Positions 1 to 35,490 of a DNA stretch of 35,490 nt are shown here, piece by piece. The notes below the pieces were generated by a model. That model made no database searches. It was not told the origin of the DNA and worked only from the letters and a program-made list of their open reading frames with translations. The position numbers and the translations under genes are program-made. The stretch is from a virus, in the IMG/VR virus record IMGVR_UViG_3300048838_000201, positions 1-35,490 of that record; one strand, written 5' to 3'. The number at the start of each line of letters is the position of its first letter. Position 1 is the first letter of the stretch.

Positions 1-228
1 GGCTTGAAGCGCGGCCAGAAGATCGTCAAGCTGCGCCGCATCGAGGTGGTGTCCATCCGCCACGAGCGCCTGGACGCCATCACGCCGGAAGACGTGAGGC
101 GCGAAGGCTTCCCTAACATGACGCCGCTGCAGTTCATTGAGATGTTCTGCGAGACGCACCAGGGCTGCACGCCGGCCACCGTCGTCAACCGCATCGAATT
201 CAAATACATCGAGGAGTCGAAGGCATGA
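1..228 (+). CDS. ASCH-like phage protein, 5' truncated by window edge
   Basis: The reading frame is open to the left edge, so the N-terminus is missing. The visible 75 residues contain a V-x-S-I-R-x-E-R-L stretch, then ITPEDVRREGFP, a phenylalanine-rich F-I-E-M-F-C segment and a C-terminal N-R-I-E-F strand. In my recollection this is the C-terminal half of ASCH-superfamily proteins that are common among small phage early genes. The ASCH fold is thought to bind nucleic acid or modified nucleosides, but no function is shown here. The stop codon overlaps the next start as ATGA, so the two are probably translationally coupled. The alternative is an unrelated orphan with chance resemblance, which I think less likely. 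Confidence 0.7.
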   Translation, partial: GLKRGQKIVKLRRIEVVSIRHERLDAITPEDVRREGFPNMTPLQFIEMFCETHQGCTPATVVNRIEFKYIEESKA

Positions 229-374
229 ACATTGAGATCTGCATCGCCGGCTTTCTGACGTTGGCCCTGATCGGCGCTGCGCTCGCGCGGTATGCCTGGG
301 TGCACTGGATCATGACCGACGCGGAGATTGAGGCCGAGCACCGCCGGCTATTGGGCGGGTCGAGGCGCTGGTGA
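225..374 (+). CDS. small single-pass membrane protein (49 aa)
   Basis: This short gene begins in an ATGA overlap with the stop of the ASCH-like gene, which is a strong cue for real translation. The product starts MNIEIC and has one hydrophobic segment (about residues 6-20, ending ALARYAW). A short charged tail follows (TDAEIEAEHRRLLGGSRRW). This is the layout of small single-pass inner-membrane proteins found in phage early modules. No family can be named. The stop codon lies in the 5' arm of a perfect hairpin. Spurious translation of GC-rich DNA is the alternative, but the start overlap and the sensible hydrophobic/charged partition argue for a gene. Confidence 0.5.
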   Translation: MNIEICIAGFLTLALIGAALARYAWVHWIMTDAEIEAEHRRLLGGSRRW

Positions 375-394
375 GGCCGGCTTAATCGGCCTCA
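372..394 (+). terminator. 8-bp hairpin between small membrane gene and integrase
   Basis: TGAGGCCG and CGGCCTCA form a perfect 8-bp stem around a 7-base loop (380-386). The stem includes the stop codon of the preceding gene. No run of T follows, so intrinsic termination would be weak. It separates the ASCH/membrane pair from the integrase and could equally be a processing or attenuation structure. Confidence 0.35.
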
Positions 395-399
395 GTATC

Positions 400-412
400 A
401 CTTAATTTAAGT
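400..412. promoter_or_regulatory. AT-rich palindrome ahead of the integrase
   Basis: ACTTAA-T-TTAAGT is a perfect 6-bp dyad around one base. It lies in the only AT-rich patch upstream of the tyrosine recombinase, about 17 bases before its ATG. Position and symmetry fit an operator or an integrase arm/core binding site. No further copy was noticed, so the assignment is inference. Confidence 0.25.
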
Positions 413-428
413 CCAGTTAAAGTAAACG

Positions 429-1427
429 ATGACACAAGCTCTGACCACAACCAACCCCGCCGGCGCGCTCACCTCAGAGCGCATCGATCCGATGCGCCTG
501 CGCGCCAACTTCGAGAAGTTTAAGGCAAACGAGATGAGTGCCAACACGCGCAAGACGTATGCGTCTCAGTGGGGCACCTTTGAGAAGTGGTGCAGGAAGA
601 ATGGGTTGCCATCATTGCCAGCAGAGGCGGTGACGTTGAGTGCCTACATTGAGCATCTATACAGCCGAGGCAAGCAGCGCTCAACGATTGACATCGCTCG
701 TGCTGCGATCAAGTGGTATCACCTCGACGCCGGCTACACCAATCCGTTCAACGATGCCGATCTGGAGAAGATGTATAGCGGCGTCATTCGCACGCTGGCC
801 GACGAAGGCCGCACCACGCCGCGCGTGAAGCCGATCATCAACCTCGAAGACCTGCGCGCCATGAGCCGCGCCTGCGGCGACACGCTCATCGGCCTGCGCG
901 ACCGCGCCATCATCCTGTCGGCCTACGCCGGCTGGATGCGCCGAGGCGAGCCGCTGAAGCTGCGCGTCGAGGCGATGGAATGGCACGCTGACTATGTGCG
1001 CTGCTGGTTGGGCAAGACCAAGACCGACCAGACCGGCGCGGCGAATGAATACATCACCGTGCCGAAGATCGACGATGACGAGCTGTGCGGGTATAGAGCG
1101 CTGCGCGCCTGGCTGGATGCCGCCGGCATCACATCGGGGCCGGCGTTCGTGAAGATCACCTACGGCAAGCTCACGCACCAGCCGCTCACCTGCGAGAGCT
1201 ACATCAACGAGATCGTGGCGCGCGTGGCAGGTCGGGCGGGGCTGGATGTGGATCGTATTGCGCCTCACCGCGCCTTCAGGGCGTCACCGATCACCGCCGC
1301 TGCGCATGCTGATGAGAATCCCGCGCTCATCTCGAAACGAGCGCGGCACAAGAGTTTTGAGACCACGAAGAAATACATTGACCGCAATGCCGGCGACGAT
1401 GTGCGCGTCGGCAGGGCGGCGTATTGA
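429..1427 (+). CDS. int: tyrosine recombinase / phage integrase
   Basis: A site-specific DNA recombinase of 332 residues, the usual length for the family. An N-terminal SAM-like DNA-binding domain (about 35-120, with SANTRKTYASQWGTF) precedes the catalytic domain (about 135-325). Visible active-site elements are Arg171 in GWMRRGEPLKL, a beta-hairpin lysine near 198 in KTKTDQTG, the PHRAFR segment (280-284), His307 in RARHKSFETT and the nucleophile Tyr316 in KKYID. His307 and Tyr316 have the normal nine-residue spacing. The region that usually reads H-x-L-R is PHRAFR here, so the His/Arg register is slightly unusual. The enzyme probably integrates or excises this element, or resolves multimers. 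The start is ATG with only a weak ribosome site, and a serine recombinase is encoded 3 kb downstream. Confidence 0.95.
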   Translation: MTQALTTTNPAGALTSERIDPMRLRANFEKFKANEMSANTRKTYASQWGTFEKWCRKNGLPSLPAEAVTLSAYIEHLYSRGKQRSTIDIARAAIKWYHLDAGYTNPFNDADLEKMYSGVIRTLADEGRTTPRVKPIINLEDLRAMSRACGDTLIGLRDRAIILSAYAGWMRRGEPLKLRVEAMEWHADYVRCWLGKTKTDQTGAANEYITVPKIDDDELCGYRALRAWLDAAGITSGPAFVKITYGKLTHQPLTCESYINEIVARVAGRAGLDVDRIAPHRAFRASPITAAAHADENPALISKRARHKSFETTKKYIDRNAGDDVRVGRAAY

Positions 1428-1451
1428 AACACAAAGCATCAAGAGGATCAA

Positions 1452-2228
1452 ATGGCAACAACGACAAAAACGACAAGCACGAAGGTAGGTATCAGCATCC
1501 CGGAATTCAAGATGGATAGAGTCGAGCTGTTTCTAGTAGGTGTAAGCCCATTAATCATGAATTCAATGAGCAACCACGTACAACAGCAACTACTTGCACC
1601 GCCGCCGCGCAAGTCAATGGCAGAGCGCGCAACGAAGCTGAAGCATGATCCCATGGCTGAATACCGAAACAGTATGTATTACATGCGCGATCAAGTGCCA
1701 ACCTTACTGGGCATGCCTGCAACTGCATTCAAAAAAGCTATGACCACTGCAGCTCTTGATTCTCCTGGCGCAAAGAAAGCTCAGATAGGCCGGCTTACAT
1801 TTGTGGAAAGCGACATGGTGCCGATTTACGGCGTGCCTCAGTTGTTCTGCGCCGTAACACGATCTAGTGACATAGCTAAAACGCCTGATGTGCGCACACG
1901 TGCAATCCTGCCTGCATGGGCTGCCCGCGTCGTGGTTACGTTTGCAGCCTCACTCATGAAATACCAAGACATCGTCAACTTAATGGCGTTTGCAGGGGTG
2001 ACCGCAGGCGTTGGCGATTGGCGGCAAGAGAAAGGCAGCGGCAGCTACGGCAGATGGCGTTTGGCGAGTGTGGACGATCCCGAATTCACATCCATCGTGT
2101 CGAACGGCAACGTTGATGCACAAGTATCCGCTCGCGAGGTGCCGACGATGTATGACCAAGAGACAGCCAACCTTATGAAGTGGTTTTTTAGCTACACCGA
2201 AGAAAGGGGGTTTGCGCCAACTCGATGA
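1452..2228 (+). CDS. conserved phage early protein with PLIMN motif
   Basis: A 258-residue protein of a family I recognise from many phages by its N-terminal strand followed by VSPLIMN. It also has an Ala/Lys-rich stretch with D-P-x-x-E-Y-R, a G-x-P-A-x-A-F-K-K-A helix, an R-T-R-A segment and a glycine-rich AGVTAGVGDWRQEKGSGSYG near residues 178-197. The glycine-rich loop before the C-terminus recalls RAMP/Cas7-type RNA-recognition folds. That comparison is my inference from motif layout, not an established assignment. AGAGGATCAA before the ATG is a good ribosome site. The stop overlaps the next gene as ATGA, and the two gene families are, in my recollection, often adjacent in phages. GC content falls visibly compared with the integrase. 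Confidence 0.75.
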   Translation: MATTTKTTSTKVGISIPEFKMDRVELFLVGVSPLIMNSMSNHVQQQLLAPPPRKSMAERATKLKHDPMAEYRNSMYYMRDQVPTLLGMPATAFKKAMTTAALDSPGAKKAQIGRLTFVESDMVPIYGVPQLFCAVTRSSDIAKTPDVRTRAILPAWAARVVVTFAASLMKYQDIVNLMAFAGVTAGVGDWRQEKGSGSYGRWRLASVDDPEFTSIVSNGNVDAQVSAREVPTMYDQETANLMKWFFSYTEERGFAPTR

Positions 2229-2737
2229 AGACGAAAGCGGTTGATCAAGTGTTGCCAGAAATTCGCGCTGATACTGACTTGGTAAGAGCTGAGTGCGAAC
2301 GGGTGCGTACGTCGCATGGGGGTCTATTGCGTGCTGAGGATGTTGTGGATGCCGCGCGTGATGAGGCTACAGCGTTGCATTCTTTGTTCACATGGGATGA
2401 CTCTGTTGCTGCTGAGAAGTGGCGGTTAACACAGGCACGCCAGATCATCAGAGTGTTTATTCACAAAGCACTGCCAGCAGATGATGACGAGAAAGGTAAA
2501 CCCGTTCGCGTGTATATAAGTCCGCCTGAACAGCGATCACTCGGCGGTGGCTACTTGACGTTTGACAGTGTCAAGGATGATCCAGATCGCAGGCGACAGA
2601 TGGCAAGGCAATTGGTTTCAGACCTTAAGCGCATCGCTAACTCACCTCAGTATGCCGGGTTTGAAGAGTTGCAAGGATTGTTGCGCGAGGTTGGTGTGGT
2701 GGCTGATAAGTGGTATTGGAAGTTGGAGTTGGCTTAA
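2225..2737 (+). CDS. conserved phage protein, partner of the PLIMN gene
   Basis: A 170-residue protein starting in an ATGA overlap with the preceding gene. It has the signature VVDAARDEATALHSLFTWDD, then an Ala/Arg helix (AAEKWRLTQARQIIRVF). The C-terminal part is helical, with L-V-S-D-L-K-R-I and a final W-Y-W-K-L. Proteins with this A-L-H-x-x-F-x-W-D-D segment occur in many phages, but I know of no proven function. Tight coupling to the PLIMN protein suggests that the two act together, perhaps in DNA or RNA metabolism during early infection. The gene shares the lower-GC composition of its neighbour, which suggests that the pair was acquired as one unit. Confidence 0.7.
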   Translation: MKTKAVDQVLPEIRADTDLVRAECERVRTSHGGLLRAEDVVDAARDEATALHSLFTWDDSVAAEKWRLTQARQIIRVFIHKALPADDDEKGKPVRVYISPPEQRSLGGGYLTFDSVKDDPDRRRQMARQLVSDLKRIANSPQYAGFEELQGLLREVGVVADKWYWKLELA

Positions 2738-2852
2738 GTCATGGCAGACGTGGCGTGTCATGGTTCGGTTGGGTCCGGTGCGGATCGGCAGTCGGGGCCG
2801 GGCACGGCGAGTCGCGACCGGGAACGGTGAGGAGCGGCGAGCCGCTGCGAAT

Positions 2853-2886
2853 TGAACAGCCGGCACTTGATTGTGCCGGCTGTTCA
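2853..2886 (+). promoter_or_regulatory. perfect 14-bp hairpin abutting a Shine-Dalgarno
   Basis: TGAACAGCCGGCAC and GTGCCGGCTGTTCA form a perfect 14-bp stem with a six-base loop (TTGATT). The last base of the stem is the first base of the AGGAG ribosome site of the small gene starting at 2897. No T-run follows, so it does not look like an intrinsic terminator of the upstream operon. It could gate translation or protect the transcript end. The roughly 100 bases before it are G-rich and hold no convincing gene. Confidence 0.55.
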
Positions 2887-2896
2887 GGAGATTGCA

Positions 2897-3019
2897 TTGG
2901 AGTCTTGGATTCTTCTTCTCGTGGCGTTTGTGATCGTCACGCTCGTCATCCGAGTCGATGATTTGGAGAAGCGAGTCGATAAGCTGGAAGGCAAAACCAA
3001 ACAAGACAAAACAAGATAG
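2897..3019 (+). CDS. small membrane protein with coiled-coil tail, TTG start (40 aa)
   Basis: The start is TTG at 2897, chosen because AGGAG lies six bases upstream. The product is ESWILLLVAFVIVTLVIR, a clean transmembrane segment, followed by a heptad-like charged helix with DDLEKRVDKLEG and a lysine-rich end. This is the architecture of small phage membrane proteins such as Rz1/antiholin-like or superinfection proteins. Length and lack of a lipobox prevent a specific call. A second hairpin begins at its stop codon. The clean division into membrane and coiled-coil parts, together with a well-placed ribosome site, makes this better than a chance frame. Confidence 0.55.
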   Translation: MESWILLLVAFVIVTLVIRVDDLEKRVDKLEGKTKQDKTR

Positions 3020-3043
3020 CCGATATAAGGAAACTTATATCGG
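3020..3043 (+). promoter_or_regulatory. perfect 10-bp hairpin with GAAA tetraloop before the Ea22-like gene
   Basis: CCGATATAAG and CTTATATCGG pair perfectly around GAAA, a GNRA tetraloop. GGGAGGG and the ATG at 3061 follow within 17 bases. The GNRA loop suggests a structure that functions as RNA. It may affect translation or mRNA stability of the downstream gene, or act as a short processing hairpin. Confidence 0.5.
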
Positions 3044-3060
3044 AATATGGGAGGGCAACG

Positions 3061-3723
3061 ATGAGCGAAGAACGAGAGACCTACACAGCAACGCCGGCGC
3101 TTGATCTGGACGCCATCGAAGCGCGGGCGAATGCTGCGACGCCGGGGCCGTGGGTGCAAAGCCAGCGGGATATGTGGATGGTTTATAGAGATGGCGGCGG
3201 CACACCAGAGATAGACGTTGGCGGCGGTTACGACATTAAAGAAAACGCCGCATTCGTCGCGCACGCCCGTTCTGACGTGCCGGCGCTGGTGGCTGAAGTG
3301 AGAAATCTACGCGCTTACGTTGCGGCATTGGATAGTGAAATAAAGGTGTTTTACGGTGAGCCAGTCAACACGGCCCAGCGATCACCCGAGGCTACGATTG
3401 CGGTGCTGGTGCAAGAACTTGAAGAATGCGTGAGTGCGTTCTGCGCGTCGAAGGTGTTAAACCGAGCCGTGCCCAGTGCGGCGAATGAGATGCAGTGTGC
3501 ACGCGCTCGACTGTTGCGGCGGGGCTGGGCATTGGAGAGCGAGAACATCAAGCTTCGCGCCGACCTCGAGCGCATCGGCCGCGAGCGCGACGACATGGCC
3601 AGAGCCAACGCCGAGCTGCAGGCGCGGTTGAGCGCATACGAGCGCAGCAAGGATGAGCTGCCCACGCCGCAGGTGCCGCCGCCTGGCTATGCATGGCGCT
3701 CGCATGAGGACGATCTGAAATAA
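3061..3723 (+). CDS. Ea22-like phage protein
   Basis: A 220-residue protein. Residues about 15-85 carry the widespread phage signature AIEARANAATPGPW, then ENAAFVAHARSDVPALVAEV and a leucine/arginine helix. I recognise this as the Ead/Ea22-like early-protein family, whose function is unknown. The C-terminal half (about 145-205) is a coiled coil rich in Glu, Arg and Leu (ESENIKLRADLERIGRERDD), with a Pro-rich end. GGGAGGG nine bases upstream supports the ATG. Such genes sit in accessory early regions and vary greatly among related phages. It is not essential in the phages where this family has been studied, as far as I recall. Confidence 0.75.
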   Translation: MSEERETYTATPALDLDAIEARANAATPGPWVQSQRDMWMVYRDGGGTPEIDVGGGYDIKENAAFVAHARSDVPALVAEVRNLRAYVAALDSEIKVFYGEPVNTAQRSPEATIAVLVQELEECVSAFCASKVLNRAVPSAANEMQCARARLLRRGWALESENIKLRADLERIGRERDDMARANAELQARLSAYERSKDELPTPQVPPPGYAWRSHEDDLK

Positions 3724-3744
3724 GTGCTTCAGAAATTGAATCAC

Positions 3745-3852
3745 TCACTCTTCCGGTTCATTCACTGGTTCGTACACTTGTTCTGCATCTTTGAGCATGA
3801 CGACCAGGGCGACAACAAGCAGGATCAGAAACAACGCAATCAATACAGCCAT
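3745..3852 (-). CDS. possible small membrane protein, antisense to neighbours (35 aa)
   Basis: On the - strand, ATG at 3852 opens a 35-codon frame with a near-ideal transmembrane segment (MAVLIALFLILLVVALVVML). A short acidic tail with KDAEQVYEP and NEPEE follows. The + strand frame across the same bases is low-complexity and lacks such structure. No Shine-Dalgarno is visible, and the upstream - strand sequence is AT-rich, so translation would be leaderless or weak. An opposite-strand gene inside a + strand cluster is unusual. This could be chance, but a membrane segment plus charged tail in exactly one frame is suggestive. Confidence 0.35.
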   Translation of the reverse strand: MAVLIALFLILLVVALVVMLKDAEQVYEPVNEPEE

Positions 3853-3874
3853 CACATTTATTAATCAAAACGCT

Positions 3875-4093
3875 ATGACACAACTCGGTAAAGACATTCT
3901 ACAGGCCACGATCGGCAACGCGCAGACGCTGTTGCTGGTGCCGGCGTCATGCCGCCCCACCCTCACGCTCACCCGCGCCGACGGCTCGACCGAGGTGCGC
4001 GATCTGGGCGACGTGGCGCTGGTGCCGGTGATCGACATGCCGCCGGCGATCGACGATGTGACAGAGATCCATGACAGTGCTAAAAAGGACTAA
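3875..4093 (+). CDS. small hypothetical phage protein (72 aa)
   Basis: The frame is open from 3791, but I chose the ATG at 3875 (MTQLGKDILQ). The upstream 28 codons are low-complexity (MSMTTRATTSRIRNN) and overlap the opposite-strand membrane peptide. The product has an N-terminal helix, a hydrophobic strand (TLLLVPASC), an Arg/Asp-rich turn and a strand with VALVPVIDMP, ending acidic. This looks like a small beta-rich domain. No family is recognised. No good ribosome site precedes either start. The stop overlaps the next ATG (TAATG), so it is likely co-translated with that gene. Confidence 0.5.
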   Translation: MTQLGKDILQATIGNAQTLLLVPASCRPTLTLTRADGSTEVRDLGDVALVPVIDMPPAIDDVTEIHDSAKKD

Positions 4094-4329
4094 TGGAACC
4101 CTGTGACTTCGTTGACTCTGAAACGATGGAGATTCTGTTCTCGCAGTGCATGAGGGTTTTGCCCAGGGCCGGCGACCACGTGGCATATACCGACCCGGAA
4201 GGAGGCAAGCGGTTCTATGAGGTCTCCTGGGTCACGCTGCACGCCACCTATCTTGGCCCCTCAGTCCTGGAAGAGGGGGCTGATGTCACAATGACTCACT
4301 GGGTCATCATGCTTAAAAGAAAAGTTTAG
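4093..4329 (+). CDS. small hypothetical phage protein (78 aa)
   Basis: AAGGACTA immediately upstream and a one-base overlap with the preceding stop support this ATG. The product reads as an N-terminal acidic segment (EPCDFVDSETMEIL), then AGDHVAYTDPEGGKRFYEV. That strand-turn-strand resembles the small SH3/KOW-like barrels seen in orphan phage proteins. It ends in a basic strand (WVIMLKRKV). I do not recognise a family. Position among short co-directional genes suggests an accessory early function. Confidence 0.5.
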   Translation: MEPCDFVDSETMEILFSQCMRVLPRAGDHVAYTDPEGGKRFYEVSWVTLHATYLGPSVLEEGADVTMTHWVIMLKRKV

Positions 4330-4338
4330 GCTCCATAT

Positions 4339-4602
4339 ATGAAACCCATGAATGACGAAGTGCTCAAGGCGCTCATCCGCATGGCCATCGCCGGCGACAT
4401 GAACGCAGCACACGCGGTAGAGAATGAAATCGAGCTACGCGGGCTAAAAGATGGATATTGCATCTCGCTCGTTGCAGAAATAGATTTTGATGGTGCGTTG
4501 TGCGATCCGTCTGTGAATTACGATCTTCTGTTTTTATTGATCCACGCAACCGCTGCGCAACGTGCCCAGGCCGCGCTGAAGGTGCTGGAGTTAGAGCTAT
4601 GA
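4339..4602 (+). CDS. small hypothetical phage protein (87 aa)
   Basis: Begins nine bases after the previous stop and ends in an ATGA overlap with the next gene. Two ATG codons are available (MKPMNDEV). The sequence looks mostly alpha-helical: ALIRMAIAGDMNAAHAVENEIELRG near the N-terminus and ATAAQRAQAALKVLELEL at the C-terminus, with a hydrophobic LLFLLIHA between. No family is recognised. Its overlaps tie it to the same transcription unit as the serine recombinase. Confidence 0.5.
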   Translation: MKPMNDEVLKALIRMAIAGDMNAAHAVENEIELRGLKDGYCISLVAEIDFDGALCDPSVNYDLLFLLIHATAAQRAQAALKVLELEL

Positions 4603-4814
4603 GAGTGCAACACCTGCTCGCCCGTTACCTGGCCGGCAATGGCCATGGCCATGATGCGACTGCTTGCCACCCACTGGGGGTGGTTGACAATTCGTCACAG
4701 CTCTTACAATACGATCCACACTTCACGATGTTCGTCGAAGCCTTCGCGTCATGGGCAATCGAAGAATTGCAGAAGAGCAACCTCCCACTATCAATAACCC
4801 CGGCTGGCCATTAG
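4599..4814 (+). CDS. small hypothetical phage protein overlapping the serine recombinase (71 aa)
   Basis: The frame is open from 4500. The ATG at 4599 is preferred because it overlaps the previous stop as ATGA. The product has an N-terminal helix (VQHLLARYLAGNG), a His-rich turn (GHGHDATACHP) and a C-terminal amphipathic helix (MFVEAFASWAIEELQ). Its last 64 bases overlap the start of the serine recombinase in another frame. Such an overlap suggests translational coupling, or that the recombinase starts later than its first ATG. No family is recognised. Confidence 0.5.
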   Translation: MRVQHLLARYLAGNGHGHDATACHPLGVVDNSSQLLQYDPHFTMFVEAFASWAIEELQKSNLPLSITPAGH

Positions 4815-6556
4815 CGGGCGGTTACTACCGCAAGTCGCAGGTCTTCGGCGAAGAGGATCGCGTCTCAACGCAGCGACAGCGTGACGCGATCACACGCGAA
4901 GGCGAGCGCACCGGCCACAATATCGAGTGGTGGTGCGACGAGGAAGGCCACCGCAGCGGCCGGCACGATCACACGCGGCCAGGCTACATGCAGTTCAAGC
5001 GCCGGCTGATCAGCGGCGCATATCGCACCGTCCTCTTCTATCGCCTCGACCGTGCAAACCGCAGCATCAAGGAGACCATATGGCTCGTCGAGCACTGCCA
5101 GAAAGCCGGCGTGCGGCTGATCATCATCCGCGACGGCTTCGACAGTGCGCGCGACGGCTGGCAGGCCAGAGCCATCAGGCGGCTGTATCACGACGCTGTA
5201 GACAACCAGGGCGAAGCCGACGATGCCGCCGACCGCATGCGCGATGCGATCCGTCACGCGAAGTCGAAGGGCATTCCATGGGGCACGACACCGAAGGGAT
5301 ATTTGAGAGTGGGCGTCGGCTCGCATGCGAAGTGGGTGAAGCGCGATCACCATGAGCCGCACGCGAAACGGCAGCACGACAACAGCGCCGGCGACGTGCG
5401 CACGTGGCTCACCCTGTTTGCAACGAAGAGTTACCAGGCCACAGCCCACGAGGCCAATAAGCGCGGCATGAAGTGGTATGACCGCGAAGGCCTCCCTACC
5501 CCGCTCACGTCCGACCGGATCCGGCAGATCGCCGGCAACCTGCTGACGTATTGCGGCTACCTCATGCCAGCGGGCGGCCACGCCAAGGCGCGCCTGGTGA
5601 AGCTGGACGGAACCGGCACGCTGCTCGATCAGTTTGCCCGGGCCTACGACGCCACGCGCACCGATCACATCGAGCCGATCCTCGACCCGATCACCGACCA
5701 GCCGCTCATCGAGCGCATCATCGCCAAGCGGAGGCAGGCACAAGGTGCGCTTGATGAGCGAGGGCGCAGAGCAAAGAAGCGCGTCGGGATCCTGACGCCG
5801 GCCTTGTTCTGGCGCCGTGACGATGGCCGGCTGATCAAGCTTCGAAGCCACGACAACAACGGCACGCACTACTACATCACGCGCACTCGCCCGCAGATGT
5901 CGTGGCATGCGCATGAGGTCGAGGAGATGTTATTGGAGCAGCTCCGCGGCGTGGCCTTCCCACCGGCGGCGCTGGGTCGCATCCGGCAGATCGTCGCCGA
6001 GCAGCACGGTGATGCGAAGCGCGCTGAGGCGCAGGCGGCCGTCACCCGCGCGCGCAATCGCCTGGTGGCCATCGATGAGATGCGGCTGGAGTTGAAGGCC
6101 CGGCGCGCCGGCGGCGAGATCGACGCGAATCGATATGCGGAGGATGACGCGCGATACCGGCAGATGCAGCACGACGCCGAGCTGCAATTGTTTCAGGCGC
6201 AGCGCGTGCTGAACAGCGCCGGTGACATCGACCAGGTGATCGGGCTGCTCACGGATCTGGGCAGGAGCATCGACCGGCTCACGCCGGAGTTGAAGCGCAA
6301 GGCCTTGCAGGGCTTGTTTGCGAAGAAGATCATCAATGCCGGCGGCGAGGTGATCAGGCTGGAGCCGCAGGTGTGGATTGCGCAGGCCTTCGGTGAACTG
6401 GTGTGGGCGTGGCGTCACGCCCACCCAGCGCACCAAGACCAAGAAGAGAACGACGCCATTAACGACGATATACCAAAAGTGACCCCTACGGGACTCGACG
6501 CCGGCATTGGGATATCCCCGCAAACAGCCTGGCTGCTGGAGCGCATTGCGGCCTGA
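4751..6556 (+). CDS. large serine recombinase
   Basis: A 601-residue large serine recombinase, in the normal size range. The catalytic domain (about 24-160) has the nucleophile Ser29 in YYRKS, the Q-R-Q-R-D-A helix near 41-46, RPGY at 76-79 and the arginine motif YRLDRANR at 97-104. A recombinase DNA-binding domain follows (about 175-330, with GIPWGTTPKGY and TSDRIRQIAGNLLTYCGY). The zinc-ribbon position (about 346-378) reads LTPALFWRRDDGRL and contains no cysteine pairs. A charged coiled coil lies at about 425-480. It would catalyse integration, excision or inversion by a serine-DNA intermediate. The ATG at 4751 overlaps the preceding gene, and no better in-frame start precedes the YYRKS motif. 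It is the last gene of the + strand module. Confidence 0.93.
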   Translation: MGNRRIAEEQPPTINNPGWPLAGGYYRKSQVFGEEDRVSTQRQRDAITREGERTGHNIEWWCDEEGHRSGRHDHTRPGYMQFKRRLISGAYRTVLFYRLDRANRSIKETIWLVEHCQKAGVRLIIIRDGFDSARDGWQARAIRRLYHDAVDNQGEADDAADRMRDAIRHAKSKGIPWGTTPKGYLRVGVGSHAKWVKRDHHEPHAKRQHDNSAGDVRTWLTLFATKSYQATAHEANKRGMKWYDREGLPTPLTSDRIRQIAGNLLTYCGYLMPAGGHAKARLVKLDGTGTLLDQFARAYDATRTDHIEPILDPITDQPLIERIIAKRRQAQGALDERGRRAKKRVGILTPALFWRRDDGRLIKLRSHDNNGTHYYITRTRPQMSWHAHEVEEMLLEQLRGVAFPPAALGRIRQIVAEQHGDAKRAEAQAAVTRARNRLVAIDEMRLELKARRAGGEIDANRYAEDDARYRQMQHDAELQLFQAQRVLNSAGDIDQVIGLLTDLGRSIDRLTPELKRKALQGLFAKKIINAGGEVIRLEPQVWIAQAFGELVWAWRHAHPAHQDQEENDAINDDIPKVTPTGLDAGIGISPQTAWLLERIAA

Positions 6557-6573
6557 GCGAATATACTGCACCT

Positions 6574-6619
6574 GCGCCGGCGAGCGTGCCCCTATCCCCC
6601 TGGGCTCGTTCGCCGGCGC
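6574..6619. terminator. 18-bp hairpin between converging early and late operons
   Basis: The arms 6574-6591 and 6602-6619 pair over 18 positions, with ten perfect GC-rich pairs at the base (GCGCCGGCGA with TCGCCGGCGC). One G-T pair and one mismatch lie higher up, and the loop has ten bases. It sits between the end of the + strand serine recombinase and the last - strand gene. A bidirectional terminator is therefore likely, although the following T-run (GTTTCATTTCC on the + strand) is short. Confidence 0.6.
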
Positions 6620-6623
6620 GTTT

Positions 6624-6639
6624 CATTTCCGCGGAAATG
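6624..6639. promoter_or_regulatory. palindrome CATTTCCGCGGAAATG
   Basis: A perfect palindrome of 7-bp arms around GC. A near-identical palindrome, with the same ATTTCCGYGGAAAT core, occurs at 22221-22238. Both follow a GC-rich hairpin whose 3' arm includes CGCCGGCGCG. A dimeric regulator site or part of a composite terminator is possible. Confidence 0.35.
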
Positions 6640-6666
6640 CCCTGCCCTATCTTTTACCCTGCCGGC

Positions 6667-6858
6667 CTACCCGGCGGCCGGTGCGTCTTCTTTTGGGGCC
6701 GGATCCGGCTGCGCTGCCGGCGCCGCAGCGGGTGCTGCCTCCGGCAGGGTGACGGTTGCGCCCGCGTCCTTCAGCGCCTGCCATACCTGGCGCGCGCCCT
6801 GCAGCTGCGCGATCTGCGCATCAATGGCCCTGATGTTCTGCTCGATCAATTCGTTCAT
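6667..6858 (-). CDS. small coiled-coil protein with Ala/Pro tail (63 aa)
   Basis: The start at 6858 overlaps the preceding gene's stop as ATGA. The first 30 residues form a strongly helical, probably coiled-coil segment (MNELIEQNIRAIDAQIAQL). The remainder is Ala/Pro-rich low complexity (PEAAPAAAPAAQPDPAP). It is the last gene of the - strand virion module, after the fibre and a 91-residue protein. A fibre-assembly chaperone or minor structural role is plausible from position alone. A longer frame through it is open upstream in the same strand but lacks support. Confidence 0.55.
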   Translation of the reverse strand: MNELIEQNIRAIDAQIAQLQGARQVWQALKDAGATVTLPEAAPAAAPAAQPDPAPKEDAPAAG

Positions 6859-7130
6859 GGTTGTTCTGTGGCTCCCTGTGGAATGATGCCGCGCGCGATG
6901 GCGTCGGCATACAGCATGGCCTTGATCGTCGCGTACAGCTGCGGCATCCCCTCGATGCCCAGCAGCTCGGCGCCGGCGGCGGAGATCGTCGTGCGCTGGA
7001 CCTCCGCCCCGTTCAACTTTGCGACGACCTGATAGGACACCGACGGCAGCGCCGGGTCGATTTTCACATCGGCAATTACCCATTGGTTTGCGCTTATCAG
7101 CGCGACGGGTTCATCAGTGATCAGTGGCAT
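6855..7130 (-). CDS. small phage protein downstream of the tail fibre (91 aa)
   Basis: GAGG five bases before the ATG at 7130 marks the start. The product has a beta-strand-rich N-terminal half (WVIADVKIDPALPSVSYQVV, NGAEVQRTTIS) and a helical C-terminal half (MPQLYATIKAMLYADAIARG). It looks like the small proteins that often follow tail-fibre genes in phages, but I cannot name a family. It is separated from the fibre gene by a + strand gene and begins a new - strand unit about 65 bases downstream of the GTATAC motif at 7195-7213. This suggests transcription of its own. The product is probably made with the 63-residue protein. Confidence 0.6.
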   Translation of the reverse strand: MPLITDEPVALISANQWVIADVKIDPALPSVSYQVVAKLNGAEVQRTTISAAGAELLGIEGMPQLYATIKAMLYADAIARGIIPQGATEQP

Positions 7131-7186
7131 GTCATCCTCGTGTCACGTTAAATTCATGCGCTCATCGCCGCATCGTACGACCATCA

Positions 7187-7213
7187 GTATAAGGGTATAC
7201 GGGTATACGATTG
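7187..7213 (-). promoter_or_regulatory. GTATAC operator/promoter motif, copy A
   Basis: On the + strand three 8-bp units lie in tandem (GTATAAGG, GTATACGG, GTATACGA; 7187-7210), followed by TTG. On the - strand, 7213-7195 reads CAATCGTATACCCGTATAC, matching copy B at 31487-31505 in 17 of 19 positions. It lies between the divergent starts at 7130 (-) and 7223 (+). The 64-base distance to the - strand ATG is almost the same as at copy B. Repressor or activator operator, or a phage-specific promoter element, are the leading ideas. Confidence 0.6.
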
Positions 7214-7222
7214 TCATAGTCG

Positions 7223-7462
7223 ATGAACAACGATCTTCACTACTTCAGAATTCGCATGTGGGCGGCCGCAACGATCCTCATCGTCCTGCTCGCCCTTGCC
7301 ATCCCCGGCTTTCACAGCCAGCCCCACATCCAGATCAAACTCGCGCTGGCCATTCCATGCATCCTGGCCGGCGCGTGGTCGTTGCCGCCTGTCCTCACGT
7401 TCATGCTGCGCGAGATGATCCGCGCCTATGAATCCCTCACAGGCCGGCGTGTGCGGGATTAA
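7223..7462 (+). CDS. putative two-TM membrane protein on the + strand (79 aa)
   Basis: This frame lies opposite to all its neighbours. It encodes two hydrophobic segments (about residues 13-29, ATILIVLLALAIPGF; about 39-61, LALAIPCILAGAW...VLTFML) with basic flanks and a charged C-terminus (REMIRAYESLTGRRVRD). Its start is ten bases from the GTATAC motif, in a divergent arrangement with the 91-residue gene. Its 3' end overlaps the fibre gene by 26 bases on the other strand. No Shine-Dalgarno is visible. A holin-like or superinfection protein would fit the topology. No lysis gene has been found elsewhere in the window, which makes that idea tempting but unproven. Confidence 0.5.
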   Translation: MNNDLHYFRIRMWAAATILIVLLALAIPGFHSQPHIQIKLALAIPCILAGAWSLPPVLTFMLREMIRAYESLTGRRVRD

Positions 7463-10400
7463 CATCAAGCACCGACGGCGGCGCGAATGACTCATCAAAT
7501 CCGTGTTCCTTCCATGTGAACACCGTGCCCTGATGTGATTCTTCTTTCTCGGCCTCGACCGTGAACGGGTGTGCCTTCGCCCATGGGTCGCGCCGCTTGC
7601 CGGTTGCAATCCATGACACTTTGGCATGCGGTTCGCCGGTAATGATCCAGCCATTCGGGATGAGGTCGAGCGTGCGCGCCGGTCGCTCATCTTCCTTCGC
7701 CTCGCCCCAGGCGCCATAGGTGACAGCCAAATCCTCATTCAGCGCGTCGAACCAATCCGGCATCTCCACCGTTGCGCGACCGCGTGCATCAAGCGTGACG
7801 TTGCCGCGATAGAAGGTAAAGTGCCCGTCGCCTTCAATGGCCACATGGTCAAGCCAGTGCGTCGTCGGCCTCAAAGGGTGATCGATGCGCCACGACTTTG
7901 AGCCGGCGGTAACGACAAAGGACGTTGTGCCGTTGTTGTCAGTCAGTGCCGCCGTCGCGGACGATCCTGTTTTTGAATAGACTTCCAGCGTAACCGTCGC
8001 AGACGGTGTGCCCACGTTGACGGTGTTTGAGACTACGGCACGCGGGCGGTCATAGAAGATGGTTGACTGGACAAACTTTGACGCAATGAGTTGCGCCGTC
8101 GCTGTGCCGGTTGCGGCTTCGATTTTTGAGTCCACATAGACAACCGGCGAGCGCGATGAGCTGTTGGAGTATGTGCCGATCCGCATCGCGTTATACGTGC
8201 TGCCGTCGGTATAGCCATACACCTCGCCCAGCCGCGTGCCGTTTGATTGCACAAACGACAAAGCGCGCTTCCCCTCGTAGCCCGTGCCGCCCACGATGGT
8301 GATCGCCGCCGACGGCGTGATGCTCATCGTGTAAGCGCCGGCATCAAACACGCCGATGATGCAATCGCCCGCCACGCCGCCGTCCGTTGTGCCGTTGCCG
8401 CGCCAGATTTTGATCCCGTTGCCCGGGCTGGCAAACGTGCCAGTAGAACCTTGATAAATGCCGCCAGATGCGCCCAGATTCAGCACGCCTTCAACCACGC
8501 CTGCGCTCGAGAATGACAGGATGTTGGTCGTGCCGGCGCGAATGCTCAAACTGCCGGCGCTCTGGTCGAATAGCGCATTGCCCTTGCCGCTCGAGTTATC
8601 GCCCAGCATCGTGTCGCCGGCAGTCATCACCTCGCCGTTCACCGTCGTGCCGGCGTTGACAAGGCTAAATGTAGGCTTGCCGCCCACGTCGGTGCCGTAG
8701 ATGCCGGCAGCGTTGGCGATGACCTTGCCATAGCCGTCTTCGGTCAGCATCAGCTCGTAGTTCGAGCGCGACACATTCAGCGGCGCGTTGCTGTTATAGA
8801 TCGCGGTGACTTCGTCTGCCGTCAGCACGCGATCGAGTATGGCGAAATCGTCAATCAGACCGTTGTAGTTATAGGCCGTGCCAATCAGCACACTCCCGCC
8901 GATCTGAATGGTGGATGGGTGAAGGGTTGGCAGTGTTGTGGTTGGCGTGCCGGCGCTGGTTGACGGCACGCCGTCCAGATACACGCGCATTGTGTTGGCG
9001 GGCACGTCCCATGTGAACGCGACATGATGCCAGCCGGCAGGCACTGTAGTTTGATGCGTTACAGCGTTGCCGTTGATAAATAATTGAAGTGTGCCCGCTG
9101 TGCTGATTTGCCCCTGAAACTCAGCGTTTGCATCACCGGCATTCCACAACACCGCACCCAAGCTGACCTTGTAATATTCCATCAATATCCACATTGACAC
9201 CGACCCCTTTGTGGGTGCAATGTTGCGCGCGATTGGGTATGCCAATACCGCAGCTGTGCGCGATGATGTGGATGCGTGCGCCGTGCCCGTCCATGCATGC
9301 CCGCTGCCGAGCGAGCCATCGACGTAGGGCGTGGTATATGCCCGTGATTCAACCTGCCAGCCGTCAAAGAACCACTGTGTGTTGGTTGCCAACCCTGCCA
9401 GCCCGACGACGTGGTTGCCCAGCGTGGTGATCGCCCGCGTGCCATACACGCGATACCAGCCGTTGCCCACTTCAGTGATGGTCGGCGTGAGTGTGCCATA
9501 GGAGCTGTCGATATACATTGACAGCCCCGACACCACACCGCCATCAAGCCGCCGTACGTAGACGCTAAATGTAAATGTAGTGGATGCTGCCAGCGTGCCA
9601 GACACGTTGTTGAACACGTCAGCAGTGCCCGACGTGTAAACCCACTTCAAGGAATGCTGGCCGAACAGCGCATGCTCAGCCGAGCGCGTGAGCGTCACCG
9701 TGCCGGATGAGCCGTAGCCGGTGGTGTTGGTTTCGATGGACGGGTTCTGAATGCGGTTGGTCGTGGCCTCGCCCACAGCCACCGCGCCGCTGAATTTACC
9801 CATCATGCCGCTGATGCCGCCGGTGATGGCCGGCACCTGACCCTTGTGGCCGTTGGTGTTGACGGCATTGCCCTGCCGCGGCGTGTCGAATGCGCAATGC
9901 ATCAGCGCCGGCACGCTGAACCCGACGCCGGGGCCGATGATCAGCGAACCGTTGATGAACCCGCCGTTGATGTAAACGCGATTGCCGTAGAACCCATAAC
10001 CCGCCAGCGTGCCGAAGAAGCTGTCGGTGATACCGGTGAGCTTCCCGATTCTCGTTTTGGTTTTGCCGCTGGTGTTGAAGTCACTATGTGCGGCCACGCC
10101 GTCATAGATGTCCATGAACGGCGCGCCGCTGTCGTCAGCCGTGAGGAACAACCCACCCTGCCGGCTCGCGTTTGACGCGTTGCCGACCACCGCATATTCA
10201 TAGCCCGGCGCCGGCGCCACGCCGCTGGACAGCGTCACCGTGGCCGTCGTGCCGGTCGGCACGGCCGTGACAGCCAGCAAACTCAGATACGTGCCGCTCC
10301 CGGTGAATTTTTGCGCCCGGAGCAGGTCGCCGACGGCCAGCCCGTGATCGTCGTCAAATGAGAGCGTGTAGGGTCCACCACCCGTCACGGCCGCAACCTT

Positions 10401-11318
10401 GCCGCCGCCGGGGCTGACGATCATCGATCCGCGAGACACGCGGATCTTGTTGATCACCAGCTCATACACCCTGAGCAGGCCGCGCACGATCAGGTTATCA
10501 AATTCTGCGGTCGCCTGGCTGGCGTAGCTCACGCCCTGGTCGATGCGCCAGCCCGCGCCGGCGAAGCCCGACACAAACGTCGTCGAGCCACCCAGCGTCT
10601 TGCCGTTGGTCAACACCACGCCGGTGGCCGGCGTCAGTGTCAATGCACCGCTCGCCGTGTCAATGAGCGGCGTGCGCACTTTGGTCGTTGCGAGAAATTG
10701 CGGCAAGGTCAGAAAGCCGTTGGCGTCGCTTGCGAGGATGGATGCCGCTGCGCCGGGGCTGCTCGAGCTGGTCAGCCGAATGGCATCGGCCTCGACTGAC
10801 AAGCCGGCTGCGCCGGTGTTGGCCACGGCAACGTTGAGCGTCGGGTTGCTGCGCACATCACCGCCGCCGGTCAGGCCGTTGCCGGCGCCGACGGTCATCG
10901 CCGGCAGGTCGTTCACGCCCAGCGCGCGGAACGACGGCTGGCCAGAGCCGGACAAGAGCGAAGCCAGGACGAGGTTGGGCGACAGCGTCGGCAGGGTGTG
11001 ATGCGCCCCGAGCAGGTCGTGTGGCGAAGGCGCGCCGGTGAGCGCGCCGCCCCCAATAATCCCGCCGGCGCCGCTGCCAACCATCACGCTCGATCCAGAT
11101 CCGCCTCCTGTCCCACCCTGAGCAACATAGGTGCCGCCTGAATAGCGCAGCCGCACAGCCTGGCCGACTGTAGCGCCCTCGATGGCCACACCGCTCAGTA
11201 CATCGCCGCCGGCGAGCTGCACGCGGCAGGCCTTGCCTGTGACTGCGATCACCGTGCCGAAGGTGTCGCGAACAATCTCGGGGAGCATGGCTCCAGTGAA
11301 CGTGGCAGGCGGTCTCAT
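7437..11318 (-). CDS. tail fibre / receptor-binding protein with LamG-like domain
   Basis: A 1293-residue protein. ATG at 11318 overlaps the stop of the upstream gene as ATGA, so I prefer it to the frame start 36 bases earlier. The N-terminal part is glycine-rich, with HDLLGAHHTLPTLS and repeated beta segments as in phage fibres. A beta-sandwich with QNPSIETNTTGYG lies at about 530-690, followed by a LamG/concanavalin-like domain (about 700-840, with AGWHHVAFTWD and MRVYLDGV). The last 180 residues hold a conserved module with WRIDHPLRPTTHW, VTLDARGRATVEMP and VSWIATGKRRDPWA that I know from many phage and bacterial surface proteins. It probably contacts a host surface glycan. It is the last large gene of the tail module. 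Confidence 0.85.
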   Translation of the reverse strand: MRPPATFTGAMLPEIVRDTFGTVIAVTGKACRVQLAGGDVLSGVAIEGATVGQAVRLRYSGGTYVAQGGTGGGSGSSVMVGSGAGGIIGGGALTGAPSPHDLLGAHHTLPTLSPNLVLASLLSGSGQPSFRALGVNDLPAMTVGAGNGLTGGGDVRSNPTLNVAVANTGAAGLSVEADAIRLTSSSSPGAAASILASDANGFLTLPQFLATTKVRTPLIDTASGALTLTPATGVVLTNGKTLGGSTTFVSGFAGAGWRIDQGVSYASQATAEFDNLIVRGLLRVYELVINKIRVSRGSMIVSPGGGKVAAVTGGGPYTLSFDDDHGLAVGDLLRAQKFTGSGTYLSLLAVTAVPTGTTATVTLSSGVAPAPGYEYAVVGNASNASRQGGLFLTADDSGAPFMDIYDGVAAHSDFNTSGKTKTRIGKLTGITDSFFGTLAGYGFYGNRVYINGGFINGSLIIGPGVGFSVPALMHCAFDTPRQGNAVNTNGHKGQVPAITGGISGMMGKFSGAVAVGEATTNRIQNPSIETNTTGYGSSGTVTLTRSAEHALFGQHSLKWVYTSGTADVFNNVSGTLAASTTFTFSVYVRRLDGGVVSGLSMYIDSSYGTLTPTITEVGNGWYRVYGTRAITTLGNHVVGLAGLATNTQWFFDGWQVESRAYTTPYVDGSLGSGHAWTGTAHASTSSRTAAVLAYPIARNIAPTKGSVSMWILMEYYKVSLGAVLWNAGDANAEFQGQISTAGTLQLFINGNAVTHQTTVPAGWHHVAFTWDVPANTMRVYLDGVPSTSAGTPTTTLPTLHPSTIQIGGSVLIGTAYNYNGLIDDFAILDRVLTADEVTAIYNSNAPLNVSRSNYELMLTEDGYGKVIANAAGIYGTDVGGKPTFSLVNAGTTVNGEVMTAGDTMLGDNSSGKGNALFDQSAGSLSIRAGTTNILSFSSAGVVEGVLNLGASGGIYQGSTGTFASPGNGIKIWRGNGTTDGGVAGDCIIGVFDAGAYTMSITPSAAITIVGGTGYEGKRALSFVQSNGTRLGEVYGYTDGSTYNAMRIGTYSNSSSRSPVVYVDSKIEAATGTATAQLIASKFVQSTIFYDRPRAVVSNTVNVGTPSATVTLEVYSKTGSSATAALTDNNGTTSFVVTAGSKSWRIDHPLRPTTHWLDHVAIEGDGHFTFYRGNVTLDARGRATVEMPDWFDALNEDLAVTYGAWGEAKEDERPARTLDLIPNGWIITGEPHAKVSWIATGKRRDPWAKAHPFTVEAEKEESHQGTVFTWKEHGFDESFAPPSVLDVNPAHAGL

Positions 11319-14300
11319 GTTCTGAACCCCCGGATTTGATATGTGGATTCCCAAATGCGATTGCCGGCGTCGTCCACGCTTGCGCGCGTCGACTTCGACG
11401 TGATCACATGGGACGAGCTCGCGCGCGCCGGCGCATCGCCGCCCGGTGAATACGACAGCGCGATCTTGTCTTCAGGCTGGACGTGCAGCAGTGGCACCGC
11501 GTCAATGGTGTCGACATCCGCAAACTCGCCCGCCTCGCGCATCTGCAGCTTGGCATCCGCGCCAGCTGACTGCCAGTCACCCACTGTCTCGTTGGAAATG
11601 CTCGCGAACTGCGCGCCCTGCGCCTGGGCGAGCAGTTCATCAATGTGTTCGCCGGAGATGTCCTGGCCAGTCACCTCGACGTGCGGGCGCTGCACCACGT
11701 CGCTTGCGCCGTCGATGTGCCGCCACAGGTTCTCACTCACACCGCCGGCGTCGTCGCGCACCCAGAACCGGCTGAACTCCACACCGCCGGCCGCTGTTGC
11801 GCGTGTGCGGATGTGACGGCCTTGTTTAATCGAGTCGACGTTCGACGCCGTGCTTGATCCCTTCTGCGCCGTGTGACGCTGCAGTTCGTCGCCGAGCTCG
11901 AGCACACGAATGGTGGCTGTGTAACCGGGCACCGTGCCGGTATGGCTTACTTGGATTGGGCCGGCATCATCACGCCGCCACGAGGTTGTGCCATCCGTCA
12001 TGTCATTTAGATTGAATGTCCAGAACGGCTTACGGTTGATCTCGACCACCACGCGCTCGCCGAACACGGCGACACGCAGGTCGACCAGTTGCGAGGCTGT
12101 CTCGCTCAGGGTGTAGTTGGGATTGCTGCCGCTCACCGTGCCGGCGACGTTGTGGTCGCAGTCTGGGACCGGCGCCACTTTCAGCCAGCGATCGCCGTTT
12201 GAGTCAGCCGCGATGTCGGTGGATGTGGTGGCCAGGCCGATCCGGATCACACCCGGTCGGCCGGCAGCATAGTCGGCAGCCGTCGCATACTGCTGAACGC
12301 TTAATCGGTAATATGAACGGAAGAAGATGTTGAGCCGCCGCTCGTTTATGACGCCGCCGGCGTTCGTGTCGTTGCCAGGTATGTGCACCTGCGCATCGAG
12401 GGTGAAGTTCGCCAGGTTGGCGCGCAGCGGCAGGCTGGCCGGCGTGGTGGTGATGGTGCCTGTCCAATGGGTCGACGGCGTGCTGTGATCGTTGCGAAAC
12501 ACAGCATTGCGCAAACCGGCGAGCGCTGCAAGCCTGCGCAGGCCATCCTCGACGGTCTGGAATCGGCCGGCATAGCGCGCCCAACGGCTCACGGTAATCT
12601 TCGACACGTTGCCACTTGTGTCGCGCGGGGAATACAGCACCGGCGCGTCGGCGTCATGTGTTTCTTTTTGCGTATTCCACTGGCCGCGGCCGCTCAATAC
12701 GATGAGGTCACCTTCGCGTTGGGTCTTTGCGAGCGCCGGGTTGATCTCGCCATTTTCCAGCGCGATATTGGGATCAGCGCCGCGCACACTGTTTTCATAG
12801 GGTTTATCGAGCGTGACATACGACGTGTTGTTGACGGTTGGGCTGCCAACCTTCGTTGCGCCGGCCACGTAATACTGTTTGTCGTCGCGGATCTGCCCGC
12901 CAGACCTCGAAACGACCTCCGCCAGCAGGCCGATCGGGTTGATGCTGAAGTTGGTTTGTATGTCGCCCAGGTCGTCGCCCGGCTGGGCGCCGGTGTTGGA
13001 ACGCCAGTTGCGAAGGGTGCTGGTCGGCCCGGCTGCCTCCGCGAGCGGCGCATAGAACGCCGGCACAATCGTCCACGTGTTTTGCTCAAACATGCCGCGC
13101 TTGTAGAACGTGAAGCCGGCATAGCGAAGACACTCGTCATCAACATCCAGATACGAGGACGCAGGCAGGCCGTGTGTCGAGGGAGCGCCGTTGAACACAT
13201 AGCCGTGGTGCATTACTACGCGCCACACAGACGGTTCGCTGCCGCTTGAATAGAACGGATCATCATCGTGGGCAATTGGGTTCGTCTCATCCCACCCCAC
13301 TCGCGTGCGATTCTCATACCCCGACCATAGCCAGAAGCGCACGCCGTCGCTGTCCAGCATGCGAATGGAAGCCGCTGTGTTGTCGTCTGAAATGAAGATC
13401 CCGCGCCCGCGGATCGCGCGTGCGAATTTTTGCGCCTTGGGATCGATTGGCATGGGTAGGTCGCCGAGCTCGTCGGCTTCGGTCGCCACATAGTTGCGCT
13501 TGCCACAATCAGCCCAGCCCCAGATATTGTTCGTCGACAGCGTCTGAATGTAACCATTTGCGCCAGGGGCCGACAGGCCATAGTGCGAAGTGAAGGCGAC
13601 ATTGTTGCCGGTGATCGAGGCGATTTTCAAAATCTGGTCGGAATTGTCTGGAATGCGCAGTCGCACATATTGACCGACTACGAGCATGGAGGGCGCGGAC
13701 GTGCAGTTGACGCTCAAGCGGTCTCCGATTGGCGACTGCCCATTGCACTGAACGGCGATCACGCTGTAATCGGCGAGCGTTGCGATGTTGGCCGCATAGG
13801 TCAGCGTCTGCTCAATGTCGTCGTATGCACCTGCTGCGAACGCTGTGGTGTCGCCCCACACGTCGGTCGACAGCGCCAGTCCGCACTGATCATCGCCGGC
13901 TTGCGAGCGCTTCGCCTGCCAGTCAAACAGGAACTCTGACCACAGGGTGTATTGCGCGTTGGCAGCCCACGTCGACGCGCCGGTCACGCGGGGCTTCACG
14001 AACACCTGCACGCGCCGGCCACTGATGCGCACCGCCACGTCATACAAAGACCCTTTGACGAGCTGGTTGGCCGGCGACGTGCGGTATGTGCCCGGCGTTG
14101 CTTGCGTGCGCAGGCCGGATACCAGGGCCGGCGACCACGCCCACAGCGTGTTGATCCTGTCCTTGAAATTCCAGCCGGTGTCTTCCTTCTCCGGATCTGC
14201 CGGGTCGATGCTGTTGAGCTTGATCGTACGCACTTTCGGCCGGTCGCACGTCTCGTAGGTCGACCAGGCGTTGCTGCGCGGCACCACGACCACATTGCCG

Positions 14301-16018
14301 TTGCCGTCGTCGTCGCAACCAAACACGAAGCCGATGGATGAGACGGCATAGTTGTCACCGTTATCCATCTGCACAGTCGCTTCCATCAGCGCATCGCCGG
14401 ACTCTTCGCCTTCGACAAGCGCAATGAAGGGCCGGTTCCGGCCGTCATACACCAGGCCGTTCTGAGTGGCTTTGAAGCCGCGATCCGCCGGCGTCTTGAT
14501 GTTGAAGTCATCCAGATCTGCCAGCACGCTGTGCAGCGCAAGCTGGCTGCGCAGGTCTGTTTCGGTCAGCAGATTGTGGTCGATCAGCTTCTTCTGGCCG
14601 AGATCACGCGCCGTGATCGCCAGCGCGCCGAACTCGACAGACTGATCGTTGGCTGCCATGATGCTGCGCTGCGCGTCATCAATGCCGTAGGCGCCATAGG
14701 CGTCGGCGTTCCCGTCATAGCCGAGCTTCAGATATACGGCCGCGCCGTTCTTCACATGCGCGTTGCCATCCCATTGCAGCCCGCCGCCGGCGGTAGAGGG
14801 GTTGGCCAGGCTGAGCGAGAACTGATCCGCGGCCTCCGCGGTCTCTTCGATCTGGAAGCCTTCGACATAGTCGTCGAGCGTCACCGATGCACCGGCCGAC
14901 GGCACCTGCAGCTGGGTGACCGGCGCGGCATACCCCTGCGCGCCGCCTACGTAATATAAGGTGGTCGGCGAATCGTTGCGCAGAAGCAGCGCGCCGCGGC
15001 AGTCCGATTTCGTGATGAAGCTCGATCGCTCGTACAGGCTCCAGTGCCATGCATCGGCCGATTGAAGATACAGGTCGAACGCGGCCACCTGGATCGTGCT
15101 CGACGGCGACACGCGCGTCTGTCGCGTGAAGCGAGCCGTGAGATAGAACGTGCCGTTGATGCGCGTGACCGACGCCGGCATGAGGGCGACCAGGCTGGCG
15201 CCGGCGGCAATGGGGGCAACAGGCACAAGCGCCGACTCGATGCCGGACTTGATGTAGAACTGCACGGCGCGCCCGTTCACCTGGTCATTGGCAATCACAT
15301 GAATGGCGCCGGTGTCGGTGTTCGCAATGGCCGCGATATACGAGCAGTGCTTGCAGCTGGCATACCAGTTCGAATAACTCTCGGCGTCAAGCATCGGGAT
15401 CTGGATGAGCGTGTTGAGCGGTATCGCTGCGCTCGCCGATCCGGGGATCCAGTAGAACTGGATCGTGGACAGGCGCATGTTGAAATCGTGCGTGCCGACG
15501 GCGACGATCACGCCGTAATCGGTCGGGCACACTGCCTCAACCCGCCTGATGCGCGTGCTGTTGCTGCTGTAGGCATCCCCAAAGACAGACCCATAGTTCG
15601 ACAGCGACACGCTCACTGGATTCGTCGTGCTCGTGAGCGTGGCTCGCTTCACTTGCACGCCAGATCCATCCATCGTCGCGGTGTAAAGCCGGATCGTGCC
15701 GCCTTCATTGACGATGGCGCTTCGCATGGTCTGCACCGACAGTGTTGTGCCTGACGCCGGCATGCCATAGTCGGCATTGTTCGACGTGTCGAACACGCGC
15801 AAGTAAATGACGCCGGTGTTGTGCATGTAGGTTGCATACGCCAGTGTGCCGGTGTTGCGCATGCAGAACGACTGCGCGACCTGCGTGTCGAGCGTGCCGG
15901 CGGCATTGGAGGCAAAACTCGCGAAGTGCAGGATCTCGTCGCGGGCAGTTGCCTGGACGGTCGGCGCGACCAGCGGCTGCGCCTGTGCGGTGAGGTTGGA
16001 TCCAGCGATGCTGCGCAT
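11315..16018 (-). CDS. large tail hub / adhesin protein
   Basis: A 1567-residue protein, the largest in the window, placed between the small tail gene and the fibre. AGGAAG nine bases upstream supports ATG 16018. No transmembrane segment or catalytic motif is evident. Composition is Ser/Thr/Asn/Asp-rich with many beta strands and aromatic turns. One segment around residues 390-470 (VTLDDYVEGFQIEETAEAAD, then YGAYGIDDAQRS) resembles the baseplate-hub type domain of siphovirus Tal proteins. Position after the tape measure fits a tail-tip organiser. The C-terminal 100 residues (with HVEVTGQDISGEHIDELLAQ) are more ordered and may join the fibre. The exact family is not recognised. Confidence 0.75.
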   Translation of the reverse strand: MRSIAGSNLTAQAQPLVAPTVQATARDEILHFASFASNAAGTLDTQVAQSFCMRNTGTLAYATYMHNTGVIYLRVFDTSNNADYGMPASGTTLSVQTMRSAIVNEGGTIRLYTATMDGSGVQVKRATLTSTTNPVSVSLSNYGSVFGDAYSSNSTRIRRVEAVCPTDYGVIVAVGTHDFNMRLSTIQFYWIPGSASAAIPLNTLIQIPMLDAESYSNWYASCKHCSYIAAIANTDTGAIHVIANDQVNGRAVQFYIKSGIESALVPVAPIAAGASLVALMPASVTRINGTFYLTARFTRQTRVSPSSTIQVAAFDLYLQSADAWHWSLYERSSFITKSDCRGALLLRNDSPTTLYYVGGAQGYAAPVTQLQVPSAGASVTLDDYVEGFQIEETAEAADQFSLSLANPSTAGGGLQWDGNAHVKNGAAVYLKLGYDGNADAYGAYGIDDAQRSIMAANDQSVEFGALAITARDLGQKKLIDHNLLTETDLRSQLALHSVLADLDDFNIKTPADRGFKATQNGLVYDGRNRPFIALVEGEESGDALMEATVQMDNGDNYAVSSIGFVFGCDDDGNGNVVVVPRSNAWSTYETCDRPKVRTIKLNSIDPADPEKEDTGWNFKDRINTLWAWSPALVSGLRTQATPGTYRTSPANQLVKGSLYDVAVRISGRRVQVFVKPRVTGASTWAANAQYTLWSEFLFDWQAKRSQAGDDQCGLALSTDVWGDTTAFAAGAYDDIEQTLTYAANIATLADYSVIAVQCNGQSPIGDRLSVNCTSAPSMLVVGQYVRLRIPDNSDQILKIASITGNNVAFTSHYGLSAPGANGYIQTLSTNNIWGWADCGKRNYVATEADELGDLPMPIDPKAQKFARAIRGRGIFISDDNTAASIRMLDSDGVRFWLWSGYENRTRVGWDETNPIAHDDDPFYSSGSEPSVWRVVMHHGYVFNGAPSTHGLPASSYLDVDDECLRYAGFTFYKRGMFEQNTWTIVPAFYAPLAEAAGPTSTLRNWRSNTGAQPGDDLGDIQTNFSINPIGLLAEVVSRSGGQIRDDKQYYVAGATKVGSPTVNNTSYVTLDKPYENSVRGADPNIALENGEINPALAKTQREGDLIVLSGRGQWNTQKETHDADAPVLYSPRDTSGNVSKITVSRWARYAGRFQTVEDGLRRLAALAGLRNAVFRNDHSTPSTHWTGTITTTPASLPLRANLANFTLDAQVHIPGNDTNAGGVINERRLNIFFRSYYRLSVQQYATAADYAAGRPGVIRIGLATTSTDIAADSNGDRWLKVAPVPDCDHNVAGTVSGSNPNYTLSETASQLVDLRVAVFGERVVVEINRKPFWTFNLNDMTDGTTSWRRDDAGPIQVSHTGTVPGYTATIRVLELGDELQRHTAQKGSSTASNVDSIKQGRHIRTRATAAGGVEFSRFWVRDDAGGVSENLWRHIDGASDVVQRPHVEVTGQDISGEHIDELLAQAQGAQFASISNETVGDWQSAGADAKLQMREAGEFADVDTIDAVPLLHVQPEDKIALSYSPGGDAPARASSSHVITSKSTRASVDDAGNRIWESTYQIRGFRT

Positions 16019-16032
16019 CAGTCAACTTCCTT

Positions 16033-16422
16033 TCAGTTCAATTTCTTGAGAGTCAGATCGATGGAATACCAGCCGTCGGCGCCTTCCATCACCGGCGCGA
16101 GCTCCGGCACGAGCACCGGCGCGCCTTCGATCGCGACGTTGCCCTGCGACGCGCCCCAGATGTCAGTGAAGGCAAGCGTGCGGCCGGCGACGGTGTTCGC
16201 ATCGATCAGAGCCTTGACCTCGCTGCGCGAGTGGTAGCCGGTGGCCGGCACATCTTGCACCAGTGCGGTGAAGGTCCATTGCTTCGCGCGTGCGCCGATC
16301 ACAGCATAGGTTTTTGCGGTGAGCGTGTTGCGCCCGCTTGCCGGCTGCCCGGGCTCTCGCCAGGTGGCGAGGCGCACATACAGCTTCTTTGCGCCGAGCG
16401 TGACGAACTGGTTGTATGCCAT
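16033..16422 (-). CDS. small tail protein between tape measure and tail hub (129 aa)
   Basis: I use the ATG at 16422 (MAYNQFVTLG), which has AGGTGA upstream. A GTG three codons earlier is less likely. The product is beta-rich (KKLYVRLATWREPGQP, QWTFTALVQDVPATG) and ends in a strand-rich WYSIDLTLKKLN. Its size, lack of signal sequence and location directly after the tape measure suggest a distal-tail or minor tail component. I cannot identify the family securely. It begins 15 bases after the tape-measure stop and precedes the hub by 14 bases, so it is part of one transcript. Confidence 0.7.
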   Translation of the reverse strand: MAYNQFVTLGAKKLYVRLATWREPGQPASGRNTLTAKTYAVIGARAKQWTFTALVQDVPATGYHSRSEVKALIDANTVAGRTLAFTDIWGASQGNVAIEGAPVLVPELAPVMEGADGWYSIDLTLKKLN

Positions 16423-16437
16423 AGACTTCACCTGGCC

Positions 16438-18516
16438 TTATGGCCCGGACCTCCGGTAGTTGCGCTTGGCGTCTAGTGCAGCCGAGCCGGCGCCGCGGTT
16501 GATCGCGGCGCGCGCCACCGTCGCCCCATCCACGTTCACGTTGACGGTTTGCGGCCTGTCGGGCTTTTCGGGCTCAGGCGGCGCCCACGTGTCCAGGCTG
16601 CCGCCGGTCGGAATGACCGGCTGCGATCCGGTGCGCGGCGCGTAGTTGTAGAAGTCGCCGGCGAGCTGGTCGAGGCCGATCACCATGGCCTTGATCGTGA
16701 CTGTCTTTTCGGACGGCAGTGACCTCACGCGATCATGCAGGTCATCCACTGCCGGCATGCCTGTCACTGTTGCGTCGACTTTCACCTCTGCCTTCCCGGG
16801 CAGGTTGTCGACGCCCTGGGACAGTTGAAGCGTTTTCGCCACGCCCTCGGTTGCCGCTGCGGTGAACTCGTTCAGGTCGTTGATGTAAGGCTGTGCAGCG
16901 GGGCCGGCCGCCTGCAGCGCGCGGGCGTAGTCGACCTGCCCATTGCGCAGGGCAAGCACCAGGCCGAGCGCATCGGCCATCGTGATGGATCCGGCATCAA
17001 AGCCCTTCATCACGCCCTGCACCGCTATCTTCATTTGCTCCTGCGCAAGCGTGGTCTGCCCGGTAGCCAGCGCATACGCTGCCTGCAGCTTCTGCATCTT
17101 GTTCATCGGCTCAAGGCTGGCGCCCATCAACCCCTGCATCTGCTGGGTGCGCTTGTTGAGCTCGCCCTGCGCATCGCTCACCCGTTCGAGCGCGGATGCA
17201 GCCGCGCCTCCGCCTCCAGCCATGCTGTAAAGCGCTCCGGCCGTCTTGGCCGTTGAGTTGCCGAGCTGGTCCATGCGCTGTCGCCACTGGCCGGTCTTCA
17301 GGTTCAGTCCCAGCATGTTGAGCTCACTTTGCCTCAACAGCGGGATGCCTTCGCGCTGCGCCATGTTGAAGCGCATCTGGCTGTACGCCGCGTTGGCCTT
17401 GCTGCGATCCAGATCTGCCATCCGCGCTTCGAACTGCGCCAGGCTGATGATCTGCGTTGCTTGCACAAACTGCCCCGCCGCCACGACCGCGTTATTACCG
17501 GCACCCAGCGCAGCCTGACCGGCCACCTCGAAGTTGTTGGAGATGCCTGACAGCGCGGGATTGAGCCCAAGCACGGACGCAAGCACCAAGTCGAATGACC
17601 CGCCCAGCTTGATGAAGGTTTCGTTGCTCAAGCTGCCCTTGCTTGTAACCTCGCCAAACGCCCTGCCAACCATGTCAAACGCTTGCGAAAGGCGATTCCC
17701 GCCGTCGGTGGCCCGGTTGGAGTTCTCATACAACTGGGTCAGCAATGGAATGGCCATGTTGCCGATGACCACGTTGGTTCTGTTCTGGGCATCCTGGAAG
17801 CGCGCTTGAGCCTCCTCAAACCGTCGTGCGGCAGCCACCGCGCGCTCGTCCACCAGCCGGCCGGCTCGGTCTGCCGCCTGGGCAAACTGGTCCAGCCCTT
17901 GAGATCCCTGGGCGAGGATGGGCAGGAGCTTCAGGCCGGCATCGCCGAACATCTTCATGGCCAGCGTGTTGCGCTCGATCCCTGGCGGCATGCGCTGGAA
18001 CTGATCAGCCGCTGCGGCCAGTTCCTGCTGGATATTGGCCGCGCTGCCCTTGGTCGCAACCAGATAGCGGCTGAACGCGCTCATCGAGCCGTTGAGCACA
18101 TCCTGGGAGAGCTTGTATCGCTCGGTGGCATATGACAGGGCGCTGACCTGCTGCAGCGACAGGCCGGTGGACTGCGCGAGCCTGTCCATGGTCAGCGTGA
18201 GTTGTGACGATTTCTGCGCCGCTTCCATCACTGCCGCGCCGACCTTTTGCGGCATCTGAACCAGTTCGGATGTAAGGCCGCCAACGAATCCGCCGACGAC
18301 GCTAGACATGAGCGTGGCAGGCAGGCTTTTGAGCTGACCAATGGTTTCGGTCAGCGCGCCCTGCATCTTCGTGCCTATGCTGTTAAGTGACTGCTGGGCG
18401 CGCGAGCCGAGCTTGTTCAAGCCGGTCTCGATCTGCGTGAGGCCTGTGGTGACCTGCTGCCCGCCGGTCATGGAGGCGCGCACCTCGACGCCTACAGTGC
18501 TGTTTGCAATCGGCAC
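16438..18516 (-). CDS. tape measure protein
   Basis: A 692-residue tail-length ruler using GTG at 18516. GAGAGG eight bases upstream and the preceding stop (TAA, then C, then GTG) fix this start better than the earlier ATG of the open frame. The sequence is long and helical, rich in Ala/Gln/Ser, with internal hydrophobic segments (LPATLMSSVVGGFVGGLTS). Segments such as MDRLAQSTGLSLQQVSALS resemble phage tail tape-measure proteins. The C-terminus is Pro/Arg-rich. By the general rule of about 1.5 angstrom per residue, it suggests a tail of roughly 100 nm. It directly follows the tail assembly chaperone, the normal order in long-tailed phages. Confidence 0.9.
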   Translation of the reverse strand: MPIANSTVGVEVRASMTGGQQVTTGLTQIETGLNKLGSRAQQSLNSIGTKMQGALTETIGQLKSLPATLMSSVVGGFVGGLTSELVQMPQKVGAAVMEAAQKSSQLTLTMDRLAQSTGLSLQQVSALSYATERYKLSQDVLNGSMSAFSRYLVATKGSAANIQQELAAAADQFQRMPPGIERNTLAMKMFGDAGLKLLPILAQGSQGLDQFAQAADRAGRLVDERAVAAARRFEEAQARFQDAQNRTNVVIGNMAIPLLTQLYENSNRATDGGNRLSQAFDMVGRAFGEVTSKGSLSNETFIKLGGSFDLVLASVLGLNPALSGISNNFEVAGQAALGAGNNAVVAAGQFVQATQIISLAQFEARMADLDRSKANAAYSQMRFNMAQREGIPLLRQSELNMLGLNLKTGQWRQRMDQLGNSTAKTAGALYSMAGGGGAAASALERVSDAQGELNKRTQQMQGLMGASLEPMNKMQKLQAAYALATGQTTLAQEQMKIAVQGVMKGFDAGSITMADALGLVLALRNGQVDYARALQAAGPAAQPYINDLNEFTAAATEGVAKTLQLSQGVDNLPGKAEVKVDATVTGMPAVDDLHDRVRSLPSEKTVTIKAMVIGLDQLAGDFYNYAPRTGSQPVIPTGGSLDTWAPPEPEKPDRPQTVNVNVDGATVARAAINRGAGSAALDAKRNYRRSGP

Positions 18517-18517
18517 G

Positions 18518-19104
18518 TTACTTACCTCTCTTTGCAGCGAACGCCGCCTTGATGTCGGCAAACTGGCCGGGTTCGTCTTTCGCCTGCTGATCTTGCCCCA
18601 GCGAAATCAGGGCCACGCTCAGGTCGAAGTCATAGGCCAGCCGCTCATCTTCAATGCCGAGGATCGCGCTGGGACGCTGGCCATACGTGGCGCCCACCAG
18701 GTGCAGCGCCTTTACTTCGTCTCGGTTTCTAAAAAACTGAGCAGCGTCGCCGGCGAGCTGTTCAGCCAGTTGAAGGTCGCCAGCTTGTCATCCACGTCCA
18801 GCTCGTCGATGCAGATCCCGCCTTCAGGGATCGGGTCGCCGGCCGGCACGATGACCGGCTCAAGCACCGCGCGCATGATGTGCGCGTCGATTGCGCCGGC
18901 GCATTTCTCGACCGCTTCACGCGGACTGATCGTCTTGTTCAACAGCGTGTCCACCTGGCCAACCAGGTTGGTCGGGATGCTGCCGCTTGCAGCCATCTGC
19001 AAAAGCGACAGCCTGCGGATGCGCACACGAAGGCCTGAGGGTAACTCGCGCCATTCGCCCTCAGACTTTTTCTTGCGCCACTCGGGAAGATTGACTTGTG
19101 GCAT
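18518..19104 (-). CDS. tail assembly chaperone, -1 frameshift product (gpGT-like)
   Basis: Reading the upstream gene to the heptamer T-TTT-TTA at 18736-18730 and slipping back one base gives an open extension of 70 codons, with its stop at 18518. The extension starts FFRNRDEVKALHLVGATYG and contains QRPSAILGIEDERLAYDFD and SLGQDQQAKDE. This is a sensible protein and not random frame. The fused protein has 195 residues. In long-tailed phages the G and GT-type chaperones bind the tape measure during tail assembly. The stop lies one base before the tape-measure GTG. Ribosome profiling or mass spectrometry would confirm it. Confidence 0.8.
18712..19104 (-). CDS. tail assembly chaperone, unshifted product (gpG-like, 130 aa)
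   Basis: The frame is open further upstream, but the ATG at 19104 (MPQVNLPEW) is chosen. It lies one base after the stop of the tail tube gene, and the upstream part of the frame is Arg/Pro-rich shadow sequence. The product is soluble and helical, with ELPSGLRVRIRRLSLLQMAA, EAVEKCAGAIDAHIMRAVLE and a C-terminal FNWLNSSPATLLSFLETETK. Place and length fit the short form of a siphovirus tail assembly chaperone, which is normally made in excess over the frameshifted form. No strong ribosome site is seen, so translation may depend on coupling to the tail tube gene. Confidence 0.8.
   Translation of the reverse strand: MPQVNLPEWRKKKSEGEWRELPSGLRVRIRRLSLLQMAASGSIPTNLVGQVDTLLNKTISPREAVEKCAGAIDAHIMRAVLEPVIVPAGDPIPEGGICIDELDVDDKLATFNWLNSSPATLLSFLETETK
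18730..18736 (-). other. -1 ribosomal slippery heptamer TTTTTTA
   Basis: On the coding strand the unshifted codons are AGT-TTT-TTA, so T-TTT-TTA fits the classical X-XXY-YYZ rule for tandem slippage. The unshifted frame stops 18 bases later. The -1 frame continues for 71 codons including stop, ending directly before the tape-measure start. This position is typical of tail chaperone genes. Confidence 0.85.
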
Positions 19105-19105
19105 A

Positions 19106-19630
19106 TCAGGTGGTCGGCAGGGTGGCCGCCGTCTCGTTCTGTGTGACCGTCCATACGCCGTTGCCATCGCCTAGGTCGATGGCTGTGCCCTTGCACTTGG
19201 TGATGAAGAACGCGCCATCCTTGAACTCACCATCAAGGCCATCGCCGTCGATCTTGCAGTTGAACAGTGTCACCCAGGTGTCGTCTGCCCCTGGGCCCAT
19301 CGCCTTGCCGTAGACCTTGAAGTATGGGAATACATCGCCGGCCTTTCCGTTCAGCGTGATCTTCTGGCTCGGCGTGGTGCCGCTCGTCGTTACTGTGCGT
19401 CCAGTGAGCTTGGCGTAGGCTTCCAGCGAGATGCCGCCGGCTTCCAGTTCCCACTCCGCGCCATCGGCATACGACACGATGGCGATGCGCTTGTCGTTGC
19501 CGCGCAATGTGCCGCTCGTCGTGGTCTCCTTGAACTTCAGCGTCATCACCGCCGGCAGGTCGACATACGTGCCGCCTGTAACGATGCGAACCTGACGCAA
19601 ACCAAAGGGCTTGTCTCCAAATCCAGCCAT
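19106..19630 (-). CDS. major tail tube protein
   Basis: A 174-residue beta-rich protein (MAGFGDKPFGLRQVRIV, LPAVMTLKFKETTTSG, EWELEAGGISLEAYAKL). Its pattern and its position between the tail terminator and the tail chaperones match phage major tail proteins. It has the usual length for the shorter siphovirus tube subunits, with a slightly longer C-terminal segment. GGAGG ten bases upstream is part of the end of the glycosyltransferase gene, so the two genes are closely linked. The stop is directly followed by the chaperone start. This is the best tail-tube candidate in the window. Confidence 0.85.
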   Translation of the reverse strand: MAGFGDKPFGLRQVRIVTGGTYVDLPAVMTLKFKETTTSGTLRGNDKRIAIVSYADGAEWELEAGGISLEAYAKLTGRTVTTSGTTPSQKITLNGKAGDVFPYFKVYGKAMGPGADDTWVTLFNCKIDGDGLDGEFKDGAFFITKCKGTAIDLGDGNGVWTVTQNETAATLPTT

Positions 19631-19635
19631 GTCTG

Positions 19636-20685
19636 CTATACCTCCAATGCGCCCCTCAGTTCACCTTTCAGGGCAAATTCAAGACTGATTGCTTCCGACA
19701 GCACGCGCGCTGCGCGCTGCCACGTCAGATGCGTGTGAATCCACGCGCTTGCGCTGGCGCCAAACGCGGCGGCTTCCTCGCGGTGATCGGCGCACCAGCG
19801 CATGCGCTCGACGAGCTGATCGATGTCCGGCTCGCGCCAATCACCGATCGTGCCGGCATCCCACACGCCATATTCCGCTGACCGCGTGCCGCGCGTGTCG
19901 ATCGGCAATGCCCAGCGGTCTATGTCTACCGCCAGTCCGCCGGCGTTTGTGGTGATCACAGGCAGGCCGGTCGAGGCCGCCTCGCGCGGCGGGCTGCCCC
20001 ACCCTTCGCCCCGCGACGGGAACACGAAACAGTCGATCGCGGTCAGCCAGGCCAGCTGCGTTTCGGTGTCGAGCAGCCCGGTGATCACCTTCACATTCTC
20101 GTCACCAAAGCGCGGGGACGCCGGCAGTTCGTCCCTGAAATGCATGACGAGCCGCACATCCTTGCGCCGGCTGAAGGCCCGCGTGAAGGCCTGGTATGCC
20201 AGGTCCCAGCCCTTTCGCAGATCCGGCGTGCCCGACCACATGAACACATACGGGTCGTTGCGCTGCGCTCGAACGCGAAACGGGTAGTCGCGCGCATCGA
20301 CGCCCCATGGCACGATGTGAATTGGACGCTTCACACCGTTGTCGCGGAACACGTTAGCGCACCACTCGCAGGGCACCAGCAGCATCGCGGCGCGCCGGTT
20401 GACCACATCGGCCCAACCTGTGGGCAGCTTCGACGCCTCGAACATCGTGTAACTCACGAGCTGGCCGGCCGTGATGCTGTCAAGCCAGTCGGGCACGCAC
20501 AGCGCCACCACGGTGCCAGGCACCGCCCACGTGCGCGCTGTCGATCCGAACTGACCAGCCTCGTCACGCATGTCAAATGCGCGCCAGCCCAATTCGCGCG
20601 CGGCTGCGCTCAGCTTGATCGTGCCGACGCCATAGCCATCGCGCGGCATGTGAAAACCCATCAATGTGCGCATCATTTCCGGCAC
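19636..20685 (-). CDS. GT4-family glycosyltransferase inside the tail operon
   Basis: A 349-residue retaining glycosyltransferase with GT-B architecture. The N-terminal domain has MPRDGYGVGTIKLSAAARELG-like geometry, and the C-terminal domain has the acceptor/donor motif FPSRGEGWGSPPREAASTG. Glu227 and Glu235 form the EX7E pair that is typical of family GT4. VPWGVDARDYPF is the usual hinge segment. The start is a GTG directly after the stop of the upstream gene, with GGAGGG about ten bases ahead. An ATG four codons in is possible. It is transcribed between the tail terminator and the tail tube, so it would be made together with virion proteins. It may modify tail or capsid proteins, or host surface glycans. 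No membrane segment is visible. Confidence 0.88.
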   Translation of the reverse strand: MPEMMRTLMGFHMPRDGYGVGTIKLSAAARELGWRAFDMRDEAGQFGSTARTWAVPGTVVALCVPDWLDSITAGQLVSYTMFEASKLPTGWADVVNRRAAMLLVPCEWCANVFRDNGVKRPIHIVPWGVDARDYPFRVRAQRNDPYVFMWSGTPDLRKGWDLAYQAFTRAFSRRKDVRLVMHFRDELPASPRFGDENVKVITGLLDTETQLAWLTAIDCFVFPSRGEGWGSPPREAASTGLPVITTNAGGLAVDIDRWALPIDTRGTRSAEYGVWDAGTIGDWREPDIDQLVERMRWCADHREEAAAFGASASAWIHTHLTWQRAARVLSEAISLEFALKGELRGALEV

Positions 20686-21357
20686 TTAGCCTTCGCCCTC
20701 CCGGATGGTGATCTCGAAGACATTGCTCATATACCGGCTGCCGCCCTGCGCGTTGGTCGAGCTTTTCGTGATGACCACTCGCGGCTCATCCTTCGTCACA
20801 TAGGCGCTGTGCACCAGGCCGCCCAACGTGCGGTTGTGAAAGATCAGGTCGTAGAACGCCCCGACGAACTCGCGCATCATGCGGTCGGCCGTCGATGTCT
20901 CGTTCACTAGACAGTGACACGCCACCGCGTTGATCCTGTATTCCCGCGTGGTGAGCTGGCCAAAGGTGTCGGACGTGTTCACGCCGCCCATGTATTCGAA
21001 GAACATGAACGGCGCCGACTCGCTGAACACCGGCGGGATCGCGTCATACACCCAGCGCATGAACGGCTCGACGCGCACGCGTGGCGGCGCCGCGTAGCCA
21101 GCGCCCGTGTCGAGCAACGTCGCACCCGCGATGGATCCACCCGCCACGCTTGCAACCGCCTCAGCCGGGTATCGGCCCCCTTCGAACACCAGGCGCGCAT
21201 ACTGGCCGTAGCCACTGCCGCCGGCGTCCACCGTGACACCCGTCACCGCGCCGTTCGCGATCGTCGTCGACAACTGTGCGCCCGACCCTTGCGGGGTCAG
21301 CGCTTGCCGCGCGATGTCAGCCAGCGTGAGCACGACCGGGCGGATGTCGTACCTCAT
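20686..21357 (-). CDS. tail terminator-like protein with inserted beta domain
   Basis: A 223-residue protein whose start overlaps the preceding stop as ATGA. The N-terminal 30 and C-terminal 110 residues resemble tail-terminator or tail-completion proteins (for example MRYDIRPVVLTLADIARQ and VITKSSTNAQGGSRYMSNV). Between them, residues about 34-98 form a repeated Gly-rich module: VTGVTVDAGGSGYGQ, then AGATLLDTGAGYAAPPRVRV. This G-x-G-Y type repeat is common in phage structural proteins as an add-on domain. The position between the head-tail connector and the tube gene supports a tail-end role. The exact family is uncertain. Confidence 0.7.
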   Translation of the reverse strand: MRYDIRPVVLTLADIARQALTPQGSGAQLSTTIANGAVTGVTVDAGGSGYGQYARLVFEGGRYPAEAVASVAGGSIAGATLLDTGAGYAAPPRVRVEPFMRWVYDAIPPVFSESAPFMFFEYMGGVNTSDTFGQLTTREYRINAVACHCLVNETSTADRMMREFVGAFYDLIFHNRTLGGLVHSAYVTKDEPRVVITKSSTNAQGGSRYMSNVFEITIREGEG

Positions 21358-21941
21358 GGGCGCACCCGCTTGTAAGGCGAGAGCGCCTGCACGATGTCAC
21401 TCGGCATGGCGCTGGGCACCACGATTTGACCCACGTCGGGGAATGCAGTCACCTCGAACGGAGCCTCGCGCTTGTGATACAGGAACGCGGTGATGCGTGC
21501 GGCACTATGCACCAGGTCGTCGGGCAGGACGGCATAGCCGCCCTGGTAGCTCAGGCGTGCGAACAGGCGCCCATTCCTCGGCGCGTTCGCACCCAGGAAT
21601 GCGACCACGTAGCCATTGATGTCCATCTGGCTGAGCTGGAGCGCGGTCCACGTCTTCAGGTCGGTGGAATATTCAGCGCTCGTCACCGCCTGGCAGTAGC
21701 CCTTTGCGACGGTCACCACGAGCGCGCCATCAGCTTCGCTCACCACCTGCGGGGCACGCCGGATCTCGCCGGCGATCGCCTCGTCTGTGAACGCCAGCCG
21801 GCCGGCGAGAACGTGCTTGCAGGCTCGGTCCAGGAGCGCGCAGGCGCGCGGGATGCGCTCAACAATCGCGTTGTCGTCGACTGATGACGCGCCCAGCTTG
21901 GCGAGCTCTGTCCGGACTTCCTCGACAGTGCAATAGCTCAC
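21354..21941 (-). CDS. head-tail connector protein
   Basis: A 195-residue protein with a GTG start at 21941 and AGGAG eight bases upstream. The N-terminal helices (MSYCTVEEVRTELAKLG, then AIVERIPRACALLDRACKHV) follow the T-V-E-E-V and helix pattern of gp6/gp15-like head-tail adaptor proteins. The remainder has beta strands, with SYQGGYAVLPDDLVHSAARI near residues 135-155. It links the head genes to the tail genes in gene order. Such proteins form a dodecameric ring under the portal. It is followed by the tail-terminator-like gene with an ATGA overlap. Confidence 0.75.
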   Translation of the reverse strand: MSYCTVEEVRTELAKLGASSVDDNAIVERIPRACALLDRACKHVLAGRLAFTDEAIAGEIRRAPQVVSEADGALVVTVAKGYCQAVTSAEYSTDLKTWTALQLSQMDINGYVVAFLGANAPRNGRLFARLSYQGGYAVLPDDLVHSAARITAFLYHKREAPFEVTAFPDVGQIVVPSAMPSDIVQALSPYKRVRP

Positions 21942-21956
21942 AGCGTTGTCTCCTGA

Positions 21957-22163
21957 TCAGCCCCGCTTGCCTTTCTTCTTGGGCTCGTCGCCCTCGTCAA
22001 GCGACTTCTCTGCTGGGACATCCTCGACCTTCACCAGTTCGCCGGAGTCGATCAAAGCCTGAAAGAGATACACCTTGTCTTCGGGGATCTCGACCACGCC
22101 GCCCTCGGCAAAGAACTCTTCGCTGCCGTGCGAGACACTGTGGCACACAGTTGCAAATTTCAT
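21957..22163 (-). CDS. small acidic protein downstream of the capsid gene (68 aa)
   Basis: The frame is open to 22259, but GAGGAAAC before the ATG at 22163 (MKFATVCHSVSHGSEEF) makes this the start. The upstream codons are Arg-rich and derive from the intergenic hairpin. The product is acidic with a Lys-rich end (EGDEPKKKGKRG). A central strand-helix (GGVVEIPEDKVYLFQALIDSGELV) resembles small phage proteins between capsid and connector. It may be a minor head or decoration protein. The family is not recognised. The gap to the capsid gene contains a long perfect GC-rich hairpin. Confidence 0.6.
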   Translation of the reverse strand: MKFATVCHSVSHGSEEFFAEGGVVEIPEDKVYLFQALIDSGELVKVEDVPAEKSLDEGDEPKKKGKRG

Positions 22164-22177
22164 GCTGTTTCCTCTTG

Positions 22178-22211
22178 GCGCGCCGGCGGCAGTAGTCCGC
22201 CGCCGGCGCGC
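22178..22211 (-). promoter_or_regulatory. perfect 13-bp GC hairpin upstream of the 68-aa gene
   Basis: GCGCGCCGGCGGC and GCCGCCGGCGCGC pair perfectly around an eight-base loop. The downstream end is about five bases before the GAGGA ribosome site on the - strand. No T-run follows in the transcript direction, so it is not a typical terminator. It may separate capsid expression from the downstream genes or stabilise the capsid mRNA 3' end. Confidence 0.55.
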
Positions 22212-22220
22212 TAGCCCTGT

Positions 22221-22238
22221 GTATTTCCGTGGAAATAC
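22221..22238. promoter_or_regulatory. palindrome GTATTTCCGTGGAAATAC
   Basis: Perfect 8-bp arms around GT. It shares the ATTTCCGYGGAAAT core with the palindrome at 6624-6639. Each is near a GC-rich hairpin, whose + strand 3' arm ends in CGCCGGCGCG. It lies between the capsid stop and the hairpin. Confidence 0.35.
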
Positions 22239-22267
22239 CGGGGTTGCATCACGCTTCACGCGGCGGC

Positions 22268-23782
22268 TTAGACGCCGTCGGCGATGTTCGTGATGATGCC
22301 TATCGCAGACGGGAAGTAGTGCGCGAGCACGCCGTCGAAATACACACCCGACTCATACTGGCGCTTGGTAATCGGCCAGTCGATCTGGTAGTAGTCCTGG
22401 CGCAGGTGCATCTCCACAACGTTCGACACGTTGGCCGCCGGATACGGCAGGGTGTCGACATGCGCCATGATCGTGCCCGGGGCCGCGTCGGGGTGCAGCT
22501 CGAGGCGCACCAGCTGGCCGCCGCCCATCGAGTAGCGGTTCAGGTAGGAGCCAACCACCGAGCCGGCCACTACGCCGTTCAAGCCGTTCGAGAAGTCGCC
22601 AGCCATGCGCACGATCGGGCTGCCGCCATTCTTGATCACGAGCGCGGTGATGTTCTTCACTTCCTGCGAAGACACATACAGCACGTTCGGGCTCAGGCGG
22701 AAGTTGTCCCACATGCTCTTGAGCAGCGTCTCGATCTGGTCGACAGCGCCGTCGCTGTTCGAAGCGGCCAGCTTCGTGCCGGTGCCGGCGGTGCCGGTGG
22801 TCAGTGTCTGGACAGTGCCGCCGGCGAAGCCGAGGTTTAGCAAGCCGTCAAACTCGTAGGCATTCTTCGAGCGATCCGCAGTGAACAGCGAAGCCAGTGC
22901 CTGGCCGGTGCCGGCGAGGGCCGTGAGCTTCACGCTGTTGATCGTGGTGATGGCCTCCAGCTTTTCGCTGCCCGACTCGCCCACATACCAGGCATACGCC
23001 ACTGCGCCATTGACCGGGGTTACGGACGCGCTGATGGTGCTGGTTGTCCCGGTGGTGGTGGTGCTGCCGGCGCTCGACTTGGTCGCGGTGCCGGGGTTAT
23101 AGGTGTAGGTCGTGCCATCAGGCATCGTCACCGTTTGCACGCCTGGCACACCGTTGGCCATCGAGGAGGCCAACCAGCCGGCATGCGTCAGCGCCACGCA
23201 CACCACGTTATAGGCGGCGTTGGCGATGGTGCCGCCCGTGCCGGCGTTCGACACGGTCGGGGTCGGCGTGGTGCCGAGCGCAACCGCGTCGCCGTTGCCG
23301 CCGAAGATCAGGCGCTCTTCCTGGATCATGTTGGCCCAGAGCAGGCGCTGCGCCATGGTGGCGCGGATGTCTTCAAAGTTCACCGCGGCGTTCACGGCTT
23401 CGAAGGTCACGTTGTCTTCCAGGCCAACCGTTTTGTAGGAGGCCAGCTTGTCGGCGGTTGTCATCGACACCGTGCCATTGCGCTTGCCTTCCGGCACCGC
23501 GCCGCGAAGCTTGCCAGTGTTGATAGCCGTCACGACCTTCCAGCGGGTGGCGATGTCGCCGTTGCCCTTCACGCGCGGGATCTTGTTGCGCAGCGGGGTG
23601 ATCACCGGGAAGAGGTTCTTCGCCGGCGCCTGCAGGTCATACCAGGTCAGGCCAGTCGACTGGGTGATCGCCTTGTTCAGGATGCGCGGGTCGCCCGCAA
23701 GCGGCGAGCCGGCTGCCTTCTGAAACAAGGCAAGGGTGTCCTGGCTGATCTCATTCAAGCCAGAAATGAAATTGCGACTCAT
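22268..23782 (-). CDS. major capsid protein with inserted Ig-like domain
   Basis: A 504-residue protein. ATG 23782 (MSRNFISGLNEIS) is supported by AGGAGA upstream, while the open frame continues 11 codons further. The N-terminal helix, the FPVITPLRNKIPRV segment, RWKVVTAINTGK and the C-terminal region with a Tyr/Asp-rich strand (HLRQDYYQIDWPITKRQYES) match HK97-fold major capsid proteins of the longer type. Residues about 170-295 form a Thr/Gly-rich insertion ending in SVTPVNGAVAYAWYVG, which looks like an Ig/fibronectin-like surface domain. It is placed directly after the protease-scaffold gene. In the virion it would form the shell, with the insert exposed on the outside. Confidence 0.88.
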   Translation of the reverse strand: MSRNFISGLNEISQDTLALFQKAAGSPLAGDPRILNKAITQSTGLTWYDLQAPAKNLFPVITPLRNKIPRVKGNGDIATRWKVVTAINTGKLRGAVPEGKRNGTVSMTTADKLASYKTVGLEDNVTFEAVNAAVNFEDIRATMAQRLLWANMIQEERLIFGGNGDAVALGTTPTPTVSNAGTGGTIANAAYNVVCVALTHAGWLASSMANGVPGVQTVTMPDGTTYTYNPGTATKSSAGSTTTTGTTSTISASVTPVNGAVAYAWYVGESGSEKLEAITTINSVKLTALAGTGQALASLFTADRSKNAYEFDGLLNLGFAGGTVQTLTTGTAGTGTKLAASNSDGAVDQIETLLKSMWDNFRLSPNVLYVSSQEVKNITALVIKNGGSPIVRMAGDFSNGLNGVVAGSVVGSYLNRYSMGGGQLVRLELHPDAAPGTIMAHVDTLPYPAANVSNVVEMHLRQDYYQIDWPITKRQYESGVYFDGVLAHYFPSAIGIITNIADGV

Positions 23783-23825
23783 GTCTATTCTCCTGTGAGA
23801 GTGCGTGTCATCCAACGATCAGGGG

Positions 23826-24215
23826 TTAGCCCATCCGGTTGCCGCCGGCGCGATAGGACAGCTTGATTGCTGCCTGCGTGCGCTTGGCCATCAAGGCCTG
23901 GCGGACAGTTGGATCGGTCTCGTCCTTGATCAACTGATCGAGCGACGCGATGATCGCGTCGTCGCCATTCGCAGATGCGGCGCCGACTTCGCGCAACACC
24001 GGGCCGGAGCCGGCCGGCATCTTCTCCAGCTTATCGACGCGACCTTCGAACGCGCCCAGCCGGGCCGTTACCTCATCGAATCGCTTCGCCAGATCGTTGC
24101 TTGCCAGTTCAGCCTTCTGCAGCGGAGCCGCAGCGCCTTCTGTGAATTCCTTGAGTAGCGCCTTCACGTCGTCCACAAGGGCGGCTTTGAAGGCGTCGAG
24201 TTGTGCTTTGTTCAT
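23826..24215 (-). CDS. nested in-frame scaffold protein start (129 aa)
   Basis: Within the protease-scaffold gene, codon 421 is an ATG (MNKAQLDAFKAALVDDVKAL) preceded by GGGGAGG and a five-base spacer. This is the strongest Shine-Dalgarno in that area. It would produce the helical C-terminal scaffold portion separately, with EFTEGAAAPLQKAELASNDL, a coiled coil and KLSYRAGGNRMG at the end. This is the same arrangement as lambda Nu3 within gene C. It is the same frame, so it would not appear as a separate gene in routine annotation. Confidence 0.6.
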   Translation of the reverse strand: MNKAQLDAFKAALVDDVKALLKEFTEGAAAPLQKAELASNDLAKRFDEVTARLGAFEGRVDKLEKMPAGSGPVLREVGAASANGDDAIIASLDQLIKDETDPTVRQALMAKRTQAAIKLSYRAGGNRMG

Positions 24216-25475
24216 GTCTTCCTCCCCATCCGTTGCGTTCGCAGCCAGCTCAGCCGGCGTATCTGCGCTTGCTTCTGTGCTCGCATCTGCGGCGGCCTCA
24301 GTGGCCGCTTCCACCTGTCCCTCGATCGCTTCGTCCTGCGCAGCATCAACGGCCGCAGCTTGCGTGGCAGCAGCCTGCTCAGCCACCTTGTCGTTGAGCG
24401 CGCTGGTGATCAGCTGCGCGGCTGCCGACAACTTGCCGCCCAGGTCTGGGCTGTTGCTGGTCATGCGCGACGCCAAGCCGCTCACAAATGAGAGCGCACT
24501 GGCCAGATCCTGCACGTCCATGCTGGCCGACCAGGCAAGCCAGCCCGACTCGCTATCGATGTCCTTTTGAAGATCGCCGGCGGCGAGCTTGTCCATGCCT
24601 GCGCACGTGCCGCCAAGCGCGCACGCGCTATCGTGGATTGCCTGAATCAGCTTCTGATCCGATGCAGAATGCCGTGCGCCGGCCTTGCCGAGTGCGTCGA
24701 CGTGCTGGTGCAACTTGTCGTATATGTCAGCAATAGGCGTGGGGCCGACTGCAAGGAACATGTTCCCAGCCGGCGTGGTTGAGTAAACAGATGCGCCACT
24801 CGCCTTGCTGAGGTCGAGGGTGCCGGTGCTGATGGTGCTGCCGTCAAGCGTTACGCTATATGAGGCCTTGACCATCTCATCGGATGCGGCTTCTTCATCG
24901 CCGGCGCCTTCGTCAGCTTCCTCAACCTTCTTCTTTTTCTTTTCTTCGTCGTCCTCTTCTTCGGGCGCGTCTGCAGACGGCTCGTCGCTCTTTGCAAAGG
25001 GCCGCTCTTCGGTCAGGCCGTCCGCTTTGACCATTGTGAAGGTCGCGCCACGCATACAGGGGTTGTCGACGATGGAGACTTCGAGCGGAATAGCCTCATA
25101 TCGAAGCAAGCCGTTCTCGAACTTCTGCGAACCATACCGGCCACCAACGCTGAAGCCTGTGTAAACCCCTTCGGCGACTTTCTTCCACTCGTTGTCATCG
25201 ACGATCTTGGTGCCGACGAAGATCTTCTTCGCCTCGTCATCGAACTGCATGCTGATGACTTTGCCGGCGGCGATGGGCTGGTGCATGGCGCGCACGTTGC
25301 CCAGGCTCTTGCCCTGGGTGGCGTCACTGATCGTCTTCGACCATTCTTCAAAGCGCGGCTTCGAGAGCTCGTAGTCCATGAGCTCGCCCGACTTGTCCGG
25401 CGCTTCCTCGGCGGCCACGCCCCACACCTCTCGGCGCTGCTCATCGACCTTGGTGATTGGGATGAATAGGTTCAT
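23826..25475 (-). CDS. XkdF-like prohead protease fused to scaffold
   Basis: A 549-residue protein. Residues about 1-150 match the XkdF/peptidase S78-type phage serine protease: FIPITKVDEQRREVWGVA, DKSGELMDYE, His65 in RAMHQPIAAGK and Ser109 in GFSVGGRYG. A low-complexity acidic and lysine-rich linker (about 168-205, EEEDDEEKKKKK) follows. The rest is helical scaffold with two Ala-rich parts and a C-terminal coiled coil. The protease normally cleaves the scaffold and the capsid N-terminus during head maturation. No Shine-Dalgarno precedes ATG 25475, but a stable hairpin ends 14 bases upstream. A strong-looking promoter lies about 150 bases further on. An internal start probably makes extra scaffold. 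Confidence 0.85.
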   Translation of the reverse strand: MNLFIPITKVDEQRREVWGVAAEEAPDKSGELMDYELSKPRFEEWSKTISDATQGKSLGNVRAMHQPIAAGKVISMQFDDEAKKIFVGTKIVDDNEWKKVAEGVYTGFSVGGRYGSQKFENGLLRYEAIPLEVSIVDNPCMRGATFTMVKADGLTEERPFAKSDEPSADAPEEEDDEEKKKKKVEEADEGAGDEEAASDEMVKASYSVTLDGSTISTGTLDLSKASGASVYSTTPAGNMFLAVGPTPIADIYDKLHQHVDALGKAGARHSASDQKLIQAIHDSACALGGTCAGMDKLAAGDLQKDIDSESGWLAWSASMDVQDLASALSFVSGLASRMTSNSPDLGGKLSAAAQLITSALNDKVAEQAAATQAAAVDAAQDEAIEGQVEAATEAAADASTEASADTPAELAANATDGEEDMNKAQLDAFKAALVDDVKALLKEFTEGAAAPLQKAELASNDLAKRFDEVTARLGAFEGRVDKLEKMPAGSGPVLREVGAASANGDDAIIASLDQLIKDETDPTVRQALMAKRTQAAIKLSYRAGGNRMG

Positions 25476-25489
25476 GTGATTGGAAAAGC

Positions 25490-25552
25490 GAAACGCGGGC
25501 GCCGAAGACCTGCGGGATTACTCCCGACTTGGTTCTTCAGCGCCCGCGTTTC
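25490..25552 (-). promoter_or_regulatory. structured mRNA leader with GNRA tetraloop before the protease gene
   Basis: A 13-bp perfect outer stem (GAAACGCGGGCGC with GCGCCCGCGTTTC) encloses a second helix (GAAGA/TCTTC plus a CC/GG pair with a bulge). This leads to an inner CGGGA-TCCCG hairpin whose loop is GTAA on the - strand. GTAA is a GNRA loop only on this coding strand, so the structure is likely to act as RNA in the - strand transcript. It leaves 14 unpaired bases before an AUG that has no Shine-Dalgarno. It could control or aid translation of the protease-scaffold gene. Confidence 0.6.
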
Positions 25553-25630
25553 AAAAAGTTTTGTTGCCCCAAAAGGTGGGCTTGACTTCTATTCACGCGC
25601 GGCCGTCCAACACCGCGTTTACTGGTTGGG

Positions 25631-25658
25631 ATTTTAGCACGCCTGTTCGAGGCGTCAA
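25631..25658 (-). promoter_or_regulatory. sigma70-like promoter for protease-capsid genes
   Basis: TTGACG at 25658-25653, a 16-base spacer, and TAAAAT at 25636-25631 on the - strand form a near-consensus sigma70-type promoter. It points at the protease-scaffold gene, with an expected 5' leader of about 150 bases. It lies in the longest intergenic gap of the head operon. Transcription start mapping would be decisive. Confidence 0.65.
25639..25655. promoter_or_regulatory. operator-like dyad inside the promoter spacer
   Basis: ACGCCT and AGGCGT form a perfect 6-bp dyad around five bases. It is almost completely within the -35/-10 spacer of the promoter. This is the usual place for a repressor to block RNA polymerase. 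No repressor gene was seen in the window. Confidence 0.45.
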
Positions 25659-25696
25659 TGTGTGAAGACGAAGGACTGTTGCTTCGATCCAGACAG

Positions 25697-25996
25697 CTAT
25701 TCTTTCGCGCCGGGTGCATCGGGCACAGGTTGAGACTGTGGCTCTGGCTGTGCTGCGAGCGAATGGATAAAGGGAGGCTGTGCTTTGGGTGGCTGCACAA
25801 TCGGCAGGTCCAACTTCTGCAATGCTTTCATCACATCCTCGTGCTGCGCGCTGGCCTGCGCGATTCGGCCGATGATGGCCAGCCAGATGCCAATGGCGAT
25901 GATCCCCACACCACTGGTGGCTTGAGACGCGAGGAGAAACCCCAGACCGACAATGCCAAGCGAAACGAGCAGGGACAGAACGGCAATGAGCCTCAT
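25697..25996 (-). CDS. two-TM membrane protein in the head gene cluster (99 aa)
   Basis: Two hydrophobic segments (RLIAVLSLLVSLGIVGLGFLL and GVGIIAIGIWLAIIGRIAQA) are followed by a charged helix and a Pro-rich tail (about 70-99). The topology is holin-like, but similar small membrane proteins of unknown role occur in phage head clusters. It is the last gene before the promoter/leader region upstream of the protease gene. The ribosome site is weak (AGGT next to ATG). The assignment as holin would be based on topology alone. Confidence 0.6.
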   Translation of the reverse strand: MRLIAVLSLLVSLGIVGLGFLLASQATSGVGIIAIGIWLAIIGRIAQASAQHEDVMKALQKLDLPIVQPPKAQPPFIHSLAAQPEPQSQPVPDAPGAKE

Positions 25997-26017
25997 ACCT
26001 AAACAGTCGCAGGCCGG

Positions 26018-26428
26018 CTACAAAGATGCAAGGTAAGCCTCGATGCTGCGCGCGATCTCATCGGTGATCATGCCAAGATCCCTTTCGACTATGTCGCCGA
26101 GCTGCCACCAGCGCCCCTCATGCATCCAGGCCTGCTCGTCGTCGGTGCCGATCACGTAGGGGGCATATGGGATGTTGGAGCCGATGGTGCCGACCACCTC
26201 AGCGCCGGCGGCATACACATCCGTCGCGATCGACTGGCCGAGCTTGCCGGTGCGAATGTAGGAAGAGTTAGGCGGCGGCGCCGGATATGGCGGCACATGC
26301 TGGTGCACCATGTAGAAGCCGCGCTGCATGCCTGGCAGCACCGCGCGTGCAAAGGCTTCCGGCGTGAATGCTTTCGCCAGCCGGTCGAGAAATGCTTCAT
26401 TGGTGATGTTGATGTCGAAGGAAACCAT
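26018..26428 (-). CDS. HK97 gp10-like / tail completion protein (136 aa)
   Basis: A 136-residue protein of the HK97 gp10-like type: an N-terminal helix, a HQHVPPYPAPP segment followed by SSYIRTGKLGQSI, a strand with VGTIGSNIPYAPYVIG and a C-terminal helix. The Y-I-R-T-G-x-L-x-x-S motif is typical of the family. The usual job is tail completion/neck formation. Position is unusual: it lies between portal and protease, whereas in many phages it follows the connector gene. The start at 26428 is next to the preceding stop. AAAGG is a possible ribosome site. Confidence 0.75.
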   Translation of the reverse strand: MVSFDINITNEAFLDRLAKAFTPEAFARAVLPGMQRGFYMVHQHVPPYPAPPPNSSYIRTGKLGQSIATDVYAAGAEVVGTIGSNIPYAPYVIGTDDEQAWMHEGRWWQLGDIVERDLGMITDEIARSIEAYLASL

Positions 26429-26431
26429 CGA

Positions 26432-26776
26432 TTAACCTTTAGGCGGGCAGAGGTGCGCCGGCAGCGCCTCACCGGCGATGAGATACACCATTTTGGCGAT
26501 GATGATCTTCGCGTTGTGTCCATCTGTGCCATGGTTGTACGCCTCGACATATGCCTGCGAAAAGTGAATCTCTTTCAACTCGCGCGGGGTGAAATATTCG
26601 CTTAGCAGCAGCGTCTTGGCATTCGCCATATTTGCCGCCTCGCCGGCAGCCTGCCACGCATTACGCACAGGCTCGCCGAGATCCTCCCACTTCGGAATGG
26701 GCCGGCCGTCAAAGGTCGTGCCTTTCTTTGATTCTGTGTATGCATCAAATGCGATCTCTCCGAGTGTCTTGCTCAT
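26432..26776 (-). CDS. conserved small phage protein following portal (114 aa)
   Basis: ATG 26776 (MSKTLGEIAFDAYTESKKG) is selected because AGGAGACAC lies upstream and the earlier part of the open frame belongs to the portal gene. Visible motifs are DGRPIPKWEDLGEPVRNAW and a second helical half with EYFTPRELKEIHFSQAYVEA and HLCPPKG. The first segment resembles small phage proteins with a conserved W-D/E-x-L motif, of unknown function. It starts seven bases after the portal stop and is linked to the gp10-like gene. Confidence 0.65.
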   Translation of the reverse strand: MSKTLGEIAFDAYTESKKGTTFDGRPIPKWEDLGEPVRNAWQAAGEAANMANAKTLLLSEYFTPRELKEIHFSQAYVEAYNHGTDGHNAKIIIAKMVYLIAGEALPAHLCPPKG

Positions 26777-26783
26777 GTGTCTC

Positions 26784-29609
26784 CTATGCAACCAATCCCG
26801 TCGCTTCATCCCACCCGTCCGGCTTCTCCAGCACAGGGATGGTGTAGCACCTGCAGCCTGGATGCGCGCCAGGCCGCTCATATTGCTTGTCGGTCAATGG
26901 GTCGATAAAGGGGGAACCGATAGGGCGTGTCTGGCCCACGAGCCGGCTGCAGACCGGGCAGACCACCTCGTCTTGAACCGACTGCCATTTGTTTCCCCAC
27001 ACGCCGGCTGCGTCCCACGCCATGTGGTTGCCGGCTGCAAAGGCGTTGGTGGTCTCGCTCTGTGCAATCAGCCGCGCGCGCCTGGGATCGTCGATGAGTT
27101 CGTTGATGGCCTTCGTGAGCGCCGGCAGTGCTTCACCCTGCTCGATCCAGTCAGCAACGGCCTTGCGGATTTGTTCGACCGTCGTGCCCTGCAGTTGCTT
27201 GATCAGCCGGCCGGCGTTCGCGCGCGCCCAGGCCTCCGCCGCCTTGTTCACCACATCCCAGCTCACACCGGCGCGGATCCGTGGTGGGATGACGCCGGGC
27301 GCGTCGCCGGCCTTGCCGCGCGCTTCACTTGTGCCATGCTGGATCGATGCAAGCAACCAACCGAACACTGCCGGCAGGAGTATCTTGATGAACTGCTCCC
27401 AGAACGGTGAGCCTGGTGTGTCGGGGGTTGCAGGGATCTCCTGCTTCGCGCCGGCTTTGCCCTGACGGTCAGCAACCGCGTCGATGTATGCATCCCACAG
27501 CTCAGGGTCTTCAGACGCAACGGCCTCGGCCTGTGTCCGGTCGCCGGCTTCGAGCGCGCTCGCGATCAGCTTCAGCTTGGCTGCGAGATCGTCGGTCATG
27601 TCGTCTTCGATCTTGCGCCGCCCTGCTGTCGGGTGCTCTTCACCCTTCAACAGGGCGCGGCCTTTTGGGTCCGGCACCTTCGTAAATGCGAGGTTGATCG
27701 CGTTGACATCTCCAGCCAGTGCAAGCGCGCTGCGGATGCTCTTCTGCATGACCGGCGGGATCACACCAGCACTCACGGCCGGCGGCTCGCAGTCAGGCTT
27801 CTTGCCATCCTTCATGCGCCTGATGGATTTCTCGCGCCAGTGATCGAGGGCGATTTTGACGAACTCAGGTGGCGTCTCTTCCACGTCCGCCGGCGGCTCT
27901 GTCTTCTCAGCCGTCGCCGGCGTGAATCCCCGGGCCGGGCCAAGGATGCGCTGCACCACATCCGGCGTGATGGTCGGGAACGCAACCTGCACCAGGTTGA
28001 CGGCCGACTCAAAAGGCAACGTGCCGCCCGACACGAGTTGCACGATCTCGCTGAGGGATGCGATCTGCGCACCGTTGAGCGCCGTCGCCTGCACGGTGCC
28101 GGCAGAAGCTGCCGCCTCAGCAGTCGCGTCACCTGCAACAGGGTTCACCTCTGGCTTGCTTTCGGGCTTGTCTGCCGGCGTGCTCTCTGCCTCGATCTCT
28201 ACAGGCTGGCCAGCCTGGTCTATAGCATCGTCCTGCGAGGTAGCCGGCTGCCCTGGCTTGAAGAGATCCTCCAGCATCACTGGCATGCCGGCGATCACGA
28301 TGAAGGGCTTGGCATTGGGGATGGCCGGCTGGCCTTCCTTCGCGCGCCAGGTGTTGATGTCGATCACACCGTTCTGCAACTGCATCTGCATGAGCGAAGC
28401 CGCAGCGGTCTTGTCTTCCTGCGGACCGATGTTGACGAACCGCCACACCAGCGGCGACTTGGTCTGTCGCTGCACAATGCCGGTGAACAGGTTCTGCAGG
28501 TATTGCGTGATCGGCCCGATGCCGAAGCGATACATGCTGTTCTCCTGGCCGGCCATGAAGCCGGCGCCGCCAAGGCCTTCACCCGGCACCAGCCCCAGCT
28601 CGCTGGGCAGGAAGCCGAAGGCATAGCAGGTCATGCGCAGCATGAACTCGTCGAACGCGTTCGAGGCTTCGGCATCAGGCCGGCGAAATTCATACACCGG
28701 CTGGCCGCTGCCCGGCGATGGCAGGAACTTGATGCGGCGCAGCTTCTCGACGTTGCCGGCGAGGATGCCGTCGATGTAGTCCTGGAACTGGCTGATCTGG
28801 TCAGTCGTCCAATCAGCCGGCAGGAAGGCGAAGGCCTCCGGCACGTTGGTTGTGTCCCAGTATGTGGTCGCAGCATTCTGCCGGCGCAGCGATTCATTGA
28901 TGCGCAGGATCAGGAATTCGATGGGGCTCCTGCCATATGGCGATGAAGCCGAAGTGTTGAACGGGCGATACAGCAGGCGGTCAGCGCTGAACCATTGCCA
29001 GTTGCGCCCCTTGATCATCTGCATGTAGGCCGGCACCGGTGCGCGAGGAATGCGACCACGTGCATCGAGCAAGGGCCGGATCGTGCTGCCGTCGATCTGT
29101 TCCACTGCCAGCACATTGCCGCTGCCGTCCTGATCCAGCCACAGGCTCACTGCGTCATACACCAGCATGTCTTCGAGCACGGCATTGCACCAGCCGTCGA
29201 ACTCGGTGAAGCCGTCCGGCTTCCTCCAGAATGCGCGCAGCTGCTCGATGTCACTGGAGTAGTCCGCATTGTCAGTCGGGTCGGCATTCTGGATGTCCCA
29301 GTCGAGCGAGCGGATCTCGCGCTTCACCGCCTCAATGACGATGCGCACGGCATCGCTCATATCCGAGAAGTTCTTGAGCTGCGCAAACGGCATCAAGCCA
29401 TAGCCGGTGCGCGGCGTCAGATACAGGTTGATGCCCGACTGATAGTCGAACACACGCGGCTTCTCATCAGCGCTGCTGAATGGGGGGAGCGGGATGCCAG
29501 GCGTGAAGACGCCATTCGCGCCCCAGGTGCCCGCGTAGGCTTCGGCCAACCCCTGGCTGGCCAGCGCCGGCGTGCCGGTCACTTCATTGATCATCTCGTT
29601 ATCCGCCAT
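26784..29609 (-). CDS. portal protein fused to MuF-like domain
   Basis: A 941-residue protein, about twice normal portal length. Residues about 40-450 form the portal (LTPRTGYGLMPFAQLKNFSD, REIRSLDWDIQNADP, RPFNTSASSPYGRSPIEFL, GEGLGGAGFMAGQENS). A Pro/Ala/Glu-rich linker covers about 450-620 and a mixed helical part extends to about 770. The C-terminal part is MuF/SPP1 gp7-like, with RARLIAQSETTNAFAAGNH and a metal-type set C884, C887, H916, C919, C921 in CPVC and HPGCRC. The portal forms the DNA gate, while MuF proteins enter the prohead. AAGGAAGG precedes ATG 29609, which overlaps the terminase end. Confidence 0.93.
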   Translation of the reverse strand: MADNEMINEVTGTPALASQGLAEAYAGTWGANGVFTPGIPLPPFSSADEKPRVFDYQSGINLYLTPRTGYGLMPFAQLKNFSDMSDAVRIVIEAVKREIRSLDWDIQNADPTDNADYSSDIEQLRAFWRKPDGFTEFDGWCNAVLEDMLVYDAVSLWLDQDGSGNVLAVEQIDGSTIRPLLDARGRIPRAPVPAYMQMIKGRNWQWFSADRLLYRPFNTSASSPYGRSPIEFLILRINESLRRQNAATTYWDTTNVPEAFAFLPADWTTDQISQFQDYIDGILAGNVEKLRRIKFLPSPGSGQPVYEFRRPDAEASNAFDEFMLRMTCYAFGFLPSELGLVPGEGLGGAGFMAGQENSMYRFGIGPITQYLQNLFTGIVQRQTKSPLVWRFVNIGPQEDKTAAASLMQMQLQNGVIDINTWRAKEGQPAIPNAKPFIVIAGMPVMLEDLFKPGQPATSQDDAIDQAGQPVEIEAESTPADKPESKPEVNPVAGDATAEAAASAGTVQATALNGAQIASLSEIVQLVSGGTLPFESAVNLVQVAFPTITPDVVQRILGPARGFTPATAEKTEPPADVEETPPEFVKIALDHWREKSIRRMKDGKKPDCEPPAVSAGVIPPVMQKSIRSALALAGDVNAINLAFTKVPDPKGRALLKGEEHPTAGRRKIEDDMTDDLAAKLKLIASALEAGDRTQAEAVASEDPELWDAYIDAVADRQGKAGAKQEIPATPDTPGSPFWEQFIKILLPAVFGWLLASIQHGTSEARGKAGDAPGVIPPRIRAGVSWDVVNKAAEAWARANAGRLIKQLQGTTVEQIRKAVADWIEQGEALPALTKAINELIDDPRRARLIAQSETTNAFAAGNHMAWDAAGVWGNKWQSVQDEVVCPVCSRLVGQTRPIGSPFIDPLTDKQYERPGAHPGCRCYTIPVLEKPDGWDEATGLVA

Positions 29610-31155
29610 GCTGCCCTTCCTTTTGCGCGTCAGACTCCTGTGCCTGCCGGCGCTCCATTTCTGACTTTGCGAATTGCACCCACCCAGGCGTGCCGCTCGA
29701 CATCATTGCAAATACACCGCTCACCGCATCCACGCGGTCATCGTGCGCGCCAAACGGGAACGCACTCATCTCCTCGATCCAGTCTGCAATCCACGTGTCA
29801 TCGTTGACGCTCTCGCGCACGAAGGCGAGCTTGCCCATCTCGGCACGGTCGGCGACAGGCTGGGCGCGCGCGATCTTGTCGACATGCACATCCACAGCGC
29901 GCAGCGCGATGTTCACCAGCTCCTTTTCGCGCATGAGCTCCTGCACCATCGGCGCGCCATGCGCCTTTGCCTCGACGCCATGCCGTGTGTCGTTCTCATC
30001 GAGCATCAGCTCTTTGATCATCTTGCGCGCATCCGGGCTCTCCATCTTGCCGGCGCGGCCGCGGCGGAGATACAGCGTGCCATCTGTGCCGAATGCGCCG
30101 GCGACGGTGGCTGTGTTGTCGGCCTGCTGCTTGAGGCTATAGGCCAGGTCGTAATAACGCACCCAACGCAGGCCCACCGGCGCCGCATCAACGATGCGCA
30201 GCCAGGGCTTCTTGAAGATCGAGCCCTCGGCAGGCCTGGGCTTCTGTTGATACTTCGCGAGCCACGAGCGTTCGCTCACACCGCGGATGGCGTCCAGCTC
30301 AGGCAATGGCCAGCGCGCCGGCCAGAGCGCATCACCAACGGGCCGGCTGAGTGGATCGGCTTCCTCGGCGATGGCTGGGAGGGTGACAACCTGCCACTTC
30401 TCGCCCTTTCGCTTTGCGTCGTTGAGCAGCCGGCCGGCGAGGTCATCCTCGTGCCAGCGTTGCATCATGCAGATCACGGCGCCGCCGGGTTCGAGGCGCG
30501 GGCGGATCGTCTCGGTATACCAGGTGTAGACGCTTTCACGCGCAGACATGCTGTCGGCTTCTTCGGCCTTGCCGATGGGATCGTCGATGATGATCACCCG
30601 CGCGCCCTGTCCTGTCGGGCTGCCGCCCACGCCGACGGCCAGCATGGCCGGGCGTGTGCGCCCAGCCAGCGTCCACCGCTGCACGGTGGCGTTGTCGTTG
30701 CTGAGCTGCGTCAGCGGGAACAGGTTGCCGTATGTCTCCATCTCGATCATGTTGCGAACGTTTCGACTGAATGTGTAAGCCAGCTCGGCGGTGTGGCTGG
30801 TCACCATGAACTGCTGCGACGGGTCGCGCCCCAGGCACCACGCCGGCCACAGTTCGCTCGTCAGCTTCGACTTGCCATGCCTAGGCGGCGCAAAGATCAT
30901 CAGGCGCTTCACCTCGCCCTGCTCCACTCGCTCCAGCCACTGGGCGATGTGGGTCAGATGCGCGGCCGGCTCATACGATGGGTCCACCAGGTGGACGAAG
31001 TCCATCAGGTGCCGGCGCGCCAGCTGCTGCCTAGCCTCTTCAACCTTCCGCCGCTCCCTCCTCTCCAGCTCCGCCTTCGCTTCCGCCGGCGAAACCCTGG
31101 GCAACGATGGCGCGAAGCGCTTCGTCGCTGTAGTCGGCGAGCTCGCTCCAGGCAT
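29599..31155 (-). CDS. terL: terminase large subunit
   Basis: The DNA-packaging motor. The open frame starts at 31416, but its first 80-100 residues are Ser/Arg/Lys-rich shadow of the small-subunit gene. I use the ATG at 31155. A start up to 31005 is possible. With this start, Walker A is APPRHGKS (89-96) and Walker B is VIIIDD (187-192). The RNase H-like nuclease region contains RYYDLAYS, VEAKAHG and the final HDDRVDAVSG. It is about 518 residues, a normal length. The conserved RRHLMDFVHLVDPSY segment precedes the ATPase. No clear Shine-Dalgarno precedes these starts, so translational coupling to the overlapping small-subunit gene is probable. The stop overlaps the portal start. Confidence 0.93.
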   Translation of the reverse strand: MPGASSPTTATKRFAPSLPRVSPAEAKAELERRERRKVEEARQQLARRHLMDFVHLVDPSYEPAAHLTHIAQWLERVEQGEVKRLMIFAPPRHGKSKLTSELWPAWCLGRDPSQQFMVTSHTAELAYTFSRNVRNMIEMETYGNLFPLTQLSNDNATVQRWTLAGRTRPAMLAVGVGGSPTGQGARVIIIDDPIGKAEEADSMSARESVYTWYTETIRPRLEPGGAVICMMQRWHEDDLAGRLLNDAKRKGEKWQVVTLPAIAEEADPLSRPVGDALWPARWPLPELDAIRGVSERSWLAKYQQKPRPAEGSIFKKPWLRIVDAAPVGLRWVRYYDLAYSLKQQADNTATVAGAFGTDGTLYLRRGRAGKMESPDARKMIKELMLDENDTRHGVEAKAHGAPMVQELMREKELVNIALRAVDVHVDKIARAQPVADRAEMGKLAFVRESVNDDTWIADWIEEMSAFPFGAHDDRVDAVSGVFAMMSSGTPGWVQFAKSEMERRQAQESDAQKEGQHGG

Positions 31156-31420
31156 CGTCGTCGGTGCGCTCGATGCCGATGGTTTGCTTGGGCTTGCCGA
31201 TGAGGTATTCGTAGATTTGCTGCCGCGCGCGCGCCCTGACCTGGCCGTCGTAGTGCGTCGTGGCATCTTCGAGGTTCTTTTGGACGACCTGCCGGAACGC
31301 TTCTTCGTCGATGACGGTCGAGATGATCGCGAGGCGCGCGGCTTCACGGGCTTTCGGCGGCCGGCCGCCGATGCCTTTGTGCCCTTGCGCGAACTGCCCT
31401 TTTTCATTGCGCTCACTCAC
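31040..31420 (-). CDS. terminase small subunit candidate
   Basis: A 126-residue protein using GTG 31420 (SERNEKGQFAQGHKGIGG), which has GAGG five bases upstream. An earlier GTG at 31444 is less well placed. The N-terminal R-N-E-K-G-Q-F-x-x-G-x-K-G-x-G-G-R-P pattern is common in phage terminase small-subunit-like proteins. Helices follow, with RLAIISTVIDEEAFRQVV and RARARQQIYEYLIGKPKQ. The end is Gly/Glu-rich. Location directly before the large subunit supports its role in recognising viral DNA. It begins a - strand unit about 66 bases from the GTATAC motif copy B. Confidence 0.75.
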   Translation of the reverse strand: MSERNEKGQFAQGHKGIGGRPPKAREAARLAIISTVIDEEAFRQVVQKNLEDATTHYDGQVRARARQQIYEYLIGKPKQTIGIERTDDDAWSELADYSDEALRAIVAQGFAGGSEGGAGEEGAAEG

Positions 31421-31486
31421 GATTACCTCTTCCTGAACCTTCACCAGTTATCTGGGAAATCTGGCCTTAGCCCTGCAATAAAAAAC

Positions 31487-31505
31487 GTATACGCGTATAC
31501 AATTG
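31487..31505 (-). promoter_or_regulatory. GTATAC operator/promoter motif, copy B
   Basis: On the - strand it reads CAATTGTATACGCGTATAC. GTATACGCGTATAC is a perfect palindrome of 14 bases. It matches copy A at 7195-7213 in 17 of 19 positions. The distance to the terminase small-subunit GTG (31420) is 66 bases, compared with 64 bases at copy A. An AT-rich patch (TTTTTTATT) follows on the - strand and may include the promoter. Confidence 0.6.
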
Positions 31506-31507
31506 CT

Positions 31508-31522
31508 TTATGCGCTGCGCAT
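31508..31522. promoter_or_regulatory. palindrome TATGCGC-T-GCGCATA beside copy B
   Basis: Perfect 7-bp arms around one base, two bases from the GTATAC motif. The approximately 150 bases from here to 31677 contain no convincing gene. The palindrome may be part of the same control region. Confidence 0.35.
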
Positions 31523-31677
31523 ACCCTGTCGGGCCGGCGTTGCGGGAGGCGTCGGGCGGACGGCGGGTGGTGTGACGATGGCTGCCAGAAAGCTCGCCCT
31601 CGCATACGCTGGAACACCCGAGATCGTCTTGCCGCACTGCGCACTCCCGCATCGCCGATGCGCTGGCTCACACACTC

Positions 31678-31983
31678 TCACACGCCGGCCGGCTGCACCA
31701 CAAACACCTTGTCGTGCGAAGCCATGCCTTCACCCGTCGAGAACCATCGAAATGTGTATCGGCCAGGCTGATCCGCCGGCCAGTCAACGTGATACTTGCC
31801 CGTGGCCGTCTTCGTGATCTGTGTCGACGCCGGATATGTGTATTCCGTCACCTGGCCGGCAGGGGTGCGAATCCTGAACTTCACCACGTCGGGATCGATG
31901 GCCTGCCCATCGCTCGTTCTGCTGAATTCGCCGCCGAGACGCACCAGGTTGCCCTGCTCATATGTGTTTACATCTCCTGCCAT
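31678..31983 (-). CDS. small beta-sandwich phage protein (101 aa)
   Basis: GAGG and a five-base spacer point to ATG 31983 (MAGDVNTYEQGN), two codons inside the open frame. The product has the pattern of a small Ig-like domain: NLVRLGGEFSRTSDGQAIDP, FRIRTPAGQVTEYTY, GKYHVDWPADQPGRYTFRWF and HDKVFVVQPAGV. This G-x-Y-H/x-x-x-W...G-x-Y-x-x-R-W layout is common in small phage structural proteins. It is placed between the repeat protein and the terminase genes. A virion accessory role is likely but not proven. Confidence 0.7.
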   Translation of the reverse strand: MAGDVNTYEQGNLVRLGGEFSRTSDGQAIDPDVVKFRIRTPAGQVTEYTYPASTQITKTATGKYHVDWPADQPGRYTFRWFSTGEGMASHDKVFVVQPAGV

Positions 31984-31985
31984 GA

Positions 31986-33776
31986 TCACCTCGTAATTTC
32001 ATCTTCAGACAACGCGTCATAGACCTGGCGAGCACCCACCCAGACCTCATACAACCTCCCTTCGCCAGCCGAAACATCATTCACCAGCCTGTCGTCAATC
32101 AAGATGAGGGTTGGCACGTAGCGGGCGGTTGAACCGGTTGCAATCAGGATCAATGCACCGAGTGTGGCATTGACTTCACCCTCGATCAGTGACGGGTCGC
32201 TCTCGGCCGTGGCCACCAGCGTCAGCGCGCCGAGGGTTGCAGTCACCTCACCCTGCACACCCACGCCACCCTCAATGGCGGCCGTCAGTGTGCCGAGTGT
32301 CACATTCACGGCGCCGGCGATGGCGACATTGCCCTCTGCCGACGTGGTGAGCGCGCCCAGCGTGGCGTTCACCTGGCCATCGATGGAGGAGACGCCGGCG
32401 GCTGCAACCGTCAGCGCGCCGAGTGTGTTGCTCGCCTGACCTTCGACGGTGGAGTTGCCGGCGGCTACAACCGTCAGCTCGCCCAGCGTGGCGTTCAGCG
32501 AGCCTGTGATGGTGCCGTCCTGGACTTCACCCGTCGCCACCAGTGTCAGCTCACCCAGCGTGGCAGATACAACGCCATCAATCGATGAGATCGCCGCGCC
32601 GGCGGCTGTCAGTGCACCCAGCGTGATGCTGGCCTGGCCCTCGACGAGCGCATTGCCGGCGCTCGATGCAGTCAGCGCACCGAGCGTGGCGTTCACCTGG
32701 CCGTCGATGGAGGATCCGCCCTCGATGGTGGCCGTCAGCGCGCCAAGCGTCATATTCACGTCGCCGGCGACGGCCACATTGCCATCCGACGATGCGGTCA
32801 GCACACCGAGCGTGGCGTTCACATGGCCGTCGATCGAGGATGCGCCGACGGCTGCAACGGTCAGCATGCCGAGCGTGATGCTGGCCTGGCCTTCAACGGT
32901 GGAGTTGCCGGCAGCCGCACTGGTCAGTTCGCTCAGTGTGGCGTTCACGGCGCCGGCGATGGCGGTGACAGCAGTCGCGGAGGCTGTCAGCGCACCGAGT
33001 GTGATGCTGGCCTGGCCGTCAATCGACGAGCTGCCGGCGGCCGTGGTGGTGAGCGCGCCGAGTGTGGCGTTCGCCTGACCATCAATGGTGGAGTTGCCGG
33101 TGGCCGTGGTGGTCAGCGCGCCCAGCGTGGCGTTGAGTGTTGCCTCTGCCGCGCTCGACCCGGGCTTGATCGCGAGTGCGACAGTCGCCCAGTGACGCGA
33201 TGAGCCTTGCGCAAAAACAACATTCCCGCCATACCATCCGGCGGTTGGCATCACCTGCGAACAAATCCGCCAGCCTCGGCTTGTGCCGTTCCCGTTCGAT
33301 ATATCCGTCCATCCCGATGGCAAAGACGGGATGTTGCTCGTGCTGTCTACACCGACGATGATAACGAACAGCGCGTCGTCGGTGTTGGTCGTGACGCCAT
33401 AGGCGGAAATTTGTTCCGACAGGCCGGTGTTGGATAACACCGTCGCGTCACTCCACGACGCATCATGCCCCGTGTAACGAACTGTTTGAGCCGAGCCGAC
33501 GACGCTGCTGCCCAGGGTGTATGTGTAGCTGCCTGCCTCGCTCCCGTCCGCGATGCGTTCATACACCGCGACCAAAAACGAGCCTGTGCCGTTGTCAGCG
33601 CGGTGTTTGAGTGTCCAGCCAGTCGGCGGCGTGATGGAAAGGCTGGAGCCAGAATCCAGCATCAGACTCGTCAGCAGCAGGTCGCCGGCCGAGATGCCAG
33701 ACGGCATCGTGACGCTGGGCGACGATGTGGCCGAGGCGTAGCTGTTCGTGGCGACGGCAGCGGGAGTAGCTGTCAA
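31986..33776 (-). CDS. virion-associated protein with tandem 21-residue repeats
   Basis: A 596-residue protein in three parts. Residues 1-205 form a beta-rich domain (VTMPSGISAGDLLLTSLML, PPTGWTLKHRADNG, PSGWTDISNGNG) of a type I associate with phage structural or exported proteins. Residues about 211-551 contain sixteen tandem repeats of 21 residues (two of 24), consensus near D/E-G-Q-V-N-A-T-L-G-A-L-T. The last 42 residues form a conserved-looking cap (PTLILIDDRLVNDVSAGEG, ending VWVGARQVYDALSEDEITR). There are no Cys in the repeats. It may be a fibrous or beta-solenoid-like stalk of the virion. The start at 33776 has no clearly better alternative. Confidence 0.75.
   Translation of the reverse strand: MTATPAAVATNSYASATSSPSVTMPSGISAGDLLLTSLMLDSGSSLSITPPTGWTLKHRADNGTGSFLVAVYERIADGSEAGSYTYTLGSSVVGSAQTVRYTGHDASWSDATVLSNTGLSEQISAYGVTTNTDDALFVIIVGVDSTSNIPSLPSGWTDISNGNGTSRGWRICSQVMPTAGWYGGNVVFAQGSSRHWATVALAIKPGSSAAEATLNATLGALTTTATGNSTIDGQANATLGALTTTAAGSSSIDGQASITLGALTASATAVTAIAGAVNATLSELTSAAAGNSTVEGQASITLGMLTVAAVGASSIDGHVNATLGVLTASSDGNVAVAGDVNMTLGALTATIEGGSSIDGQVNATLGALTASSAGNALVEGQASITLGALTAAGAAISSIDGVVSATLGELTLVATGEVQDGTITGSLNATLGELTVVAAGNSTVEGQASNTLGALTVAAAGVSSIDGQVNATLGALTTSAEGNVAIAGAVNVTLGTLTAAIEGGVGVQGEVTATLGALTLVATAESDPSLIEGEVNATLGALILIATGSTARYVPTLILIDDRLVNDVSAGEGRLYEVWVGARQVYDALSEDEITR
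32124..33146 (-). repeat. sixteen tandem 63-bp coding repeats (21 aa each)
   Basis: Units encode variants of G-Q-V-N-A-T-L-G-A-L-T followed by Ala/Ser/Thr and Gly, ending I or V. Two units have a nine-base extension and 24 codons. TLGALT or a one- or two-residue variant is present in every unit. Near-identical stretches within this region can cause assembly collapse or copy-number differences among phages. Confidence 0.85.
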
Positions 33777-33796
33777 TTAAGCTCCTGAGCGCAGAA

Positions 33797-34210
33797 CTAT
33801 GCGTTGGCGTCGGTGAGCGTGAAGCCGCTGATCGTCACGGGCTGAGTGGTGTTGATGCTCGTGTTGACGAGCGTCATGTCGCCGCCGCCGCCGGTCGTGG
33901 TCACCGTGCCCTGCAGGTGGCAGGTGGTGCCGTCACTGGCGAAGAGCCGGAAGAAGTCGGCGACGCCGTCGGCGTTCGCGCTGGTGTCTTCCCATGTGCC
34001 CGACTTCGTCTTGCTACCGCTTGATGCAGCGTTCATCCAGTCGGTTGGCAATGTCATCTCAACCAGCACGGCGCCGGTGATTGAGGCTGCGCAGTTGGCC
34101 GGCGCCGCGCCCGACAGGTCGTAGATGCGCAGGATGGCGCCGGTGCCGATCGTGGATTCGATGGCATCCAGGCGCGCGTTTCGGACGTTCGTTGAAAGTT
34201 GTATGGCCAT
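33797..34210 (-). CDS. conserved phage structural-module protein (137 aa)
   Basis: ATG 34210 (MAIQLSTNVRNARLDAIEST) has AGGAG eight bases upstream. The open frame extends six codons more. I recognise the family by M-A-I-Q-L-S-T-x-V-R-N-A-R-L-D-A-I-E and by RIYDLSGAAPANCAAS, LVEMTLPTDWMNAA and a beta-rich C-terminus with GTVTTTGGGGDMTL. These proteins are widespread near head and tail genes and are probably virion components, but I know no specific role. A GC hairpin lies directly before its ribosome site. Confidence 0.75.
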   Translation of the reverse strand: MAIQLSTNVRNARLDAIESTIGTGAILRIYDLSGAAPANCAASITGAVLVEMTLPTDWMNAASSGSKTKSGTWEDTSANADGVADFFRLFASDGTTCHLQGTVTTTGGGGDMTLVNTSINTTQPVTISGFTLTDANA

Positions 34211-34229
34211 AGTTCGTTCTCCTGTCAAC

Positions 34230-34255
34230 GCCGGCGCGCCACACGACGCGCCGGC
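34230..34255 (-). promoter_or_regulatory. 9-bp GC hairpin upstream of the 137-aa gene
   Basis: GCCGGCGCG and CGCGCCGGC pair perfectly around an eight-base loop. The AGGAG site of the 137-residue gene follows about six bases later on the - strand. No T-run follows. This is the same arrangement as at 22178-22211. Confidence 0.5.
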
Positions 34256-34270
34256 AATGTTTCATCTCGT

Positions 34271-35490
34271 TCAGTTCGGATACTGGATAAGCCGCAGGTC
34301 AGGGCGCGGGTCATGCTCTAACTCTGCGCCGAGCATCTGCGCCCGCACGCCAGGCGGCATGTTCTTCGCCGGCTGGTCGGTGAAGAAGTCGTCGCGGTAT
34401 TGCAATGGCTTGCCGGCTGGAACGTTCAACAACTCGTAAGGGATGCAATCCGGCGCGGCCATCGTGCAGCCTTGAACGATTTGCCCAAAGCGGTTTGTAA
34501 AGCCCTTGTAGCTTATTAAGCCGTTGCTGACTGTTGCGCCGGAAATGTTTGAAGGCGTATTGCCAAACACACCATGCAACTGTCGCTTCGAGTTGTCGTT
34601 GCCGCATGTATTCGCATACACGCGCCGGTTCTCCGCGAGGTTGTAGTTGTCAGCCGATGACTGGCCGGTGCACAGTGAAATGCCATTGCGCGGCATTGCG
34701 CCTGGGGTGAAATAGTCCCAAGTGTCGGACGCCTGCACCGACACGGCCAGCACCTGATCGTCGCAGGGATACCAGGTCACGAAGTTGCGGTTGCCGGTGT
34801 TGTAGTAGTGCAGCTTGCCATTGGTGCGGCACACCTCAGCGCCAAGCGGCTGGCCATCCAGCACGATGGTGCCGAAGTTCAAATGCCGGCCGGCGCGGAT
34901 GATGCCGCATCGCGTCGGGTTGCTCACCTCGCACACGCGCGCCTCGCCGTAGAACGAGTGGCGCTGCGCATTGGCGTCCAGTTCAGAGCCGACAAAATGC
35001 ACCCAGAAGCGCATGTCGGTGACGCACAGTTGAGAGCCGAACACGCTCCGGCACGGCAGGCCTTCGCGGGTGAAGATCTTGTAGCCCTGATGCTTGCCAT
35101 TCGGCCACACGTCGTTTTCCATCATGATGTGGCCGCTGGGCATCGTCATGCTCGTTTGCCACGGGTATCCGAGCTCGTATCCACCCATCGTCGCGTAAAT
35201 GGCTGTGCCGAACACGTCGTCGAGCGCATGCGGATCCTGCCCGTGCTCATGGTCGTGATAGCAGTTGTTCTCAGGGTCATACAACCCGTGCCACTTGCGC
35301 GGGTCGTGCACAGCGCAGCGCGTGACGCCGGATGACAGCGGCGTGGATGTGGCAACCGGCGCAGTGGTCGCCGTTGGCGCGGCCGTGACGGTTGCAATGG
35401 CGTTATCAATGCTGAATGAAATCGAGCTGGGCGGCGTCAATGCCTTGCCGGCGCTGTCGTATGCAATCGCGGTCAGCGTGTAGTTGCCGT
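34271..35490 (-). CDS. Ig-like / His-Cys-rich surface protein, 5' truncated by window edge
   Basis: The frame is open to the right edge, so the start is outside the window. At the edge, GNYTLTAIAYDSAGKA followed by a strand is typical of a bacterial Ig-like domain (Big_7 type). A Thr/Ala/Pro linker leads to a distinct domain with HDPRKWHGLYDPENNCYHDH and EHGQDP, many aromatic residues and about 14 cysteines over 320 residues. This cysteine content suggests disulfides and an extracytoplasmic location. I have a weak memory of the H-x-H-E-H-x-x-D-P segment in Chloroflexota surface proteins. It is co-directional with virion genes. It could be an adhesin on the virion or a cargo gene. No enzyme motif is confirmed. 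Confidence 0.7.
   Translation of the reverse strand, partial: GNYTLTAIAYDSAGKALTPPSSISFSIDNAIATVTAAPTATTAPVATSTPLSSGVTRCAVHDPRKWHGLYDPENNCYHDHEHGQDPHALDDVFGTAIYATMGGYELGYPWQTSMTMPSGHIMMENDVWPNGKHQGYKIFTREGLPCRSVFGSQLCVTDMRFWVHFVGSELDANAQRHSFYGEARVCEVSNPTRCGIIRAGRHLNFGTIVLDGQPLGAEVCRTNGKLHYYNTGNRNFVTWYPCDDQVLAVSVQASDTWDYFTPGAMPRNGISLCTGQSSADNYNLAENRRVYANTCGNDNSKRQLHGVFGNTPSNISGATVSNGLISYKGFTNRFGQIVQGCTMAAPDCIPYELLNVPAGKPLQYRDDFFTDQPAKNMPPGVRAQMLGAELEHDPRPDLRLIQYPN

Follow-up and report, generated by a model that had tools for sequence, protein, structure and literature searches.

A GT4 glycosyltransferase gene in a recurring slot ahead of the tail tube gene of an uncultured virus, and its putative role in virion glycosylation

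Why would a phage tail module carry the gene of an enzyme that handles sugars? The question is raised by the record of an uncultured virus, the whole 35,490 bases of which were analysed (hereafter the window). Its only GT4 glycosyltransferase (GT) gene is encoded within the virion operon, as judged from PHROG-annotated neighbours and from gene order, which runs on the minus strand as terminase, portal, protease/scaffold-like gene, capsid, connector, presumed terminator, GT, tail tube, chaperone, tape measure and tail proteins. The features concerned are the following.

16438..18561, minus strand: tape measure protein (PHROG 8462, 2e-14)
18712..19167, minus strand: tail assembly chaperone-like protein (DUF7391; PHROG 4336), true start probably internal
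19106..19630, minus strand: major tail (tube) protein, 174 aa (PHROG 4971, 5e-40)
19636..20685, minus strand: GT4 glycosyltransferase, complete ORF, 349 aa counted from GTG
19641..19645, minus strand: Shine-Dalgarno sequence GGAGG belonging to the tube gene, within the final codons of the GT gene
19981..19983, minus strand: codon of Glu235, second Glu of the EX7E motif
20005..20007, minus strand: codon of Glu227, first Glu of the EX7E motif
20686..21357, minus strand: presumed tail terminator, 223 aa, assigned by position
21354..21941, minus strand: head-tail connector/adaptor (PHROG 5938, 7e-7; PHROG 442, 1e-5)
22268..23815, minus strand: probable major capsid protein with a Ser/Thr-rich loop (PHROG 13692, 4e-124, function unnamed)

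A sequence-only reading of this DNA had placed the GT gene between a tail terminator and a tail tube gene. The downstream half of this claim is borne out by the match of the tube protein to PHROG 4971. The upstream half fits by position, but the product of 20686-21357 matches no terminator in PHROG or Pfam and does not resemble the terminator-like genes in other GT carriers. Its AlphaFold model is of low confidence (pLDDT 54), and at residues 21-97 it has an inserted GGSGY-type repeat domain, which other phages have in baseplate and virion proteins. The capsid candidate matches the 'major head protein' of phage MMB025. Elsewhere, the same record encodes both a tyrosine integrase (429-1427) and a large serine recombinase (4751-6556), as well as a 596-aa protein of repeated ATLGALT-type units without a Pfam match (31986-33776).

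The assignment of the GT product to GT4, with a GT-B fold, is confirmed by the agreement of Pfam, PHROG and fold. All Pfam matches are above cut-off (Glyco_trans_1_4, 6e-10; Glycos_transf_1, 2e-9; GT4-conflict, 8e-11), the Glycos_transf_1 domain exceeding its curated cut-off in the window GT and being matched in 13/13 members of its clade, and PHROG returns a glycosyltransferase at 2.6e-27. The AlphaFold model (pLDDT 90.1, pTM 0.88) has a TM-score of 0.74 to PDB 3oy2, the B736L protein of chlorovirus NY2A, which is the closest solved structure both by sequence profile and by fold. B736L is a viral enzyme thought to help in building virus-coded glycans (PMC4691112); it differs in coming from a eukaryotic virus, is 18% identical to the window GT, and its own substrate is unsettled. 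The two glutamates of the EX7E motif (E227-x7-E235, RGEGWGSPPREA) are invariant in a 13-sequence family alignment, as are R157/K158 and a P-rich loop, and an N-terminal DGYG loop is nearly conserved. The enzyme so predicted very likely transfers a sugar. The earlier description of an active-looking GT4 with this Glu pair holds, and structure prediction, which had been proposed as a check, returned an intact GT4 fold that matches solved GT4 enzymes. A nucleotide-level search of phage records gave no matches.

The TAA stop of the upstream gene abuts the GTG start (...GGCTAAGTGCCGGAAATGATG...), as had been noted, but an ATG at codon 4 or 5 may be the true start instead, because most relatives start at MxxTFxGFH. 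At the other end, the ribosome site of the tube gene (ATG at 19630) lies within the GT gene, again as had been read from the sequence, and the same is seen in the nearest relative, contig L002, the GT of which is 80% identical at the protein level. Between the window and L002, the GT has a dN of 0.14 and a dS of 0.85 (dN/dS about 0.16), comparable to the rates of the terminator (0.22/0.88) and capsid (0.08/0.65) genes, those of the tube gene being 0.06/1.01. GT composition (GC 0.65, GC3 0.79) is inside the range of the neighbours. The GT gene is thus a resident under purifying selection; this, its neighbour-like GC and the tube ribosome site in its end make it neither a fresh insert nor a decaying copy.

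Relatives were collected with the GT, and not the tube, as query. This search returned 13 other contigs, two of them with the same proteins; counting the window, there are 13 distinct contigs, each viral contig having one GT4 and none elsewhere. The next tail gene downstream of the GT is a tube homologue in 13/13, following directly or after one small ORF of about 100 aa, and a terminator-like ORF lies upstream in 12/13, the exception (L090) being truncated by the end of the contig. Far from being absent at this position in all close relatives, the gene is present in the nearest one, L002. The slot is the same although the genes around it differ: in most other carriers the terminator is of another family than in the window, and for L003 and L013 neither the capsid nor the portal gene has detectable similarity to its counterpart in the window. 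Further glycan-related genes accompany some carriers, with a GT2 ahead of the terminator in L013, a GT2 or GT2-like gene between the terminator-like ORF and the GT4 in L082, a methyltransferase in this same place in L085, and SAM methyltransferase genes in L084 and L085. Small, related SAM methyltransferases occur in or near the terminator-tube region of L084 (4902-5351), L085 (4152-4637) and L007 (2343-2855), in one of which no GT was seen. Four relatives lie on contigs binned into bacterial MAGs, in three cases Chloroflexota MAGs, a host hint that is to be read with the unreliable binning of phage contigs in mind.

The slot is also occupied by a second group of GTs in isolated phages. A separate, well supported GT4 clade includes genes of the Arthrobacter phages DanielleIgnace, Kitkat, KellEzio and BeatusComedenti and of the Microbacterium phage Magritte. 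According to their annotations, Kitkat, DanielleIgnace and Magritte have the order terminator, GT, small ORF, tube, chaperone, tape measure; the tail-protein flank of the slot is presumed or annotated in these phages, and for Magritte the annotation names both neighbours of the slot, a tail terminator on one side and a major tail protein on the other. Their GTs (gp29 of Kitkat, a Kelleziovirus, gp21 of DanielleIgnace and gp31 of Magritte) are annotated, and no study of them was found in the literature searched. They share with the window GT the GT4 family and the slot between terminator and major tail protein, but belong to the other clade and are 27% identical to it by profile alignment. Among 40 metagenomic relatives of this second clade, which include some duplicate or cut contigs, an unrefined seed profile places a terminator homologue upstream of the GT in 37, within about 1.3 kb in 35; the tube is at most 1.5 kb downstream in about nine and about 5 kb downstream in others. 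Several of these loci (L113-L141), many on contigs of 124-152 kb, have the tube about 5 kb after the GT, a gap that suggests additional tail genes, perhaps a sheath. The tree of the two clades, in which the outgroup is too distant, is compatible both with a slot inherited from a shared ancestor and with one gained twice. The best isolate matches of the window GT, those of Streptomyces BE/BK phages (Faust gp18/19, Tomas gp45) and of the Rhodococcus phage NiceHouse (gp47), at most 31% identical, differ in adjoining ribonucleotide reductase genes, outside the tail module. Since the same position is found in 13/13 carriers and again in a second GT4 clade, the slot is not accidental, and the comparison of gene order that had been proposed thus finds it conserved.

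Conservation of the slot does not mean that it is always filled. The same tail genes occur without any GT4 in contigs L006, L008 and L019. The capsid protein of L006 is 85% identical to that of the window, and only 14 bases separate its terminator and tube genes, leaving the site empty; the GT gene is likewise absent from the terminator-tube site of Virus Rctr41k. Mapped on the tube tree, GT presence requires about 6 gains or losses by parsimony, at least two of which are forced by well supported branches. The gene is therefore dispensable, and its retention is patchy. This counts against the claim that it is locked into the virion operon and is no accessory gene, of which the part that stands is the retention of the operon slot in 13 contigs.

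Among phages, glycosylation of the virion has been demonstrated, in the literature searched, for a few mycobacteriophages only. In Corndog, the virion operon includes genes for an O-methyltransferase and three transferases; these enzymes were found in infected cells but not in the particle, with capsid modification proposed (PMC4351075). Glycans on the C-termini of capsid and tail tube proteins of mycobacteriophages including Corndog are credited to Freeman 2023 by the papers that cite that work (PMC12619734, PMC11600133, PMC12363180). The cassette of Corndog and Cluster O (O-methyltransferase, two GTs and a GlcNAc-transferase) resembles the loci described here in embedding glycan enzymes and a methyltransferase in the virion operon, but it lies elsewhere, between the genes for portal and capsid protease. 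The sole Cluster O enzyme compared, gp36 of Firecracker, reached an hhalign probability of 0.2 against the GT4 profile, hence no detectable similarity, so that the GT4 may work like the Cluster O enzymes, but membership of their family is not supported. The annotation of Muddy lists no glycosyltransferase.

The best explanation, to which we give slightly better than even chances, is that the GT4 is a putative virion-glycosylating enzyme with the tail tube as its likeliest target, working in the manner of the Corndog cassette; by this analogy, action on some virion protein is most likely. Judging from operon position, a soluble retaining GT4 would be produced late in infection, at the same time as the tail proteins. 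With a host nucleotide sugar as donor, it would glycosylate a virion protein while this is being synthesised or shortly afterwards. The likeliest acceptor would be the tube subunit, which probably outnumbers every other protein of the tail module, and the particle could benefit by being shielded or by having its surface altered. The tube is favoured because the link between GT and tube persists where head and terminator genes have been exchanged for others; against it, operon position informs on timing and not on substrate, and in second-clade genomes of large size (124-152 kb) the tube is about 5 kb from the GT. Glycosylation of virion proteins had been proposed in the sequence-only reading: fold, conserved slot and the Corndog precedent speak for it, while its suggested targets (tube, capsid Ig loop, fibre) are indistinguishable. 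The observation as a whole is confirmed and its interpretation partly supported.

A GT expressed late with the tail genes could instead glycosylate an envelope polymer or receptor of the host, blocking re-adsorption of progeny or superinfection. The related GT4 enzymes WaaG, PimB' and EpsE work on envelope lipids and polysaccharides, the PHROG family of the GT is classed as moron/host takeover, and its patchy occurrence suits an accessory trait. We nevertheless regard such a role as rather unlikely, as it accounts neither for the retention of the terminator-tube slot by two GT4 clades, in phages that differ greatly from one another, nor for the methyltransferase and GT2 that share it. If the slot were simply a tolerant insertion point, for a moron without a virion-linked role, the empty sites and the repeated gains or losses would be expected; a tolerant site should, however, hold many kinds of genes, yet glycan-related genes recur in it, and the GC and GC3 of the GT, its purifying selection and the overlap with the tube Shine-Dalgarno sequence in the window and L002 make this quite improbable. 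Action on DNA, as a modifying or counter-defence enzyme, is brought to mind by the GT4-conflict match and by the DNA-modifying phage glycosyltransferases credited to Pyle 2024 (cited in PMC12619734); the GT lies inside the tail module, and a Pfam scan of 20 window proteins found no base-modifying partner, although the record is possibly a fragment. We hold this reading to be very improbable.

Within the virion, the main target could be the capsid, with its Ser/Thr-rich loop, or a fibre. This is a minor alternative to the tube, and an improbable one. The Corndog cassette stands beside head genes, and the capsid is its proposed substrate (PMC4351075); the window capsid has such a loop, whereas the window tube has no special acceptor site. 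Against this, the slot tracks tube genes across phages whose head genes have no similarity, and in the alignment the capsid loop (STTTTG) is equally rich in Ser/Thr in the GT-less L006; the loop was rejected as a GT-linked acceptor.

We propose tentatively, as a reading that is doubtful at present, that tailed phages have a locus dedicated to glycosylation at the terminator-tube junction, from which enzymes of two or more GT4 clades, in some cases joined by a GT2 or a methyltransferase, would decorate the tube across several host phyla. If so, tail glycosylation would be widespread beyond mycobacteriophages. This kind of gene is already known; what appears to be new is the GT4 clade and the recurring tail slot, no description of which was found in the literature searched. 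From a conserved slot beside the tube gene it can be predicted in which further phages the particle would be glycosylated and which protein should be examined, and the isolated phages Kitkat, DanielleIgnace and Magritte make this prediction directly testable.

Tube sequences were compared between carriers and non-carriers of the GT. A Ser/Thr-rich C-terminus was rejected as a carrier-specific acceptor, being common to non-carriers: the last 15 residues contain 3.5 Ser/Thr in carriers vs 3.2 in non-carriers (p 0.8), and overall Ser/Thr content does not differ either. The column of window position 135 is Ser/Thr in 8/12 carriers and 0/14 non-carriers (p 3e-4 uncorrected, about 0.06 corrected for about 190 columns); it was set aside as an acceptor, the window having Glu there and the tandem tube paralogues of non-carriers having, by eye, Thr. 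Coevolution of GT and tube was also rejected, the signal being due to two near-duplicate pairs, without which GT and tube identities are not correlated (Mantel r 0.14, p 0.27). Two tandem, diverged tail tube genes are present in L007 (4534-5593), L009, L010, L015-L018 and L092 (7128-8265), the last of which combines them with a GT4.
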